The notes under the pieces were generated by a model. The model worked only from the letters and a program-made list of their open reading frames with translations. It ran no database searches and was not told where the DNA came from. 64,000 nucleotides of DNA from positions 124,001-188,000 of the forward strand of contig VGBW01000002.1 of NCBI GenBank assembly GCA_016870365.1. Direction: 5' to 3'. Below are positions 1-64,000 of this stretch, in pieces. The stretch's first letter is position 1; each line of letters opens with the position of its first letter. This stretch comes from Actinomycetota bacterium (GTDB taxonomy: Bacteria; Actinomycetota; Actinomycetes; Nanopelagicales; Nanopelagicaceae). The translations under genes and the position numbers were made by a program.

Positions 1-2
1 AA

Positions 3-299
3 ATCACTCTCCCAAAGAATCCTGCCCTTAAGAAGGTTGGTGGAGTAGTCCAATTCACCAATAATCAAGGTATAGATATTGCCTTAGTAAGGACAGGGAA
101 AGGCGCAACTGCCTTTAAAGCCTTAAATCTTGCTTGTACCCATCAAGGCTATCCTTTAAGAAAAGAGGGGAACAAGTGGGTCTGCGACAATCACCTGTCA
201 AACTTTTCCATTGCCGGTGCTGTTACCAAGGGGCCAGCAGAAAGTCCTCTTCAGAACATTCCACTAAAGGCAACAAGAACAAAAGTTACGGTTGGATAA
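3..299 (+). CDS. Rieske [2Fe-2S] protein, C-terminal part (5' end outside window)
   Basis: The open frame enters from the left edge and ends with TAA; 98 residues are visible. It carries the two Rieske cluster-binding boxes: C-T-H-Q-G (Cys45, His47 of the fragment) and C-D-N-H (Cys61, His64), which in this family ligate a [2Fe-2S] cluster used in electron transfer. The second box lacks the CPCHG consensus of cytochrome bc1 Rieske subunits, so this looks like a small secreted or membrane-attached Rieske protein rather than QcrA. The start, any signal peptide and the upstream partner are not visible. It converges on the next gene with an 8-bp gap. Confidence 0.75.
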   Translation: MTLPKNPALKKVGGVVQFTNNQGIDIALVRTGKGATAFKALNLACTHQGYPLRKEGNKWVCDNHLSNFSIAGAVTKGPAESPLQNIPLKATRTKVTVG

Positions 300-307
300 C
301 CAAGACT

Positions 308-1006
308 CTATAGACCAGGCTTGCAGGCCTGCTTTCTATTCTGCAGAGTTGAAGTAACTTCTGTCTTGGCATTTTCAACAGTCTGAAGCACATTAACCCT
401 CTGCTTCTCCTTCTTTGCAACCTCACTTATTTTGTCGCGCAGGCTGGCAGCTGACCTTTCAAAGTTTTTTGCAGCAAGCTCATAGCTTCTTGCAGCCTTA
501 GTCCAGGTGGAAGCATTTGTGGTGTACTGCTTTCCAGCCGCAGTTGTGGCTCCGACTTTTGTCGCGTTATCGGTATTAGCTTTGGCCTCAACTAAAGCAT
601 TAGCTTGTTTAGCTTTCGCATCTACAGCCTTTTGATCGAATACTTTCGCCTCTGCTTCATCGGCGGGAGCTGCTGCCTTGAGGGCAGCGATCTCGGTATC
701 AAGCATGGTTGCTGCTTGGGTAGCGGTCTCGGTAATCTTTTTTAGGCGAGCACTTGACTCAAGATAAAGATTGTTGGAATCGATACATCCAACCCAAACC
801 CAAGTTAACTTGGCCTTCTTCACAGTTGGATTCTTCACACATACATAATTATCTCCGCCAATTTTTGTCTTGGCATTGGCTTTGTTGCAAGTAGCTCCAG
901 CTTTATTGGCGGCCTGCGCCGGAATTACAGCGGTGGTTGCCATTAGTATGGAGGTTGCAGCAAATAGGGTTGCGCCTCTTCCAACTATTTTGAGTGAGTC
1001 AAGCAC
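308..1006 (-). CDS. Secreted protein of unknown function, coiled-coil rich
   Basis: 232 residues starting at GTG, with AAGGAG upstream on the coding strand. The N-terminus has a hydrophobic stretch (about residues 12-27) followed by AQA-A, a good signal peptidase I site. Next comes a small domain with four cysteines (about residues 40-75, including GDNYVCV and WVGC). Residues 80-225 are rich in Ala, Lys, Glu and Thr and read as a long helix or coiled coil. The role could be cell-surface or periplasmic. I do not recognise a family. It is monocistronic, converging on the Rieske gene. Confidence 0.7.
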   Translation of the reverse strand: MLDSLKIVGRGATLFAATSILMATTAVIPAQAANKAGATCNKANAKTKIGGDNYVCVKNPTVKKAKLTWVWVGCIDSNNLYLESSARLKKITETATQAATMLDTEIAALKAAAPADEAEAKVFDQKAVDAKAKQANALVEAKANTDNATKVGATTAAGKQYTTNASTWTKAARSYELAAKNFERSAASLRDKISEVAKKEKQRVNVLQTVENAKTEVTSTLQNRKQACKPGL

Positions 1007-1125
1007 GATTTTCTCCTTAAGAAGTAAGTGAGCTATATGGCGTCATTCTAAGGGGTAGGAATCGATATTTCGGTTAGGGAAATGCGTTAACTGCTAGAGA
1101 ATCTACTGAGAAGTTAGAGAATTCT

Positions 1126-1905
1126 CTACTTTCTCCGACCTCGGAGGCGAATATTCATCCCGAGTTTTCGCACCAGTGGTCTTGGGGCATATCTAGCTAG
1201 CTTTGAGATCACTTGGTACTGCCTGCCAGGAACGCAGATAACTTTTCCGCCCAGGGCAGCTTTCCAAGCATCTTCGACGACTTTTTCAGAAGTCAGCCAG
1301 AGCCGGTTTGGCAAGCCACTCATATTCATATTGCCCCTTTGATGAAACTCGGTTCTGGTATAGCCAGGAGCCAGGGCCAGGATTTTCACATTACTTCCTG
1401 CAATCTCTGTGTGAAGCGATTCGGTTAGAACAGTTAGATAGGACTTAGCTGCGCTATAGGTTCCACTTGCAATCCAACCAGCAATGCTTGAAACGTTAAT
1501 TATTACCCCACTATTTCGCGCCTTCATGCTTGGCAATATGGCATGCATCAATCGCATTGGGGCTGTTACTAGGACATCAAGTAATGCAATCTCATCTGAA
1601 AGATCACTTGCTAAGAAGCTCTTCTTCATTCCAAATCCAGCATTATTTACTAGTACTTCAACCGGCCTTGAAGTATTTTGTAGGCGAAGCTCAACGCGGC
1701 GAACATCTTCATCGCGACTTAGATCTGCAACTAGCACTTCAACTTCAACGCCAAAGCTTTCTTTCCACTTACCAGCGTTTTGATTTAGCCGCTCTAAATC
1801 GCGAGCGACTATCACTAGATCATGGCCTTTCTTAGCTAAGAGCTCGGCAAAGGAGGCACCAATCCCCGCTGTGGCTCCGGTGATTAGGGCAATGGGCTTT
1901 GACAT
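1126..1905 (-). CDS. Short-chain dehydrogenase/reductase (SDR)
   Basis: 259 residues, the usual length of classical SDRs, which carry out NAD(P)-dependent oxidation or reduction of alcohols and ketones. The nucleotide-binding motif TGATAGIG is at residues 9-16, NNAG at 87-90, the catalytic serine near 139-140, and Tyr150-x3-Lys154 (YSAAK). A basic C-terminus (RLRGRRK) ends the protein. The ATG overlaps the stop codon of the upstream saccharopine-dehydrogenase-like gene by one base (TAATG), so the two are translationally coupled. The substrate cannot be told from the sequence. Confidence 0.9.
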   Translation of the reverse strand: MSKPIALITGATAGIGASFAELLAKKGHDLVIVARDLERLNQNAGKWKESFGVEVEVLVADLSRDEDVRRVELRLQNTSRPVEVLVNNAGFGMKKSFLASDLSDEIALLDVLVTAPMRLMHAILPSMKARNSGVIINVSSIAGWIASGTYSAAKSYLTVLTESLHTEIAGSNVKILALAPGYTRTEFHQRGNMNMSGLPNRLWLTSEKVVEDAWKAALGGKVICVPGRQYQVISKLARYAPRPLVRKLGMNIRLRGRRK

Positions 1906-3131
1906 TACTTTACGATGTTACTGGCATCTTCTTCTCTGATGTGCCAAGAAGTGCCATATTCCTGCAGCAAATCGAGGAAAGGTTTGGCTTCAAACCACTC
2001 AGGGCCATTTACTCCTCGAGGTTGCCAAATTCCTCTTGCGATTAATTCCATAGCAATGATTGGATTTACTGCCGTTTGCCAGACAACTGCTTGATCGCCA
2101 TATTCCCCCATAGACCACTGATTATCTATGACGTTATAGATGTATACGGCTTTTGGGTCTCCAGATTTATCTAAACCCTTTACGAGTGTTCCAGCGCAAG
2201 TCTTGCCTTTCATTCTTGAACCAAGAGTTGCTGGATCTGGAAGCGATGCTGCGAGAAGATCTCTTGGAGAGACTGAGACACCTTGAACTTCCACACTTTC
2301 TTTTCGATCCATCCCCAGCATATTGATGGTCTTTAGAATCTGAATGAACTCTGCTCCAAGGCCATATTTGAAGTTAACCTTCTTTGCATCAATCTTCTGT
2401 GGAATAAGGACTACCTCTTCGTGCTCCACGTTTACACATTCAACCAGGCCAATGCCTTCTGGAAAATCAAAGACTTCCAACTCACTAAATGGCTCAGTGG
2501 TATACCAACCACGCCCATCTTCCCAAACTAGCGGGGGATTTAGGCACTCCTCGATAGTGGTCCAGATTGAGAAAGAGGGAGCAAAATCTGCCCCTTCAAC
2601 TCTCAAGTTAGAACCATCGAGGACTGTTATGGAATCGATACGCGAGAAGAGTTGATCGTTGGCATACTTAGCAAAGATATCGCTCATGCCAGGCTCTACT
2701 CCTATGCCAACCAAGGCATAGATTTTTCTCTCTTCCCAATTCCAATCTCGAGCAAATTGCTCATCGCCTAACTTCACGCCAGTTTCGCGATGTGGGTAAT
2801 GTGGGTGAGGCCTTGATAGTGACATCGCCATATCGATGTAATTGGTATTCTCAATTTCACAAGCAAGAAAAATTGGCATCACAAACCTTGGATCAACAGC
2901 GTTGATTACCACATCGGGATCTGCCTTTCGGATGAGATCGCGTAGGTCTTCAAGCTCGGCAGCGTTTACCTGGGCTGCTGAAAAGCGAGGGTCTTTGACG
3001 CGATAAACGGCCTCTTCGGCGCGTGCCAGGGTGCGATCAGCGATCACCATTGAGGTAATAAAGGACCTGCGTGAGGCGATATTTGCTATCGCTCTTCCGA
3101 CGCCCCCGGCACCTATTACTAGGGCTTTCAT
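1905..3131 (-). CDS. Saccharopine dehydrogenase family protein
   Basis: 408 residues. The N-terminus has a dinucleotide-binding fold with GAGGVG at residues 8-13 and the DxVINAVDPRF segment near residues 75-84 that is typical of the saccharopine dehydrogenase NADP-binding domain. The remainder resembles the Lys9 / carboxynorspermidine synthase C-terminal domain (motifs such as GVEPGMSDIFA near 143-153). Likely an NAD(P)-dependent C-N oxidoreductase acting on an amino acid or polyamine imine, though the substrate is not certain. It is the first gene of a two-gene minus-strand operon with the SDR. No partner pathway gene lies nearby. Confidence 0.85.
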   Translation of the reverse strand: MKALVIGAGGVGRAIANIASRRSFITSMVIADRTLARAEEAVYRVKDPRFSAAQVNAAELEDLRDLIRKADPDVVINAVDPRFVMPIFLACEIENTNYIDMAMSLSRPHPHYPHRETGVKLGDEQFARDWNWEERKIYALVGIGVEPGMSDIFAKYANDQLFSRIDSITVLDGSNLRVEGADFAPSFSIWTTIEECLNPPLVWEDGRGWYTTEPFSELEVFDFPEGIGLVECVNVEHEEVVLIPQKIDAKKVNFKYGLGAEFIQILKTINMLGMDRKESVEVQGVSVSPRDLLAASLPDPATLGSRMKGKTCAGTLVKGLDKSGDPKAVYIYNVIDNQWSMGEYGDQAVVWQTAVNPIIAMELIARGIWQPRGVNGPEWFEAKPFLDLLQEYGTSWHIREEDASNIVK

Positions 3132-3252
3132 TATTAGGAATCAACTCCAAACGAGATTGAGCGTTAGGCTATCTGAAAGGATTGAAATAAGCAATTTACC
3201 GCATAAGAATATTGAATTATCATTAGATACTTCACATTTATGACGGGAGTAA

Positions 3253-3282
3253 TTGTCTGTGAATAAAATGTGAATCTATTTT
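3253..3282 (+). promoter_or_regulatory. Promoter of tRNA-Arg
   Basis: TTGTCT (3253-3258) and TATTTT (3277-3282) are 18 bp apart. The -10 ends 7 bp before the mature tRNA 5' end, so transcription may begin at or next to base 1 of the tRNA. Confidence 0.45.
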
Positions 3283-3289
3283 CCCCTAA

Positions 3290-3365
3290 GTCCTTGTAGC
3301 TCAGTGGATAGAGCAACCGCCTCCTAAGCGGTAGGTCGCCGGTTCAACTCCGGTCAAGGACACCA
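3290..3365 (+). tRNA. tRNA-Arg (anticodon CCT)
   Basis: A full cloverleaf: 7-bp acceptor stem GTCCTTG/CAAGGAC, D-stem GCTC/GAGC, anticodon stem ACCGC/GCGGT with loop CTCCTAA (anticodon CCT, reading AGG), T-arm GCCGG/CCGGT with TTCAACT loop, discriminator A and an encoded CCA (3363-3365). Confidence 0.97.
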
Positions 3366-3718
3366 TGACTTGAATATTACTGTTCTATTTCCTGCTATGA
3401 ATACTCTAACTTCAGCATAGAGTTTTACAGCCTTAGCTAAAACTCTACCTTCGATAACGTGACCAATTGCAATCAATTGGTCAGGGCTTGATGCAAAGAA
3501 GGTTAACTTCAAATACTCCCAGACCTTTGCTGAGTCGCTATTGGGGTCGATATAGCCACCGGCATCAAAACGAGAAAAACCTGGGAGCCGACTGCCCCTG
3601 CAAATATCGGCGAGCGCAAGAAGAGTGTAAGTACCGACTTTATTCTCTTAGCTATTAAATGTCCCAGTTTTTCAAACAAAGTGCCATAATAACTGCGTGA
3701 GTGAAATTCTTCCCGCAA
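3366..3718 (-). pseudogene. Unexplained stretch with overlapping minus-strand open frames, possible gene remnant
   Basis: No confident gene lies here. On the minus strand one frame is open from about 3647 down to 3354 (inside tRNA-Arg) for 97 codons with gene-like composition, for example DAGGYIDPNSDS and IAIGHVIEGRVLAKAV, but has no ATG/GTG/TTG start after the preceding stop. A second frame, 3718-3509, starts with ATG and encodes 69 residues including a hydrophobic segment. The two overlap and together could be one gene broken by a frameshift. I do not recognise a family, and both may be chance. Confidence 0.2.
3685..3690 (+). promoter_or_regulatory. -10 element before small ORF
   Basis: CATAAT, one base off TATAAT, ends exactly 6 bp before a GTG start at 3697. 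This is the same geometry as the leaderless starts elsewhere in the window. Confidence 0.35.
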
Positions 3719-3801
3719 TAACTTCAGATGAGATAGAAACCGAGATAGACATCACGCGAGATGATGAAATCAAAGGCGATAAGCCCCCGCATCACCAATA
3801 A
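3697..3801 (+). CDS. Small acidic hypothetical protein (34 aa)
   Basis: GTG start, 34 codons, TAA stop. The product begins VSEILPAITSDE, continues with alternating acidic residues (ETEIDITRDDEIK) and ends in a basic/proline tail (GDKPPHHQ). There is no Shine-Dalgarno, but CATAAT lies 6 bp upstream of the GTG, matching the leaderless pattern of recognised genes here. It converges on the FmdB gene with an 11-bp gap. No known family; support comes from the promoter geometry and composition only. Confidence 0.4.
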   Translation: MSEILPAITSDEIETEIDITRDDEIKGDKPPHHQ

Positions 3802-3812
3802 TTAACCAAGAA

Positions 3813-4061
3813 CTAATCACTCTTTGCAGGTGGCGTAGTGGTGGCAGGAGTCGCTGGAGTTGGCTTTGGAGATTCACTCTTTTTAACTTGTGAATCGGTC
3901 TTATAAAAGCCCGATCCTTTAAAAACAATTCCGACATTGGAGTAAACCTTGCGAACTTCCTCGCCACACTCAGGGCAGAGGGATATAGGAGCATCTGTGA
4001 AGGCTTGCATTGCTTCGAAGGCATGTTCGCAGGCGGTGCATTGATACTGATATGTCGGCAC
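3813..4061 (-). CDS. FmdB family zinc-ribbon protein
   Basis: 82 residues from a GTG start. The N-terminus MPTYQYQCTACEHAFE and the later CPECGEE give the CxxC...CxxC zinc-ribbon pair of the FmdB regulatory-protein family. The hydrophobic/aromatic GSGFYKTD follows, then a low-complexity Ser/Pro/Thr/Ala tail. The family is widespread but its molecular role is not firmly known. It is transcribed alone from a leaderless-type promoter (TAAGAT, 6-bp spacer). Confidence 0.88.
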   Translation of the reverse strand: MPTYQYQCTACEHAFEAMQAFTDAPISLCPECGEEVRKVYSNVGIVFKGSGFYKTDSQVKKSESPKPTPATPATTTPPAKSD

Positions 4062-4067
4062 GGCGTA

Positions 4068-4073
4068 ATCTTA
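4068..4073 (-). promoter_or_regulatory. -10 element of FmdB gene (leaderless)
   Basis: On the coding strand TAAGAT is followed by TACGCC and then the GTG start: a TANNNT hexamer with a 6-base spacer and no ribosome binding site. Confidence 0.5.
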
Positions 4074-4109
4074 GGGATTATGAATTACCTTGGCGAATTG
4101 GAATAGTAG

Positions 4110-5900
4110 GTGAGCATGACCTTTGATCTGGCAAATACCGCACTTGCTGTTCTCGTAATCGGACTTCTAATTTCACTAGCCTTCTTGATTCCAGAAAATC
4201 AGGGTTGTCTAGGTTCATCTGCTACTTCGACTCTTCAGGGATTAAAGGTCATCTCTGGACTCTGGTTTATTGCATCTCTTGGATACTTGCTATCTAGTCT
4301 GGCTGAAATATTTGATAGCGGGATGAGCGAGATCTTGAACTCTGATATCCTTCGTTCGTTTACAACCCAGGTAACGTTAGGCAAGTTACTAACCTATCAA
4401 TTATCGGTAGCTCTTTGTGTATTTATCTTTTCTAATCTAATTAAGAAAAATGGCGGTGCCCTAGTACTTCTTCTCTTTGCAATAAGCGGAGTTGTGGCAC
4501 CACTTTTTCAAAGTCATTCCAGTTCTCAAGGAAGCCATGGTCTTGCAATTGGCTCACTGGTGATTCATGTGATAGCGCTCAGCTTTTGGATTGGCAGTGT
4601 GATTGCTCTAAAAGTCATGCCAAAGCATTTGCAGGCTTTAGCTTTGGCCCGAGTATCAACAATTGCCCTATGGTCATCACTTTCGGTGGTGCTTACCGGC
4701 CTTACTAATGCTTGGACCAGGCTGCGCTTAAGTCAAGATTGGTTTACGGGGTATGGAGCTTTAATTGGAGTAAAGCTTGTGCTTACTCTGACGGTATTTG
4801 TTGTTGCTAGCAGAATTAGAAAAGGATTAGCGGCCAATACTTTAGTTCTATTTGAAATAGGGGTGATGGCTGCGATTTTGGGAATTGGCTCCATCCTTAA
4901 TCGCTTCACTCCAAGAGAAAGTGGCGCAGTTGAATTTGATCGCGTGAGAGAGCTGGTGGGAATCTCAATGCCAGGTGAGCCCACGCTATCGCGAGTCTTC
5001 TTTGAATATGAAGCAAATGGTTTGTTTCTTGGAGCGCTGATTCTTGCTACAGCCCTTTATGTTCGAGGCGTTGTTGCGCTTGTCCGTAGGGGAGATGGAT
5101 GGCCAGTCGGTAGAACAATTTCTTTTGCTATTGGAATATCGCTTCTGGACTATGCAACAAGTGGGGGCCTGGGGCTCTATTCACATTTCTCTTTCCAGTA
5201 TCACATGATTGCGCATATGGTTTTGAGTATGATTGCACCAATTGCGATCATATTAAGTGCTCCGATAACCCTGGCGCTTAGAACTCTTCCTATAGGCCGT
5301 GATAGATCGGAGCGGGGGATTCGAGGCTTGCTCATTGCTGCGCTACATAGCAGGCCGATCCAAATTATCACCCATCCAATTGCAGCGATAGCCATATTTG
5401 ATGGCTCACTTTTTGCGCTCTACTTCACTCCACTATTTTCGAACTTAATGACTGGCCACTTCGGTCACATGATCATGAATTTTCATTTTATTGCAGCTGG
5501 CTTGCTCTTCTTTCACGTAATAGTTGGAATCGATCCGAATCCACGCAAAGTTCATCATTTGGCGCGGGTGGTGATCCTCCTTGCGGCGATGAGTATCCAT
5601 GCTTTCTTCTCAGTTGCTTTGATGTCAGCTAATGAACTAATTGATGGGGGTTACTATCAATTACTGGATCGACCATGGGCCACTGATTTGCTCAGTGATC
5701 AAAAGATGGGAGCAGCTATTGGATGGGCGATGGGTGAGATTCCTATTGTTGCCGCCCTAATCGCTACATTTATTCAATGGGTCAGAAGCGATGAAAGAGA
5801 AGCAAGGCGGGCCGATCGTCGCTCCAGCGTTGATCTTGCCGAATATAACGCCTATCTTGAGCAACTATCTGGCAGGAACGATTCATCACAGGATAAGTAG
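4110..5900 (+). CDS. CopD / caa3-type CtaG fusion membrane protein
   Basis: 596 residues with about 14-16 hydrophobic membrane segments. The first half (about residues 1-310) resembles the copper-resistance CopD domain, with a periplasmic His/Ser-rich loop (HSHSSSQGSH type) near residues 134-145. The second half (about 310-560) resembles the cytochrome c oxidase assembly factor CtaG of the caa3 type, with HMIAHMVLSM, GHFGHMIMNFHF and histidine-bearing helices that could bind copper. Likely role: copper import and delivery to the CuA/CuB sites of cytochrome oxidase. ATG at 4116 (preceded by TAGTAG and a 6-base gap) is an alternative start. The C-terminal tail is charged and cytoplasmic. The last bases overlap the -10 of the next gene. 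Confidence 0.88.
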   Translation: MSMTFDLANTALAVLVIGLLISLAFLIPENQGCLGSSATSTLQGLKVISGLWFIASLGYLLSSLAEIFDSGMSEILNSDILRSFTTQVTLGKLLTYQLSVALCVFIFSNLIKKNGGALVLLLFAISGVVAPLFQSHSSSQGSHGLAIGSLVIHVIALSFWIGSVIALKVMPKHLQALALARVSTIALWSSLSVVLTGLTNAWTRLRLSQDWFTGYGALIGVKLVLTLTVFVVASRIRKGLAANTLVLFEIGVMAAILGIGSILNRFTPRESGAVEFDRVRELVGISMPGEPTLSRVFFEYEANGLFLGALILATALYVRGVVALVRRGDGWPVGRTISFAIGISLLDYATSGGLGLYSHFSFQYHMIAHMVLSMIAPIAIILSAPITLALRTLPIGRDRSERGIRGLLIAALHSRPIQIITHPIAAIAIFDGSLFALYFTPLFSNLMTGHFGHMIMNFHFIAAGLLFFHVIVGIDPNPRKVHHLARVVILLAAMSIHAFFSVALMSANELIDGGYYQLLDRPWATDLLSDQKMGAAIGWAMGEIPIVAALIATFIQWVRSDEREARRADRRSSVDLAEYNAYLEQLSGRNDSSQDK

Positions 5901-5903
5901 TAT
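5898..5903 (+). promoter_or_regulatory. -10 element of acyl-CoA dehydrogenase (leaderless)
   Basis: TAGTAT, which begins in the stop codon of the CopD/CtaG gene, then TGTGCC, then ATG. No ribosome binding site is present. Confidence 0.45.
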
Positions 5904-5909
5904 TGTGCC

Positions 5910-7058
5910 ATGGAAAATCTCTTCAACCTTCCTGAGGAATATCAAGCGCTAAGACAGAGCGTTCGCTCGCTTGCCGAGAAGAGAATTCAACCCTTTGCGC
6001 ACGATGTTGATGCCAACTCCAGATATCCACAAGAAGCATTTGAGGCCCTTCAAGGCGCTGGTCTTGCTGCAGCCCATGTGCCAACGCAATATGGTGGCGA
6101 TGGAGCAGACGCCCTTGGTGTAGTAGTAATCATCGAAGAGGTTGCCAGAGTCTGCGCTTCAGCATCACTCATTCCTGCAGTCAATAAACTTGGATCAGTC
6201 CCGCTGATGTTAGGTGGTAGCCCTGAGCAACAAGAACGTTGGCTGACTCCACTTGCTCAAGGAAAAGGCTTTTCATATTGCCTCTCAGAATCAGAGGCTG
6301 GATCTGATGCGGCTTCAATGAAGACCAGAGCGGTAAGGAAAGGCGATGGATGGGTGTTAAATGGAAGCAAGAAGTGGATCTCTAACGCCGGAGTCTCGGA
6401 GTTCTATACCGTTCTGGCTTCAACTGATCCAGAAAGAGGCGCCAAAGGAATTACCGCATTCATAGTAGAAAAGAGCGATCCAGGTCTCTCATTTGGAGCG
6501 CCAGAGAAGAAGATGGGCTTTAAGGGATCTCCCACTCGTGAGGTTTACTTAGATAATGTGGAGATTGGCGATGACCGCAGAATTAGTGAAATAGGTGCAG
6601 GTTTTGCCCTTGCTATGAAAACTCTTGATCACACCAGAGTTACCGTCGCTGCTCAAGCGCTTGGTATTGCTCAAGGAGCATTTGAAGTTGCTACAAAATA
6701 CGCGCAAGAAAGAAAACAATTTGGCAAGCCAATCTTTGACTTTCAAGCTGTGCAATTTCTGTTGGCTGATATGGCTATGGAAATCGCTGCTGCTAGACAG
6801 TTGACCTATGCCGCAGCAAGTAAGAGTGAAAATAACGCAAGCGATTTGACTTTCTTTTCCGCCGCATCAAAGTGCTATGCAACCGATGTGGCCATGAAGG
6901 TGACAACCGATGCGGTCCAAGTCCTTGGTGGATATGGATATGTCAGTGATTATCCAGTAGAACGAATGATGCGCGACGCTAAATTGACTCAAATCTATGA
7001 GGGAACGAATCAAGTGCAGCGTCTAGTAATGGCTCGCCACCTTAACTCTCTGCTGTAA
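5910..7058 (+). CDS. Acyl-CoA dehydrogenase
   Basis: 382 residues, full family length. The order is an N-terminal helical domain, a middle beta domain with the flavin signature (SYCLSESEAGSDAAS near 127-141, and the W-x-LNGSKKWISNA stretch near 148-160), and a C-terminal helical domain with ERKQFGKPI, QVLGGYGY and the catalytic-region IYEGTNQVQR near the end. It oxidises an acyl-CoA to the 2-enoyl-CoA with FAD and an electron-transfer flavoprotein; chain-length preference cannot be told. The glutamate in YEGT matches the catalytic base of short/medium-chain members. The 3' end overlaps the convergent 5-FCL gene by 17 bp. Confidence 0.95.
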   Translation: MENLFNLPEEYQALRQSVRSLAEKRIQPFAHDVDANSRYPQEAFEALQGAGLAAAHVPTQYGGDGADALGVVVIIEEVARVCASASLIPAVNKLGSVPLMLGGSPEQQERWLTPLAQGKGFSYCLSESEAGSDAASMKTRAVRKGDGWVLNGSKKWISNAGVSEFYTVLASTDPERGAKGITAFIVEKSDPGLSFGAPEKKMGFKGSPTREVYLDNVEIGDDRRISEIGAGFALAMKTLDHTRVTVAAQALGIAQGAFEVATKYAQERKQFGKPIFDFQAVQFLLADMAMEIAAARQLTYAAASKSENNASDLTFFSAASKCYATDVAMKVTTDAVQVLGGYGYVSDYPVERMMRDAKLTQIYEGTNQVQRLVMARHLNSLL

Positions 7059-7605
7059 ACCTAACCAAGATCTCAGGTGTTGCGGCAGCATCAAGTTTGC
7101 AATCAAAACTCTCTACAGGAAGTTTTTCACTAGTTAGCTCACCGCTATAGATCAGAGCAACTTTCCAGCTATTCAACTTTGATAAAGCGCGATCATAAGA
7201 GCCTCCGCCTTGACCTAGGCGATTTCCCTCACGATCAACATGAAGAGCTGGGATTATCACCACATCAATGTCTCCCCTAAAACTTCCGCCCTTTGGTGAC
7301 CTAACTTTCCCATCAATCTCTAGATCTTCATCCCTGCCAGACCAGATAATCCAATCCAAGCCATTATCTGCAAGGCGCCTTGGCAATAAGAGAGTTTTCC
7401 CGCTTTGAATCAGTGATCTATTGAGAGCTGATGTATCTGGCTCACTTCCATATGAATGATAACTGGCAACAACCTGGGCACTCTTAACTTCTCTACTATC
7501 TAATAGATGCTGCCAAGAAGACTCTGAAATGAGAAACTCTCTCTCACTTCGAAAGCGCTGCCGCAATTGTGACTTAATTGATGACGCACTCTGGGTTGAA
7601 TCCAC
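7042..7605 (-). CDS. 5-formyltetrahydrofolate cyclo-ligase
   Basis: 187 residues from GTG. The enzyme converts 5-formyl-THF to 5,10-methenyl-THF using ATP. The family signature is clear: an N-terminal basic stretch (QLRQRFRSEREF), RLADNGLDW mid-protein, and the substrate/ATP loop DREGNRLGQGGGSYDRAL near 121-138. It sits divergent from the MoeA-like gene with a gap of only 33 bp, and this adjacency is conserved in Actinobacteria (Mycobacterium Rv0992c next to the galU-moeA1-rimJ group). Expression is probably from a leaderless promoter. Confidence 0.92.
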   Translation of the reverse strand: MDSTQSASSIKSQLRQRFRSEREFLISESSWQHLLDSREVKSAQVVASYHSYGSEPDTSALNRSLIQSGKTLLLPRRLADNGLDWIIWSGRDEDLEIDGKVRSPKGGSFRGDIDVVIIPALHVDREGNRLGQGGGSYDRALSKLNSWKVALIYSGELTSEKLPVESFDCKLDAAATPEILVRFTAES

Positions 7606-7611
7606 GGGATT

Positions 7612-7617
7612 AGCGTA
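7612..7617 (-). promoter_or_regulatory. -10 element of 5-FCL gene (leaderless)
   Basis: Coding strand TACGCT, then AATCCC, then GTG. The -10 lies 9 bp from the divergent -10 of the MoeA-like gene. Confidence 0.5.
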
Positions 7618-7626
7618 GATTCAAAG

Positions 7627-7632
7627 TATGGT
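7627..7632 (+). promoter_or_regulatory. -10 element of MoeA-like gene (leaderless)
   Basis: TATGGT, then TATCGC, then GTG. The whole divergent 5-FCL/MoeA-like control region is 33 bp. Confidence 0.5.
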
Positions 7633-7638
7633 TATCGC

Positions 7639-8562
7639 GTGAGCGAAACGATCAAGGTGGCGAAACTTGCGAGCGAACTTCTTGCCCTAGCAACGCCACT
7701 TGCTGCCTTTGATATGCCCTTGCTTGATGCCCATGGCGCAACCTTGGCCCTGAATGTGATGTCAAGAGAGCAGGTCGCACTTAGATCTGGCTCACGAATC
7801 CGTGCGACTCAAATAGGTCTTGCCGCATCTCTTGGTCTAGATCGCCTCCCAACTAGACCACAACCAAGAGTCGTTATTGTTTCAGCAGGAGATGATTTAG
7901 TTGAACCGGGTTCGCAGCTTAGAGATGGAAAAGATGAGTTTGAGACTAATTCCTGGCTATTGACCACCGCTGCAAAAGAGGCTGGGGCGGTGGGCTATCG
8001 GGTTCATACCATCCCAGAAAACACCTCCCAACTAAAGGATGTAATCGAAGATCAGTTAGTCAGAGCAGATCTATTGGTTATCTGTGGCGAGCGACATGAT
8101 GAATCATTTTCACTTATTTATTCTGTATTGAGCGAGCTAGGAAAAGTTCGTGAGGTGCTTCCATTGATTGAAGGAAGCGGCAAACATGCATATGGAGTTG
8201 TAGGCCCTGATCAGACCCCAGTGGTTGCACTTCCCGGGGATCCGATATTTGCATATATCTCAGCAGAACTCTTCATCCGTCCCATGATTCGTAACATGAT
8301 GGGCCTATATGACATTCATCGACCAGTAATTAAAGCAACCCTAACCAGTGATGTATCGAGCGAAGTTGGCAAGCACTCCTTTATCCGCGGCATTCTCTCT
8401 AACGATAAACCTGTGCGAAGGCTCATCACTCCGATCGAAAATCAAGGAGATTTGATTGGACTATCTGATGCCACAGGCCTAGTAGTGATTTCAGAGAGTG
8501 AAAGTGGCGCTAGTACTGGCGATGAGGTTGATGTACTAGTTCTTGAGCGACGATTTAATTGA
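7639..8562 (+). CDS. MoeA-like protein lacking domain 2; candidate Glp (gephyrin-like division protein)
   Basis: 307 residues against about 400 for MoeA. The N-terminal helices (to about residue 40) run straight into VALRSGSRIRATQIGLAASLG. In MoeA that segment lies after the inserted domain 2, so the PPFDNSAMDGYA region and the whole domain 2 are missing. Domain 3 remains (RVVIVSAGDDLVEPG, later VVALPGDPIF), as does the C-terminal beta domain (to DVLVLER). The TGG.S.GDYD ligand loop has become CGERHDESFS. Molybdenum-cofactor synthesis is therefore unlikely. Position next to 5-FCL, RimJ and a single-pass-like membrane protein matches the actinobacterial Glp-GlpR/SepX cluster, where a MoeA paralogue organises the divisome. 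The division role is inferred from synteny. Confidence 0.75.
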   Translation: MSETIKVAKLASELLALATPLAAFDMPLLDAHGATLALNVMSREQVALRSGSRIRATQIGLAASLGLDRLPTRPQPRVVIVSAGDDLVEPGSQLRDGKDEFETNSWLLTTAAKEAGAVGYRVHTIPENTSQLKDVIEDQLVRADLLVICGERHDESFSLIYSVLSELGKVREVLPLIEGSGKHAYGVVGPDQTPVVALPGDPIFAYISAELFIRPMIRNMMGLYDIHRPVIKATLTSDVSSEVGKHSFIRGILSNDKPVRRLITPIENQGDLIGLSDATGLVVISESESGASTGDEVDVLVLERRFN

Positions 8563-9139
8563 TCTTATGGCAAGTAGTTATGGACAAAATTGGCCCACAA
8601 TTCTCAAGGATGAGCAGATAACCCTAAGACCACTTAGGTTGCGCGATAGAAGAGCTTGGCTATCTATTAGGAAAAGTAATAGAACCTGGCTCTCGCAATG
8701 GGAGGCAACCTCGCCCATTGAGCAGGAGAATCAAAGCCTTCCTAGTTACTTTGGAATGGTCAATCACCACAAAGTCGAGGGGCGAGCTGGAAGATCATTA
8801 ACTCTTGCAATCTGGTTTGAAAAGGATCTAATTGGCCAAATCACCCTGGGCGGAATCTCCTATGGCGCATATCGCGGGGGCCACATTGGCTATTGGATTG
8901 ATGAGCGATATGCCAACAAAGGGATAACCACTCGGGCTGTTAGGCGATTGACTACTTATGGCTTTGAGGAACTTGGTTTACATCGCATCGAAATTAATCT
9001 AAGACCTGAGAATGCTGCATCCAAGAGAGTTGCCGAGAAGGCAGGCTATACCTTTGAAGGGCTTAGGCCTCGCTACCTTCATATTGATGGCTCATGGCGC
9101 GACCACCTTTGCTATGTGAAAGAAAATCCCCGAATTTAG
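8543..9139 (+). CDS. GNAT acetyltransferase, RimJ/RimL type
   Basis: 198 residues from TTG, or 190 from ATG at 8567, which fits homologues better (the conserved part begins WPTILKDEQITLRPL). The GNAT fold is visible in order: ITLRPLRLRDRRAW, then the acetyl-CoA loop region GYWIDERYANKGITTRAVR near 129-147, then LHRIEINLRPENAASKRVAEKAGY. It is likely an N-alpha-acetyltransferase for a ribosomal protein or other substrate. It overlaps the MoeA-like gene by 20 bp (none if ATG 8567 is used). In Mycobacterium the same place holds rimJ (Rv0995). Confidence 0.88.
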   Translation: MSDDLIDLMASSYGQNWPTILKDEQITLRPLRLRDRRAWLSIRKSNRTWLSQWEATSPIEQENQSLPSYFGMVNHHKVEGRAGRSLTLAIWFEKDLIGQITLGGISYGAYRGGHIGYWIDERYANKGITTRAVRRLTTYGFEELGLHRIEINLRPENAASKRVAEKAGYTFEGLRPRYLHIDGSWRDHLCYVKENPRI

Positions 9140-9201
9140 AATCATAGAGACTCTAGAAAACCTTAATTTATCATCAAGTAAATCCCAGAAAAATCCATCC
9201 C

Positions 9202-10029
9202 TTGCCTTTAAGGTTATCTTTCATGGGATCAGGGCTCATCTACTTAATCATCATCGGCATGTGGATTGCCTACTTCCTCCCCCGTTGGATATCAAACTAT
9301 GAAGAGATAAGCGGGAAAACAGTCAAACGTTTTGATGAGGCGATGAAAGCTGTTGGCATAACTTCTGGTCATACTGCTCTGGCTCTTGAATCTGTTAATA
9401 GGAAACGCGAGGAGCAATTAGCAACTCGCCGAATCCAATTCTTTTCAATCATTGGATTAGCAATTGTTATTTCACTATTTACTTTGGTTGGACTCTTATC
9501 TCCCATAATTTTGTTATTGCCTGGGTCAGTTTTTGCTATGTATGTAGTCAATGCTCGCTATCGAATAGGTTTAGTGCAGGAAGAAGTCAAGAGAATCAAT
9601 GCAGCAAGCAGGGTTACACATAGATCCTCTTCAGCAAGTTATGCAGAAATCATTGGAAGATCGAAACGCGCAGCCTCCTTTGCAAGTATCACTCAGGGCT
9701 CTGGATTAAGCGAAGAGCAATGGCTTCCTCTATCAGATCGAGTTTCTCATTCTCAAGAAGCAGGAAGTATTACCTTGCTACCAAAGGGCAGCGCTGCCAG
9801 CGATGATAAGAGTTGGGATCCAGTGGCAGTCCCTGCTCCTAATTATGCTAGTTCATCTAAAGCTGTCCCTCGCCGCGTAATTGACTTAACAATTCCAGGG
9901 GCTTGGAGTGAAGCGCAAGAAAAGATCATGCGCGAAGCTCTAGCACCTAGCGCAGATAAGATTTTTGATCAAGAAATCGCAGATCAGTATGGAGAGCAAC
10001 TTCGTAGCAATAGAGCTGCTGGTCAGTAA
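9202..10029 (+). CDS. Membrane protein, GlpR/SepX-like divisome protein
   Basis: 275 residues. The N-terminal helix SGLIYLIIIGMWIAYFLPRW (about residues 9-28) is followed by a cytoplasmic segment, two adjoining hydrophobic segments at about 79-115, then a long disordered, Ser/Pro/Ala-rich, soluble C-terminus ending in a short conserved stretch with VIDLTIPGAWSEAQ. This architecture and the place after 5-FCL, the MoeA-like gene and rimJ match the actinobacterial membrane receptor GlpR (SepX in Streptomyces), which recruits the gephyrin-like protein to the division site. ATG 9223 (MGSGLIY) is a good alternative start. Assignment rests on synteny and topology. Confidence 0.65.
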   Translation: MPLRLSFMGSGLIYLIIIGMWIAYFLPRWISNYEEISGKTVKRFDEAMKAVGITSGHTALALESVNRKREEQLATRRIQFFSIIGLAIVISLFTLVGLLSPIILLLPGSVFAMYVVNARYRIGLVQEEVKRINAASRVTHRSSSASYAEIIGRSKRAASFASITQGSGLSEEQWLPLSDRVSHSQEAGSITLLPKGSAASDDKSWDPVAVPAPNYASSSKAVPRRVIDLTIPGAWSEAQEKIMREALAPSADKIFDQEIADQYGEQLRSNRAAGQ

Positions 10030-11292
10030 TCAAATCCAGCTAGGAAACCACATCCGTGCATACCAATCTTGGTATGGCAAGACTGACCCAACATAGAGCG
10101 GAAAAAAGTAGGCAAAGGTCAGGCCATTTAGGCCAACACCTAACAGGACATACTTACTTCTTACCCCTCTTTCTTCCTGATTTTCTAAGGCTTTTGACAT
10201 GATGTAAATCAGAGCCAGAATTAAGTACGGCTCAAAGGCGATGGAATAGAAATAGAAGGTAGTTCTCTCTGGAAAAGCGATCCAGGGAAGGAAATTGGCG
10301 AATAGGAAGAGCAGAATCAGACCAGCGCTTAATTCTCGGCGATAGACGAAATAACCTAAAGTAGCAAAGATTGCAAATAGCCCCAGCCACCATAGCGTAG
10401 GAGTCCCTAGGGCAAGCACTTCCTGAGAGCATTTCTGCTCACCACATCCTTTTGGTGTTGCATAGAAGAAGGATGTAGGCCTACCAAGAATCAACCAATT
10501 CCAGGGACTTGCTTCATAAGAGTGATCAGTTTCTAGGTTGGTATGAAAATCAAGCATCTCCCGATGATAATTGAATAGCGAGAGAAGAGAATTAGTTCCA
10601 GAATCTCTCTTCCATCCGATATCACTTAGGAACCAACCACTCCAAGTCACCAGGTATGTTAGGGCAGGAAGCAAAGTGAATTGCAATGCGGTCTTAATAG
10701 GAGTTCTCTTGTAGATAAGCAAGAAGATGACAAGTGCAACCAAGATATATAGCGCGCTCCATTTCGTCGCAAGTGCTAAGCCAATAGTTATGCCAGCCTG
10801 CCAATACCTTTCCCTGATCACGAAGTAAAAGGTGAGTAGAATAAAGAAAGATAGAAAGATATCTAGAAGCGCGGTTCTTGACATCACAAGATGTAATCCG
10901 TCAAATGAGATCAGGGTTGTGGCGATTAGACTCAAGAAAGTTGATTTGAAGAGGGCCTGGGTAATGAAATAGAGAAGAATTATTGAGGCAAGACCAAAAA
11001 GTGCTGCACTAAATCGCCATCCAAGCGGGATATCACCAAAGATCTTAATACCTAGCCCTATCAGCCATTTGCCTAAAGGAGGGTGAACTACGAATTCTGC
11101 CTCACCTGATTCACTCTCAACCCCATAGGCAAGAAAGTCTCTGGCGCCATTTACGTAATAGACCTCATCGAATATCAACTCATTTGGCCTGCCCAAATTG
11201 GCAAAACGGGTGATGGCCGCAAAGAGCAAGATAACTGACAGGGTTATCTGATTGCGATACTTGAAAATCGGCCCAACCACTAAGGCGCTCAT
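10030..11292 (-). CDS. Protein O-mannosyltransferase (PMT family)
   Basis: 420 residues from the ATG at 11292 (MSALVVGPIFKYRNQ). The open frame extends upstream to 11457, but that part lies over the rsmI gene and is not PMT-like. About 10 membrane helices. The first external loop carries IFDEVYYVNGARDF with the Asp-Glu pair used by dolichyl/polyprenyl-phosphate-mannose:protein mannosyltransferases, and VHPPLGKWLIGLGI follows. A large loop (about residues 215-280) contains conserved SPWNWLI and the C-terminus has FYFYSIAFEPYLIL and FPLYVG. Family members transfer mannose from a polyprenyl phosphate to Ser/Thr of exported proteins. It is divergent from rsmI. Confidence 0.9.
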   Translation of the reverse strand: MSALVVGPIFKYRNQITLSVILLFAAITRFANLGRPNELIFDEVYYVNGARDFLAYGVESESGEAEFVVHPPLGKWLIGLGIKIFGDIPLGWRFSAALFGLASIILLYFITQALFKSTFLSLIATTLISFDGLHLVMSRTALLDIFLSFFILLTFYFVIRERYWQAGITIGLALATKWSALYILVALVIFLLIYKRTPIKTALQFTLLPALTYLVTWSGWFLSDIGWKRDSGTNSLLSLFNYHREMLDFHTNLETDHSYEASPWNWLILGRPTSFFYATPKGCGEQKCSQEVLALGTPTLWWLGLFAIFATLGYFVYRRELSAGLILLFLFANFLPWIAFPERTTFYFYSIAFEPYLILALIYIMSKALENQEERGVRSKYVLLGVGLNGLTFAYFFPLYVGSVLPYQDWYARMWFPSWI

Positions 11293-11320
11293 GATGGACA
11301 AGGATACTGAGGGCCATAAT

Positions 11321-12160
11321 GTGGCAGTGGGCGAGTTGATTCTGGCTGGAGTGCCTCTTGGAAACATTGGTGATGCCTCAGAGAGATTGAAGACAGCTAT
11401 TTCTAGCGCTGATGTTGTTCTTGCCGAAGATTCACGCAGATTTGCTCGCCTATGCAAAGACCTTGGAATTGAATGTAGGGCAGAAGTCCTCTCATTCTTT
11501 GAAGGAAATGAAACCTCTCGACTTGATGAAATCGCAACTCACTTAGCATCAGGCCTCCAAGTCTTGCTAGTAAGCGATGCTGGAATGCCGTCAGTTAGCG
11601 ATCCGGGATATCGCGCAGTGAGAATGGCAATTGATAAAGGATTTAGAGTTTCAGTAATACCAGGTCCCAGCGCCCCTCTTGCAGCCCTAGCTATCTCAGG
11701 TCTACCCAGTGATTCATTCGCCTTTGATGGGTTTGTGCCAAGAGGTTCAGGGGCTCGAGATCAATTCTTCGAAGATCGCGCAACGGAAACTCGAACCTTA
11801 ATTGTTTTTGAAGCGCCTCATCGAATTAGCGAATCACTTGAATCAATGATCAAAAGCTTTGGTGAAAATAGACAAGCAGTTATCTGTCGCGAACTAACGA
11901 AGAACTATGAAGAGGTAGTGCGTGGTGATTTGTCAGAGTTATTGACCTGGTCGGAAAGTAAGGAGATGCTTGGTGAATTTACTATCGTTATTGCTCCATA
12001 TGATCCAAGTGAGCAAGCAATTAATTATCAGGATGTAGTTGATGCCGTTTCGCGCTATGAGTCAGCGGGGATCACTCGTAAAGAGGCTATCGCCTCAGCT
12101 GCCAAAGAACTACGTATACGCAAGCGAAAAGTCTTCGACATCATGGTGGAGCAGAAGTAG
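11321..12160 (+). CDS. rsmI: 16S rRNA (cytidine1402-2'-O)-methyltransferase
   Basis: 279 residues from GTG at 11321, chosen because GAGGG lies 7 bp upstream and the family fold starts at once (GELILAGVPLGNIGD). ATGs at 11291 and 11294 give 9-10 extra residues. Tetrapyrrole-methylase-type SAM-dependent enzyme with LAEDSRRFARL (about 30-40), VSDAGMPSVSDPG (about 80-92), VIPGPSAPLAALAISGLP (about 106-123) and FEAPHR (about 159-164). It 2'-O-methylates C1402 in the ribosomal P-site together with RsmH. The next gene, metG, starts 14 bp downstream. Confidence 0.92.
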   Translation: MAVGELILAGVPLGNIGDASERLKTAISSADVVLAEDSRRFARLCKDLGIECRAEVLSFFEGNETSRLDEIATHLASGLQVLLVSDAGMPSVSDPGYRAVRMAIDKGFRVSVIPGPSAPLAALAISGLPSDSFAFDGFVPRGSGARDQFFEDRATETRTLIVFEAPHRISESLESMIKSFGENRQAVICRELTKNYEEVVRGDLSELLTWSESKEMLGEFTIVIAPYDPSEQAINYQDVVDAVSRYESAGITRKEAIASAAKELRIRKRKVFDIMVEQK

Positions 12161-12161
12161 A

Positions 12162-12167
12162 TAGAAT
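12162..12167 (+). promoter_or_regulatory. -10 element of metG (leaderless)
   Basis: TAGAAT, a 7-base spacer, then ATG. There is no ribosome binding site despite the short distance to rsmI. Confidence 0.45.
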
Positions 12168-12174
12168 TAGAGCC

Positions 12175-13740
12175 ATGTCAGATACCACTAAGTCTTTCTA
12201 TCTGACTACGCCTATTTATTATGTTAATGATGTCCCCCATATTGGTCATGCCTACACAACTGTGGCTGGAGATTTATTGACCCGTTGGCACCGGCAAAGA
12301 GGTGAATCAGTCTGGTTTCTAACTGGCACCGATGAACATGGCCAGAAAGTCATGCGCACGGCCGAGGACAATAACACCGCGCCACAACCATGGTGTGATC
12401 GTTTGGTTGAGCAGGCATGGAAGCCAGTTTGGAAGCATTTAGAGATAGCAAACGATGACTTTATTCGCACTACCGAGCCTCGGCACACCAAGAGAGTCCA
12501 AGCATTTCTCCAAGGGTTGATGGAGCAGGGCTATATCTATGAAGGAAAATACGAAGGCCCATATTGCGTGGGTTGTGAAGAGTTTAAATTACCCGGTGAT
12601 CTAATTGAAGGAAATTGCAATATTCACTCAAAGCCGGTTGAGATGCTTAGCGAAACGAACTGGTTTTTTAAGCTATCAGAGTTTGCAGCACCGCTACTAG
12701 AGCACTATGAGAAAAGTCCTGATAGCTGCCAGCCAGAGAGCGCCAGGAAGGAAGTGATTTCATTCCTTGAAGGTGGAGTTTCGGATCTATCGGTATCTCG
12801 TTCGACATTTGATTGGGGCATCCGCGTGCCTTGGGATGATAAACAAGTTGTTTATGTCTGGTTTGATGCGCTTTTGAATTATGCAACTGCTGTCGGTCTA
12901 ACCGATGATCCATCAAGTGATGGTGGTAAGTTCTTTAGAGAGACGTGGCCAGCGGATGTGCATCTAGTTGGAAAAGACATTCTCCGCTTTCATGCTGTTA
13001 TCTGGCCTGCGATGTTGATGGCTGCAAAACTCCCACTTCCAAAGAAAGTATTTGCTCATGGCTGGTTACTTGTTGGGGGTGAGAAGATGAGCAAGAGCAA
13101 ATTAACAGGTATCGCTCCCTCTGATATCACAAATCACTTTGGCGTTGATGCTTTCCGTTATTACTTCTTGAGGGCCATACCTTTTGGTAGTGATGGCTCA
13201 TTCTCTTGGGAAGATATGGCAGCCCGCTATACCAGCGAGCTCGCTAATGATTTTGGGAATCTGGCCTCACGCCTTGCAGCAATGGTTGAAAAATACTGCG
13301 ATGGGATGGTGCCAGAACCAGCAAAAGATGAAGAGCTAGCTCGTGCGCTATCAAAGACAGTTGAGAGCGCAGATAAATCAATAGTGGCTCTTGATTTTCA
13401 AGGAGGAATAAATGCCATTATGGATTTCTGCAAGGCCGTTAATGGCTATGTCACATTACAACGGCCTTGGGTAATAGCAAAGGATGCAAGCAAGAAGGGT
13501 GAGCTTGATGCAATTCTATATAACACTGCCGAGTCCTTGAGAGCACTTGCAGTTCTACTTCATCCTGTAATGCCCATATCAACCGCCAAGTTGTGGTCAT
13601 ATCTTGGCGCTGAGAGCAGTCTTGGGTCCATCGCTTCGCAGAAGATCGCAGAGGTTGCAAAGTGGGGACAGCTAAAGAGTGGAAGCAAAATAGTTAAAGG
13701 TGAAATCCTCTTTCCTCGCCTGCCAGATTTAGAGAGTTAA
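12175..13740 (+). CDS. metG: Methionyl-tRNA synthetase
   Basis: 521 residues, the short form without the C-terminal dimerisation/tRNA-binding domain. The class I signatures are HIGH at residues 22-25 (PHIGHAY) and KMSKS at about 304-308. Between them are the connective domain with a CVGCEEF half-site and a CNIH remnant, so zinc binding appears reduced to one knuckle. The C-terminal helical anticodon-binding domain includes RPWVIAKD and LHPVMPISTAKLW. It charges initiator and elongator tRNA-Met. It probably has its own leaderless promoter and may also be co-transcribed with rsmI and tatD. Confidence 0.97.
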   Translation: MSDTTKSFYLTTPIYYVNDVPHIGHAYTTVAGDLLTRWHRQRGESVWFLTGTDEHGQKVMRTAEDNNTAPQPWCDRLVEQAWKPVWKHLEIANDDFIRTTEPRHTKRVQAFLQGLMEQGYIYEGKYEGPYCVGCEEFKLPGDLIEGNCNIHSKPVEMLSETNWFFKLSEFAAPLLEHYEKSPDSCQPESARKEVISFLEGGVSDLSVSRSTFDWGIRVPWDDKQVVYVWFDALLNYATAVGLTDDPSSDGGKFFRETWPADVHLVGKDILRFHAVIWPAMLMAAKLPLPKKVFAHGWLLVGGEKMSKSKLTGIAPSDITNHFGVDAFRYYFLRAIPFGSDGSFSWEDMAARYTSELANDFGNLASRLAAMVEKYCDGMVPEPAKDEELARALSKTVESADKSIVALDFQGGINAIMDFCKAVNGYVTLQRPWVIAKDASKKGELDAILYNTAESLRALAVLLHPVMPISTAKLWSYLGAESSLGSIASQKIAEVAKWGQLKSGSKIVKGEILFPRLPDLES

Positions 13741-13752
13741 ATAGCTTAGAAA

Positions 13753-14613
13753 ATGGCTGATCGAAACAAACGCGAAAGTGATCGCAAGCAAGCCCCACTT
13801 CCAGAGCCCCTTCCAACCCCTTGCGTTGATTCTCACGCTCATCTTGAAATTGTTACTGGAGCAGCAGCCGATCATGCAGATGTGAAGAAGGTTCTCGATG
13901 ATGCCAGAAGCGTTGGTATTGATCGAGTTGTTCAAGTGGGTATCGCTGTTAGAGAGTCGAAATGGTCAATTGAGTGCGCCAATAAATGGAATACCCAAGT
14001 GTTAGCAACGGTGGCCCTTCATCCCAATGAAGCTCCTCTCATTAGAGACCTTGAAGCAGATCTAGAGGAGATCAATAGATTAGCGGGTGAGAATAGAGTC
14101 TGTGCCATTGGTGAAACTGGGATGGATTTCTTTCGAACCGAGGAGAGCCTTAGGGACAAACAGAGGTATTCATTTAGAAAGCATATTGAAATTGCAAAAG
14201 CACATAAGAAAGCTCTAGTGATACATGATCGCGACTCTCATCGAGCAGTGTTAGATCTTCTAGATGAAGTTGGAGCACCCAGTCATACAGTCTTTCATTC
14301 CTTCTCAGGAGATGCTGAGATGGCCAAAGAATGCGTTGCCAAGGGCTATTTTGTCTCTTTCTCGGGAGCTTTGACTTTTAAGAATGCTCCACTGCTACAT
14401 GAGGCGCTAATGCACGTACCGCTGGCGAACTTACTCGTTGAAACAGATGCTCCTTTTCTCACTCCCGTTCCAAATCGTGGGGCGCATAACACTCCAGCCC
14501 AAATCCCACATACCTTGCGTTTCATGTCAGACAGACGTGGAGAGGATCTGGCGACTCTAACTCGCGCCATTAGCAATAATGCTGAGTACATCTTTGGATC
14601 TTTCACCCGATGA
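13753..14613 (+). CDS. tatD: TatD family metal-dependent hydrolase (DNase)
   Basis: 286 residues. The TIM-barrel amidohydrolase motifs are DSHAHLE (about 25-31), AIGETGMDFF (about 117-126), VIHDRDSH (about 156-163), HSFSGDAEMAKECV, and VETDAPFLTP near 229-238. They provide the two-metal centre of the TatD 3'-5' exonucleases. An N-terminal charged stretch (RNKRESDRKQ) precedes the fold. It sits between metG and rsmA as in most Actinobacteria, and its stop overlaps the rsmA start by 4 bp. Confidence 0.95.
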   Translation: MADRNKRESDRKQAPLPEPLPTPCVDSHAHLEIVTGAAADHADVKKVLDDARSVGIDRVVQVGIAVRESKWSIECANKWNTQVLATVALHPNEAPLIRDLEADLEEINRLAGENRVCAIGETGMDFFRTEESLRDKQRYSFRKHIEIAKAHKKALVIHDRDSHRAVLDLLDEVGAPSHTVFHSFSGDAEMAKECVAKGYFVSFSGALTFKNAPLLHEALMHVPLANLLVETDAPFLTPVPNRGAHNTPAQIPHTLRFMSDRRGEDLATLTRAISNNAEYIFGSFTR

Positions 14614-15455
14614 GCATCACTCTTATCGGCGTAGGTGAGATAAGACAGATTGCAGAGTCCCTCCAGCTTCGTCCCACAAAGTCTTTAGGGCAGAATTTTG
14701 TAATTGATAGCAATACCTGCCAGAAAATTGTCCGCATGGCTGGAATTAGTGGAAGTGATCATGTAGTTGAAATTGGTCCAGGCCTTGGCTCGCTAACCCT
14801 GGCACTTCTTCAAGTAAGCGATAAAGTAACGGCAATCGAGATTGATAAGCGTTTGGCAGATCAACTAGAGATAACGGCAAGGGCTCATGGAGCAAGTTCT
14901 GAAGATCTAAAAGTAATCAATGCCGATGCCCTGCAAGTAGATGAAGTCGCTGGCAAACCCAACAAGTTGGTCGCAAACCTTCCTTACAACATCTCAGTGC
15001 CAGTTCTATTGGCCTTCCTGCAGAAATTTGAATCCATCACTTCAGGAATTGTTATGGTCCAAAGTGAGGTAGCAGAGCGATTAGCAGCAAAACCTGGGAG
15101 CAGAATCTATGGGGTTCCAAGCGCTAAAGCTGCTTGGTGGGCAGATCTGCGATTGGGAGATTCAGTCTCACGCTCAGTATTTTGGCCAGTTCCCAAAGTT
15201 GATTCCTCCCTAGTGAAGTTCACCAGACATAGACCCCTGGGTGATGAAGCTTTAAGGAAAATGACCTTCGATCTAGTCGATCGCGCCTTTGGGCAGAGAC
15301 GAAAGATGCTTCGCTCAATCTATGCAGAGCTAGCGGGGGGATCTGCCCAGGCTGAGCAGCTCTTAACTTCTGCAGGAATTGAGCCAACTATTCGAGGTGA
15401 GGCCCTATCTATCGATGATTTTCTGGCGATAGCTCGCCAATTAGATAGGTGTTAA
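14610..15455 (+). CDS. rsmA: 16S rRNA (adenine1518/1519-N6)-dimethyltransferase
   Basis: 281 residues, with an ATGA overlap with tatD. Rossmann methyltransferase motifs: KSLGQNFVID (about 24-33), VVEIGPGLGSLTLALL (about 52-67), AIEIDKRLADQL, and the catalytic NLPYNIS (about 121-127). It dimethylates two adjacent adenines in helix 45, a late 30S maturation step. The C-terminal domain (FGQRRKMLRS) is typical. It leads into ispE after 26 bp. Confidence 0.97.
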   Translation: MSITLIGVGEIRQIAESLQLRPTKSLGQNFVIDSNTCQKIVRMAGISGSDHVVEIGPGLGSLTLALLQVSDKVTAIEIDKRLADQLEITARAHGASSEDLKVINADALQVDEVAGKPNKLVANLPYNISVPVLLAFLQKFESITSGIVMVQSEVAERLAAKPGSRIYGVPSAKAAWWADLRLGDSVSRSVFWPVPKVDSSLVKFTRHRPLGDEALRKMTFDLVDRAFGQRRKMLRSIYAELAGGSAQAEQLLTSAGIEPTIRGEALSIDDFLAIARQLDRC

Positions 15456-15469
15456 TCCCTTACAAGTAA

Positions 15470-15475
15470 TACCCT
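15470..15475 (+). promoter_or_regulatory. -10 element of ispE (leaderless)
   Basis: TACCCT, then CGCCAT, then ATG. A second possible hexamer, TAATAC, overlaps it 3 bp upstream. Confidence 0.4.
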
Positions 15476-15481
15476 CGCCAT

Positions 15482-16396
15482 ATGCCCGCATCTGTTCTGG
15501 TTCGAGTACCAGGAAAAATCAATCTTCAACTCTCAGTCGGGCCTTTGCGGAAGGATGGATTTCATCGGCTAGCAACAGTGTTTCAAGCAGTCTCGATCTT
15601 CGATGATGTCAAACTTGAGCTCAATAGTGATTCTTTAATCCACGTCCAATCGAGTGCTAAGGCCAATAACCATCTACCGCTCGACAAAGAGAACTTAGCT
15701 GCCCAGGCCGTTGAACTCATGTGCAAGAGATTCAGTATCACAGATGGAATAACCATTACTTTGACTAAAGAAATTCCAGTTGCAGCTGGTATGGCTGGGG
15801 GAAGCGCTAATGCAGGAGCAGCAATAGTTGGAATGGATAGCCTTTTCAATCTTGGATTAAGTCGAAGTGAGATGGAAAAGATTGGTGCAGAACTTGGAGC
15901 AGATGTTCCATTTACGATTTCTGGCGGAACTGCGATTGGAACAGGCAAAGGTGATCAACTAGCACCAGTGCTTTCTAGGGGAACATATAGCTGGGTTCTA
16001 GCACTTTCAAGCTCTGGACTTTCAACCCCTGCGGTCTATAGTGAATGTGATCGCCTTCGCGAAGGTTTGCAAGTTGCTCCACCGCAAATAAGTGATGCGC
16101 TACTTCAAGCCTTAAGTTCAGGTGATAGCCATAAGCTTGGTAAAGCGTTAAGCAATGATTTGCAAGCAGCTGCATGCTCACTAAAACCAGCGCTTCGCCT
16201 AATTCTTGAAGTTGGCTTGGATTATGGAGCACTCGGTGGAATTGTCTCTGGCTCAGGACCCACAGTCGCATTCTTGGCAGAGCATGAAGATCATGCGCTG
16301 GATCTTGTCGTTGCTCTGACCTCAAGCGGGGTTGTCGGCAATGTAGTTAGAGCATCTGGGCCAGTACCCGGAGCTAAGGTGATTGAGAGCCTTTAG
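15482..16396 (+). CDS. ispE: 4-diphosphocytidyl-2-C-methyl-D-erythritol kinase
   Basis: 304 residues, GHMP kinase fold. VPGKINLQLSVGPLRKDGFH (about 8-27) gives the N-terminal motif. The ATP-binding PVAAGMAGGSANAGA is near 98-112, and the GGIVSGSGPT C-terminal motif near 256-265. It phosphorylates CDP-ME in the MEP isoprenoid pathway. IspH of the same pathway lies at 45440 and a cis-prenyltransferase at 39279. The order tatD-rsmA-ispE is a usual actinobacterial arrangement. Confidence 0.96.
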   Translation: MPASVLVRVPGKINLQLSVGPLRKDGFHRLATVFQAVSIFDDVKLELNSDSLIHVQSSAKANNHLPLDKENLAAQAVELMCKRFSITDGITITLTKEIPVAAGMAGGSANAGAAIVGMDSLFNLGLSRSEMEKIGAELGADVPFTISGGTAIGTGKGDQLAPVLSRGTYSWVLALSSSGLSTPAVYSECDRLREGLQVAPPQISDALLQALSSGDSHKLGKALSNDLQAAACSLKPALRLILEVGLDYGALGGIVSGSGPTVAFLAEHEDHALDLVVALTSSGVVGNVVRASGPVPGAKVIESL

Positions 16397-16431
16397 GAAT
16401 CAGGTGTTATGAAGCATTGAGTCTGAGGCAA

Positions 16432-16437
16432 TAGAAT
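16432..16437 (+). promoter_or_regulatory. -10 element of tRNA-Gln
   Basis: TAGAAT ends 6 bp before the first base of the mature tRNA, so the transcript may have no 5' leader. I see no clear -35. Confidence 0.4.
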
Positions 16438-16443
16438 TTAGGT

Positions 16444-16518
16444 TCCTCCATTGTGTAGTGGCTAGCACATGGGCCTTTGAAGCCCAGGGTCCAGGATCGA
16501 TACCTGGTGGAGGAGCCA
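16444..16518 (+). tRNA. tRNA-Gln (anticodon TTG)
   Basis: Acceptor stem TCCTCCA/TGGAGGA, anticodon stem TGGGC/GCCCA with loop CTTTGAA (anticodon TTG), T-arm CCAGG/CCTGG, discriminator G and an encoded CCA at 16516-16518. Confidence 0.97.
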
Positions 16519-16587
16519 GATTTAAGCAGGAAAGAGAAGGGCTACAAATTAAATAGAATAAGGCCAGGAGCGCAGAGAGGGGGGGAG

Positions 16588-18009
16588 TTGAGCCAGCTGG
16601 ATCTCGCAATACTGCTCGCTGCTGGCGAGGGCAAAAGGATGAAATCCTATCGCGCCAAAGTTCTCCATGAAATTGCAGGGCGATCCCTCATCGCACATGT
16701 CATCAAAGCCATTGAGCCTTTAGCCTCCAAAGAGTTAAGAATTGTGGTTGGCGCAAATAAAGGTGAAGTAATCCAACACCTAAAACAGATTTCACCAAGG
16801 GCTAAAACCATTCACCAAGAAGTTCGTGGCGGAACAGGTCATGCGGTAAAGATCGCGCTTTCTGATTACAAATCATCGGGAACGGTCTTAATCTGCTCAG
16901 GAGATACACCTTTACTAACTAGTGCCACACTTAGCGAATTGCTAGAACACCATGACTCAACTAGAGCTAGCGCCACAGTGTTAACTGCTCAGATGCCAGA
17001 TCCTTCGGGATACGGACGCATCATCCGATCCTCTGATGGGATGCTTGAAAAGATTGTTGAAGAAGCAGATGCCAGCCAGAGTGAGAAAGAGATAGTTGAG
17101 ATCAACTCAGGGGTCTATGTATTTGCACTTGCTCACCTAAAAAGCGCTCTTCTAGAGCTAAGAAGCAAGAATGCTCAAGGCGAAGAGTATCTAACTGATG
17201 TCATTGGAATTCTAAAGAAGTCAGGACAATCAGTAGCGGCATTTAGCGCTGATGATTACACCCAAATCTGGGGGATTAATGATCGCGCGCAATTATCAAC
17301 CTGCGCATTCCTAATGAATTCACGAATCTGTGATGCACTCATGCGAAGTGGGGTTTCAATCACTGATCCCATGTCGACCTGGATTGACATCACAGCCGAA
17401 ATTGGAGTAGATGTGCGGATAGAGCCAGGAAGTACTATCAAGGGAAAGACGAGAATTGCAGATTCTGCAGTAATTGGGCCTCGTAGCACTTTGATTGATT
17501 GCCAAGTAGCTCAAGGAGCAAGGGTTGTTGAATCACATTGTGAATCAAGCGCAATTGGCCAAGGAGCTCAAGTTGGTCCTTATTCGCACCTTAGAAGCGG
17601 CAGCATTCTTGGAGGGAATGTGAAGGTAGGATCATTTGTGGAAATGAAGAATTCCACGCTGGGTGCCAACTCTAAAGTCCCGCACCTTTCATATATTGGT
17701 GATGCCAAGATTGGTAGCGATACCAATATTGGAGCTGCCACAGTAATCGTCAATTATGATGGCGTGGAGAAACATCAAACTACTATTGGCGATCATGTCA
17801 GAATCGGCAGTGATTCCATGCTGGTAGCTCCAGTAAGTATCGGCGATGGCGCCTACACGGCAGCGGGATCTGTAATTACTGAAGATGTTCCATCCGGAGC
17901 GTTGGGGATAGCAAGAGCTAGACAATCTAATATCCTCGGCTGGGTCTTAAAGAGAAGAAAAGGTAGCAAGTCGGCGGAAGCGGCAGCCAAGAAAGAAGGG
18001 TCGAAATGA
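16588..18009 (+). CDS. glmU: Bifunctional UDP-GlcNAc pyrophosphorylase / glucosamine-1-phosphate acetyltransferase
   Basis: 473 residues from the TTG at 16588, which has a purine-rich GAGAGGGGGGGAG just upstream. The frame is open from inside tRNA-Gln, but the fold begins here. The N-terminal uridyltransferase has LLAAGEGKRMKS (residues 9-20), KVLHEIAGR and GDTPLL. The C-terminal half is a left-handed beta-helix of hexapeptide repeats (such as IGPRST, VGPYSH, IGAATVIVNYDG, IGSDSM) with the acetyltransferase site. It makes UDP-GlcNAc for peptidoglycan. The stop overlaps the prs start by 4 bp (ATGA). Confidence 0.95.
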   Translation: MSQLDLAILLAAGEGKRMKSYRAKVLHEIAGRSLIAHVIKAIEPLASKELRIVVGANKGEVIQHLKQISPRAKTIHQEVRGGTGHAVKIALSDYKSSGTVLICSGDTPLLTSATLSELLEHHDSTRASATVLTAQMPDPSGYGRIIRSSDGMLEKIVEEADASQSEKEIVEINSGVYVFALAHLKSALLELRSKNAQGEEYLTDVIGILKKSGQSVAAFSADDYTQIWGINDRAQLSTCAFLMNSRICDALMRSGVSITDPMSTWIDITAEIGVDVRIEPGSTIKGKTRIADSAVIGPRSTLIDCQVAQGARVVESHCESSAIGQGAQVGPYSHLRSGSILGGNVKVGSFVEMKNSTLGANSKVPHLSYIGDAKIGSDTNIGAATVIVNYDGVEKHQTTIGDHVRIGSDSMLVAPVSIGDGAYTAAGSVITEDVPSGALGIARARQSNILGWVLKRRKGSKSAEAAAKKEGSK

Positions 18010-18989
18010 GTAACGAACTCCGTCTCAGCTCCGAAAAACGCCTCCGTCTCTTTACCGGACGCGGATACCCTGAGTTGGCCGAAGAGGTGGCATCAGAACT
18101 TGGCATTCCAATCACCCCCACATCTGCATTTGACTTTGCCAATGGTGAAATATTTATTAGGTTTGAAGAGAGCGTTCGCGGCTGTGATGCCTTCGTAATT
18201 CAAAGCCATACCACTCCAGTTAATAAGCAGATCATGGAGCAACTAATCATGGTTGATGCCCTGAAGAGAGCATCAGCTAAACGAATAACAGTTATTGCAC
18301 CTTTCTATGGATATGCCCGTCAAGATAAAAAACATAGAGGAAGAGAACCAATATCTGCTCGTCTCATGGCTGATCTGTTTAAAACCGCGGGCGCTGATCG
18401 CTTGATGACAGTGGATCTGCATAGCTCGCAGATTCAAGGATTCTTTGATGGACCAGTTGATCATCTATTCGCGCTACCGCTTCTTGCAAATTACGTTGGT
18501 TCAAAAGTCGATCGCTCAAGACTGACTATCGTCTCTCCAGATTCCGGGCGAGTGCGAGTAGCTGAACGGTGGAGCGATCTCTTAGGCGGAGCTCAGATTG
18601 CCTTCATTCATAAGACTCGTGATTCCAGAATTCCAAATGAAGCGATAACCGGACGAGTAGTGGGGGATGTTGCAGGTCAGACCTGCGTAGTCATCGATGA
18701 CATGATCGATACTGCTGGAACTATCATTAAGGCAATTGATGCTCTCTATGATGCTGGAGCCAGAGAGGTAATTGTTTCTGCCACCCATCCAGTCTTCTCA
18801 GGCTCTGCAGCAGAGAGTCTTTCTAATTCCAGAGTCAAAGAAGTGGTAGTTGCAAATACCCTTCCAATTCCAGAGGAGTCCAAGTTTCCAACCCTCACGG
18901 TTCTTTCAATTGCCCCCCTTTTGGGTCGAGCTATTCGTGAAGTGTTTGAAGATGGCTCTGTCACCAGCCTCTTTGATGGCCACTCTTAA
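18006..18989 (+). CDS. prs: Ribose-phosphate pyrophosphokinase (PRPP synthase)
   Basis: 327 residues. Class I PRPP synthase motifs: FANGEIFIRFEESVRG (about 39-54), KRITVIAPFYGYARQDKKHRGREPI with the flexible-loop Arg/Lys/His region, MTVDLHSSQIQGFFD (about 137-151), and the PRPP-binding VVIDDMIDTAGTI near 229-241. It supplies PRPP for nucleotide, His and Trp synthesis. glmU-prs-L25-pth is a common order in Gram-positive bacteria; here a secreted phosphatase-fold gene is inserted between prs and L25. Confidence 0.97.
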   Translation: MSNELRLSSEKRLRLFTGRGYPELAEEVASELGIPITPTSAFDFANGEIFIRFEESVRGCDAFVIQSHTTPVNKQIMEQLIMVDALKRASAKRITVIAPFYGYARQDKKHRGREPISARLMADLFKTAGADRLMTVDLHSSQIQGFFDGPVDHLFALPLLANYVGSKVDRSRLTIVSPDSGRVRVAERWSDLLGGAQIAFIHKTRDSRIPNEAITGRVVGDVAGQTCVVIDDMIDTAGTIIKAIDALYDAGAREVIVSATHPVFSGSAAESLSNSRVKEVVVANTLPIPEESKFPTLTVLSIAPLLGRAIREVFEDGSVTSLFDGHS

Positions 18990-20340
18990 GAGGCCAAGGC
19001 TGCGCTGGCTCTCAGTTCTTTTCTGCGCACTCTTACTTCTTCCTCTTGCTCCTGCTCAATCAAATGAGCCCTATCGCATAACAGTAATGTCAAGAAATAT
19101 CTATCTTGGCGCAGATGTCGGGGTTGCCCTTGATCTGATTCCTGATTTTCCTGCCGCCGCTCAATTCATGTGGGATCAGATGAAACAGACGAGTTTCAAA
19201 GCTAGAGCGCCAAAATTAGCAAAGGAAGTGCTGCAAGATCGCCCCGAGATAATAGGCATTCAAGAGGCCACTTCATGGCGTTGCAAGAAAGATTTATTTG
19301 GGCAAGAGGTTGAAATCTTTAACTTCCTTGAGAATTTCCTTGCTGCGACAAAGATCGCTGGCCTCTCCTATTCAATTGCCTCAGCCAATGGAGTCAAAGC
19401 CTTTAATCCAGGCTATTCCATATCTGCCATTCCCTATCTAACAAAAGTAGTCGATCCCGAAGTTTTCAATCCAATTTTTGGCCAAGATAGCGCGGCCTGT
19501 GGTTTTGTAATTGGTGATGCACTCTTGGTGCGCGATGATGTTAAATCTCAGATTATCCAAGTGGGAAATAGCGAGTATGACGCAACTTACTCAATAGTTC
19601 CGCTTCTTATGAAAATATATCGTGGATATAGCTGGGCCGACTTTAGAGTTCAAGACTCAGTAGTTCGGGTAATAACCACTCACCTTGAATCAATCTGGGA
19701 TGAGAATAAGATTCCAAATTCCGCCATTCAAGCCCAGCAACTAGTTTCTGACCTAAAAGATGCCAAGATGCCAGTAATTATTCTCGGCGATTTCAATGCA
19801 GATTATCGTGACCCAAGAAGTCTTAATGACCCAAATCCTGGCGAGCAACCAGTGCTTAGTGATACCTGTCCAACTTCTGGTGGAGCTAAATGCAACGCTT
19901 ATTCCACCATGATTGAGGCGGGATTTGAAAATGCCTCACCTGATGCCAAGAACCCTCGGAATTTCACCTGGGGAGCATCGGCACTGCTAGATGGGCCAGA
20001 TAAGAAGCGCGCCAAGATCGCTAAGCAACTTGGCAATCAATATGGCTTTACCGATCGCTTGGATTACATCTTTACCAAGAATGTTTACGCCACGGTGAGT
20101 TCGAAAATAATCGGTAATGTCTGGCCAGATGGCTCTGGAGTTTGGAATTGCGGTAGCAAGATTTGTTTTCCTTCAGATCACGCTGGAGTTGTTGCCACAA
20201 TTGAATTACCAAGAATGGCAGCAGCTATCGATCCAGACCTTGATAGCCATGCTAAGTCTGCATTCGCCGCTTGGTATTTGGCAGCAGCAGTCTTTATGCT
20301 CTTTCTCATCTGGCGTATCGCTCGACGTTTAAGGCGGTAG
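18976..20340 (+). CDS. Secreted, membrane-anchored endonuclease/exonuclease/phosphatase-family protein
   Basis: 454 residues from ATG 18976 (the frame is open upstream, and ATG 18952 is an alternative). A basic n-region and hydrophobic core (LSVLFCALLLLPLAP) form a signal peptide. The EEP fold is complete: SRNIYLGAD near 34-42, the catalytic IIGIQEA, TTHLES, ILGDFNADY, TDRLDYIF and the terminal PSDHAGVV. The C-terminus has a membrane helix (WYLAAAVFMLFLIWRI) followed by RRLRR, so the enzyme is probably tethered on the outer face. The substrate could be extracellular nucleic acid, a phosphoester or a phospholipid. It overlaps prs by 14 bp. Confidence 0.85.
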   Translation: MATLKRPRLRWLSVLFCALLLLPLAPAQSNEPYRITVMSRNIYLGADVGVALDLIPDFPAAAQFMWDQMKQTSFKARAPKLAKEVLQDRPEIIGIQEATSWRCKKDLFGQEVEIFNFLENFLAATKIAGLSYSIASANGVKAFNPGYSISAIPYLTKVVDPEVFNPIFGQDSAACGFVIGDALLVRDDVKSQIIQVGNSEYDATYSIVPLLMKIYRGYSWADFRVQDSVVRVITTHLESIWDENKIPNSAIQAQQLVSDLKDAKMPVIILGDFNADYRDPRSLNDPNPGEQPVLSDTCPTSGGAKCNAYSTMIEAGFENASPDAKNPRNFTWGASALLDGPDKKRAKIAKQLGNQYGFTDRLDYIFTKNVYATVSSKIIGNVWPDGSGVWNCGSKICFPSDHAGVVATIELPRMAAAIDPDLDSHAKSAFAAWYLAAAVFMLFLIWRIARRLRR

Positions 20341-20362
20341 TTGAGCCCAGTTTTGCGCTTCA

Positions 20363-20431
20363 ACTTGCCTTTGGGTAGCCTTCGCTCCACTTAAGGCGAG
20401 GGGTCCACCCCGTTATCGACGAAAGGCAAGT
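20363..20431 (+). promoter_or_regulatory. Structured 5' leader of L25 that sequesters its ribosome binding site
   Basis: ACTTGCCTTT (20363-20372) is the perfect reverse complement of AAAGGCAAGT (20422-20431). The second arm contains the Shine-Dalgarno (GAAAGG) and ends 2 bases before the GTG start. Inside this 10-bp helix are a hairpin CCTTCGC/GCGAGG (about 20379-20401) and GGGGT/ACCCC (about 20400-20411), giving a multibranched fold. There is no T-tract, so it is not a terminator. Autoregulation by L25 is an inference. Confidence 0.55.
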
Positions 20432-20433
20432 AA

Positions 20434-21069
20434 GTGGCTGAAGTTTCAATTAAAGGCGCGCTCCGCAGTGAATTCGGAAAGGGCGCATCGAGAAGAATCC
20501 GTCGCGATGGCAGCGTTCCAGCAGTTATCTATGGACATGGCGAGAAGCCAATACACATCTCACTACCAGCTCGCGAAGTTGGAGTGGCAATAAAGACTCC
20601 TAACGTTCTTCTCAATGTTGATTTAGGTGAGAAGCAAGAGTTAGTGCTCCCCAAATCAATCGTTCGCAATCCCATTAAAGGGACTTTGGAACATATAGAC
20701 CTAATTATCGTTCGCCGTGGCGAACGTGTTGTGGTTCATGTGCCAGTCCATGCCCATGGTAAATACGATCCAGAAGGTATTTTGGAGCATGTTCACAACA
20801 CCATTGAAGTTGAGGTAGATGTAACATCAATTCCAGCATCACTTGACCTTGATATCGAAGGCTTGATGGCTGGAGATTCAAAGAGTGCATCAGAAGTGAC
20901 TCTTCCTGAAGGCGTGATCCTTAAGAGCGATCCAAAGATGACTGTTATCCATCTATCGATTCGCGCAGCAATTGAAGAGGTTGTGCCTGTTGAAGTTATC
21001 CCTGCTGAAGGTGAAGCTGCAGCTACTGCCCCTGCAGAGGGCGTTGCTGCTGAGGAGAGCAAAGAATAA
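20434..21069 (+). CDS. rplY: 50S ribosomal protein L25/Ctc
   Basis: 211 residues from GTG, the long CTC form: an N-terminal 5S-rRNA-binding L25 domain (LRSEFGKGASRRIRRDG near 10-26, then VPAVIYGHGEKP) and a C-terminal TL5-type beta domain. The tail is rich in Ala and Glu (EGEAAATAPAEGVAAEESKE). It binds loop E of 5S rRNA. It is preceded by a leader in which the ribosome binding site is base-paired, and followed after 20 bp by pth. Confidence 0.95.
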   Translation: MAEVSIKGALRSEFGKGASRRIRRDGSVPAVIYGHGEKPIHISLPAREVGVAIKTPNVLLNVDLGEKQELVLPKSIVRNPIKGTLEHIDLIIVRRGERVVVHVPVHAHGKYDPEGILEHVHNTIEVEVDVTSIPASLDLDIEGLMAGDSKSASEVTLPEGVILKSDPKMTVIHLSIRAAIEEVVPVEVIPAEGEAAATAPAEGVAAEESKE

Positions 21070-21077
21070 TAAAGGGC

Positions 21078-21083
21078 TAACCT
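21078..21083 (+). promoter_or_regulatory. -10 element of pth (leaderless)
   Basis: TAACCT, then TGCTCC, then ATG, in the 20-bp gap after L25. Confidence 0.4.
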
Positions 21084-21089
21084 TGCTCC

Positions 21090-21710
21090 ATGTTTGGTAC
21101 TTCAAGCAAGAGGAAAGCCGGATCATCTACTCCTAACCGATGGCTACTAATCGGCCTGGGCAATCCTGGCAAAGAATACGAAAAGACGCGCCACAACATC
21201 GGCGCAGCTCTTGTATCAGAGTATGCCAAGAAAGCTGGAGTTAGATTCTCATCTCATAAGGCTCGAGCAGATGTGGCTGAAACTAGCATCGGGGTTGGCG
21301 CTCAACGAGTGTCACTAATTGCAGCAACACTTCGTTGCTATATGAATGTATCCGGTGGGCCAACAAGTGCACTAGCTAACTTCTATAAGATAGATGGCGA
21401 TCACATAATAATTGCTCATGATGAGCTGGATATCCCTTTTCAGGCAATCAGAATTAAATATGGCGGTGGGGATAACGGCCATAATGGCCTAAAGAGCGTA
21501 ACCTCTGGACTTTCTAGCCCTGATTACTATCGCATCAGACTTGGAATTGGCCGCCCGGTAGGTGAGCAAGATCCAGCAGACTTTGTCTTAAGGACATTCT
21601 CAGCAGCTGAGCGAAAAGACATTGATCTTTTCCTGCGAAGAGGAATTGATGCTGTTGAACTTCTGATTACTCAAGGACTTGAAAAGGCTCAGAACTCCTT
21701 CAATAAGTGA
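21090..21710 (+). CDS. pth: Peptidyl-tRNA hydrolase
   Basis: 206 residues. Family motifs are GLGNPGKEYEKTRHNIGA with the catalytic His, the MNVSGGPTSA loop and HDELDIPF with the active-site Asp, then GGGDNGHNGLKS. It releases peptides from prematurely dropped peptidyl-tRNA. It has an N-terminal extension of about 17 basic/Ser-rich residues before the fold. It is convergent with ppc, whose stop follows immediately. Confidence 0.96.
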   Translation: MFGTSSKRKAGSSTPNRWLLIGLGNPGKEYEKTRHNIGAALVSEYAKKAGVRFSSHKARADVAETSIGVGAQRVSLIAATLRCYMNVSGGPTSALANFYKIDGDHIIIAHDELDIPFQAIRIKYGGGDNGHNGLKSVTSGLSSPDYYRIRLGIGRPVGEQDPADFVLRTFSAAERKDIDLFLRRGIDAVELLITQGLEKAQNSFNK

Positions 21711-24401
21711 TCAACCAGTGTTTCTAAGTCCTGCTGCCACGCCATTTATCGTCAATAGTAGAGCTCTGGTATTTAGTGGATCAGTGTCTCCTTCACGGAC
21801 TTTCTTCAAAAGAGATATTTGGAGTAGATGAAGAGGGGCAAGATAAGCGTCACGAATTTGAAGGGTCTGTGCCAAGATTTCCTGGTCAGCCAAAATAACT
21901 TTTTTGCCAGTTAGCCGTAGTATCTCATTGACCGTTAATTCATATTCGCCTTTGATGTCCTCTAAGAAGTGATGTAGCGAGGGATCAACCAGGGCTTCTA
22001 CATACTTAGTCGCCATTGCTAAATCGGTCTTAGCAATAGTCATCTCAACATTGCTGATAAATGTTCTGAAGAAATGCCAATCTTTAAGCATGGTCGCCAT
22101 GAACTGGCCATGGCCAGCTAACCGGGCAGCCCTCAAGCCACTTCCCACCCCATACCAACCAGGAACAATCTGTCGTGATTGCGTCCAACCGAATACCCAA
22201 GGAATTGCTCGAAGTGAGGATAAATCAGCACTAATATCAGGCCTTCTAGAGGGGCGAGAGCCTAGAAAGAGATTTCCCAATTGCTCTACTGGGGTCGATT
22301 GATAAAAGTAATTGGCTAAGTCAGGATTTTCTACGAGTAAGCGATATCGATCAAATGCAGCAGAGCTAACTGACTCCATGGCAGCATCCCACCTGGCAAG
22401 ATCTTCAGGAGATTGACGGGAAGAGCGATTGAGTATTGTGGCTTCCAGAGCTGCAGCCAGTATTAACTCAATGTTTTCTCTAGCAAGAGAGGGAAGGGCG
22501 TATTTATCTGAGATAACTTCACCTTGTTCAGTCATCTTTATCTGGCCATCTAGGGTTCCCCAAGGTAGAGCGATAATGGCGTCATAAGTCGGTCCGCCAC
22601 CACGGCCCACAGATCCACCACGACCATGAAACAGTCTTAACTTCACGCCGTGTTTTCCAGCAACATCTCTAAGTTTTCTCTGAGCTCGGTGAATCTCCCA
22701 CTGGCTTGTGGCAATTCCGGCATCTTTGTTTGAATCTGAGTAGCCAAGCATCACCTCTTGAATATCTCCACGCAATTTCACATATTGGCGATAAGTGGGG
22801 TTGCTTAAGAGACTTTCTAGAATATCCCCCGCAGATCTAAGTTCGGCAACTGTTTCAAGCAAGGGCGCAATATCTATATCAGCCCTCTTACTTTTCATAT
22901 CTACGAGGTCAGCCTCCTTAGCTAGATAAAGAGCTGCTAATACATCCGCATGCCCTTTTGTCATTGAGACGATGTAGGTTTCAATTACTGATGCATCAAA
23001 GCTTGCCTGCAGATCCTTTATTGCAGTAAAAGTTCTAAGCGTCTTCGCATCTACTTCGCTAAGTTTTGAAGCATCACGTTTACCCGCGGTAAGCTCTTTG
23101 GTAAGAAACTCCGCCTTTGCCTCAGGGGAGAGTTCAACATAATTAACATCGTTAAATAGCGCTTGAATTACTTTGGCATGGGCCTGGGAGTGTTCTCTGA
23201 CATCCATGGTGGCGTGAGTCAGGCCAAATGCTGAGACGGTGCGAATGGTGCGCTCTAGTAAACCCTTGGCGATTAACTCTGCACGATTTTGCATTAGTGA
23301 GCTATACATCAACATCAAATCATCAACGAGCTCTTTGGTATTTGCATAATCACGCCCCACTTGATGCTCAGAGCCATTTTGATGCCTATTCCTAGTTAGC
23401 AATAAGCGATGGCCAATAGCAGTGGCCTTGAGTCGATAAGGCTCTTCAACATTTATTCTTCTAAAACGCGGTTCAATCTCTGGGATGTTTTCTAGATCTT
23501 TTGCCACTGAATCAAGAAGTTCTTTTGATATTCCAGCAATCTTGGTCGAGACGGATAGCGCCTGACGAAGTTCATCCACAGCCTCATTAAGGACTCTTAT
23601 AGCATGGCCCGTTTGAAGCACAATTGCATCTTTGGTGACCTCTGGGGTTATGTTGGGATTGCCATCTCTATCCCCACCAATCCAAGAGCCGAATTTCAAT
23701 ACGGCATCTCTTGGCGAGACTCTGATACCAAGCCTTGATACCTCACGAGAGAAGTCGTCAAGTACTTCAGGTATTGTCAATCGAAAGAGATCATCTAGGT
23801 AGTAAAGAGCATTAATTGCTTCATCAAGCGGTTCGGGTCTACCAAGTCTTAACTCATCGGTCTGCCAGAGAAGATCCACTGACTCAGCAAGACGGCGATC
23901 ACGAGATGGGATATCGCTCATCTCCAATAATTTGGAAATTGTGGATAGTTTTGCCAGCACTGAGCGACGAGCAGCCTCTGTGGGATGAGCGGTAAATACT
24001 GGGCGAACTTGAAAATTCTTTAACCACCTCTCGATATCTTCACTAGTAAACCCATCAGATGATTTGCTGGCAGCCAAGATGTTATCGACTGCTCTACTTA
24101 ACCAAGAGCCACCTTTGACTCGCTCTCGGGCCAGAATTCTTGAACGGTGAACTTGTTCAGCGACATTTGCCAAATTGAAATAGACGTTAAATGCCCTTAC
24201 TAATTTTACTGATTGATCTGCAGAGATTGATTGAAGAAGGTTCTCGCCCCCACCTTCACGAACCGACTTTCTAACGAACTCCACCAAATCAAGAAGCTCT
24301 TGCCCATCCTGGCGAGCGAGAGATTGGCCTAAGAGATCGCCTAAGCGGCGGACATCACTTCTAAGTGAGAGATTTTCTTCAACAGAAGTGGGCACGGACA
24401 C
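21711..24401 (-). CDS. ppc: Phosphoenolpyruvate carboxylase
   Basis: 896 residues from GTG. Catalytic motifs: TAHPTEAARRS (His near residue 139), GSWIGGDRDGNPN, GYSDSNKDAG, and the glycine loop FHGRGGSVGRGGGPT. The C-terminus ends NTG, as in other PEPCs that end xNTG. It carboxylates PEP to oxaloacetate to refill the TCA cycle; a class I fumarase of the same cycle lies at 42316. It is divergent from mfd with a 137-bp gap that contains a long inverted repeat. Confidence 0.97.
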   Translation of the reverse strand: MSVPTSVEENLSLRSDVRRLGDLLGQSLARQDGQELLDLVEFVRKSVREGGGENLLQSISADQSVKLVRAFNVYFNLANVAEQVHRSRILARERVKGGSWLSRAVDNILAASKSSDGFTSEDIERWLKNFQVRPVFTAHPTEAARRSVLAKLSTISKLLEMSDIPSRDRRLAESVDLLWQTDELRLGRPEPLDEAINALYYLDDLFRLTIPEVLDDFSREVSRLGIRVSPRDAVLKFGSWIGGDRDGNPNITPEVTKDAIVLQTGHAIRVLNEAVDELRQALSVSTKIAGISKELLDSVAKDLENIPEIEPRFRRINVEEPYRLKATAIGHRLLLTRNRHQNGSEHQVGRDYANTKELVDDLMLMYSSLMQNRAELIAKGLLERTIRTVSAFGLTHATMDVREHSQAHAKVIQALFNDVNYVELSPEAKAEFLTKELTAGKRDASKLSEVDAKTLRTFTAIKDLQASFDASVIETYIVSMTKGHADVLAALYLAKEADLVDMKSKRADIDIAPLLETVAELRSAGDILESLLSNPTYRQYVKLRGDIQEVMLGYSDSNKDAGIATSQWEIHRAQRKLRDVAGKHGVKLRLFHGRGGSVGRGGGPTYDAIIALPWGTLDGQIKMTEQGEVISDKYALPSLARENIELILAAALEATILNRSSRQSPEDLARWDAAMESVSSAAFDRYRLLVENPDLANYFYQSTPVEQLGNLFLGSRPSRRPDISADLSSLRAIPWVFGWTQSRQIVPGWYGVGSGLRAARLAGHGQFMATMLKDWHFFRTFISNVEMTIAKTDLAMATKYVEALVDPSLHHFLEDIKGEYELTVNEILRLTGKKVILADQEILAQTLQIRDAYLAPLHLLQISLLKKVREGDTDPLNTRALLLTINGVAAGLRNTG

Positions 24402-24445
24402 GGGCTAATGATGGCACGATAGAATTGCACCGCGTTTTGCAGATA

Positions 24446-24496
24446 AGCCCCTTTCATTTTGGAAGCAGCACCCCTGCCCTCTATGAAATCGGGGCT
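24446..24496. repeat. Interrupted 12-bp inverted repeat upstream of mfd
   Basis: AGCCCC-TTTCAT (24446-24457) pairs with ATGAAA-TC-GGGGCT (24483-24496), a 12-bp stem with a 2-base bulge. The loop holds a further GCAG/CTGC pairing. It lies 42 bp before the mfd start and could be an mfd leader structure, a ppc/mfd operator or a small RNA. Confidence 0.4.
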
Positions 24497-24538
24497 AATC
24501 GGCGTTGAGCCTAAATAACTATGAAGGTGGGGATCTAA

Positions 24539-27500
24539 GTGAGTGGAAAGCTAGCGGGCTTCATCTCGCTCTCTGAAACAACTCACCTTGCCTTGGAACA
24601 GAGTGAAGTCGCTCTAATTGCTGCCACGCCAGCACTTCCATTCTTGATTGCTGAGAGAAGTATGAAGGCTCCGCAATTGATAGTTGCCCACTCAAGCTCG
24701 AAGGCGTCAGATATTGCTTCACAGTTATCTGAGTTAGTGGAAAACGTAGCTGAATTTCCTGCTTGGGAGAGTTTGCCTCATGAACGACTAAGTCCCAATA
24801 GCGATACTGTGGCAAGGCGAATAGACACGCTAAAGAGTCTAGATAAGAACAGAGTAATAGTGACAACTGCAAGGGCTTTATTACAACCAATCAATGAAGA
24901 AATTATTCAAATTCCAATATTGAGTATTCAAAGCGGAACTGAGCAGAACTTTTCAAATCTAATTCAAGAATTAGTCCATCGGGCATATAACCGAGTAGAT
25001 ATGGTGGAGAAACGAGGAGATTTTGCAGTAAGAGGCGGACTTATCGATCTCTTTCCTCCGCTTGCACATCATCCAGTGCGTATTGAATTCTTTGGAGATG
25101 AAATTGAGGAGATTAGATACTTTGAAGTTAGCGATCAGCGCACCTTTGCCTGCCTTGAGGGAGCATTAAATCTAATTCCATGTAGGGAACTAATCCTTAC
25201 CCCCGAAGTATCAGAGAGAGCAAGACAGCTAGCCATTAAGTATCCAGAGATCAGTGAGATTTGTAACAAGGCCGCAGATGGCATTTACAGTCAAGGCCTG
25301 GAGTCTTTACTTTCAGTCTTGTCAAAGAAATTAGTTCCTCTGCTCGAGCTTCTTCCTAAGGGCTTTGAAATCATGAGCCTTGATCAAGAACGTATCGCTC
25401 TAAGAGTTAAAGATTTAGTTAGCACCAATGGCGAGTTTCTTGCAGCCGCTTGGTCAAGCGCAGCTCTGTCAGAAAGTAACGAAGGCAGCTTTGATGCACC
25501 TCTACGTCAGGAACTATCTGGTGGTGGGTTCTTAGAGTTAGATGAGGCAACAGAATATGCTGCAAATAATGAAATTGCCTGGCGCTATATCAACCCTTAT
25601 GGAAGCCCAGAGGACCTCCATATTAGTCAGTTCAGCCCCCTTGAGCCCTTTAGAAACAACTTTGAGAAGCTAATACAGCAAGTTAAATCGTGGATCAATG
25701 AGGGATTCCTAGTCGTCATCTCCCTTGAAGGGATTGGGATTCTTGAGCGTTATCGCGACATTTTTGCCGATGACGATATTGCAGTCTCCTTAGTTGAAAA
25801 GTTAAGCACTGATCTGCAACCAGATAAGTTGTATTTGATTTCCACCTTGATTCGCCATGGCTTTGTTGACCAAGAGAAGAAAATAGTATTCATCACCGAA
25901 GCTGAAATGACGGGCGATAAAGATTGGCGCACAGCTGGTTCGCGGATGCCTTCAAAGAGAAAGGCCACCATTGATCCACTCGAGTTAAAAAGCGGCGATT
26001 ATGTAGTTCACGAGCAACATGGAGTGGGCAGATATCTAGAGTTAGCTCAAAGAGATGTTGCTGGAATTTCAAGAGAGTATTTAGTAATTGAATATTCCTC
26101 ATCAAAGAAAGGCCATCCTCCAGATCGAATCTATGTGCCAACCGACTCTCTTGAGCAGATAACACGTTATATCGGGGGTGAAGCTCCAGCAATTCATCGT
26201 ATTGGAGGTGGAGAGTGGATAAAAGCTAAGAGTCGAGCCAAGAAGGCAGTCAAAGAGATTGCCGGTGAACTAATCCGCCTCTATGCTGTAAGAACTAGCT
26301 CGCCTGGCTTTGCATTCTCACCTGATACTACTTGGCAGAGCGAACTTGAAGATTCTTTTGCATATGTCGAAACCCCAGATCAACTAGTGACAATTGATGA
26401 AGTTAAGGAAGATATGCAAAGACCATATCCCATGGATCGCATCATTTGTGGAGATGTAGGTTATGGAAAAACTGAAATTGCGATAAGAGCCGCATTTAAG
26501 GCAGTTCAAGATGCTAAACAAGTAGCGGTGTTGGTTCCAACTACACTTCTTGCTCAGCAACATTTAGCAACCTTCACGCAGCGCTATAGCGGATTTCCCG
26601 TAACTGTTTCAGCGCTCTCCCGTTTTGCTTCAATAAAAGATATGAACGCGATTCTGGCCGGACTTGCTAGCGGAGGAGTAGATATTGTTATTGGCACCCA
26701 TCGGCTACTTTCAGACGATGTGACCTTTAGGGATTTGGGTTTGATCATTGTTGATGAGGAACAAAGATTTGGAGTGGAGCATAAAGAGAAATTGAAGAAA
26801 CTTAGAGCAAGCGTTGATGTTTTAGCTATGTCAGCCACTCCAATTCCTCGAACCCTAGAGATGGCCATTACTGGTATTCGCGAGATGTCCACAATCACCA
26901 CTCCTCCAGAGCAGCGACATCCGGTGCTTACCTATGTGGGTGCCTATGATGAAAAGCAGGTAGCCGCAGCGATTCATCGAGAGTTATTAAGAGATGGCCA
27001 AGTCTTCTATATTCATAATCGCGTGGAATCAATCGATGATGTAGCGGCCAAGGTGAGAAGGCTGGTTCCTCAAGCACGGGTAGCAATAGCCCATGGACAG
27101 ATGAGCGAAACAAATCTAGAGCAGGTGGTGCTTGGATTTTGGAATCGCGAATTTGATGTCTTGGTTTGCACCACCATAGTTGAAAATGGAATTGATGTAG
27201 CAAATGCCAACACCTTGATTGTTGAGCGCGCAGACCTATTTGGACTTTCTCAACTTCATCAACTTAGAGGAAGAGTTGGAAGATCAAAAGAGCGCGCTTA
27301 TGCCTACTTCTTCTATCCCATCGATAGAACTATGAGCGAGGTAGCACTTGATCGATTAAGCACCATTGCGCAGAACACCGAGCTGGGCGCTGGAATGCGG
27401 GTGGCCCTTAAGGATTTAGAGATAAGAGGAGCTGGAAATCTCTTAGGCGGTGAACAGTCTGGCCACATCGCTGATGTCGGATTTGATTTATTCATGCGCA

Positions 27501-28024
27501 TGGTTGGCGATGCAGTTCATGAATACAAGGCAGGATTTATGGATGACGGGCAAGTGTTATCTGAGTGCAAAGTTGAGCTACCTGTCACTGCTCATATCTC
27601 TGCTGAATATGTTCCATCAGATCGTCTACGTCTTGATCTTTATCGAAGACTTGCAGATGCCAAGGATGAAGATGAGATCACAAAGATCAGTGAAGAACTA
27701 ATCGATCGCTTTGGGACGCTTCCACTAGTGGCAGAGAATCTGCTTCGCATAGCTCGCCTGCGCACCTATTTGAAGGAGAGAAAGATTCAAGACTTTGCGG
27801 TACAAGGGCGCTATGTAAAAATCGCACCACTTGTGCCTAGCGAATCGCTAGAGATGAGAATCAAGCGCCTTTATCCCGGATCTATTGTGAAATCGGTAAC
27901 CAATGTAGTGTTGATTGCGCGTCCGCAAACAGCTGCCTGGGTATCAGAGGCAGAAGAAATAGGGGATACTTCCCTCATTGATTGGGCATTTGAGTTAGCC
28001 AAAACTCTCCTTGAGCGCCCCTAG
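24539..28024 (+). CDS. mfd: Transcription-repair coupling factor
   Basis: 1161 residues from GTG with AAGGTGGGG upstream. Domain order: a UvrB-like N-terminal region (RGGLIDLFPP near 160-170), the RNA-polymerase-interacting CarD-like domain (KSGDYVVHEQHGVGRYLEL near 485-503), then the RecG-like translocase with Walker A (GDVGYGKTE near 638), DEEQ (near 738), SATPIPRTL and the QLRGRVGRS motif, and a TRCF C-terminal domain. It displaces stalled RNA polymerase and recruits UvrA. Downstream genes follow at 15-20 bp and may be co-transcribed. Confidence 0.97.
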   Translation: MSGKLAGFISLSETTHLALEQSEVALIAATPALPFLIAERSMKAPQLIVAHSSSKASDIASQLSELVENVAEFPAWESLPHERLSPNSDTVARRIDTLKSLDKNRVIVTTARALLQPINEEIIQIPILSIQSGTEQNFSNLIQELVHRAYNRVDMVEKRGDFAVRGGLIDLFPPLAHHPVRIEFFGDEIEEIRYFEVSDQRTFACLEGALNLIPCRELILTPEVSERARQLAIKYPEISEICNKAADGIYSQGLESLLSVLSKKLVPLLELLPKGFEIMSLDQERIALRVKDLVSTNGEFLAAAWSSAALSESNEGSFDAPLRQELSGGGFLELDEATEYAANNEIAWRYINPYGSPEDLHISQFSPLEPFRNNFEKLIQQVKSWINEGFLVVISLEGIGILERYRDIFADDDIAVSLVEKLSTDLQPDKLYLISTLIRHGFVDQEKKIVFITEAEMTGDKDWRTAGSRMPSKRKATIDPLELKSGDYVVHEQHGVGRYLELAQRDVAGISREYLVIEYSSSKKGHPPDRIYVPTDSLEQITRYIGGEAPAIHRIGGGEWIKAKSRAKKAVKEIAGELIRLYAVRTSSPGFAFSPDTTWQSELEDSFAYVETPDQLVTIDEVKEDMQRPYPMDRIICGDVGYGKTEIAIRAAFKAVQDAKQVAVLVPTTLLAQQHLATFTQRYSGFPVTVSALSRFASIKDMNAILAGLASGGVDIVIGTHRLLSDDVTFRDLGLIIVDEEQRFGVEHKEKLKKLRASVDVLAMSATPIPRTLEMAITGIREMSTITTPPEQRHPVLTYVGAYDEKQVAAAIHRELLRDGQVFYIHNRVESIDDVAAKVRRLVPQARVAIAHGQMSETNLEQVVLGFWNREFDVLVCTTIVENGIDVANANTLIVERADLFGLSQLHQLRGRVGRSKERAYAYFFYPIDRTMSEVALDRLSTIAQNTELGAGMRVALKDLEIRGAGNLLGGEQSGHIADVGFDLFMRMVGDAVHEYKAGFMDDGQVLSECKVELPVTAHISAEYVPSDRLRLDLYRRLADAKDEDEITKISEELIDRFGTLPLVAENLLRIARLRTYLKERKIQDFAVQGRYVKIAPLVPSESLEMRIKRLYPGSIVKSVTNVVLIARPQTAAWVSEAEEIGDTSLIDWAFELAKTLLERP

Positions 28025-28039
28025 GGAAAGTGAGAATCT

Positions 28040-28636
28040 GTGAAGAGGTTTATAGGTCCTGTTTTCGCAGTATTGGCTTTATTCCTATCTTCCTGCTCCC
28101 AGGTTAATTCGGCAGCAACTATCGGCGACCAAGAGATCACTATCTCCTCACTTCAAGGTCAAGTTGACTTAATCCTGGCAGAACGCGAAGGTGTCGATAC
28201 CACTCAAATGGGCCTTGAAAGTGGCGAAACTCTTACTCGCTCACAGCTTTCCTACATGATCTCCAATTACATAATCAATGAAGTGGCTAAAGAAGAGAAG
28301 ATCGAGATCTCTCAAGCAGAAATTGATGCCTATAAGATCGAGATCTACTCCAATATCGGAGGGGAAGAAAATCTGCCGAACATCTTAGTGAGCGCATCAA
28401 TTCCGTCAACATCCCTCGATAATGTCCTTCGCCGCGATCTAGTCCTGCGCAAAATTACTGATAGCGCGATTGCATCAGGAGTTAGCCAAGCTGAGATAAG
28501 TGATCTAATTCAAGAGATCGTCACTGCTAAAGCCAAGGCCTTAATTGTTGAGGTTAACCCTCGATATGGCATCTGGGATGGTAAGAGATTGACGGTTGTT
28601 GCAAAAGAGCCTGCCGGTGATGCTGTTAATGATTAA
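28040..28636 (+). CDS. SurA-N-like lipoprotein
   Basis: 198 residues from GTG. The signal peptide ends in a lipobox (LFLSSC, Cys near residue 19). The mature part starts with the SurA/PrsA-type N-terminal chaperone pattern (AATIGDQEITISSLQGQVD, later EEKIEISQAEIDAY), but there is no PPIase (parvulin) domain. It is likely an extracytoplasmic folding factor. The same position downstream of mfd and before mazG and eno is common in Actinobacteria. Confidence 0.82.
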   Translation: MKRFIGPVFAVLALFLSSCSQVNSAATIGDQEITISSLQGQVDLILAEREGVDTTQMGLESGETLTRSQLSYMISNYIINEVAKEEKIEISQAEIDAYKIEIYSNIGGEENLPNILVSASIPSTSLDNVLRRDLVLRKITDSAIASGVSQAEISDLIQEIVTAKAKALIVEVNPRYGIWDGKRLTVVAKEPAGDAVND

Positions 28637-28654
28637 TTAGCAAAGCAGGTCAAG

Positions 28655-29293
28655 ATGGCTTATGAGAACCTGGCTCGACTTGCTCAAGTGATGGACAAGC
28701 TTCGCTCTCCTGGGGGGTGTCCTTGGGATAGCGAGCAGAGCCACCAATCTTTACTTAAATACTTACTGGAAGAAGTTTATGAATTTATCGAAGCCGTTGA
28801 GACTGGAAATCGTGATGACATGCGCGAAGAACTCGGAGACATACTCCTTCAAGTATATTTTCATTCAAGAATTGCCGAGGAAGATAGAGAAAAACCCTTT
28901 AGCGTTGATGATGTGGCCAAGGGCGTAATAGAGAAGCTAATCTCACGTCATCCCCATGTTTTCTCTGATACCGAAGTGAATTCCAGCTCTGAGGTGTTAG
29001 AAAACTGGGAAGAGATAAAGCGCAAAGAAAAGTCTAGAAAGAAGGCACATGATGGAGTTCCTTCTGGCCAACCTGCCCTAAGTCTTGCAAGCAAATTGAT
29101 CTACCGCGCCAGCAAGAATGAACTTTCAACTCCAGAACATCCAGCACATAACATTGAAGCAAATGAAAATGCGTTAGGAGATCAACTCCTCTCCTTAATC
29201 TCATGGGCGATGGCTAACAATCTTGATCCTGAGGCAGCTCTTCGCAAGGCTGCCCTCAAATATCGTGATGCCATGGGCCAAGAGGAATCAGAC

Positions 29294-29296
<3 letters not shown>
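28655..29296 (+). CDS. mazG: Nucleoside triphosphate pyrophosphohydrolase MazG
   Basis: 213 residues. The all-alpha NTP pyrophosphatase signature is present: GGCPWDSEQSHQSL (about 20-33), then EEVYEFIEA and REELGDILLQVYFH, which supply the E-E-x-x-E...E-x-x-D magnesium site. A second, weaker helical half follows (ENALGDQLLSLISWAMAN). It hydrolyses non-canonical NTPs. RBS GCAGG lies upstream. It stands in the conserved mfd-lipoprotein-mazG-eno block. Confidence 0.94.
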
Positions 29297-30598
<1,302 letters not shown>

Positions 30599-30623
30599 TA
30601 ATTAGGACTAACTAGGAGCGTCT

Positions 30624-31070
30624 ATGAAGCGAAGCAAGGTCTCGCTTCCTAAGACTCTTGAAGGCTTTGCTACTAAACGAGGAATCTCGACGCGATTACT
30701 TCTGCTTTTTCTAGCTCTATTTATTGTGGCAGTAACACTTGCTCCATCAACTCAGCGGTATTTTGCCCAAAGAGCACAGGTCAGCGCCCTTCGAGCAGAT
30801 CTTGACTCCAATTACAAGGAACTAGAAGAGGCTAGAGCTGAGCTACAAAGGTGGCGCGATCCAGATTATGTTAAAAGTGAAGCAAGAAATCGTCTGCACT
30901 TTGTTCTACCAGGTGAGCGCCAATACATAATCCTTGGCGCAAAACCCACAATTGATTCGGATAATCAAGGAGCTACCCCAATTAATCAAGATTTTCCCCT
31001 AGGGATTCCCTGGTATTCCAGAGTAATCTTATCTATTACCTCAGTTGGAGTCGGCGCCTCTGCGCCGTAA
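30624..31070 (+). CDS. ftsB: FtsB/DivIC family septum formation initiator
   Basis: 148 residues. A basic cytoplasmic N-terminus (about 1-22) is followed by a single membrane helix (LLLLFLALFIVAVTLA, about 25-40). An extracellular coiled coil follows (QRAQVSALRADLDSNYKELEEARAELQRW), then the conserved DPDYVKSEARNRLHFVLPGE. It belongs to the FtsQBL divisome subcomplex. It lies directly after eno, as in Mycobacterium. The C-terminal tail beyond the PGE motif is about 50 residues and variable. Confidence 0.92.
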   Translation: MKRSKVSLPKTLEGFATKRGISTRLLLLFLALFIVAVTLAPSTQRYFAQRAQVSALRADLDSNYKELEEARAELQRWRDPDYVKSEARNRLHFVLPGERQYIILGAKPTIDSDNQGATPINQDFPLGIPWYSRVILSITSVGVGASAP

Positions 31071-31079
31071 GGTGCACTC

Positions 31080-31586
31080 ATGGGCCAGAGTGCAAGCAAT
31101 GAAGACTTATCTGCGATAGAGATTCAATTGGGAAGAGCTCCAAGAGATGTTCATAGCATCGCCTATCGCTGCCCCTGTTCTCATCCAGCAGTTGTCGAAA
31201 CTAACCCACGTTTATCTGACGGAACTCCATTTCCTACCTTTTACTATGCCACCTGCCCTAACCTCACCGCTGCAATCTCAACTCTAGAAAACTCTAGCTT
31301 GATGGAGGAGATGAATGAGCGACTAGCCATTGATGCCGAATTATCCGGCCAATATCGCGCAGCCCATGACGATTACCTGGCCGCAAGGGCAGCCCTTGGC
31401 ATTGATGTTCCGGAGATTGTTGACATTTCAGCAGGAGGAATGCCTGACCGAGTTAAGTGTTTACATTCCATAATTGCTCATAGCCTGGCAGCAGGAGAGG
31501 GAGTTAATCCCTTGGGAGATGAAGCGATCTCACTGCTTCCCAAATGGTGGCTTAATGGCAATTGCTTAGAGAGGCGAGAGGCGTGA
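31080..31586 (+). CDS. DUF501 family protein
   Basis: 168 residues. DUF501 features are visible: LGRAPRDVHSIAYRCPCSHPAVVETNPRL, then the TPFPTFYYATCP motif, ALGIDVP, and the GGMPDRVKCLHSIIAHSLAAG segment. The cysteines and histidines (CPC, YATCP, CLH, NxLGD, NC) suggest metal binding, but the function is unknown. It is always found between ftsB/eno and the Ppx gene in Actinobacteria. The next gene starts inside its stop (GTGA overlap). Confidence 0.92.
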   Translation: MGQSASNEDLSAIEIQLGRAPRDVHSIAYRCPCSHPAVVETNPRLSDGTPFPTFYYATCPNLTAAISTLENSSLMEEMNERLAIDAELSGQYRAAHDDYLAARAALGIDVPEIVDISAGGMPDRVKCLHSIIAHSLAAGEGVNPLGDEAISLLPKWWLNGNCLERREA

Positions 31587-32497
31587 GTCGAGTTGCCGCT
31601 ATTGACTGTGGGACAAATTCAATCCGCCTATTGATTGCAGATATCACCGGCTCCAATCTGCGTGAGGTCTATAGAAGTATAGAGATTGTGCGCCTTGGTC
31701 AAGGAGTTGATAAGAACAAGTCTTTTCACCCTGATGCTATCGAGCGAACTCTAAGAGCCACTAAAGTATTTGCAGACGAGATCGTAAGGCGTGGGGTTGA
31801 GGCAATTAGATTCTGTGCCACAAGCGCTACCAGAGATGCTTCCAATAGAGATCGGTTCATTGATGGCGTCAAAGCGATTCTAGGTATAGCTCCCGAAGTT
31901 ATTAGTGGTGAGCAAGAGGCAGAGCTTTCATTTCTCGGCGCAACTCATCAATTGAATCAAGCAGGAACTCCTTATTTGGTAGTGGATATCGGAGGGGGAT
32001 CAACCGAGTTTGTCTATGGCAAGAATTCAGTAGAGGCAGCAGTGAGCGAAAATATTGGGTGTGTAAGAATGAGTGAGCGCCACTTACTTAGCTCTCCTCC
32101 AAGCAAAGCTCAGATTGATCTAGCAATAGCTGATATAGATAGGGCCGTTAAGAGCGCAGCAGAGAAAGTTCCAATCAGTGACGCCAAAACTCTAATTGCT
32201 GTCGCTGGGACTGCCACTACTGTGGCAGCTGCTGCCCTTGGCCTTGAAAGCTATGATCGGGACTTAATCCATCTCTCACGAATTAGCGCAGAGAGGTGTA
32301 ACCAAGTTGCCCAGCTATTGCTCTCTCTAGAAAGGTCAGAGATAGCGCAACTTGGCTACATGCACCCAGGACGAGTCGATGTAATTGCGGCAGGATCGTT
32401 AGTTCTCTCAAGGATCATGGCGCTAAGTGGGGCGAGTGAATTTGTCGCCTCTGAGAGCGATATTCTAGATGGGATGGCTCTACTACTTGCGAAGTAA
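31583..32497 (+). CDS. Ppx/GppA phosphatase (exopolyphosphatase)
   Basis: 304 residues from GTG 31583, which overlaps the DUF501 stop and has AGAGAGGCGAGAGG upstream. A TTG at 31562 would add 7 residues. ASKHA fold: AAIDCGTNSIRLLIAD (about 5-20), GVEAIRFCATSATRDA, VISGEQEAELSFLGA, the phosphate loop VDIGGGSTEFV (about 140-150) and AVAGTATTVAA. It is the short actinobacterial form (Ppx1-like), which degrades polyphosphate or pppGpp; the substrate cannot be told. Confidence 0.92.
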   Translation: MSRVAAIDCGTNSIRLLIADITGSNLREVYRSIEIVRLGQGVDKNKSFHPDAIERTLRATKVFADEIVRRGVEAIRFCATSATRDASNRDRFIDGVKAILGIAPEVISGEQEAELSFLGATHQLNQAGTPYLVVDIGGGSTEFVYGKNSVEAAVSENIGCVRMSERHLLSSPPSKAQIDLAIADIDRAVKSAAEKVPISDAKTLIAVAGTATTVAAAALGLESYDRDLIHLSRISAERCNQVAQLLLSLERSEIAQLGYMHPGRVDVIAAGSLVLSRIMALSGASEFVASESDILDGMALLLAK

Positions 32498-33230
32498 ACC
32501 TAATGTTGTTGCCCAAAGTGTCAAGAGCTTAAAAGTTCTTGACCAAGAGATCATTGAGTGCAACGCCTGCCCAAGGTTAACTTCTTGGCGCCAAGAGGTG
32601 GCAATTACCAAGCGCGCCTCATACCGTGATCAGGATTATTGGGCAAAGCCTGTTACTGGTTTTGGTCCAAGAGATTCTAGGTTGCTAATTGTCGGTCTTG
32701 CTCCTGGGGCTCATGGAGCAAATAGAACTGGAAGAGTCTTTACTGGAGATGCATCAGGGGATTGGTTATATGGATCCCTTTATAGAAATGGTTTAGCGAA
32801 GATTGCCACCTCAACATCAAGTGGTGATGGCCAAGAGCTATTTGGCACACGTATTGCCTGCGCGGTGCGCTGCGCTCCTCCAGAAAATAAGCCCACCCCT
32901 GATGAGCAATTGAGCTGCAGGAGCTGGCTAGAAACCGAGATGAGATTGCTTATGCCAACTCTTCGAGCATTTCTGCCTTTGGGCCAGATCGCCTGGAAGG
33001 CGACGATTGATGCCTTACTCACGCTAGGTGAAGAGTTGCCGAGAAGACGCCCAAAGTTTGGCCACGGGGCCAGGTTCAACTTTCTTGGTCGCGACGGGAA
33101 TACTAGATTGGTCATCGGCAGTTATCACCCTAGTCAGCAGAATACTTTCACGGGAAAGCTCACGCGCTCCCAACTGGATTCGGTGGTAAAAAAGGCAGGT
33201 AGATTTGCCCACGCGGAAGAGCCCCTGTAG
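32469..33230 (+). CDS. Uracil-DNA glycosylase, family 5 (UdgB-like)
   Basis: 253 residues from an ATG that overlaps the previous gene by 29 bp (TTG 32487 is an alternative). The iron-sulfur-cluster cysteines are visible in CNACPRL (about 32-38), and in CAVRCAPP and SCRSW. Motif A is GLAPGAHGANRTGRVFTGD (about 77-95), lacking the catalytic Asp/Glu of family 4, and motif B is YHPSQQNTFTGKLT. This marks the UdgB type, which removes uracil and deaminated purines. Unusually, its last 10 bases, including the TAG stop, are the first 10 bases of the following tRNA. Confidence 0.88.
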   Translation: MGWLYYLRSKPNVVAQSVKSLKVLDQEIIECNACPRLTSWRQEVAITKRASYRDQDYWAKPVTGFGPRDSRLLIVGLAPGAHGANRTGRVFTGDASGDWLYGSLYRNGLAKIATSTSSGDGQELFGTRIACAVRCAPPENKPTPDEQLSCRSWLETEMRLLMPTLRAFLPLGQIAWKATIDALLTLGEELPRRRPKFGHGARFNFLGRDGNTRLVIGSYHPSQQNTFTGKLTRSQLDSVVKKAGRFAHAEEPL

Positions 33231-33293
33231 CCCAACGGCAGAGGCAGACGACTTAAAATCGTCCAAGTGTGGGTTCGACCCCCACCGGGGGCA
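33221..33293 (+). tRNA. tRNA with anticodon TAA (Leu, UUA) but short variable arm
   Basis: A well-formed 73-base cloverleaf: acceptor GCCCCTG/CGGGGGC (one G-U pair), D-arm GCC...GGC with GG in the loop, anticodon stem GACGA/TCGTC with loop CTTAAAA (anticodon TAA), 5-base variable loop CAAGT, T-arm GTGGG/CCCAC with TTCGACC, discriminator A. CCA is not encoded. The anticodon reads UUA, so by anticodon it is leucine. Bacterial leucine tRNAs normally have a long variable arm, so the acceptor identity is uncertain. It overlaps the end of the UDG gene. Confidence 0.85.
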
Positions 33294-33345
33294 CGCATTG
33301 AGAAAAAAGTAAATAATGGGGCACTAGGACGACTAAAGGAGAGAG

Positions 33346-34140
33346 ATGAATAGTTCCAACCCAGTACTTAGTAAGGCATTTGGCGAGAAGGCCCGTAGAG
33401 GTTATGCCGCTATGGATAACTTCCCACAAGATAATCTAGAGCAGACTTTTAACGCACCTGCTGCTTCATCCCTTCGTACCGGTCGCATGACCATGGATGA
33501 TGTTGTAGCAAGAAGTGCGATGCTATTTGGAGCCTCAGCGCTAGTTGGCGCAGCTGCTTGGTATTTCAATCTTGGCGGCGGCTTACTACTTCTTGGCTTC
33601 CTCGGCGGTCTAGTAACTGCCATGATCGGGATTCTTAGTAAGACCATCCGTCCAGGTATTTATTTGACTTATGCCGTCTGCCAAGGTTTGGTCTTAGGAA
33701 TAATTAGCAAGACCTACGAACTCTTCTTTCCTGGAATTGTTCAGCAAGCAATCGTGGCAACTGCCGCAGCATTTATTGGAATGCTTACTCTTTATAAGAG
33801 TGGACGCCTTCGCGTTACTCCGAAATTCACCAGGATGCTTCTTGGAGCAGCAATCGGTTACCTAGTTCTAGCACTTGGAAGCCTGATTGGTTCATTCTTT
33901 GGCCTAGGTGGAGGGATGGGCCTCTATGGTCTTAGTGGTTTTGGACCACTTCTTGCAGTTGCTGGAGTAGCAATCGCTTCTTTCTTCTTAATTCTTGACT
34001 TTGATCAGATCGAAGAGGGAGTAAGAGCGGGAGTGCCACAAGAGGAATCATGGCGGGCAGGCTTTGGGCTATTGATAACTATGGTCTGGCTATATCTTGA
34101 AGTATTGCGCTTGATTTCGATTCTTCGCGGGAATGATTAA
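33346..34140 (+). CDS. Bax inhibitor-1 / YccA family membrane protein
   Basis: 264 residues with AAGGAGAGAG 4 bases before the ATG. A soluble N-terminus (about 1-55) is followed by seven membrane helices. The family markers are TMDDVVARSAMLFGASALVG, the GLVLGIISKTYELFFPGIVQQA loop, and the C-terminal DFDQIEEGVRAGVPQEESWRAGFGLL with the conserved acidic pair. BI-1 family members are pH-sensitive calcium leak channels; the role in Actinobacteria is unknown. It is convergent with the MFS gene at zero distance. Confidence 0.93.
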   Translation: MNSSNPVLSKAFGEKARRGYAAMDNFPQDNLEQTFNAPAASSLRTGRMTMDDVVARSAMLFGASALVGAAAWYFNLGGGLLLLGFLGGLVTAMIGILSKTIRPGIYLTYAVCQGLVLGIISKTYELFFPGIVQQAIVATAAAFIGMLTLYKSGRLRVTPKFTRMLLGAAIGYLVLALGSLIGSFFGLGGGMGLYGLSGFGPLLAVAGVAIASFFLILDFDQIEEGVRAGVPQEESWRAGFGLLITMVWLYLEVLRLISILRGND

Positions 34141-35313
34141 TTAGACCTCAGTGATTGGAGGTTTCCTAGAATCCCCGAGACGGGCGCTGTTGGTCTCGGG
34201 GATTCTTAGCGCCGTGACAATTGCAAGTGAGAACACCGCAGCACTTACTCCGATTGCCATTCGGTAAGAGAAGGCATCGGAGATCAGGCCTAGTAAGACC
34301 GGTCCAACCATCATTCCGGCATCTCCGGCCATCTGCCAGAAGGCATAGACCTTCCCGCTCTTTCCTTTAATGACATCGCCAACTATTGCGCCAGCAGATG
34401 CGGCAAAACCTGCTCCAATTCCCATGACAATCATTGCTATCAAATAAACGGTCACATTATTGGAAATAAGAAGAATTCCAAGGGATGCCATAACGATAGA
34501 GAATCCTGTAAGGATTACCGGTTTTCGCCCATTCTTATCTGAATGCTTTCCAGCCCTCACCATCACCGATCCTTGGGCAATGAGTGCGACCGTGAAACTC
34601 AGACCAACTAGGGAGGGGCTTGCTCTTAGATCCTCAACAACGAAGAGCGGTAGGATGGAGGAGCGCATGCCAAAGAGAATCCAGCTTCCGAGAAATGCTA
34701 GAAACAAAGAGTAGAGATAAGGCTTAATTGCTAGAGCTTCTCTAATCGCTAGAGCGCGCTCCTCCTTTGCCTGCTCAACTCTTGCGCCCAATCTACTTTC
34801 ATGGAGGAATATCAGAGAGACAGTCCCTGCAGCAATTAAGAGTCCTGAATAGATGAAAAACGGCGCTCTTGGAGATAGGGCGATCAGGGCTCCCCCAAAT
34901 GCAGGACCTGCAACACCACCGGCAATAAAGCCGCCGTTATATAGCGATTGCGCCTGTCCCCTCTGACTATCTGAAACGACCCGAAGAATCAGCGCTCCGG
35001 CAGAGACTGAGAACATAGATGAGCCAAGGCCCCCTGCAGTTCTAAATATCAAGAGCTGTTCATAGCTTTGAGCAAGTCCTGAAATCAAAGTAAAGATGGA
35101 GACCATATATAGACCCACGCCCAGCACTACTCTTTCGCCAAATCTATCGACCAATTTTCCCGCAAAGAGACCAGAGACAAGTCGCATAACAGCGAAGGAT
35201 GAGATTATTAATCCAATTAGAACGTTTGATACTCCAAATGTTTTAGCAAAGATGGGAATAGCTGGAATTATTAGTCCGAAGCCAACAGCAACCAAGAATG
35301 ATATTGAGGTCAA
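34141..35313 (-). CDS. MFS transporter
   Basis: 390 residues from TTG, 12 membrane helices. The MFS A-like motif is SGLFAGKLVDRFGERVVLG (about 47-65), the second-half counterpart is GKHSDKNGRKPVILTG, and GGLGSSMF lies between. Drug/efflux-like DHA1 type, substrate unknown. The frame remains open 18 codons upstream, and the segment PFKGLPKEVAVLTSI looks like the normal start of such transporters, so the true start may be upstream at a non-standard codon (ATT at 35361 or CTG). It is divergent from an ABC exporter. Confidence 0.9.
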   Translation of the reverse strand: MTSISFLVAVGFGLIIPAIPIFAKTFGVSNVLIGLIISSFAVMRLVSGLFAGKLVDRFGERVVLGVGLYMVSIFTLISGLAQSYEQLLIFRTAGGLGSSMFSVSAGALILRVVSDSQRGQAQSLYNGGFIAGGVAGPAFGGALIALSPRAPFFIYSGLLIAAGTVSLIFLHESRLGARVEQAKEERALAIREALAIKPYLYSLFLAFLGSWILFGMRSSILPLFVVEDLRASPSLVGLSFTVALIAQGSVMVRAGKHSDKNGRKPVILTGFSIVMASLGILLISNNVTVYLIAMIVMGIGAGFAASAGAIVGDVIKGKSGKVYAFWQMAGDAGMMVGPVLLGLISDAFSYRMAIGVSAAVFSLAIVTALRIPETNSARLGDSRKPPITEV

Positions 35314-35384
35314 TACCGCTACTTCTTTAGGCAGGCCTTTGAAGGGTGAATTAAACTTAATCTTTGATCAAGCCTCTCTTATGA

Positions 35385-35399
35385 CGCATCCGTGATGCG
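35385..35399. repeat. Short palindrome in MFS/ABC divergent region
   Basis: CGCATC-CGT-GATGCG, a perfect 6-bp inverted repeat with a 3-base centre, midway between the divergent MFS and ABC-exporter genes. The size is right for a repressor half-site pair, but no regulator gene is adjacent. Confidence 0.3.
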
Positions 35400-35439
35400 A
35401 ATTTGGCAATGGAGAGCGAAGACTACTACTCTCTAGCCG

Positions 35440-36432
35440 GTGAAGGCCGTAATTGCAGAGAATCTGATCAAAACCTATGACAAGGGCAAAGTAAGAGCCC
35501 TTGATGGCCTGAGCCTTGAGGTTGAAGAGGGAACAGTCCTTGGAGTTCTTGGTCCAAATGGGGCTGGAAAAACAACTACAGTAAGAATCTTGGCAACGCT
35601 ATTAACTCCAGATTCAGGTCGCGCCAGCGTTGCCGGGCTTGATGTCATGAAAGATCCTGGAAAAGTTCGAGAAGTAATTGGATTATCAGGTCAATATGCA
35701 GCCGTTGATGAAACTCTCACTGGCTGGGATAACTTAACCATATTTAGCCGCCTTTATCATCTCTCATCTTCAGCATCAAGAAAGCGTGCTAGTGAATTAC
35801 TGGAGCAATTCTCACTCACCGATGCTGCTAAGCGCTCCATCAAAACTTATTCGGGCGGCATGAGAAGAAGGCTTGATCTTGCTGCTTCTCTAATTGTCAG
35901 ACCAAAGATTCTATTTCTTGATGAACCAACCGCTGGCCTTGATCCCAGGGGTCGCATCGAAATGTGGGAAGTTATTGAAGGCCTAGTAAAGGATGGCACC
36001 ACTTTGCTTCTTACCACCCAATATCTTGAGGAAGCTGATCAATTGGCAGATGAAATTGCAGTCATCGATCATGGAAAAGTTATTGCTCGGGGCACTTCAG
36101 ATCAATTGAAGAAAGAGGTTGGCGGAGAGCGCCTAGAAATCGTGGCAGAAGCTGAAGATCTAAAGCAGGTTACTGCTATCGTTGAAAAGATCAGTACTAG
36201 GAAAGTCTTGGTCGAGGAAGGCTCTCGCCAAGTTTCAGCACCCGTCACCACCGGTTCAAAGGCCTTGATTGATGCAGTTCGTTCACTTGATGAACTAGGA
36301 ATCCACCCTCTAGATATCGCCCTTAAGAGACCATCACTTGATGATGTCTTTATCGCACTCACCGGACATGTTGCTGAAGAAAAGAAGCCTGAAGATCAAG
36401 AAGGAAAGCCCAAAAGAGGTTGGAGAAAGTGA
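35440..36432 (+). CDS. ABC exporter ATP-binding protein, DrrA family
   Basis: 330 residues from GTG. Walker A GPNGAGKTT (about 38-46), Q-loop near 85, signature YSGGMRRRLD (about 137-146), Walker B ILFLDEPTAGLDPRGR (about 157-172) and the H-loop variant TTQYLEEADQLADEI. DrrA-type proteins have glutamine at the H-loop position, as here. A C-terminal extension of about 100 residues (GERLEIVAEAEDL...SLDDVFIALTGH) is typical of the DrrA subfamily. It is co-translated with the permease downstream; the substrate is a lipid, drug or polyketide-like compound. Confidence 0.94.
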   Translation: MKAVIAENLIKTYDKGKVRALDGLSLEVEEGTVLGVLGPNGAGKTTTVRILATLLTPDSGRASVAGLDVMKDPGKVREVIGLSGQYAAVDETLTGWDNLTIFSRLYHLSSSASRKRASELLEQFSLTDAAKRSIKTYSGGMRRRLDLAASLIVRPKILFLDEPTAGLDPRGRIEMWEVIEGLVKDGTTLLLTTQYLEEADQLADEIAVIDHGKVIARGTSDQLKKEVGGERLEIVAEAEDLKQVTAIVEKISTRKVLVEEGSRQVSAPVTTGSKALIDAVRSLDELGIHPLDIALKRPSLDDVFIALTGHVAEEKKPEDQEGKPKRGWRK

Positions 36433-37232
36433 TTAAGTACGCCATCTCGGACTCTTTGATCATCACCAAGCGCCAACTTCTCCAACTAATTCGTATTCCT
36501 GAATTGCTCATTTTCTCAACAATCCAACCCGTAATGTTCGTGCTCTTATTTAGATATGTATTTGGAGGTTCAATCTCCACTGGAATTCCTGGGGTGGATT
36601 ATGTGCAAATTCTGATGCCTGGAATCTTTGTTCAAACAGTAGCTTTTACTCTTGGAGGAACTGCAGTTGGTCTAGCTGAAGATATGCAAAAGGGACTAAT
36701 TGATCGCTTTAGATCGCTTCCCATCTCAAGATCAGCTGTGGTATTTGGCAGGACCCTTGGTGATGGCGCGCTCAACATCGTGGTCTTGGTAGTTATGGGG
36801 CTTGCGGGATATGCCGTGGGATGGCGCCCATCCTCTGGGCTATTTAGCGTTCTACTGGGTTTTGCTTTCCTGCTTTTCTTTGGCTTTGCCATGGCCTGGG
36901 TTGGAGTCTTGATTGGACTTTCGGTTCGCTCAGCACGGGTTGCAAATGTCGCGGTATTTATCACCATATTTCCACTGACTTTCCTTTCAAATGCTTTCGT
37001 GCCAACTACTGAAATGCCAAAGGCCTTGCAATATTTTGCTGAATGGAATCCGGTTTCAACAATGGTAGCCGGATGTAGGCAGTTATTCGGACTAGAGAAT
37101 ATCTTCGGAGTAACAGCTAATTCTTGGCCAAGCCAGAATCCCCTTGAAATGTCTTTGTTCTATATGGTTTTGATTATGGCTATTTTTATTCCACTAAGCG
37201 TTCGAAAGTACATCAATACGGCTTCCAAGTAA
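36429..37232 (+). CDS. ABC-2 type permease, DrrB family
   Basis: 267 residues from GTG 36429, which overlaps the stop of the ATPase (GTGA) and has AGAGG and GGAG upstream (TTG 36420 is an alternative). Six membrane helices. ABC-2 features: RQLLQLIRIPELLIFSTIQPVMFVLLFRYVFGGS (cut here by a helix break), the EDMQKGLIDRFRSLPISRSAVVFGR coupling helix, and FLSNAFVPTTEMPKALQYFAEWNPVS. It forms a homodimeric export channel with the preceding ATPase. Confidence 0.93.
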   Translation: MIKYAISDSLIITKRQLLQLIRIPELLIFSTIQPVMFVLLFRYVFGGSISTGIPGVDYVQILMPGIFVQTVAFTLGGTAVGLAEDMQKGLIDRFRSLPISRSAVVFGRTLGDGALNIVVLVVMGLAGYAVGWRPSSGLFSVLLGFAFLLFFGFAMAWVGVLIGLSVRSARVANVAVFITIFPLTFLSNAFVPTTEMPKALQYFAEWNPVSTMVAGCRQLFGLENIFGVTANSWPSQNPLEMSLFYMVLIMAIFIPLSVRKYINTASK

Positions 37233-37706
37233 TTAGCTGTAATCCTCGACCTTTATGATTCTTACCGATACCTCTTTTCCATTTGGGGCGTTATAAGTCT
37301 TGATCTCCCCAACTTTGGCCCCAAATACTGCCGCACCCAAAGGGGACTTCTCGCTATAGACATCTAAATCTGCTGAGGTGATCTCTCTAGATCCTAGTAA
37401 GAACTCGATTTTATCTCCCAGAATCTCAACTGTTACTTTCATGCCAGGCGAGATTAACCCATCGGCATTACTTGGAGAAGTTCCAATTTCGGCATTCTCC
37501 AACGTATGCCTTAGTTGACGGATACGAGATTCAATCTTTCCTTGCTCTTCCCGAGCGGCGTGATATGCACCATTTTCCTTTAGATCACCCTCAGCCCTTG
37601 CTGCTTCAATCTTCTTGATAATCTCAGAGCGTCCAGTTGTTTCAAGGTTGGCAAGCTCGGCAGATAGACGATCTGCAGCCTCTTGGGTCAACCAGCTCTT
37701 ACTCAT
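37233..37706 (-). CDS. greA: Transcription elongation factor GreA
   Basis: 157 residues. An N-terminal coiled coil (about 1-75, with RSEIIKKIEAARAEGDLKENGAYHAAREEQ, whose acidic tip DLKEN enters the polymerase secondary channel) and a C-terminal FKBP-like domain (YSEKSPLGAAVFGAKVGEIKTY). It stimulates cleavage of backtracked RNA. It follows the DUF4307 gene by 13 bp, as greA follows Rv1081c in Mycobacterium. Confidence 0.96.
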   Translation of the reverse strand: MSKSWLTQEAADRLSAELANLETTGRSEIIKKIEAARAEGDLKENGAYHAAREEQGKIESRIRQLRHTLENAEIGTSPSNADGLISPGMKVTVEILGDKIEFLLGSREITSADLDVYSEKSPLGAAVFGAKVGEIKTYNAPNGKEVSVRIIKVEDYS

Positions 37707-37719
37707 GAGGGGCTAAAGA

Positions 37720-38136
37720 TTACTTACCTTTCGCATCTGCTGCATAACATTTAAGAACTGAGGCATTAACAGCTTTAAGCCTTGTTGGGATCGAGTCACT
37801 GCGCTTCACTGAGTCCTGATCTGAACCAGGGATTACAACCTCAACTTCTCCGACCACATTCTTATCGATATCCCTGGCGATCAGCGTGCAATCTAGAGCA
37901 AGGGACGGATCCCGCCTTTGAACCAGATAGGTGATGTCAATTGACGCCTCTTGCTCATTTTGAAAACTTATCAAAGTAATGCGAATCTCTGGATTTGAAT
38001 GATGCCAAGCGCTCCAAATCAAGTATGGAAAGCCGGTGAGAAGCAGTAGCGCTGCGATATAACGCCAGCTATTTGAGCTATTTCTGCCATAGCGCTGGGC
38101 AATAAGCTCCTCGTTGTTGCCTAGCTCCTTACTCAT
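37720..38136 (-). CDS. DUF4307 family membrane protein
   Basis: 138 residues. An ERYGR-like N-terminal motif (IAQRYGRNS, about 12-20) is followed by one membrane helix (about 27-45). The extracytoplasmic beta-rich domain has conserved ITYLVQRRDPSLALDCTLIARD and VGEVEVVIP. Function unknown. It lies next to greA as in Mycobacterium, where mca follows; mca is absent here. Divergent from a small membrane protein gene with a 14-bp gap. Confidence 0.85.
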   Translation of the reverse strand: MSKELGNNEELIAQRYGRNSSNSWRYIAALLLLTGFPYLIWSAWHHSNPEIRITLISFQNEQEASIDITYLVQRRDPSLALDCTLIARDIDKNVVGEVEVVIPGSDQDSVKRSDSIPTRLKAVNASVLKCYAADAKGK

Positions 38137-38150
38137 GGGAGAATGATTAC

Positions 38151-38294
38151 ATGGAAGTAACTGCTTATGATGCCGGAGTTGCCGGCTCCATCACGATGAT
38201 ATTTCTAACCCTAGCCACAGTTATCCTGCTTAGGAGTTTCTATAAACGCTGGAAGAGGATGGATCAGCGTCGCCAAAGTGATGAAGATAAGTAG
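38151..38294 (+). CDS. Small single-pass membrane protein (47 aa)
   Basis: 47 codons from ATG, with GGGAG 9 bases upstream. One helix, GSITMIFLTLATVILLRSF (about 12-30), is followed by a basic tail, YKRWKRMDQRR, and an acidic end. The orientation is N-out/C-in by the positive-inside rule. It overlaps the SURF1 gene by 17 bp. The position corresponds to that of small membrane proteins next to the DUF4307/mca genes in Mycobacterium (Rv1083). Function unknown. Confidence 0.65.
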   Translation: MEVTAYDAGVAGSITMIFLTLATVILLRSFYKRWKRMDQRRQSDEDK

Positions 38295-38976
38295 GAAAGA
38301 GTTGCCCAGCAAGACAGGCGCAGCTTTCATAGTTCTAATCCTTAGCGCTACTTTTGTAAGACTTGGATTCTGGCAGCTAGATCGGGCAGCAGAGTTTCGA
38401 GAGCTACAAAGGCCTTATATCGAGAAACCAGTGATCGACTTGGAGCAAGTCGCAACCCCTGGCCAGAATTTAGGTGATAGTGCTATCAATCGCATAGTGA
38501 GTCTTAGTGGAGAATATCTGAGGCAATATACTGCTGCCAACCAAGAAGATAAGCATGGCGTTAAGTCTGATTGGACTGTTGGCCTATTGGAGGTAGGTTC
38601 AGGCGGCGCGATATTGGTGGTAAGAAGTGTTTCAAGCTCTGAAATTCCAGTTGGTAGAGTTGAAATCACCGGAAGGCTATTTAATCGACAATTTGATGAT
38701 CGAGGCGATAAGAGCTCCTCTAGGCTAAGCAGAATCGATCCGGCTCTTTTGGCGGCAAGCTATGATCAAAAATTCTTTGACGGATTTGTTCTAGCACGAG
38801 ATGAGAGCATTGATGGAGTAGAGATTAGGATCAATCCTCCAGAGCTAGATCCTGCAAAGCCAAATGTGCCTGGTTACTACTGGCAACATATCTCCTATGT
38901 CGCTATTTGGTGGCTCATGGCATTGGTAGTACTTTTCCTACCCTTCTATCAGGCAGCACGAAGGAGGCAGGAATAA
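38278..38976 (+). CDS. SURF1 family cytochrome oxidase assembly protein
   Basis: 232 residues from GTG, with ATG immediately after. Two membrane helices bracket a soluble domain: the first at about 13-30 (AAFIVLILSATFVRLGFWQL), the second near 205-225 followed by RRRQE. Family motifs are GFWQLDRAAEF, VSLSGEYLRQYTAANQE, and the terminal YYWQHISYVAIWWLMALVVL. SURF1 takes part in heme-a insertion into cytochrome oxidase, which fits with the CopD/CtaG protein at 4110. Confidence 0.9.
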   Translation: MMKISRKELPSKTGAAFIVLILSATFVRLGFWQLDRAAEFRELQRPYIEKPVIDLEQVATPGQNLGDSAINRIVSLSGEYLRQYTAANQEDKHGVKSDWTVGLLEVGSGGAILVVRSVSSSEIPVGRVEITGRLFNRQFDDRGDKSSSRLSRIDPALLAASYDQKFFDGFVLARDESIDGVEIRINPPELDPAKPNVPGYYWQHISYVAIWWLMALVVLFLPFYQAARRRQE

Positions 38977-39282
38977 GTGAGCGGGGTCATTAAGAGATAT
39001 CGCTTTATGGCAATAGCGGCTGGGATTATGTCGCTACTGCTCTGGTTTGTGGAACTTCCCGTGGTCTATCTTCTTGATAACCCAGATTTAGAGGCAAAAG
39101 TTAAGTGGATTCCCTTTGTCCATGGCTATGTCTATGCCTTCTATGTCCTAGCTGCCATCCACTTCACCGCTAGGGCTCGATTTACCATCAAGCGGATGAC
39201 CCTATTTATCCTGGCAGGGACTCTTCCCATTGCATCATTTATCGCTGAGCGGCGAGTTGTGAGGCAATTTTCCCTCTCATGA
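38977..39282 (+). CDS. DUF3817 family membrane protein
   Basis: 101 residues from GTG directly after the SURF1 stop. Three membrane helices. The DUF3817 pattern is MAIAAGIMSLLLWFVELP, then VKWIPFVHGYVYAFYVLAAI and a basic loop, IKRMTLFILAGTLPIASF, and ERRV. Function unknown; members are often next to SURF1 or cis-prenyltransferase genes in Actinobacteria. Overlaps the next gene by 4 bp (ATGA). Confidence 0.9.
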   Translation: MSGVIKRYRFMAIAAGIMSLLLWFVELPVVYLLDNPDLEAKVKWIPFVHGYVYAFYVLAAIHFTARARFTIKRMTLFILAGTLPIASFIAERRVVRQFSLS

Positions 39283-40067
39283 GAGCTAAAACTCTAATCA
39301 AGTCTGCGCTCTATCCCCTCTATGAAAAGCGCTTACTTGCAAAGCTAGATCTAAGTAAGACGCCTCGCCATATCGGAGTGATATTAGATGGCAATAGAAG
39401 GTGGGCGAAGGAAAATCCCTCATTTGATGGCGATACCTCATCAGCTCATGGCCATAAGGCTGGAGCAAACAAGATTATTGAACTGCTGACTTGGTCTGAG
39501 CAGACTGAAATCAGCCTAGTCACGCTCTGGCTATTATCAAGCGATAACTTAAAGCGAAGCCCCCAAGAGTTAGAGTCGCTGATGGAGATCATTGGATCAA
39601 GCGTTGAAGCACTTGGCAGGACTGGAAGATGGAGCATAAAGGTCTTGGGCTCCCTCGAACTCTTGCCGGAAAAGCTTCAAGAGCGCTTGAAGCGCACTGA
39701 GGCCCAGAGCGCAGGCATTCCAGGCCTAAAAGTTAATGTGGCCATTGGCTATGGGGGAAGGCTAGAAATAGTTGATGCCGTAAAGAAGTATCTAAGTTCA
39801 GCCTCCGGTCTTGGAAAAGGTATCAACCAAATAGCAGATGAATTAACAGTGAATTCACTAGATCAATATCTCTATACCGCCGGCCAACCAGATCCTGAGT
39901 TGGTCATTCGAACATCAGGTGAGCAAAGACTTGGAGGCTTTCTGCTCTGGCAGAGCCATCAATCAGAGTTTTATTTCTGCGAGGCTTACTGGCCAGATTT
40001 TCGCCGGGTAGATTTCCTTCGAGCACTACGCTCCTATTCGATGCGGCAGAGGCGGCTAGGTAAGTAA
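39279..40067 (+). CDS. uppS: Isoprenyl transferase (cis-prenyltransferase)
   Basis: 262 residues. Undecaprenyl-PP-synthase-family motifs: HIGVILDGNRRWAKE with the catalytic Asp (about 31-45), GHKAGANKIIELL, TLWLLSSDNLKRS, and the RTSGEQRLGGFLLWQ...EFYFCEAYWPDF C-terminal signature. The Glu in SGEQR and the missing extra loop recall the short-chain (Z-farnesyl) actinobacterial enzyme Rv1086 rather than Rv2361c. It makes the lipid carrier or its precursor for cell-wall synthesis. Chain length is not certain. Confidence 0.93.
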   Translation: MRAKTLIKSALYPLYEKRLLAKLDLSKTPRHIGVILDGNRRWAKENPSFDGDTSSAHGHKAGANKIIELLTWSEQTEISLVTLWLLSSDNLKRSPQELESLMEIIGSSVEALGRTGRWSIKVLGSLELLPEKLQERLKRTEAQSAGIPGLKVNVAIGYGGRLEIVDAVKKYLSSASGLGKGINQIADELTVNSLDQYLYTAGQPDPELVIRTSGEQRLGGFLLWQSHQSEFYFCEAYWPDFRRVDFLRALRSYSMRQRRLGK

Positions 40068-40074
40068 GCAAAAC

Positions 40075-40091
40075 CTCAAGTTGAACTTGAG
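40075..40091. repeat. Perfect inverted repeat between uppS and phoH
   Basis: CTCAAGTT-G-AACTTGAG, 8 bp with a single central base. As RNA it would fold as a 6-bp hairpin with a 5-base loop, but there is no T-tract. It could be a weak terminator or a dimeric-repressor site. Confidence 0.35.
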
Positions 40092-40209
40092 CGTGTCGCG
40101 TGATTTCAGAGCATTTTGGACTTACCCTTTTTTCGTGTTACTTCCCTGGCAAATCTGCCTTTTTTCAGGCCGAAAGAGCCCTATAACAACAGAATAAGTA
40201 AGGAGTTCC

Positions 40210-41532
40210 GTGGCCCGCGCTAGCTCCGAAGGTCGAAAGACCTACGTTCTAGATACCAGCGTCCTTTTGGCAGACCCCTGGGCCCTCTTCCGCTTCGATG
40301 AGCATGAAATCATCATTCCAATTGCGGTGATTGGCGAACTTGAATCAAAGAGAGATCATCCCGATCTTGGATATTTTGCAAGAGCAGCCTTAAGAAAGTT
40401 AGATGATCTAAGGGTTTCTCACGGCAGACTTGATAGGCCTCTAAAAATCACCGCAACTGGAGGGACTCTCTCAGTTGAGTTAAACCACACCGATACTTCA
40501 TCTCTGCCTCATGGATTTCTTCGTGATGGCACAAATGACTCAAGAATTCTAGCAGTTGCAAGAAACCTAGTAAGCGAAGGAAAAGATGTAGTTCTAGTTA
40601 CCAAAGATCTGCCCTTGAGAGTTAAAGCATCATCTGTTGGAATCTCCGCTGATGAATATCGCGCAGAGCTTGTACCAAGTAGTGGTTGGACTGGAATGAC
40701 TGAGGCCACAGTTGGCAGTAAGACCATTGATGCCCTCTATGCTGGCGAGAAAGTGAGCGCGCCAGAGGTTAAAGATTCTCCAATTCACACCGGAGTTGTT
40801 CTACACTCTGAAAAAGGCAGCGCTCTTGCCAGAGTAAATAGCGATAAGACTCTCTCGCTGGTGCGCGGAGATAAGAGCGCTTTTGGAATTCATGGCAGGT
40901 CCGCCGAGCAGCGAATCGCACTTGATCTACTTCTCGACAATGAAGTCGGAATCGTCTCCCTTGGTGGCAGGGCTGGAACTGGAAAATCTGCCCTAGCCCT
41001 CTGTGCCGGTCTTGAAGCAGTCCTTGAGCGGCGCTTGCATAAGAAAATCATCGTCTTCCGTCCCCTCTATCCGGTTGGAGGACAAGAGCTTGGATACCTG
41101 CCAGGAAGCGAGGGAGAGAAGATGACTCCTTGGGCGCAGGCAGTCTTTGACACCCTGGGAGCAGTAGTTTCGACCCAAGTAATTGAAGAGATTTTAGATC
41201 GCGGGCTTATCGAGGTCCTACCCCTTACCCATATCAGGGGGCGCTCACTTCATGATTCATTTGTTATCGTTGATGAGGCCCAATCCCTAGAGCGAGGGGT
41301 CTTGCTCACCGTCTTATCTCGTATTGGCCAGGGCTCAAGGGTGGTGCTAACCCATGATGTGGCTCAGAGGGATAACCTGCGAGTCGGCCGCCATGATGGA
41401 GTCGTTGCTGTCGTGGAATCCCTTAAGGGCCATCCTCTCTTTGCCCATGTCACCCTGACCCGTTCTGAGCGCTCTCAAATCGCAGCTTTGATAGCCGAAC
41501 TTCTAGAGGATCCAGTCCAGCTCTACGCCTGA
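40210..41532 (+). CDS. phoH: PhoH family protein, PIN-PhoH fusion (PhoH2)
   Basis: 440 residues from GTG with AAGGAG upstream. The N-terminal PIN nuclease domain (about 1-150) has the acidic residues in [29 protein letters not shown] and TKDLPLR. The C-terminal PhoH ATPase (about 225-440) has Walker [10 protein letters not shown] (about 253-261), Walker [27 protein letters not shown] and the arginine finger in TRSERSQ. PhoH2 proteins are sequence-directed RNA helicase/RNases. The 142-bp upstream gap holds an inverted repeat and a T-rich stretch. Confidence 0.95.
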
Positions 41533-41593
41533 AAAAAGGGTTTTATTACAAATAGGGCATAACGGACTCTATACGGGCTGAACTGGGCTTTTT

Positions 41594-41602
41594 TTATCCA
41601 CA
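41594..41602 (+). promoter_or_regulatory. Perfect single DnaA-box sequence
   Basis: TTATCCACA, an exact consensus DnaA box, upstream of the transglycosylase gene. It is single and without a cluster, so a role in replication is doubtful; it could serve DnaA-linked regulation or be chance. Confidence 0.25.
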
Positions 41603-41648
41603 ATTGCTGTGAATTCAATTATTTTACGCCACTCGTAGGTTCTGATTT

Positions 41649-41736
41649 GCCCCTCACCCCTGATTTTGTGACCCTAGGGGCTAATTCCCCCAAAGAGACC
41701 CCTGAGCCTTGCGCCGAGTCCACGGTGCCAAGGAGG
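41649..41736 (+). promoter_or_regulatory. Structured 5' leader of the lytic transglycosylase gene
   Basis: Two structures. GCCCCT (41649-41654) pairs with AGGGGC (41676-41681); the same GGGG can instead pair with CCCC at 41687-41690, so two folds compete. A strong hairpin, CCTT-GCGCCG (41707-41716) against CGGTGC-C-AAGG (41723-41733), has 10 bp with one bulged C, and its 3' arm takes part of the AGGAGG ribosome binding site. Translational control is inferred. Cell-wall hydrolase genes of Actinobacteria often have c-di-AMP (ydaO) riboswitches, but I cannot see that consensus here. Confidence 0.45.
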
Positions 41737-41743
41737 TATAACG

Positions 41744-42319
41744 ATGTTGCCAAATCGTCGCGCCATTACCGCATGGCTGGCCTTTACGACCCTCTTTATC
41801 TCCTCGGTTGAAATTACCCATGCCCAACCCTCTAGACCAGATCGCCTATCGTTTCTGGTAGCAGAATCCGAGGAGGCGCTGAAGGTCAGCGTTCCTGGAG
41901 TTATCGAGCCAACCTGGCCGACCTTGATTGAGATGAGCGATCGTTCATCGGTTATGGCCTGGGATATGTTGATGGTCTCGGTGATGATTCAAAAAGTTGA
42001 GCTAGCTAGAAGCCCCAAGGGGGCGCGCAAGGTCGGTAGAGAGATGGCCAAGCAGAGCTATGGCTGGGGTGAGAAGCAATATAACTGCCTAAATACTTTA
42101 TGGACCAGAGAGAGCCATTGGAACTATAAGGCCCGCAACAAACGCACCGGAGCCCATGGGATTCCTCAAGCCCTTCCTGCAACAAAGATGGAGGCTGTGG
42201 GAACCGATTGGAGAACCAATCCGGTGACTCAGATTCAATGGGGTTTGAGATATATCGATATTCGCTATGAGACGCCATGTCGGGCGCTAGCAAAATTTAA
42301 ACGCTCTCGTTACTACTAA
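41744..42319 (+). CDS. Secreted lytic-transglycosylase-like protein
   Basis: 191 residues with AAGGAGG 7 bases before the ATG. The signal peptide has the hydrophobic core [12 protein letters not shown] and cleavage near THAQP. The C-terminal half has the transglycosylase-type region [18 protein letters not shown] with the likely catalytic Glu, [14 protein letters not shown], and a [10 protein letters not shown] end. It probably cuts peptidoglycan for growth or division, similar in architecture to small Rpf/SLT proteins. A linker of about 80 residues after the signal peptide has no recognised domain. It converges on the fumarase gene with a 4-bp overlap. Confidence 0.85.
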
Positions 42320-43977
42320 AAGGAACTCTCAGGCTTTACTCCAAAGGTTAGCGGCTTTAGTGACCCATTGAAGAAATCATTTCCTTTATCATCAACCACA
42401 ATAAATGCTGGGAAATTTTCCACCTCTATCTTCCAGACTGCCTCCATACCAAGCTCTTCGTAATCTAGGACCTCAACTTTCTTGATGCAATCTTGAGCCA
42501 GGCGAGCTGCAGGCCCTCCGATAGAGCCTAGATAGAAACCACCATTCTTCTTGCAAGCATCCGTCACTTGCTTAGAACGGTTACCCTTGGCGAGCATTAT
42601 CAGTGATCCACCAAGGGATTGAAAGTACTCAACGTATGAATCCATTCGCCCTGCAGTTGTCGGACCGAAGGAGCCTGAGGCATACCCTTTAGGAGTCTTG
42701 GCCGGGCCTGCGTAGTACACGGGATATTTCTTGAAATATTCAGGCAAAGACTTTCCTGACTCAACTAGCTCTCTTAGTTTGGCATGAGCTAAATCCCTTG
42801 CCACCACCATACTTCCAGATAATGATAAACGAGTCTTAACCGGATGCTGGGAGAGCTCTGCCAAAACCTGCGCCATAGGTTTATTTAGATCGATATTGAC
42901 TACATTTTCATCTAAATGATCATCGGTAGTCTCTGGCAAGAATTGGCCTGGGTCGCGCTCTAGTTTCTCAATAAAGGCGCCATCTTTTGTGATCTTGGCC
43001 CTTACTTGGCGATCTGCGGAGCAAGAGACAGCAATTGAGATAGGAAGTGATGCGCCATGTCTTGGAAGGCGAATGACCCTGACATCATGGCAGAAGTATT
43101 TACCGCCAAATTGCGCGCCAATTCCAAGTTTCTGGGTAAGAGTCAAGATCTCTTTTTCGAGCTCTATATCCCTAAAGGCTCTACCGGTCTTAGCATCACC
43201 TTTCGTGGGTAGTGAATCTAGATACTTGGTTGAGGCAAGCTTGGCTGTCTTTGCGGTGAACTCTGCCGAGGTTCCGCCGATGACGATGGCTAGGTGATAA
43301 GGAGGACAGGCCGCTGTTCCAAGTGAGCGCAGCTTCTCCTCAAGCCAGGCGATAAAGGAGGTTGGGTTAAGAATCGCTTTAGTTTCTTGATAGAGAAAAG
43401 ACTTATTAGCACTTCCCCCACCTTTAGCAATGAAAAGGAAGTTATATTCCTCAGCGTTCTTGTGATCAGAGTAGATCTCAACTTGTGCTGGCAAGTTATT
43501 TCCAGTGTTCATCTCCTGCCAAGTCGTAACGGGAGCTAGTTGGGAGTAGCGCAGATTCAATTTGGTAAATGAATCATAGATTCCTCTAGAGATTGTGACT
43601 TCATCTTGCTCAGAGGTAAGGACCTGCTGGCCCTTCTTTCCCATGACAATGGCGGTGCCGGTGTCCTGACACATGGGCAGAATTCCCCCAGCTGCGATAT
43701 TGGCATTTTTTAGTAGATCAAGGGCCACGAAGCGATCGTTGGCAGAGCTCTCAGGGTCTTTGAGGATATTTGCTAGCTGCTGCAGGTGTTCACTGCGCAA
43801 GTAGTGGGAAATGTCATGAAGGGCTACTTCAGTCAAGTTTCTAATTGCCTCAGGTGTTACTTTAAGGAAAGTCTTTCCATCTGCCTGGAAAGTCGAAACG
43901 CCCTGGCTAGAAACTAGGCGATATTCGCTGGTATCTGGCCCTACCGGAAGTAGATCTTCATAGATAAATTCCGGCAT
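42316..43977 (-). CDS. Fumarate hydratase, class I (iron-sulfur)
   Basis: 553 residues, with the alpha and beta regions fused as in E. coli FumA/FumB. The N-terminal domain has [18 protein letters not shown] (Cys near residue 103) and [10 protein letters not shown]; other cluster Cys lie near 226 ([11 protein letters not shown]) and 318 (SCSADRQ). The C-terminal domain has [44 protein letters not shown] and the ending region [10 protein letters not shown]. It hydrates fumarate to malate. It ends in front of the xseB start. Confidence 0.95.
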
Positions 43978-43980
43978 GAC

Positions 43981-44178
43981 TTACTCTGCTTCTACTTGAG
44001 ACTTTGCTGCCTCGAGCTTTGCTCTTGCTCCATCGAGCCATTGCTGGCAGATAGCAGCGAGCTCTTCTCCTCGTTCCCAGAGTTTCAATGATTCTTCAAG
44101 GCCAACGCCACCAGCTTCAAGGGTAGCTACGACTTTTGCTAGCTCATCTCGGGCTTGCTCATAACTTAACTGGGCCAT
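43981..44178 (-). CDS. xseB: Exodeoxyribonuclease VII small subunit
   Basis: 65 residues, a single helical hairpin with LSYEQARDELAKVVATLEAGGVGLEESLKLWERGEELA. It binds the coiled coil of XseA in ExoVII, which degrades ssDNA from both ends. It is directly downstream of xseA (9-bp gap). Confidence 0.94.
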   Translation of the reverse strand: MAQLSYEQARDELAKVVATLEAGGVGLEESLKLWERGEELAAICQQWLDGARAKLEAAKSQVEAE

Positions 44179-44187
44179 ATTCCTAAT

Positions 44188-45414
44188 CTACTCGCTTTTA
44201 CTATCTTCTTGGCTGGGCAGAGCTGTCGCAAGGGCCACACCTTTGGCCATACGTAGTTGAATCTGCTCACCTGGGGTTAGCGCTGCCGGGTCTTTAACAA
44301 TTACTCCATCCATTTTTTGCACCACTGAGTATCCGCGATCAAGAGTGGCTTGCGGGGAGAGGGTGCGAACCCGGGCAGCGATATGGGTTACTTCGTTAAA
44401 GGCTCTAAGTAAATTTGAGTTCATGCTCATAAATGAGCGCGCGATAAAGCCTGAAACTATCTCCTGCCTTGAGGTGACCATAATCAAAGGATCTTTCATC
44501 ACTGGTCTTTGAATGAGATTTACTATCTTGGTCATTTCTAGAACCACTAGATCATTGATCTTTCTATCAGAGCGATCTCTTAAACTCTTGATCTTTGTGA
44601 CCTCCTCTTGAAAATCAGGGACTACTAATTTTGCAGCATCTGTTGGAGTCGAAGCCCGAACATCTGCTACTAAATCAAGAAGCGGAGTGTCTTGCTCATG
44701 GCCAATCGCGCTGACAATTGGTTTGGTGCAAGAGGCGGCAAGCCTTACTAGCCCCTCATCAGAGAAGGCAATGAGATCTTCAAAGGAGCCACCACCCCTA
44801 GTGATGACGATGACATCAACTTCAGGGTCGCTGTCTAGCTCTTTTAAGGCAGCAGATACCTGAATGACCGCCTCTGCTCCTTGAACCGCTACCTCTCTAG
44901 TTTCAAAGCGAACCGCGGGCCATCTTCTTCGAGCATTTTCCTTCACATCTTTCTCAGCGGCACTTGCCCGACCACAAATCAGGCCAATCTTATTGGGCAG
45001 AAATGGCAGTGGCTTCTTTCGCTCTGGGGCAAATAAACCTTCTGCTGCTAGCACTTTCTTAAGCGCTTCAAGGCGGGCAAGAAGCTCACCAAGACCTACT
45101 TGGCGAATCTCTTTAGCACTTAGAGAGAGCCGCCCTGTTGGGGTATAGAAACTAACTTTGGAATGTATTACTACTCGAGCATTTTCACTAAGTGGTGCAA
45201 CTGCTTCAAAAACAGATCTTGGGCAGGTGACCTCTAGATACATGTCAACACTGGGATCTCTTAGCCTGATATAGATCATTCCAGAGCCTGCGCGATCATT
45301 TAATTGCGCTATTTCTCCTTCAACCCAAACTTGTCCTAAGCGATTTATGTATTCACTTATCGCCTCAGAGACAACCCTTACTGGGGCAGGATTTTGACTT
45401 GAAGTTTCGAGCAT
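44188..45414 (-). CDS. xseA: Exodeoxyribonuclease VII large subunit
   Basis: 408 residues. An N-terminal OB-fold (VWVEGEIAQLNDRAGSGMIYIRLRD), then the catalytic core with GLICGRASAAEKDVKENARRRWP, VIVITRGGGSFEDLIAF, and SAIGHEQDTPLLDLVADVRASTPTDAAKL. A coiled-coil region follows, and the C-terminal anchor LDRGYSVVQ. Divergent from ispH with a 25-bp gap in which both promoters must lie. Confidence 0.96.
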   Translation of the reverse strand: MLETSSQNPAPVRVVSEAISEYINRLGQVWVEGEIAQLNDRAGSGMIYIRLRDPSVDMYLEVTCPRSVFEAVAPLSENARVVIHSKVSFYTPTGRLSLSAKEIRQVGLGELLARLEALKKVLAAEGLFAPERKKPLPFLPNKIGLICGRASAAEKDVKENARRRWPAVRFETREVAVQGAEAVIQVSAALKELDSDPEVDVIVITRGGGSFEDLIAFSDEGLVRLAASCTKPIVSAIGHEQDTPLLDLVADVRASTPTDAAKLVVPDFQEEVTKIKSLRDRSDRKINDLVVLEMTKIVNLIQRPVMKDPLIMVTSRQEIVSGFIARSFMSMNSNLLRAFNEVTHIAARVRTLSPQATLDRGYSVVQKMDGVIVKDPAALTPGEQIQLRMAKGVALATALPSQEDSKSE

Positions 45415-45420
45415 TGGGCA

Positions 45421-45426
45421 ATGCTA
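45421..45426 (-). promoter_or_regulatory. -10 element of xseA (leaderless)
   Basis: Coding strand TAGCAT, then TGCCCA, then ATG. It is one base from the divergent ispH -10. Confidence 0.5.
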
Positions 45427-45427
45427 A

Positions 45428-45433
45428 TAGGAT
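45428..45433 (+). promoter_or_regulatory. -10 element of ispH (leaderless)
   Basis: TAGGAT, then GGGGCT, then ATG. Back to back with the xseA -10. Confidence 0.5.
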
Positions 45434-45439
45434 GGGGCT

Positions 45440-46393
45440 ATGGCTAAACGAGTCCTGCTTGCTGCCCCGCGTGGCTATTGCGCAGGCGTTGATCGAGCAG
45501 TAGTGACTGTGGAGAAGGCCTTAGATCTGTATGGCGCCCCGGTCTATGTCAGAAAGCAAATCGTTCATAATGTTCATGTGGTTTCATCTTTGGAGAGAAA
45601 AGGTGCGATATTTGTCGATGAGACTGACCAAGTCCCTGAAGGCTCCATTGTCATCTTCTCAGCTCATGGAGTATCGCCCCAAGTGCATAGAGAGGCTGCA
45701 GAGCGAAGTTTGAAAACAATTGATGCCACCTGCCCCCTAGTTACTAAGGTTCATCAAGAGGCTCGCCGCTTTGCCGGCGATGATCTCCAGATTCTTCTTA
45801 TTGGCCATGAAGGCCATGAAGAAGTTGAAGGAACAGCCGGGGAAGCCCCGGATCATGTGAAGTTAGTAGAGGGTCCAGATGGGGCAAGGAGTGTTGAGAT
45901 TGATCCCAATAAAGGTGTGGCTTGGCTCTCCCAGACCACCTTAAGCGTTGATGAAACCCTAGATGCCGTAGCTATTCTCAAAGAGCGTTTTCCAAACCTG
46001 CAAGATCCACCATCAGATGACATCTGCTATGCGACCCAAAATCGCCAAGTGGCCATAAAACAAATTGCCCCTAAGTCCGATCTAGTGCTAGTTGTGGGCT
46101 CTAGAAACTCTTCAAACTCAGTGCGTTTAGTCGAGGTTGCCCTGGAATATGGAGCGAGGGCTGGCTATTTGATTGACTATGCAAATCAGGTGGAAGACAA
46201 GTGGTTTGAAGGGGTGGAAACTATCGGGGTTTCAAGTGGTGCCTCAGTTCCAGAAATTCTCGTCACAGACCTACTAGCAGAGCTAGATAGGCGTGGATAT
46301 AGCGATGTTGAAACCGTTACTGCGATGGAGGAGCGCCTGCTCTTTGCTATCCCGCCTGAGCTAAGGAAAGATTTAAGAGCCGCTGGAAAGTAG
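45440..46393 (+). CDS. ispH: 4-hydroxy-3-methylbut-2-enyl diphosphate reductase
   Basis: 317 residues. Three cysteines for the [4Fe-4S] cluster in [13 protein letters not shown] (Cys near 14), DATCPLV (about 97) and CYATQNRQ (about 195). Also [30 protein letters not shown] and VGSRNSSNS. It produces IPP and DMAPP, the last MEP pathway step, with IspE at 15482. It overlaps the following convergent gene by 21 bp. Confidence 0.97.
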
Positions 46394-46810
46394 CTTCTTT
46401 CGCTCCTTGAAGTAATACCACCAGCCAAATATTGAGCCGGTGATTAAGAATGGCGCCACGCTTGCAAGTCCTGAGACTAGATCAATGCCCAGGCGAGTAA
46501 TTGAGAGCCCTTCTCCACCAACAGAGGGCAGGAGCAAGATAGTTGCAAGGCCAAATGCCAGGGGGGGATTAACCACTGCAACGTAGGTAGTTCCTTCTCT
46601 TCCATAGATAAGTGCTCCGTAGTGAGAGGCCCAGATAGCAAGGCCAGTTAAGAAGCCAACGTTTGATCTAAAGAAAATCTCAATTACTGCAACTAGTGCA
46701 ATCGCCAAGAATTGCAGAATCACCACCCCAGGCTTGGTTAACCCGGCGCCCTTTATTGGGCTCCTTATGGCAGGAGTTGGCAAGTTATTTCTCATCCCCT
46801 TCTCCCTCAT
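46373..46810 (-). CDS. DUF6542-like membrane protein
   Basis: 145 residues with four membrane helices: [55 protein letters not shown], and [16 protein letters not shown]. It ends in a basic tail, KERKK. Found next to rmuC and ispH in Actinobacteria. Function unknown. The start overlaps rmuC by 26 bp, and ATG 46795 (MRNNLP) is an alternative. Confidence 0.8.
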
Positions 46811-47930
46811 CTAGATCATCATCGCCATCATCTATCGCTCCTGATTCAAGTTCTCTGGGCGCAATTTGGCGGACTTCATCATCGATATCTTCTAGAGCCC
46901 TTAATTTAGAGCTCGAGGGTGCTCCAAGCTTTACCATCTTTCTAGCTGGCCTTATCACATTCTCCTCAGCGCTCTTTATCAGGTCATTAAAGGCACGCTC
47001 TGTTGATTTGATGCGATCTCCGAGAGCTTCAATCTTGTTATGGACTTTACCGACTCTCTTTAGGAGCTCTCCTGCCAAATCCTGGATCTCTTGGGCGTTT
47101 CTTGCAAGCTCTGATCTACTAAAAACAAACGCCACAGTTCGAAGAAGAGCCATCATCGTGGTGGGGGTAGCGATAGTGACATTCTTTTCAAAAGCCTTAT
47201 GAAGCAGCTGGGGATCAACGGCGACTGCCTCACTAAGAATTGATTCAAAAGGGGCAAAGAGCACTACATAATCTGGTGAATTGTTACTATCTTGATAACC
47301 TCGTTTAGCAAGGGCGCTTACATGGCCCATCAAATCTCTAGCATGAGCCTGCATTAGCCTGGTTCGCTCTACGGGATCCTTCTCAACTATCGCCTCCAGG
47401 AAGCGATCGAAGGGAAACTTTGAATCGATAAATAACTCACTGCCGCCAGGGACGGAAATCTTGATATCAGGTTTAGTAATTTCACTCCCACTGCTTCGGT
47501 AATCTTGCTTGAAGAAGTGGACATTCTCTAATAAGCCGGCGTTTTCTAAGAGGGTCTCTAGCTGGGCTTCGCCATACTTTCCGCGGGTCTGAGAGTTTGA
47601 AAGAGCGCCAGCTAATTTAGTTGTCTCTCGAAGCAGAGTTTCATTTCCTAATTTCATATTCTCAATCTGAGTGCGCATCTCAGATTCTGCTCTAGTTCTC
47701 TTAATCTCCGCTTCTTGGCTCTGACTACTTAGATGCGCCATTGATGTAGTAACTGCGCGCAGTTGTTCATTAAGAGTTGTCAGCCGGCTCTCCTCTTGGC
47801 GCATGGCATCGATCTGGGTACTTAGAAGTGTGACTTTGCCCCGCTCGCTATTTAGGCGGAAATAACCAACTAAGAGGCCAAGGCCGATGCCGATAGCTAA
47901 GCCGATCAGTAGGTATGCCAGTGTGTTCAT
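46785..47930 (-). CDS. rmuC: DNA recombination protein RmuC
   Basis: 381 residues. An N-terminal membrane helix (TLAYLLIGLAIGIGLGLLVGYF) is followed by a coiled coil (about 25-105) and the RmuC core: LSNSQTRGKYGEAQLETLLENAGL, FIDSKFPFDRFLEAI, YVVLFAPFESILSEAV, VTIATPTTMMALLRTVA. The C-terminus is acidic ([15 protein letters not shown]). The family limits DNA inversions and rearrangements and has a nuclease-like fold. Confidence 0.93.
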   Translation of the reverse strand: MNTLAYLLIGLAIGIGLGLLVGYFRLNSERGKVTLLSTQIDAMRQEESRLTTLNEQLRAVTTSMAHLSSQSQEAEIKRTRAESEMRTQIENMKLGNETLLRETTKLAGALSNSQTRGKYGEAQLETLLENAGLLENVHFFKQDYRSSGSEITKPDIKISVPGGSELFIDSKFPFDRFLEAIVEKDPVERTRLMQAHARDLMGHVSALAKRGYQDSNNSPDYVVLFAPFESILSEAVAVDPQLLHKAFEKNVTIATPTTMMALLRTVAFVFSRSELARNAQEIQDLAGELLKRVGKVHNKIEALGDRIKSTERAFNDLIKSAEENVIRPARKMVKLGAPSSSKLRALEDIDDEVRQIAPRELESGAIDDGDDDLDEGEGDEK

Positions 47931-47981
47931 GGCGCTATCGTGGCATCAGGAGGTGACATTGGCAGTTAGGCTCTACCCCTT

Positions 47982-49064
47982 GTGAGCCTCTCTATCGCAA
48001 TCGTGGGTCTACCCAATGTCGGAAAATCGACCCTCTTTAACGCAGTAACGAAGAAGAACGTGCTAGCGGCCAACTACCCCTTTGCCACGATTGAGCCAAA
48101 TGTGGGAGTCGTTGGCCTTCCAGACGAGCGCCTTGAGGCCTTGGCAAAGATATTTTCATCAGAGAAGATAATTCCAGCCGCCCTCTCCTTCGTTGATATT
48201 GCCGGAATTGTTAGAGGAGCATCTGAGGGAGCTGGCCTTGGAAATAGGTTTCTAGCCCATATCCGTGAATGTGATGCGATCTGCCAGGTAATCAGGGTCT
48301 TTAGAGATAGCGATGTGGTTCATGTCGAGGGCCGGGTTGATCCTAAGAGCGATATTGAAACCATCAATACTGAGCTGCAATTAGCAGATCTGCAGACTAT
48401 TCAAAGAGCGATACCAAGAATTGAAAAAGAGGCCAGACAGGCAAAGGATAGGGCAGCGGTTCTTGAAGCAGTTAAGGAGGCTGAAAAGTTAGTTTCATCT
48501 GGTGGCTTAGTCTCTCAATCAGAGATTGATTTAAGCCTTATCAGAGAGTTGCAACTACTTACTGCCAAGCCTTTTCTCTATCTCTTCAATCTTGATGCAA
48601 GTGAGCTGCAAGAAAAGGAGTTAAAGCAGCGATTATCTGAGTTAGTTGCTCCCTCTGAGGCGATATTTCTTGATGCCAAGACTGAATCTGAGCTAATTGA
48701 ATTAGATGAATCAGAGGCCCTGGAGCTATTAAAGTCAATTGGCCTATCAGAACCTGGGTTAAGTAGCCTTGCCAGAGTCGGCTTTACCACTCTTGGGTTG
48801 CAGACATATCTAACTGCAGGTCCCAAAGAGGCTCGGGCTTGGACCATTCATAAGGGCGATACTGCTCCCGTGGCTGCTGGAGTAATTCATAGTGATTTTC
48901 AGAAGGGCTTCATCAAGGCCGAAGTCGTTTCATTTGCCGATCTAGTTGAAGCCGGATCCTTTAATGAAGCCAAGGCGCGGGGCAAGGTTCGTATGGAAGG
49001 CAAGGATTACGTAATGGCCGATGGAGATGTCGTGGATTTTAAGTTCAATGTCCAAGGTCACTAA
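47982..49064 (+). CDS. ychF: Redox-regulated ATPase YchF
   Basis: 360 residues from GTG. OBG-family P-loop protein: G1 GLPNVGKST (about 8-16), G2 ANYPFATIEPN, G3 DIAGIVRGASEG, and NLDAS in place of the NKxD guanine motif, the mark of ATP preference. The C-terminal TGS domain carries GFTTLGLQTYLTAG, RAWTIHKGDTA, and the terminal GKVRMEGKDYVMADGDVVDFKFNV. It binds ribosomes. The 3' end overlaps typA by 17 bp. Confidence 0.97.
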   Translation: MSLSIAIVGLPNVGKSTLFNAVTKKNVLAANYPFATIEPNVGVVGLPDERLEALAKIFSSEKIIPAALSFVDIAGIVRGASEGAGLGNRFLAHIRECDAICQVIRVFRDSDVVHVEGRVDPKSDIETINTELQLADLQTIQRAIPRIEKEARQAKDRAAVLEAVKEAEKLVSSGGLVSQSEIDLSLIRELQLLTAKPFLYLFNLDASELQEKELKQRLSELVAPSEAIFLDAKTESELIELDESEALELLKSIGLSEPGLSSLARVGFTTLGLQTYLTAGPKEARAWTIHKGDTAPVAAGVIHSDFQKGFIKAEVVSFADLVEAGSFNEAKARGKVRMEGKDYVMADGDVVDFKFNVQGH

Positions 49065-50952
49065 ATCTGCGCACCTTGAGGGCCTTGAAGTTAGGAGGCG
49101 AGAGGAGCTAAGGAATCTAGCCATCATTGCTCACGTCGATCATGGCAAAACCACTCTAGTTGATGCCATGTTATGGCAATCAGGAGCCTTTACTACCCAT
49201 AAGGCTCAAGCAGAATCGCAAGAACGCTTGATGGATTCTATGGATCTGGAGCGGGAAAAGGGAATCACCATTCTTGCTAAAAATACTGCGGTTAAGCGCG
49301 GAGATACGATTGTAAACATCATCGACACTCCCGGGCATGCAGACTTTGGCGGAGAAGTTGAGCGCGGCCTAGAGATGGTCGATGGAGTAGCTCTTCTAGT
49401 TGATGCATCGGAGGGACCGCTTCCTCAGACCAGATTTGTTCTAAGAAAAGCTTTAGAAAAAAACCTTCCAGTTATTCTAATTATCAATAAAGTAGATCGC
49501 CCAGATGCCAGAATCAGAGCAGTTGTTGATGAGACCTACGCTCTCTTTCTAGATCTTGATGCTGATGAATCACAGATTGATTTCCCAATTGTCTATACTT
49601 CAGCAAAGGCAGGGCGAGCATCTTTGACAAGGCCAAGTGATGGAGGCATGCCAGATGAAGAAAATCTTGACGTGCTCTTTGATGCGATCTTTAAGACTAT
49701 CCCCGCTCCTAAATATCATCTGGGAGCCCCGCTTCAAGCCCATGTAACAAACCTTGACTCATCTCCTTATCTAGGCCGCCTTGCTCTATGTCGAGTCCAT
49801 GAAGGTGAGATCAATAAGGGCCAGATCGTCACTTGGATCAAAACTGATGGATCTCAAGCCAAGGTTAAGATCTCAGAGTTGATGATTACCGAAGGCCTGG
49901 GGCGCGTTCCAGCAACAAAAGCAGGCCCTGGGGACATTATCGCTGTTGCCGGAATTGAAACCATTACCTTAGGTGAAACCCTAGCTGATGCTGAAAAGCC
50001 CTTTGCCCTGCCTTTGATTACAGTTGATGAACCAAGCATCTCTATGACTGTTGGTATTAATACCTCGCCACTTGCAGGGAGAGTTGGCAAGAAACTAACG
50101 GCCAGACTAGTCAAGAACCGCCTAGATGTAGAGTTAGTTGGAAACGTCTCACTACGAATCCTTCCCACAGAGCGTCCTGATACTTGGGAGGTTCAAGGAA
50201 GAGGAGAGCTGCAACTTGCCGTCCTAGTTGAGATGATGCGGCGTGAGGGTTTTGAATTAACAGTTGGGAAACCACAGGTAGTAACAAAGCTAGTTGATGG
50301 CAAACTCCATGAACCGATGGAGCGGCTAACCATTGATGCCCCAGAGGATTACTTAGGTGTTATCACTCAGTTGATGGCCCTTCGCAAAGGTCGCATGGAG
50401 CAGATGGTCAATCATGGAACTGGATGGATCCGTATGGATTTCAGAATTCCATCGCGCGGTCTCATTGGCTTTAGAACCGAGTTTCTAACTGAGACTAGAG
50501 GAACTGGGCTTTTGCACCATGTCTTTGATGGATATGAAGCTTGGAACGGCGAGCTAAGAACGAGAAGTACCGGATCATTGGTTGCAGATCGCTCAGGGAC
50601 AGCAACCTCTTATGCCATCTTTGGTCTGCAGGAGCGCGGGACTATCTTTGTTGAAGTAAGCGCTGACGTCTATGAAGGAATGGTAATTGGGGAGAACTCA
50701 AGGCCTGAGGATATGGATGTCAATGTGGTGCGTGAGAAGAAGTTGACGAATATACGCGCCTCCGGTTCTGATGAGACAGAGAAGCTGATTCCACCAAAGC
50801 TATTAAACCTTGAGCAAGCCCTAGAGTACTGCCGCGAGGATGAGTGCGTTGAAGTCACCCCAAGTTCTGTGCGCATCAGAAAAGTTATCTTTGATCGGAA
50901 TGAGAGATCCAGGCTGACTTCAAAGGCGAAGAAAGCCAACCAAGAGGGCTAA
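49048..50952 (+). CDS. typA: Ribosome-associated GTPase TypA/BipA
   Basis: 634 residues from ATG 49048 (the frame opens at 49021 inside ychF). Translational GTPase: G1 IIAHVDHGKTTLVD (about 21-34), RLMDSMDLEREKGITI, G3 DTPGHADFG, G4 NKVDRPDAR, G5 TSAKAG. Then domains II, III and V (PFALPLITVDEPSISMTVGINTSPLAG) and the TypA C-terminal domain (YGIFGLQERG-type sequence YAIFGLQERGTIFVEVSADVYEGMVIGE is present, in pieces). It acts in ribosome assembly, especially at low temperature. Confidence 0.96.
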   Translation: MSKVTKSAHLEGLEVRRREELRNLAIIAHVDHGKTTLVDAMLWQSGAFTTHKAQAESQERLMDSMDLEREKGITILAKNTAVKRGDTIVNIIDTPGHADFGGEVERGLEMVDGVALLVDASEGPLPQTRFVLRKALEKNLPVILIINKVDRPDARIRAVVDETYALFLDLDADESQIDFPIVYTSAKAGRASLTRPSDGGMPDEENLDVLFDAIFKTIPAPKYHLGAPLQAHVTNLDSSPYLGRLALCRVHEGEINKGQIVTWIKTDGSQAKVKISELMITEGLGRVPATKAGPGDIIAVAGIETITLGETLADAEKPFALPLITVDEPSISMTVGINTSPLAGRVGKKLTARLVKNRLDVELVGNVSLRILPTERPDTWEVQGRGELQLAVLVEMMRREGFELTVGKPQVVTKLVDGKLHEPMERLTIDAPEDYLGVITQLMALRKGRMEQMVNHGTGWIRMDFRIPSRGLIGFRTEFLTETRGTGLLHHVFDGYEAWNGELRTRSTGSLVADRSGTATSYAIFGLQERGTIFVEVSADVYEGMVIGENSRPEDMDVNVVREKKLTNIRASGSDETEKLIPPKLLNLEQALEYCREDECVEVTPSSVRIRKVIFDRNERSRLTSKAKKANQEG

Positions 50953-51002
50953 AACACGCCCATTTATCGCCCCTTTTAGCCTCATTGTCAGTGGTCCCCT
51001 CT

Positions 51003-51048
51003 GTAATCACCTCCAGAAGCAAGTAAGCACCAAAGCTGGAGGTATTAC
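51003..51048 (+). promoter_or_regulatory. Stem that fully sequesters the ribosome binding site of the phage-like pair
   Basis: GTAAT-c-ACCTCCAG (51003-51016) pairs with CTGGAGGTATTAC (51036-51048): 13 bp with one bulged C and a 19-base loop. The entire GGAGGT ribosome binding site is in the 3' arm, which ends 2 bases before the ATG. Without opening of this stem, translation should be strongly reduced. No T-tract follows, so it is not a terminator. Confidence 0.6.
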
Positions 51049-51050
51049 CG

Positions 51051-51548
51051 ATGAATCTTAGAGAGCTAGCCTTTCAACTCTCAGCAATCACCCTAATTGC
51101 TGATGCCGCCAAAGAAGCCAAGGACCGGCTTAGAAGGCAGCTTGCCAAGGCGCTAGAGGAAGTTGGCGCAGATTCAGCCAAGGCAGCTTTAGAGGGTGAG
51201 GAGATCGCCAAGGTCTCGCTAATCCGTGCTAGAAACACCCCGCAAGTCCTAAATGAAAAGGCTTTCGTTGATTGGGTTAGAGCCAATTATGAATATGAAA
51301 TCATCGAATCAATCAGAGAATCATTTAGGAAACATGTAATGGGCTCTGTGGAAAATGTCGATGGCAAGGCAATCTACAAGCGCAGTGGCGAGATCCTAGA
51401 TTTCATCGCCTTTAATAGCTGTGATTCCTATGTCTCAACTCGATTCTTGAGTGGAGGTCGTGAAGTTTTGAGTCAAGCACTTCGAAGTGGCTCGCTAAGC
51501 CCCAGTTCGGTTATGGCTGAGGAGCTAGAGATGGCGGTGGGAGAGTGA
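51051..51548 (+). CDS. Actinophage-like hypothetical protein
   Basis: 165 residues. The N-terminal helical region (LRELAFQLSAITLIADAAKEAKDRLRRQLAKALEEVGADSAKAAL, shown here only as a descriptor of the helix at about 3-47) is followed by KVSLIRARNTPQVLNEKAFVDWVRANYEYEIIE, a pattern I associate with short early-region proteins of actinophages. No enzyme motif is seen. Its translation start lies behind a strong SD-sequestering stem. The next gene starts in its stop codon (GTGA), so the pair is coupled. Confidence 0.7.
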   Translation: MNLRELAFQLSAITLIADAAKEAKDRLRRQLAKALEEVGADSAKAALEGEEIAKVSLIRARNTPQVLNEKAFVDWVRANYEYEIIESIRESFRKHVMGSVENVDGKAIYKRSGEILDFIAFNSCDSYVSTRFLSGGREVLSQALRSGSLSPSSVMAEELEMAVGE

Positions 51549-52087
51549 GTTACTTCGATTTAAGTGATTATGAACCGGTTGAAAATCGCATCAGAGCTTT
51601 CTGGCTTAAATATCCCAATGGGCGAATCTTGACTGATTTGCAGAGAACTGAGCGAAGCGATGGCAGAATCGAATGGATCTGCCGAAGTGAGGCCTATACC
51701 AACTCTGAAGATATTCGCCCACAAGCCACAGGCTTCGCAACCGAAATAGAGGGAACATCTCCGGTTAATCGCGCCAATGCCAGTGAGAATTGTGAGACTT
51801 CAAGTATTGGTCGCTGCCTTGCTAATCTAGGTTTTGCTGCCAAGGGAAAGCGCCCAAGTCGGGAGGAGATGTCAAAGGCTGCCGGAGGTGCTTCGGGAAA
51901 GGTCTTGAATAAGAGTGATTGGGGGAGGCTTATCAGCCAGCTTCATGGTTGCACTCAACTAAGCCAGTTAAAGGCCTGGTCTGCCTATGCAGCTAGCTTC
52001 AATATGCCTGAGGCAAAACGCAATGAACTACTTTCAATCTATAAGAGCCATAAAGAGAGTTTGAGTAGGAAGTCAGAAGTTGCCTAG
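51545..52087 (+). CDS. Phage-type ssDNA-annealing (ERF/Sak-like) candidate
   Basis: 180 residues from GTG. The stretch NASENCETSSIGRCLANLGF (about 78-97) resembles the ET-S-x-x-GRALA motif of phage ERF/Sak-like single-strand annealing proteins and their actinophage relatives. The N-terminus DLSDYEPVENRIRAFWLKYPNGRILTDL also has that character. The C-terminus (about 115-180) is a helical extension. It probably handles single-stranded DNA with the upstream gene. Convergent with the EEP gene, overlapping by 4 bp. Assignment rests on a short motif. Confidence 0.55.
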   Translation: MSYFDLSDYEPVENRIRAFWLKYPNGRILTDLQRTERSDGRIEWICRSEAYTNSEDIRPQATGFATEIEGTSPVNRANASENCETSSIGRCLANLGFAAKGKRPSREEMSKAAGGASGKVLNKSDWGRLISQLHGCTQLSQLKAWSAYAASFNMPEAKRNELLSIYKSHKESLSRKSEVA

Positions 52088-52890
52088 AGCAGGGTGATGC
52101 TTAAGGCGCGGTGATCACTTAGGCCATGATGTTGATGAATCAATGGCTTAACTTGCTCGGCCTTGATATCTCTACTCAATATGCAGTCAAATTCAATGTT
52201 TGGTTTCCAAGAAGGATAGGTAGCACCTGGAGCTAGATCACTCCATCCAGAAAACTTAGCTGCTATCCCCCAGGGTAGATTAAGGTCACCGGCTAGGATA
52301 TGTTTTCCTGAGATACTCGGAAGCCACTTAATGATCTTTCTTAGTTGGGATACATTTCTTCCAGGGACAAATGAGAGATGCGTCGTGCTAATTGACAAGC
52401 CGTTTTCGAGCTCGGCAACTAGCACACTTCTTGGCTCATCTGAGACATAGGTAAATCGCGCTCTCTTCTCTCCTGGGACCAATAAGGGCATTCCTATGGC
52501 AGACTTTCCAAGATTAATTCGATGCCAGCACCTAACTTCTACTCTAGAGAGAATCCCTAGGCCATACATAGCTTGGCTTGGGACTTGCAAGTCTTGGGTA
52601 TATATCAATTCGCTATCTACAGCGCTCCACTTTTCACCAGGAGTTCCAATTAATGAGGGTGCAAATGCCCAATAGTTAGCGCCAACTATTTGCGCAACCT
52701 CCTCTACTTGGTTAGCGCCATCAGATCTATTCTGATTGACATCAACTTCTTGGAGCGCAATTACATCTGGATTCACTTCTTTAGCCATCTGATTGAGAGC
52801 GCTTTCAAGAGTCGCCCCAGATGATGGGGGAATGGCCATGCCATGAAGGGTGTTCCAGGAGGTGAGGGTGAAGCCCTGGGTAGATGCCAT
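52084..52890 (-). CDS. Endonuclease/exonuclease/phosphatase family protein
   Basis: 268 residues, a cytoplasmic EEP-fold enzyme with no signal peptide: SWNTLHG near 10-16, DVIALQEVDVNQNRS with the metal-binding Glu, STTHLSFVPG, LAGDLNLPWG, and the terminal LSDHRALSI. Substrate unknown; it may be a phosphodiesterase or nuclease. It is divergent from nudC with a 25-bp gap. No relation to the secreted EEP protein at 18976 beyond the fold. Confidence 0.85.
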   Translation of the reverse strand: MASTQGFTLTSWNTLHGMAIPPSSGATLESALNQMAKEVNPDVIALQEVDVNQNRSDGANQVEEVAQIVGANYWAFAPSLIGTPGEKWSAVDSELIYTQDLQVPSQAMYGLGILSRVEVRCWHRINLGKSAIGMPLLVPGEKRARFTYVSDEPRSVLVAELENGLSISTTHLSFVPGRNVSQLRKIIKWLPSISGKHILAGDLNLPWGIAAKFSGWSDLAPGATYPSWKPNIEFDCILSRDIKAEQVKPLIHQHHGLSDHRALSITLL

Positions 52891-52896
52891 GAAGGC

Positions 52897-52902
52897 AGGC
52901 TA
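52897..52902 (-). promoter_or_regulatory. -10 element of EEP gene (leaderless)
   Basis: Coding strand TAGCCT, then GCCTTC, then ATG. One base from the nudC -10. Confidence 0.45.
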
Positions 52903-52903
52903 G

Positions 52904-52909
52904 TAGGGT
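52904..52909 (+). promoter_or_regulatory. -10 element of nudC (leaderless)
   Basis: TAGGGT, then CGCCCC, then GTG. Back to back with the EEP gene -10. Confidence 0.5.
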
Positions 52910-52915
52910 CGCCCC

Positions 52916-53815
52916 GTGCTGCTAAACCTCCCGCTCTCGCGATACAAACTGCATCGAGCGGCGGCGCTTAGGGGTGATTCTGTTGTCCTTGATGAGCTAT
53001 TCGCCCGAGCAAAGATCATCTCTATGTTGGCAGATCGTTTTGAATGTAGCGGCAATAGCCTGGCATTTATCTCACCCAAACTAGCCGAAGGCGATCGCTA
53101 TTTTCTAGGTCTTTCAAGTTCCGGCGAGCCCTACTTTGTGGTCCATCAGGCAAGTGAATTAACCGAATTTGGCGATAATTTCCAAAGCCTTCGAACTCTA
53201 GGTGCTCGCTTAGATGACTTAGAGGTAGGAGCAGCTGTTCATGCCCTGGCCTTAACCCAGTGGCATCAGAGCCACTTGAGATGCTCTAAATGTGGTGCTC
53301 AAACCCAATCTATCCTTGGAGGATCTGCTAGGCAGTGTGAAGTTTGTAGCGGCCAGCATCATCCAAGAACAGATCCAGCAATTATTGTTTTGGTAAAGGA
53401 TAGCCAGGATCGAATTTTGCTTGGCAGACAGAAAGTCTGGCCAGAGAAGCGCTTCTCAACTTTTGCAGGCTTCGTTGAGCCTGGCGAATCATTTGAAAGT
53501 TCTGTGATCAGAGAAGTAGCAGAGGAATGTGGGGGATCAATTACCGGTATGAAATATCTTGGCTCACAGCCTTGGCCCTTTCCAGCATCAATCATGATTG
53601 CTTATGAAGCCAATATCTCAAACCCTGGCTCTGTAGCTGCAGATGGCCAAGAGATCGAAGAGATCATCTGGCTGACTCGCGATGAACTAAAGTCAAAGTC
53701 TGCAAGTGGCGAGTTGTTGCTGCCACCATTAATCTCTGTGGCTCGAGCGATGATTAACGCCTGGTATGGTCCAATGGCAGAGAGTGAATTGTCAGGTCAG
53801 TCGTGGCGCAATTAG
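52916..53815 (+). CDS. nudC: NAD(+) diphosphatase / RNA decapping Nudix hydrolase
   Basis: 299 residues from GTG. The zinc ribbon CSKCGAQTQ...CEVC (about 122-143) precedes a Nudix domain with RKVWPEKRFSTFAGFVEPGESFESSVIREVAEECGG-type sequence (Nudix box GFVEPGESFESSVIREVAEE, about 183-202) and the SQPWPFPAS NudC-specific motif. It hydrolyses NADH and NAD-capped RNA. The nudC-uvrD2-whiB7 order is also that of Mycobacterium (Rv3199c-Rv3198c-Rv3197A); the mycoredoxin gene found there between nudC and uvrD2 is missing. Confidence 0.95.
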   Translation: MLLNLPLSRYKLHRAAALRGDSVVLDELFARAKIISMLADRFECSGNSLAFISPKLAEGDRYFLGLSSSGEPYFVVHQASELTEFGDNFQSLRTLGARLDDLEVGAAVHALALTQWHQSHLRCSKCGAQTQSILGGSARQCEVCSGQHHPRTDPAIIVLVKDSQDRILLGRQKVWPEKRFSTFAGFVEPGESFESSVIREVAEECGGSITGMKYLGSQPWPFPASIMIAYEANISNPGSVAADGQEIEEIIWLTRDELKSKSASGELLLPPLISVARAMINAWYGPMAESELSGQSWRN

Positions 53816-55428
53816 CCGATGAAATTCTCTCAGCGCTGGATCCTTCGCAGAGAAGCGTGGCAACCTCCCTTCGGGGGCCAGTTTGTGTAGTTGCAGGAGC
53901 CGGAACTGGAAAAACTAGAGCGATTACCCATCGCCTGGCATATGGCGTTGACATTGGAGTGTTTGATCCCAAGCGAGTATTAGCCCTGACCTTCACCGCA
54001 AGAGCAGCTGGTGAGATGCGCACCAGGCTTCGCTCACTTGGCGCTGCCAATATCGCAGCCAGAACCTTTCATGCCGCAGCATTAAGGCAATTGATTTACT
54101 TCTGGCCTGAGACTCTAGGGGGGCGTTTCCCCTCGCTATTGACCAGCAAAACGGGTTTTCTGAGCGAGGCGATGAGTCGGGCAGGTATCTCAAACAGCAA
54201 GAAGAGCTCGCTACTTAGGGATCTAGCAGGTGAGATTGAATGGGCCAAGGTATTAGGACTTGCTCCCGATCAATATCTGCAAGGCTTAAGTGATTTCTCC
54301 CGGGCCCTAAATGTTTCGAGCAAAATCAATCCTGAGCAGGTTGCAAAAGTCTATGAAGCATATGAATCCCTAAAGAAGCAAGAGCGAGCCATAGATTTTG
54401 AAGATGTCTTGCTTCTAACAGTTGGGATGCTCGAGGAAGAGCGTGAGGTTAGGCAGAGAGTCAGGGATCAATATCGCTACTTCACCGTTGATGAATATCA
54501 AGATGTATCGCCGCTTCAACAAAGGCTACTAGATCTCTGGCTCGGAAAGCGCGATGATATCTGCGTCGTGGGAGATCCAGCTCAAACAATCTATTCATTT
54601 GCCGGAGCAAGCCCAGTCTTCCTACTTAATTTCACCGCAAAATATCCTCATGCTGAAGTAATTAGGTTAAGCTCTGGATATCGCTCAACCCCTGAGATCA
54701 TCAATACTGCTAATACGATCTTGCGAACTGCAAATCTTGGCCATGAACTAGATGCCATGAATAACCATGGCGATAGGCCTATGGCTCAAGGATATAGATC
54801 TCAGCAAGATGAAGCCTTAGCGCTAGTTTCATTGATAAGAGAAGATATTGCCCAGGGTCTTGCTGCCAATGAAATAGCAATTCTTACAAGGACTAATAAC
54901 CAACTAGAGGTCTTAGAAAGCGCCCTAGATGCAGCAGGTATTGAGAATCAGATTAGAAACTCAGAGCGCTTCTTTGATAGGCCGCAGGTAAGAGAAATTA
55001 TTGGTGCGATAAGAAGCGCTTCAGTCTTGTCAGAATCTGATTGGTTGTCCGACTTGCGAGATTGCCTAAAACCCTTTGGGCAGAGTCAATATGCGCGTTC
55101 CTTTATGCAACTGGCCGGAGAGCTAGAAGCAGAGGGGCTTAGCTCTTTGCGAGCTTTCCTTCGTGAACTTGAAGAACGATCAGAGAGTAATAACCCCCCG
55201 ATCCTTCCTGGGGTTGCCTTGGCTACATTGCATGCGGCAAAGGGCCTTGAGTGGCGCAAGGTCTATCTAGCCGGGGTTAGCGCTGAGGTATTGCCCTGGC
55301 AGGCCAGCTCTGTAGATGAGGAGCGGCGCTTGTTCTATGTCGGAATCACCAGAGCGCAGCAGAGCCTGACCCTTACCTACTATGGAGTAGCCAGCCCATT
55401 TCTAGCAGAGGCGGGGTTAGTAAAATAA
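53803..55428 (+). CDS. uvrD2: UvrD/PcrA-like DNA helicase, UvrD2 type
   Basis: 541 residues from GTG, overlapping nudC by 13 bp. SF1A motifs in order: Q-motif LDPSQRSVA, Walker A GAGTGKTRAITHR (about 32-44), motif Ia TFTARAAGEM, motif II VDEYQDVSPLQQ, motif III VGDPAQTIYSFAGA, motif IV LSSGYRST, motif V TLHAAKGLEW, motif VI YVGITRAQ. The end comes soon after motif VI: the HRDC and tetracysteine C-terminus of mycobacterial UvrD2 (about 700 residues) is absent. It is a 3'-5' helicase in DNA repair. The stop codon lies in the AT-rich element of the whiB7 promoter. Confidence 0.92.
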   Translation: MAQLADEILSALDPSQRSVATSLRGPVCVVAGAGTGKTRAITHRLAYGVDIGVFDPKRVLALTFTARAAGEMRTRLRSLGAANIAARTFHAAALRQLIYFWPETLGGRFPSLLTSKTGFLSEAMSRAGISNSKKSSLLRDLAGEIEWAKVLGLAPDQYLQGLSDFSRALNVSSKINPEQVAKVYEAYESLKKQERAIDFEDVLLLTVGMLEEEREVRQRVRDQYRYFTVDEYQDVSPLQQRLLDLWLGKRDDICVVGDPAQTIYSFAGASPVFLLNFTAKYPHAEVIRLSSGYRSTPEIINTANTILRTANLGHELDAMNNHGDRPMAQGYRSQQDEALALVSLIREDIAQGLAANEIAILTRTNNQLEVLESALDAAGIENQIRNSERFFDRPQVREIIGAIRSASVLSESDWLSDLRDCLKPFGQSQYARSFMQLAGELEAEGLSSLRAFLRELEERSESNNPPILPGVALATLHAAKGLEWRKVYLAGVSAEVLPWQASSVDEERRLFYVGITRAQQSLTLTYYGVASPFLAEAGLVK

Positions 55429-55463
55429 ATGGTTTGCATCATTTGATAGCGATGCATTACTCT
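55421..55463 (+). promoter_or_regulatory. whiB7 promoter with AT-rich activator site
   Basis: TTGCAT (55434-55439), an 18-bp spacer and TACTCT (55458-55463). The AT-only run TAAAATAAAT (55421-55430) sits 3 bp upstream of the -35. This matches the known WhiB7-dependent promoter layout, in which the AT-hook binds AT-rich DNA just upstream of the -35. It overlaps the end of uvrD2. Confidence 0.5.
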
Positions 55464-55472
55464 CTGCCGACT

Positions 55473-55616
55473 ATGACAGCAGCAGGAACCATTTCACTAA
55501 CGATGAGTGCAAATCGCACACCTCGTTATTGGTTCGCGCCTGCATTTGGTTACAACTATTTTGCAACCAAGTCAACCAAGGCCGATGGATTCGGCACCTG
55601 GAGCGCTATCGGATAA
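55473..55616 (+). CDS. Upstream ORF of whiB7 leader (47 aa)
   Basis: ATG to TAA, 47 codons, starting about 9 bases after the -10, so nearly leaderless. The product has MTAAGTISLTMS, then RTPRYWFAPAFGYNYF and KADGFGTWSAIG; it has no transmembrane or known domain. Its last third contains GGATTCGG (55587-55594), a copy of the 3' arm of the downstream terminator. An earlier in-frame ATG (55452) lies upstream of the predicted -10. The likely role is a leader peptide whose translation senses ribosome inhibition. Confidence 0.5.
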   Translation: MTAAGTISLTMSANRTPRYWFAPAFGYNYFATKSTKADGFGTWSAIG

Positions 55617-55636
55617 CACCGATTAAGCAAAGCCCA

Positions 55637-55677
55637 GGGGCCTAGAATCCATAAGGATTCGGGCCCCTTTCTCTTTA
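55637..55677 (+). terminator. Intrinsic terminator in whiB7 leader (attenuator)
   Basis: GGGGCC-TA-GAATCC (55637-55650), loop ATAA, GGATTC-G-GGCCCC (55655-55667), then TTTCTCTTT: 12 bp with a small internal bulge. It lies 20 bp after the upstream ORF and about 40 bp before whiB7, so read-through is required for whiB7 expression. The 5' arm can instead pair with GGATTCGG in the upstream ORF. Confidence 0.8.
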
Positions 55678-55715
55678 TCCAGGCGATTCAGAGATGATGA
55701 AAAAGGAAGGCAGAG

Positions 55716-56108
55716 GTGAGAACGATGAGCGTTCTTTTTAGCGAACTATTGATCCCAGGCTGGGCCGAGGGCGAAGGCGCCATGATCGGACTAGATGCAG
55801 TAACTGGTGCCTATGGCAGCGATCAGGCATTTACCCTGCCCTGCCATAACTCCAATCCCGAGGTTTTCTTCTCGGAAAAGAGCGAGGAGATCGCCTATGC
55901 CAAGAGCCTTTGTGGCCCATGCCCAGTAAGGAAGGGGTGTCTGCAGGGAGCACTTTCAAGGAAGGAACCTTGCGGAATCTGGGGCGGCGAACTATTTGAA
56001 GATGGGGTAGTTATCGCGGCCAAAAGGCTTCCCGGACGACCTAAATTAATTCAAGACGTTGTAACTTCTAAATTAATTGATGAGAGGTCTTTGGTAGCAA
56101 CTGCTTGA
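55716..56108 (+). CDS. whiB7: WhiB family regulator, WhiB7-like
   Basis: 130 residues from GTG with GGAAGG upstream (ATG 55725 is an alternative with AGAGGTGAG). The four Fe-S cysteines are LPC (about 43), then C-G-P-C (about 66 and 69) and KGC (about 75). The WhiB turn GIWGGE is followed by the basic KRLPGRPKL, an AT-hook-like GRP core as in WhiB7. With sigma-A, WhiB7 activates intrinsic antibiotic-resistance genes. Position after nudC-uvrD2 and behind an attenuator both agree with WhiB7. The N-terminal extension (about 25 residues) is longer than usual. Confidence 0.85.
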   Translation: MRTMSVLFSELLIPGWAEGEGAMIGLDAVTGAYGSDQAFTLPCHNSNPEVFFSEKSEEIAYAKSLCGPCPVRKGCLQGALSRKEPCGIWGGELFEDGVVIAAKRLPGRPKLIQDVVTSKLIDERSLVATA

Positions 56109-56134
56109 AGAAACAATCGCAATCTAAGTGATAA

Positions 56135-56210
56135 TGGGGTGAGCGACGGGGATTGAACCCGCGACATCCCGGACCACAACCGGGTGCTCTACCAGCTGAG
56201 CTACGCCCAC
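56135..56210 (-). tRNA. tRNA-His (anticodon GTG)
   Basis: Acceptor GTGGGCG/CGCTCAC (one G-U pair), D-stem GCTC/GAGC, anticodon stem CCCGG/CCGGG with loop TTGTGGT (anticodon GTG), T-arm GCGGG/CCCGT, discriminator C and an encoded CCA. The base at -1 (56211) is G on the coding strand, as required for tRNA-His. Confidence 0.97.
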
Positions 56211-56237
56211 CATGCAACAGAAAGCATTGCAGGCATC

Positions 56238-56243
56238 AGTATA
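56238..56243 (-). promoter_or_regulatory. -10 element of tRNA-His
   Basis: TATACT on the coding strand, 26 bp before the mature tRNA, so this tRNA would have a short 5' leader. The -35 is not clear. Confidence 0.4.
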
Positions 56244-56316
56244 CCGAGAGTGTATCGGTGCTCACTCCGCATCAGATTTTTGCGGATAATTCACAATTTT
56301 CTCCAATAAGTCAGTA

Positions 56317-57339
56317 GTGCCTAGCCTGATCTTGGCCTATGAAAGGGCCATGGAAAAGGATGATAGTCAGCAGAGCGCTGATTATGGAGCGCTGCAGAGC
56401 CTTTTCGAAGATGATGAGATAGAAGAGATTTGGATTAATTCACCACAGAGAATCTTCATTGCTCGTTCGGGAAAGAGTGAGTTAACCAATATCGTCTTAA
56501 GCACCTCAGAGCTCCAATCAATCATGGACCGGATATTGATGTGGTCTGGTCGAAGAATTGATCTAAGCCATCCCTTTGTTGATGCGCGCCTACCTGATGG
56601 AAGCCGGCTTCATATTGTAATTCCTGAAGTTACCTCGGAGCATTGGGCAATAAACATTCGAAAGCATTTGATGCGGGCGAAGAGCTTGCTTAATCTAGTG
56701 GAGATGCAAGTTATCTCTGCCGAAATAAAGGAGTTTCTTACCCAGGCAGTAAGTGATCGGAAAAATATCTTAGTAAGTGGTTCAACTCAAGCTGGTAAAA
56801 CCACTCTACTAAATGCTCTTGTTAGTGCTGTGCCAATAACCGATCGAGTAATAACCATAGAGGAAGTATTTGAACTAAGCCCAAGAATCCCAGATTGCGT
56901 GGCGATGCAGACTAGAAGCGCCAGCCTCGATGGAGTTGGGGAGATAAGTATCAGAAAGCTGATCAAAGAGGCGCTGAGAATGCGCCCATCTCGATTGGTA
57001 ATTGGTGAGATTCGCGAGGCTGAATCTTGGGATATGTTAATCGCCCTTAACTCAGGAATTCCTGGAATGGCAACTATTCATGCAAACTCAGCGACTGAGG
57101 CATTGAGAAAACTTCAGACTCTTCCTCTCCTTGCCGGCGAGAACATAACTCAAGATTTCCTGACTCCAATAGTATTTCGCGCGCTAGATTATGTAATCCA
57201 TGTTGGGATTGATGGCACTGGGGTTCGTAGGGTTTTGCAAGTCGCTCAAGTTCTAGACAGGGCGGAGAACTTTCACATTGACCTAGAGTCGATTTTTACC
57301 TGGGATGATGGCCAATACCAAAAAGGCTTTCATGTTTGA
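56317..57339 (+). CDS. Tad/CpaF-type secretion ATPase
   Basis: 340 residues from GTG. Type II/IV secretion ATPase: EIEEIWINSP (about 32-41), RIDLSHPFVDARLPDGSRLHIVIP, Walker A GSTQAGKTT (about 154-162), the Asp box VITIEEVFEL, Walker B RPSRLVIGEIR (about 227-237) and the His box GMATIHANSATEAL. It powers assembly of a Tad/Flp pilus or a related secretion machine with TadB and TadC downstream. The N-terminus lacks the long leader of CpaF. It is the first gene of the 56317-60604 cluster. Confidence 0.92.
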   Translation: MPSLILAYERAMEKDDSQQSADYGALQSLFEDDEIEEIWINSPQRIFIARSGKSELTNIVLSTSELQSIMDRILMWSGRRIDLSHPFVDARLPDGSRLHIVIPEVTSEHWAINIRKHLMRAKSLLNLVEMQVISAEIKEFLTQAVSDRKNILVSGSTQAGKTTLLNALVSAVPITDRVITIEEVFELSPRIPDCVAMQTRSASLDGVGEISIRKLIKEALRMRPSRLVIGEIREAESWDMLIALNSGIPGMATIHANSATEALRKLQTLPLLAGENITQDFLTPIVFRALDYVIHVGIDGTGVRRVLQVAQVLDRAENFHIDLESIFTWDDGQYQKGFHV

Positions 57340-58156
57340 GCAGTTTGCCCTGCCAATTTTTGCAGGCGCTCTGGCAGCCCTTGGTGCATACATAGCCTCG
57401 TTTGATTCAAGTCCTTTCAACAAGAGACTCAAACCAGATAAGAAAATCTCATCTCGGAGCACCTTTGCCTTGATGATTACTCTCACCTTTGCATACCTCA
57501 TCACTTTTCTTCTTACCTCATCAAAGCCAATTTCCCTAGCTATTTCCACCCTCTCAGCAGCAATACCATTTCTCATAAACCGCGGGCGAAAGTTAAGCAA
57601 GCAGAGAGAGCAGGAACTTGCCTGGCCTGAGGCAATTGATTCTTTAGTCTCAGCTCTCCAAGCAGGAATCACAATCTCAGGGGCACTTAGCCAACTAGCC
57701 CTTCATGGACCAAGAGCACTAAGGTCCAGTTTTATCCAGATCCAGAGCGGCCTCTTGGATTCAGGAAATTTCGAGCAGGTCCTATTAGAGGAAAAGAAGC
57801 GCTTAGATTCCGCGATATCTGATCAGGTCTTTGAAACACTGATTATCTCCAAGGACTTTGGAGGAAAGGACGCAAATAACGCTCTTCGATTATTGGCTGA
57901 ATTTGTCAGAGAAGATATTGCAGTAACCGAGGAGATACGGACGAAATTTGGTTGGATTAGGAACTCAGCTCTCTTAGCAACTGCAGCGCCCTGGCTGTTA
58001 TTGATTCTGCTCTCCACACAAGATTCGACTGTGCTGATCTATTCAACGCCAAGTGGTGCGCTAGTTCTATCTCTGGGAGTGCTTATGACGGCAACTGCCT
58101 ATATCTGGATGGAGAAGTTGGGCTCCCTTCCTGCTGCGCCAAGGGCGATGAAATGA
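57332..58156 (+). CDS. TadB-like inner-membrane pilus assembly protein
   Basis: 274 residues from ATG 57332 (AAAAAGG upstream; ATG 57305 is an alternative). It overlaps the ATPase gene. GspF-type fold: N-terminal membrane helices (about 5-25 and 50-70), a cytoplasmic domain with EQELAWPEAIDSLVSALQAGITISGALSQLALHGP and AISDQVFETLIISKDFGGKDANNALRLLAEFV, and two C-terminal helices. It forms the assembly platform with the next gene product. Confidence 0.88.
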   Translation: MFEQFALPIFAGALAALGAYIASFDSSPFNKRLKPDKKISSRSTFALMITLTFAYLITFLLTSSKPISLAISTLSAAIPFLINRGRKLSKQREQELAWPEAIDSLVSALQAGITISGALSQLALHGPRALRSSFIQIQSGLLDSGNFEQVLLEEKKRLDSAISDQVFETLIISKDFGGKDANNALRLLAEFVREDIAVTEEIRTKFGWIRNSALLATAAPWLLLILLSTQDSTVLIYSTPSGALVLSLGVLMTATAYIWMEKLGSLPAAPRAMK

Positions 58157-58941
58157 AGCCAGAGCTATCTGATATTCGCCTACTTTCCCTAATTGTCGTT
58201 CTACCTCTCTTATTGCTTGGGGTTTGGATTATTAGCCAAGAGAGTTTTGCAACGTTGAATCTTAGGAGTGGAGATTTTTCGAAGGCGAGGAAAGCAAAAG
58301 AAGTCGGTATTAAAGAGAGCAGAGTCAGAGACATCTGGATTTACTTTGTTGCCTCTAGTGCATTGACACTCACTCTTTACTTTCTGATTGCCATTTGGCC
58401 AGAGCAGATTCCAGCGTCGCTATTGCTATTGAGCATTTTGTGCTTGTTCTTTCTCCTCCTTCGCCGGAGAGCAGATCAGGAGAAGAAAGTTGCTACAGAA
58501 CTTTTCGAAAGAGAACTTCCCTCTTTGCTTCAGCTTCTAACTATTCTTATCTCATCTGGCATCTCGCCCTCTCGGGCTCTGGCGATAATTGGACAGAGAT
58601 CAACCTCGCTAAGTGCCAGAGAGCTAGATATGGTGGTTTCAGATATAGGTGAGGGAGATTCCCTTACTCAGGCGCTAGATAACCTATCTCTGCGATATGA
58701 CTCGCTGATATTGAGAAGATTCACCACCAGCATCGTCTTAGGAATCGAACGAGGTTCATCCTTAGGACCGATTTTGATATCACAAGTAAAGGATGCTCGC
58801 CTGTCTAGCAAGAATCAAATCTTGCAGAGAGCAGGAAAGGCAGAAATTTCCTTGATGATACCCATAGTGTTCTTAATCTTGCCTGTTTCAATTTTGTTTG
58901 CACTATTTCCTTCATTTGAGCAACTCAATAGTTTCATGTAA
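58153..58941 (+). CDS. TadC-like inner-membrane pilus assembly protein
   Basis: 262 residues, ATGA overlap with the previous gene. Helices near 8-28, 60-82 and at the C-terminus (MIPIVFLILPVSILFALFPSF). The cytoplasmic domain has ERELPSLLQLLTILISSGISPSRALAII and the LRRFTTSIVLGIERGSSLGPIL motif of GspF/TadC proteins. Partner of TadB. A gap of about 110 bp follows before the pilin-like genes. Confidence 0.88.
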   Translation: MKPELSDIRLLSLIVVLPLLLLGVWIISQESFATLNLRSGDFSKARKAKEVGIKESRVRDIWIYFVASSALTLTLYFLIAIWPEQIPASLLLLSILCLFFLLLRRRADQEKKVATELFERELPSLLQLLTILISSGISPSRALAIIGQRSTSLSARELDMVVSDIGEGDSLTQALDNLSLRYDSLILRRFTTSIVLGIERGSSLGPILISQVKDARLSSKNQILQRAGKAEISLMIPIVFLILPVSILFALFPSFEQLNSFM

Positions 58942-58951
58942 TTGACTCAAG

Positions 58952-58976
58952 TTATACACAGAATGGCTTTTCCACA
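58952..58976 (+). promoter_or_regulatory. Two DnaA-box-like sequences before pilin-like genes
   Basis: TTATACACA (58952-58960) and TTTTCCACA (58968-58976), same orientation, 16 bp apart. The first agrees with TTATNCACA; the second is one base off consensus. Located in the 111-bp gap between tadC and the pilin-like gene. Confidence 0.3.
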
Positions 58977-59052
58977 TTTTCTCGCCGCACGTTCAATCAG
59001 ATCTCAGGGGTAGGTGAGAATTGCAGATAGGACGAGAATCGGGGGATTAGAT

Positions 59053-59313
59053 ATGGAAATCAAGAAGCCTTTATCGGGTGAAGTATTCCAGGCAAAATTT
59101 CTGGAGGCACAAGAGCGTTTGTCTAACTCAAATGTTGCTGAAAAATATCGAGAATTCTTGGCAAATGATGTCGATGAATCAGGCGATGTTCCAGGCTGGG
59201 TATTGGTGGTACTTATGACCACTGGATTAGTTACTGCGATTTGGACCATTGCTGCGCCAAGGCTAAGCACTATCTTAAAGAACTCCCTTGATGCGATGAA
59301 TGGCATTCGCTGA
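59053..59313 (+). CDS. Flp-pilin-like small membrane protein
   Basis: 86 residues from ATG 59053 (GGGGG upstream; the frame opens at GTG 59014). A charged N-terminal region of about 52 residues precedes a single hydrophobic helix (VPGWVLVVLMTTGLVTAIWTIAAPRL) and a short amphipathic C-terminus. The helix and Tad-cluster position fit a Flp-type pilin or pseudopilin, but the N-terminus is far longer than the usual Flp leader (10-20 residues) and there is no clear G/A-x4-E processing site. Confidence 0.6.
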   Translation: MEIKKPLSGEVFQAKFLEAQERLSNSNVAEKYREFLANDVDESGDVPGWVLVVLMTTGLVTAIWTIAAPRLSTILKNSLDAMNGIR

Positions 59314-59672
59314 TGAAATCAAGCGACCGGCAAGACCTAGAGGGCGGGTCGGTGGAGTCAGCACTCGGCTTGATTCCTACCACTGCCTTTTTTCTTATGA
59401 TTCTGCAGTTAGTGCTTTCAGGAAGTTGGCAGATGCTAGATAAAATTGATATTTCCAATGCCATAAATCGCTCAGCTCTTCTTGAAGGAAAGCCTGGGCA
59501 AACAACTGTCTACGCCCTAGGTAGCAGGAGAGAGACTAATCAAGAAGTTGTCGCCCTGCCTGGAGGGGGCGAGGTTATTACTTATAGATCAACACTTGAC
59601 ATTCCAGTGATTACGAATCTAATTGGTTCGAGGGTAGAAATGAAGAGCGAAGGCATCGCAATACGTGAATAG
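59313..59672 (+). CDS. TadE-like minor pilin candidate
   Basis: 119 residues, ATGA overlap with the previous gene. A short N-terminus with the G-S-V-E-S-A-L-G-L-I-P-T pattern (a TadE-like G-x-x-x-E processing region) leads into a hydrophobic helix (about 22-38, FFLMILQLVLSG), then an extracytoplasmic domain with VVALPGGGEVITYRS. The placement next to other TadE/TadG-like genes supports a minor pilin. I cannot assign it further. Confidence 0.6.
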   Translation: MKSSDRQDLEGGSVESALGLIPTTAFFLMILQLVLSGSWQMLDKIDISNAINRSALLEGKPGQTTVYALGSRRETNQEVVALPGGGEVITYRSTLDIPVITNLIGSRVEMKSEGIAIRE

Positions 59673-60117
59673 GGTTAAAAGCGAAGAGGGATCAGCTATT
59701 GCTGAATTCGTGCTCATTGCAACACCGCTGTTTATTCCTGCCTTAATCTTCTTTTCATCTATGCAGCAGAGTGCAAAAGAGGAGATGACTGTCTCCACTC
59801 TTTCCAGGCAGAGCCTCAGGGCTTTTATTACCGCAGATGACTTGCAGCAAGGACATCAAAGGGTTCGCTTCCTACTTGATCAATACCGCAAACTAGAAAG
59901 TGAAGGTCGTGGAGGTGATAGTTGGCGTCATGACTTCACTTACAACATTGCCTGCGGGAGCCAGGGATGTCTGCGACCGGGCTCTCTTGTTGAGCTAAGC
60001 CTCTATCGTTCATTTGACCTTAACGTTTATGACCTTGATCAGTTATTCAGAAATGAGAATCGAAAGGCTGCCGCAGTTGCAAGCGGATACGTCGATAAGT
60101 GGCGTGATGAAGGTTAG
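59665..60117 (+). CDS. TadE-like minor pilin candidate
   Basis: 150 residues from GTG. The N-terminus EEGSAIAEFVLIATPLFIPALIFF has the TadE-type G-S-x-x-x-E-F motif directly before the membrane helix. The outer domain has two cysteines (CGSQGC) and ends in KWRDEG. It overlaps both neighbours. Confidence 0.7.
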   Translation: MNRVKSEEGSAIAEFVLIATPLFIPALIFFSSMQQSAKEEMTVSTLSRQSLRAFITADDLQQGHQRVRFLLDQYRKLESEGRGGDSWRHDFTYNIACGSQGCLRPGSLVELSLYRSFDLNVYDLDQLFRNENRKAAAVASGYVDKWRDEG

Positions 60118-60604
60118 GGGGCAATTAGAAGAAACTGGCTCAATTTCACCCCTGATTATGGGTTACTTCGTCATCGCTATGAGTTTCATCTTTCTAGTAT
60201 CTAATCTGGCTTCGGTTTATATCGCTAGGCGAGATTTGATTAATCTTACCGAAGGCGCCTTATCCAGGGCGGTGCAGGAGTTAGATGAAATTGCTTATTA
60301 CTATCAAGTGCCTATTCCAGACATCTTTACTGGATCGCATAGGGAAGTTCCAATAAATTGCAGCGATGCAGGCAAGACCTTTAGCCAAGAGTTAGCGTTA
60401 TTAGCAAGTACTCATTTAGACCTTTATGGCCAGAGATTTAATCAGGCTAGTGGCGACATTGCTCTAAAGGCTTTTGTCTGCGATGGAAAGAGCCTGAGTG
60501 TCACGCTGCAACAGGTTCATCAATTGCCATTTAAATTACGGGTCTTTGGGATCACAGAATTTACCAATGAGATAGAGGTATCTATGCAGACCATCTACCA
60601 GTGA
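60107..60604 (+). CDS. TadE/TadG-like pilus protein candidate
   Basis: 165 residues from ATG 60107 (the frame is open from 60014 inside the previous gene, but that part is not pilin-like). The N-terminus EETGSISPLIMGYFVIAMSFIFLVS resembles the TadG-type start (G-S-x-x-P-L followed by one long hydrophobic helix). The outer domain has cysteines near 77 and 119. It ends the Tad-like cluster. Confidence 0.65.
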   Translation: MKVRGQLEETGSISPLIMGYFVIAMSFIFLVSNLASVYIARRDLINLTEGALSRAVQELDEIAYYYQVPIPDIFTGSHREVPINCSDAGKTFSQELALLASTHLDLYGQRFNQASGDIALKAFVCDGKSLSVTLQQVHQLPFKLRVFGITEFTNEIEVSMQTIYQ

Positions 60605-60626
60605 CTGAACCGGCATTAATAGGGGT

Positions 60627-60632
60627 TATCCT
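60627..60632 (+). promoter_or_regulatory. -10 element of prfB (leaderless)
   Basis: TATCCT, then TGCGCC, then ATG. No ribosome binding site is present. Confidence 0.5.
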
Positions 60633-60638
60633 TGCGCC

Positions 60639-61748
60639 ATGGTTGAGCGCGACATTAATGCTGAGATTGCTGCGCTTGATGCTACTTTAGGATCAATCGA
60701 AGCAGTTTTGGATCTAGATAGATTAAGAAGAGAGCAGGCGGAGCTAGAAACTCAAGCAGGAGCACCAAATCTTTGGAATGATCCAGAGGTAGCACAGAGA
60801 GTCACCAGCGCTCTTTCACGGGTCAATAGCACTATAAACAAAGTTAGTAGCTTAAGGTCTCGAATCGTAGATCTTCCGATCATGCTAGAGCTTGCCAATG
60901 ACGAACCCAGTGATGGAGCAGAGCAGGAGATATTAAAAGAGTTAGATGGATTAACATCAGCAATTTCAGAACTTGAGATACAGACCCTATTAAGCGGCGA
61001 GTATGACCATCGAGATGCGCTAGTAACTATTCGCTCAGAGGCTGGTGGAGTCGATGCCTCTGATTGGGCAGAGATGGTCTCGCGAATGTTCTTTCGATAT
61101 TGCGAGCGCCACAATTATGGCGTGAGCGTCTTGGAAACCTCCTATGGCGAGGAGGCTGGCATCAAATCGACGACCTTTAAGGTAAGCGGCCCTTACTCTT
61201 ATGGAACCCTCTCTGTTGAACAGGGAACTCATCGCTTGGTCAGAATTTCACCTTTTGATTCCCAGAACCGCCGCCATACCTCATTCGCTGGGGTTGAAGT
61301 AGTCCCTGTTGTTGATCAAAGCGATGATATTGAAATTGATGAGAAAGAAATTCGCATCGATGTCTATCGCTCATCAGGCCCTGGAGGACAAGGCGTTAAC
61401 ACCACCGACTCTGCAGTTCGCATCACCCATAACCCCACCGGAATTGTGGTCTCCTGCCAGAATGAACGTTCCCAGATTCAAAATAAGGCAACCGCTTTGT
61501 CGGTTCTGCAATCCAAATTATTGGAGAGGCGAAATGCTCAAGAGAGAGCAAAGATTGATGCGCTCCGTGGCGATACTTCAGGATCTTGGGGTAATCAAAT
61601 TCGCTCATACGTGCTTCATCCTTATCAGATGGTGAAGGATCATCGAACTGATTTTGAAACCGGCAATACCCAAGCAGTTCTAGATGGTGATCTTGATGGA
61701 TTTATTGCGGCTGGAATTCGTTGGCGTAGAGAGAGAATCAAGCTGTAG
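60639..61748 (+). CDS. prfB: Peptide chain release factor 2
   Basis: 369 residues in one uninterrupted frame, so the programmed +1 frameshift found in many prfB genes is absent. The tripeptide SPF that reads UGA/UAA is in [11 protein letters not shown], and the catalytic GGQ in [20 protein letters not shown]. The N-terminal domain is a coiled coil. It hydrolyses peptidyl-tRNA at UAA and UGA. It begins the prfB-ftsE-ftsX-S41 peptidase group. Confidence 0.97.
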
Positions 61749-61827
61749 ATAGGCTCAATTGGTAATTCTGCGTTCTTTCTCACCTAAAAACAGCGGGTTT
61801 ATCCGTAGCTTTCACCCCCGCTCTATC

Positions 61828-61833
61828 TAAAAT
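61828..61833 (+). promoter_or_regulatory. -10 element of ftsE (leaderless)
   Basis: TAAAAT, a 7-base spacer, then ATG. Just upstream, AGCGGG (at about 61792) and CCCGCT (about 61817) could form a 6-bp stem. Confidence 0.45.
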
Positions 61834-61840
61834 CTGACCC

Positions 61841-62530
61841 ATGATTCGCTTTGAGAACGTGACTAAGGGCTATGGGAAAAATGACCGACCAGCTCTAGAT
61901 AATGTCTCGATTGATATCGAGAAGGGGGAGTTTGTCTTCCTAGTTGGCCTATCTGGCTCTGGAAAATCAACTTTCCTACGTTTGGTCTTAAGGGAAGAGC
62001 GACCAACCTCTGGAAAGATTCATGTCGCCGGAAAGGACCTGGGGACACTATCTAATTGGAAGGTTCCAGAGCTACGGCGCCAAGTCGGCACGGTGTTTCA
62101 AGATTTTCGCTTGCTACCAAATAAGACAGTTGTGGAGAATGTTGCCTTTACCTTGCATGTATTAGGTTTTTCTAAGAAGGAAATTGCTCGCGAAGTTCCA
62201 GAAGTTCTAGAGCTAGTCGGCCTGGAAGACAAAACTGATCGCAAGCCTGGAGAGCTCTCAGGTGGAGAACAGCAGAGAGTTGCTATCGCCAGGGCTTATG
62301 TGAGTAACCCTGCGATTCTCATCGCCGATGAACCAACAGGAAACCTAGATCCTGCGACCTCTGTTGGAATCATGAAATTGCTAGATCGCATCAATCGCGA
62401 AGGAACCACTGTGGTTATGGCCACCCATGACTCTGGCATTGTCGATCAGATGCGCAAGCGAGTCATTGAATTAGATAAGGGACAAGTCGTCCGCGATCAG
62501 GTTCGCGGGGTTTACGGATATACGGGGTAG
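61841..62530 (+). CDS. ftsE: Cell division ATP-binding protein FtsE
   Basis: 229 residues. Walker [10 protein letters not shown] (36-44), Q-loop [13 protein letters not shown], signature LSGGEQQR (about 139-146), Walker [15 protein letters not shown]-loop ATHDSGIVD. With FtsX it forms the ABC-type complex that activates peptidoglycan hydrolases at the septum. ftsX follows after 2 bp. Confidence 0.97.
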
Positions 62531-62532
62531 CG

Positions 62533-63435
62533 ATGCGCGCTGGATTTATTCTTAGCGAAGTGGGCATTGGCTTGCGCCGTAATCTAACCATGACCTTTGC
62601 AGTTGTAGTAACGGTAGCAATTTCGCTGTCACTTCTTGGTATCGGCTTACTTTCAAATTCTCAAGTGCGGGTAATGAAGGATTACTGGTATGACAAGATC
62701 GAGGTCTCGGTCTATCTCTGCGGCTCTCTCTCTGATTCTCCATCTTGCGCTGGAGGGATCATTACTGCCCAGCAACGCCTTGAGATTCAAGCAGATCTTG
62801 AAGAACTTCCCGTTGTTGAAACAGTTTATTACGAATCGCAATCGGAGGCATTTGATCGCTTCCAGGAAAGATTTAGAGATTCTGCAATTTCACAAAATGT
62901 TACTGCTGATCAATTACCGGAATCATTTCGAGTCAAGCTAAATGACCCCACGCAATTTGCAGTGGTACAGAGTGCGTTCTCAGGTCGGCCAGGAGTAGAT
63001 ATAGTTCAAGATCAAAGGTCAATTCTGGAGAAGTTCTTTAGACTGCTAAATGTCTTACGTGATGGAGCACTTGCAATTGGAATCGCTAGCGTATTGACAG
63101 CAGCACTATTGATTAGTAATACTTTGAGGATTGCTGCATTCAATAGAAGAAGAGAAACCAATGTTATGAAACTAGTTGGAGCAAGCTCTTTTTCCATCCA
63201 ATTGCCTTTCGTCCTAGAGGGAGTCTTCTCGTCCGTTATGGGTTGGGGATTCTCAGTAGGCATGCTCTCTTCCTTAAAGTATGTAATTGACGAACGGATA
63301 GCGCCGCTTCTTACTTTCACTAACTTCTTCACCTGGAATGATGTCTGGGTCGCATCTGCTTATCTTCTTGGGACTGGACTTCTAGTTTCATCTCTAGCAT
63401 CTATCTTGACGCTTCGTAAATACTCAAAGGTTTAA
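62533..63435 (+). CDS. ftsX: Cell division protein FtsX
   Basis: 300 residues. Four membrane helices (about 17-40, 175-200, 222-245, 270-293). The extracellular domain between helices 1 and 2 has a Cys pair (VYLCGSLSDSPSCAGG) as in actinobacterial FtsX, which binds the RipC hydrolase. The inner loop has NTLRIAAFNRRRETNVMKLVGAS, typical of the MacB/FtsX permease fold. Confidence 0.96.
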   Translation: MRAGFILSEVGIGLRRNLTMTFAVVVTVAISLSLLGIGLLSNSQVRVMKDYWYDKIEVSVYLCGSLSDSPSCAGGIITAQQRLEIQADLEELPVVETVYYESQSEAFDRFQERFRDSAISQNVTADQLPESFRVKLNDPTQFAVVQSAFSGRPGVDIVQDQRSILEKFFRLLNVLRDGALAIGIASVLTAALLISNTLRIAAFNRRRETNVMKLVGASSFSIQLPFVLEGVFSSVMGWGFSVGMLSSLKYVIDERIAPLLTFTNFFTWNDVWVASAYLLGTGLLVSSLASILTLRKYSKV

Positions 63436-63458
63436 CTCAGAGCACGCTTAACTCTGAG
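63436..63458. repeat. 7-bp inverted repeat after ftsX
   Basis: CTCAGAG (63436-63442) and CTCTGAG (63452-63458) with a 9-base loop. The flanks TTAACTC are also repeated directly. No T-tract, so it may be a weak transcript-end structure or an operator for the downstream gene. Confidence 0.35.
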
Positions 63459-63562
63459 CGCTAATCTGCTCTTAGTTGAGTTCTAAAGCGCCCCTGGGCT
63501 ACCGTTACGCCCTTGCAATTGATGACATACCTCGCCCGTTTCAAGCAATAGGAGTTCTCCAA

Positions 63563-64000
63563 GTGAGTGATGAGAAGAAGTCACCTGCTGCTGAGCGCGC
63601 TGTTATCGGCGGAAGAACCAGAAAGTGGGATGCCAGCGAATCGAAGATGATAGGGACTAGTGAAGTTTCACTTGCTCGAGTGGAGAGGGCATCAGCAAGA
63701 ATCGCGAGTGGCCAAAAAGTTATCAATGCCGAAATACTTCGAAAGACGCTTGTCGCAATGCTGGTAACTGCCCTTGTTTTTGTGGTCGGAGTGCAGGTGG
63801 GTGAATCCAGAATTGGCACAACAGTAGATGAGGCAATTAGAAGCGTGGTTGACCTTGGTGCTATGGGAGTAGATCGTGAATCCTTAGAGCGAGCTGCCAT
63901 TGAAGGCGTCCTCAAAGCATCGGGTGATGAATGGTCCAACTACTTTCCGAGAAAAGCGCTAAAAGTATTTGAAGCACAGAGCTCCAATTCTTTTACAGGA
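63563..64000 (+). CDS. S41 family C-terminal processing peptidase, N-terminal part (3' end outside window)
   Basis: GTG start with AGGAG upstream; 146 residues are visible. A cytoplasmic basic N-terminus (about 1-65), one membrane helix (about 70-85, TLVAMLVTALVFVVGVQVG) and the beginning of the S41 helical domain, with DEWSNYFPRKALKVFEAQSSNSFTG, which corresponds to the DPYSTYF...F..F...G stretch of carboxy-terminal proteases. The PDZ and catalytic Ser-Lys parts are beyond the edge. The position after ftsEX, before smpB, is normal for Actinobacteria. Confidence 0.85.
   Translation, partial: MSDEKKSPAAERAVIGGRTRKWDASESKMIGTSEVSLARVERASARIASGQKVINAEILRKTLVAMLVTALVFVVGVQVGESRIGTTVDEAIRSVVDLGAMGVDRESLERAAIEGVLKASGDEWSNYFPRKALKVFEAQSSNSFTG

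Follow-up and report, generated by a model that had tools for sequence, protein, structure and literature searches.

The window (the whole stretch of 64,000 nucleotides of Nanopelagicaceae DNA that was analysed) contains two phage-type genes downstream of typA/bipA (Table 1). Since both of them match phage families, their description as a phage-like gene pair in an earlier note on this DNA holds. The typA gene is directly upstream, co-directional and about 50–175 nt away in every homologous locus that is long enough. Its listed frame overlaps the gene of a YchF-like GTPase (47982-49064) by 44 bases, and the true typA start may be further downstream than listed.

Table 1. Features between typA and the end of gene 2, numbered as in the window (SD, Shine–Dalgarno sequence)
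Feature	Position	Strand	Remarks
typA/bipA	49021-50952	+	Pfam BipA_C, GTP_EFTU; proposed source of read-through
Inverted repeat GGCTAAAA / TTTTAGCC	50948-50982		End of typA
PafBC-type -26 element TTGTCAGTG	50985-50993	+	Fits tTGTCRgtg (PMC5656591); kept in 27/27 testable homologous loci
-10 element TGTAAT	51002-51007	+	8 nt past the -26 element; 51003-51007 common to the 5' arm
5' arm of SD-sequestering stem	51003-51016	+	Sequence and RNAfold; 12/14 bases upstream of predicted start
Predicted transcription start	51015 (+/- 2 nt)	+	Inferred from leaderless homologs
3' arm of SD-sequestering stem	51036-51048	+	Contains SD GGAGGT (51038-51043)
Gene 1	51051-51548	+	165 aa; phage-type; phrog_5168 / phrog_11955
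Gene 2	51545-52087	+	180 aa; phage-type; phrog_11717 (E 4e-32)

A Pfam search gave no match for either product. Viral homologs of gene 1 weakly match phrog_2205, "Mu Gam-like end protection" (1.5e-6 and 6.7e-6), the homolog in a Streptomyces phage is annotated as a Ku-like protein that binds double-strand DNA breaks, and in two phage contigs (L137 and L142) a true Mu Gam gene (Pfam Phage_Mu_Gam, 4e-19) occupies the place of gene 1, in front of a homolog of gene 2. The profile comparison of gene 1 with two Gam sequences was weak and its fold comparison gave nothing usable; the product may be a remote relative of the Mu Gam-like (Ku-like) proteins that bind DNA ends. The AlphaFold model of the gene 2 product (pLDDT 80.5) has a beta-beta-beta-alpha core, whose top match in VIA-align is human RAD52 (8rjw, Z 8.6 over 90 residues, 3.6 Å), with dsRBD folds scoring nearly equally; Mgm101 and Sak of phage 80alpha are also among the matches. 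Foldseek found no match for this model at E 0.001, and gene 2 also gave a negative result in a profile comparison with an Erf protein from phage Raleigh. A single-strand annealing protein with a RAD52-like core is a possible identity for gene 2. Within the order, 28 of the 296 genomes, belonging to 4 of 17 genera, carry gene 2. It is a fair guess that the two genes form a DNA-end-protection and annealing pair, which would suit a damage promoter.

A distant homolog of gene 1 (20% identity) is found on a high-GC contig (L022:515-2426), where it adjoins the gene of a 331-aa protein that has a recombination-like look and no Pfam match. Two records named Clavibacter (L114, BGOH01000001.1, and L111) carry loci near-identical to those of Nanopelagicaceae, and their names are probably wrong.

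The promoter upstream of the gene pair

The RecA-independent damage promoter (RecA-NDp) used by PafBC has the form tTGTCRgtg-N8-TannnT (PMC5656591); PafB, which recognises the -26 motif, serves as an adapter for sigma A (PMC11804915). The comparison of the upstream regions of the homologs reveals an invariant block, TTGTCAGTG, followed by exactly 8 nt and then T-N-N-N-N-T. This PafBC-type promoter is present 5' of gene 1 in 27/27 homologous loci from four genera, the 27 being those with enough upstream sequence (L008, which is cut by a contig end, was left out). In the 1.29-Mb genome the strict pattern occurs a single time, and the -26 element of the gene pair is the most canonical that was found. 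The -10 element lacks the consensus A at position 2, as do those of other host homologs; the consensus has a lower-case a there.

The genome encodes LexA, as well as PafB and PafC, as two adjacent WYL genes which adjoin a tatC-like gene. In 14 of the 15 recA loci of the same genus, the gene is preceded by GTCRGTG-N8-TACCTT and a GAACNNNNGTTC box; the match in the 15th does not extend to the recA start. The spacing of 8 nt is constant in all homologs of the gene pair and at recA; since recA of the genus has such a promoter and pafB and pafC are present, promoters with this spacing do exist in this group. A sigma-70 consensus scan of 50000-53000 found no promoter. The assignment of 50985-51007 as a PafBC-type DNA-damage promoter is well supported by these comparisons, from which we infer that the promoter depends on PafBC. 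The recA loci themselves (for example L099, L095 and L087), with their PafBC-type promoter and LexA-type box, resemble the double control of mycobacterial recA.

Further strict matches in the genus are near the level of a reversed-pattern control. The other 18 matches, with one mismatch, look like chance and were rejected: they are mostly intragenic, and only that of L077, itself intragenic, is near a downstream start.

The same promoter type is found in viruses. In the two phage contigs, TTGTCAGTG-N8-TATCGT or TAACGT (L137:2323-2345, L142:2316-2338) precedes the Mu Gam gene and the gene 2 homolog, and L138-L141 have, near 2314-2317 and in the same viral setting, a PafBC-type promoter with one base altered, suggesting that phages exploit the damage regulator of their host.

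The position of the transcription start can be predicted from three homologous loci in which the ATG is 7 nt (L019, L020) or 6 nt (L021/L136) past the -10 element, with no space for an SD. These loci look leaderless and, because the -10 spacing is the same, the start in the window is predicted at about 51015. A start at this position would leave 12 bases of the 14-base 5' arm out of the mRNA made from this promoter. Such mRNA is thus predicted never to carry the stem, which could form only on transcripts that come from the typA side.

The stem and its recurrence across lineages

The stem pairs 51003-51007 with 51044-51048 and 51009-51016 with 51036-51043, C51008 being bulged (5' arm GTAAT-c-ACCTCCAG, 3' arm CTGGAGGTATTAC). 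The 13 pairs read from the sequence are also present in the MFE and centroid structures that RNAfold gives for 50950-51100, so that the 13-bp stem with one bulged C is where the earlier note had placed it; the GGAGGT, 5' of the ATG of gene 1 at 51051, does lie entirely in the 3' arm.

The stem had also been described as far stronger than expected by chance, which is borne out for the burial of the SD but not for the fold as a whole. The proposed comparison of 50950-51100 with shuffled sequence recovers the stem in the MFE structure, but the total energy is ordinary (-29.0 versus -25.2 +/- 3.2; z -1.22; 23 of 200 shuffles as good), the global MFE of a 151-nt segment being a weak and uninformative test of the stem. 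When 110 nt of upstream sequence are included, 11.8 kcal/mol are needed to open the SD, against 3.5 when 36 nt are included. A sample of 384 kb of this genome provided 190 SD-bearing genes for comparison; among them gene 1 has the second highest cost (110 nt of upstream context) and the highest rise in cost from upstream sequence; it ranks 1/34 for SD burial in a stricter SD set. The opening energy is 12.1 kcal/mol in the read-through RNA versus 4.6 in the promoter-started RNA. It was taken in place of the SD-unpaired probability, which is a poor measure because the coding sequence pairs with the SD after removal of the 5' arm; in lineage 2, that probability is much the same for both RNAs and does not separate them.

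It may be that selection acts on the PafBC promoter and the SD only, and that the stem arises as a by-product, because the start region is rich in pyrimidines and the SD facing it in purines. The modest z of the whole region agrees with this explanation, while the first rank of gene 1 among 190 genes for SD burial from upstream sequence argues against it. The comparison of lineages bears on the same question. The arm sequences vary between lineages and related genera, and yet the -10/start region pairs again with the SD region, as in L013 (CCTGCATC / GATGCAGG), L015 (GGGTTGTGTACTCC / GGAGGCACCACCC, with internal loops) and L131 (TCCGCTTTACTCAT / ATGAGTAAAGGTGGA); the loop ranges from about 8 to 46 nt, and another genus has stems of 13-15 bp whose sequences are different, which is not what a by-product would predict. 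At 13 representative SD-bearing loci, SD opening costs 5.7-13.4 kcal/mol in the read-through RNA and 1.4-5.7 in the promoter-started RNA.

The native arm pairings give the best total among 120 lineage permutations, which also speaks against a by-product. Shuffling of the promoter arm gives Fisher p values of 0.0002-0.007 over five lineage groups, which are not fully independent, and much of this signal comes from L131-135 (p 0.001). Taken lineage by lineage, the shuffles favour the by-product, with p often 0.05-0.5 (L023 and L130 alone are non-significant). The compensatory changes that the earlier note had proposed to look for are seen between L131 and L134, which differ by one U-A to C-G double change, but not between L001 and L002-L007, whose differences break pairs without compensation, as expected of a by-product.

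The promoters of the same type at recA and in the phages come without a hairpin. At recA, SD opening costs 0.2-1.7 versus 0.2-0.7 kcal/mol, so that the SD is not hidden despite the same promoter type, and in L137 and L142 the costs are 4.4 versus 3.7 and 4.5 versus 4.5 kcal/mol, with no hairpin difference. The hairpin therefore tracks the position behind typA rather than the promoter or the gene family, contrary to what the by-product explanation implies. We conclude that the conservation of the arm pairing is moderate and that the stem pairing is probably under selection, because in other lineages the promoter arm again pairs with the SD arm, through other sequences. That the stem is only a by-product seems to us unlikely, if still worth weighing.

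In L131-L135 the 3' arm starts with ATGAGT, upstream of gene 1; in L134 and L135 (for example L134:2414-2531) the short frame ATG AGT AAA GGT GGG CCT TAA abuts the ATG of the gene.

Proposed mechanism and comparison with known systems

We propose that a PafBC-dependent damage promoter is nested in a hairpin directed against read-through, a reading to which we give a probability of roughly 0.62. It is built on the motif and its conservation, the synteny, the predicted stem, the recurrent pairing, the pafB and pafC genes and the recA promoter of the same type. In RNA that derives from typA, the transcribed -10/start region would occupy the gene 1 SD by base pairing, so that translation would be blocked. 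Upon DNA damage, active PafBC would let RNA polymerase start at about 51015, inside the stem, and the resulting mRNA, devoid of the 5' arm, would have a free SD from which the phage-type pair could be made. Control by damage would thus be imposed twice, first on transcription itself and again because stray transcripts could not be translated. The leaderless lineages, in which the ATG is at the start site and read-through ribosomes are offered no SD, would reach an equal outcome. Read-through from typA, and its amount, is assumed here; several lineages have terminator-like hairpins immediately before the -26 element, in the same place as the 50948-50982 repeat, which may already limit it.

More tentatively, and with odds that we put somewhat below even, a phage end-protection and annealing module may have been captured behind typA, bringing its own damage promoter, after which the hosts would have repeatedly evolved blocks to read-through (varying promoter-arm hairpins or leaderless starts), so that the pair would be made only during damage.

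Alternatively, the inverted repeat could be a DNA operator over the -10 element, or a terminator or attenuator of typA transcription. It does overlap the -10 element, and inverted repeats frequently serve as operators, but the variation of arm sequence and loop length between lineages is at odds with an operator, and as for a terminator, no T-run follows the 3' arm and the terminator-like hairpins are elsewhere, just 5' of the -26 element. We regard both roles as improbable. Least probable of all is an RNA switch, in which the stem belongs to the functional mRNA and holds off translation until temperature, a protein or a helicase opens it, as the earlier note had suggested: the SD is indeed wholly buried, but thermosensors and protein-opened switches were rejected on account of the promoter located in the 5' arm, which holds the -10 element and at the end of which the predicted start lies (a start inside the stem being the very case that the note had named as refuting), the promoter's own mRNA, predicted to lack the stem, would need no opener, the 50000-53000 region has no sigma-70-like promoter and the stem region no Rfam match above threshold, and leaderless homologs offer no SD to control.

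A promoter nested in a hairpin as a lock is a device already known elsewhere, and it is the setting that would be new. If our reading is correct, such a lock, of which phages, insertion elements and sigG provide the known cases, also operates in the DNA-damage response of actinobacteria, here freshwater bacteria of the Nanopelagicaceae type, and the promoter sequence is selected twice, at the DNA level for PafBC and at the RNA level against read-through. The gene pair, which is phage-type and probably related to repair, would be singled out as a prime target of PafBC, and a single locus would offer a natural comparison of the hairpin and leaderless solutions. In a short search restricted to open papers, we found no report of this design in connection with PafBC or the actinobacterial damage response.

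According to Davis, Simons and Kleckner (1985), IS10/Tn10 is reportedly protected from external promoters, transcripts from outside folding back to hide the start of the transposase gene. IS10 differs from the present case in that its transposase is borne by the element and has no damage promoter.

In phage T4, I-TevI, I-TevII, I-TevIII, segB, soc and e have a late promoter inside a hairpin that sequesters the RBS; the latter is hidden only when transcription comes from a promoter further upstream, as the late mRNA is unable to form the hairpin (PMC2988022). Similarly, the inner promoter is here predicted to be placed so that its own mRNA escapes the RBS hairpin, but it would be a PafBC damage promoter of the host, the genes are chromosomal and some relatives look leaderless. 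In B. subtilis, a large hairpin is proposed to block the translation of the sigG read-through RNA from spoIIG, and it cannot form in the PsigG RNA (PMC5942855). Like what we predict here, this is a hairpin against read-through at a chromosomal gene; however, sigG has a sporulation sigma promoter and a hairpin of 20+ bp, whereas at the present locus the promoter is of the damage type and the stem, of 13 bp, turns over in sequence between lineages. Last, the promoter itself resembles the mycobacterial PafBC/RecA-NDp promoters of the recA P1 type (tTGTCRgtg-N8-TannnT, with pafBC present), from which it differs in that it serves a pair of phage-type genes and would double as the arm of a hairpin.
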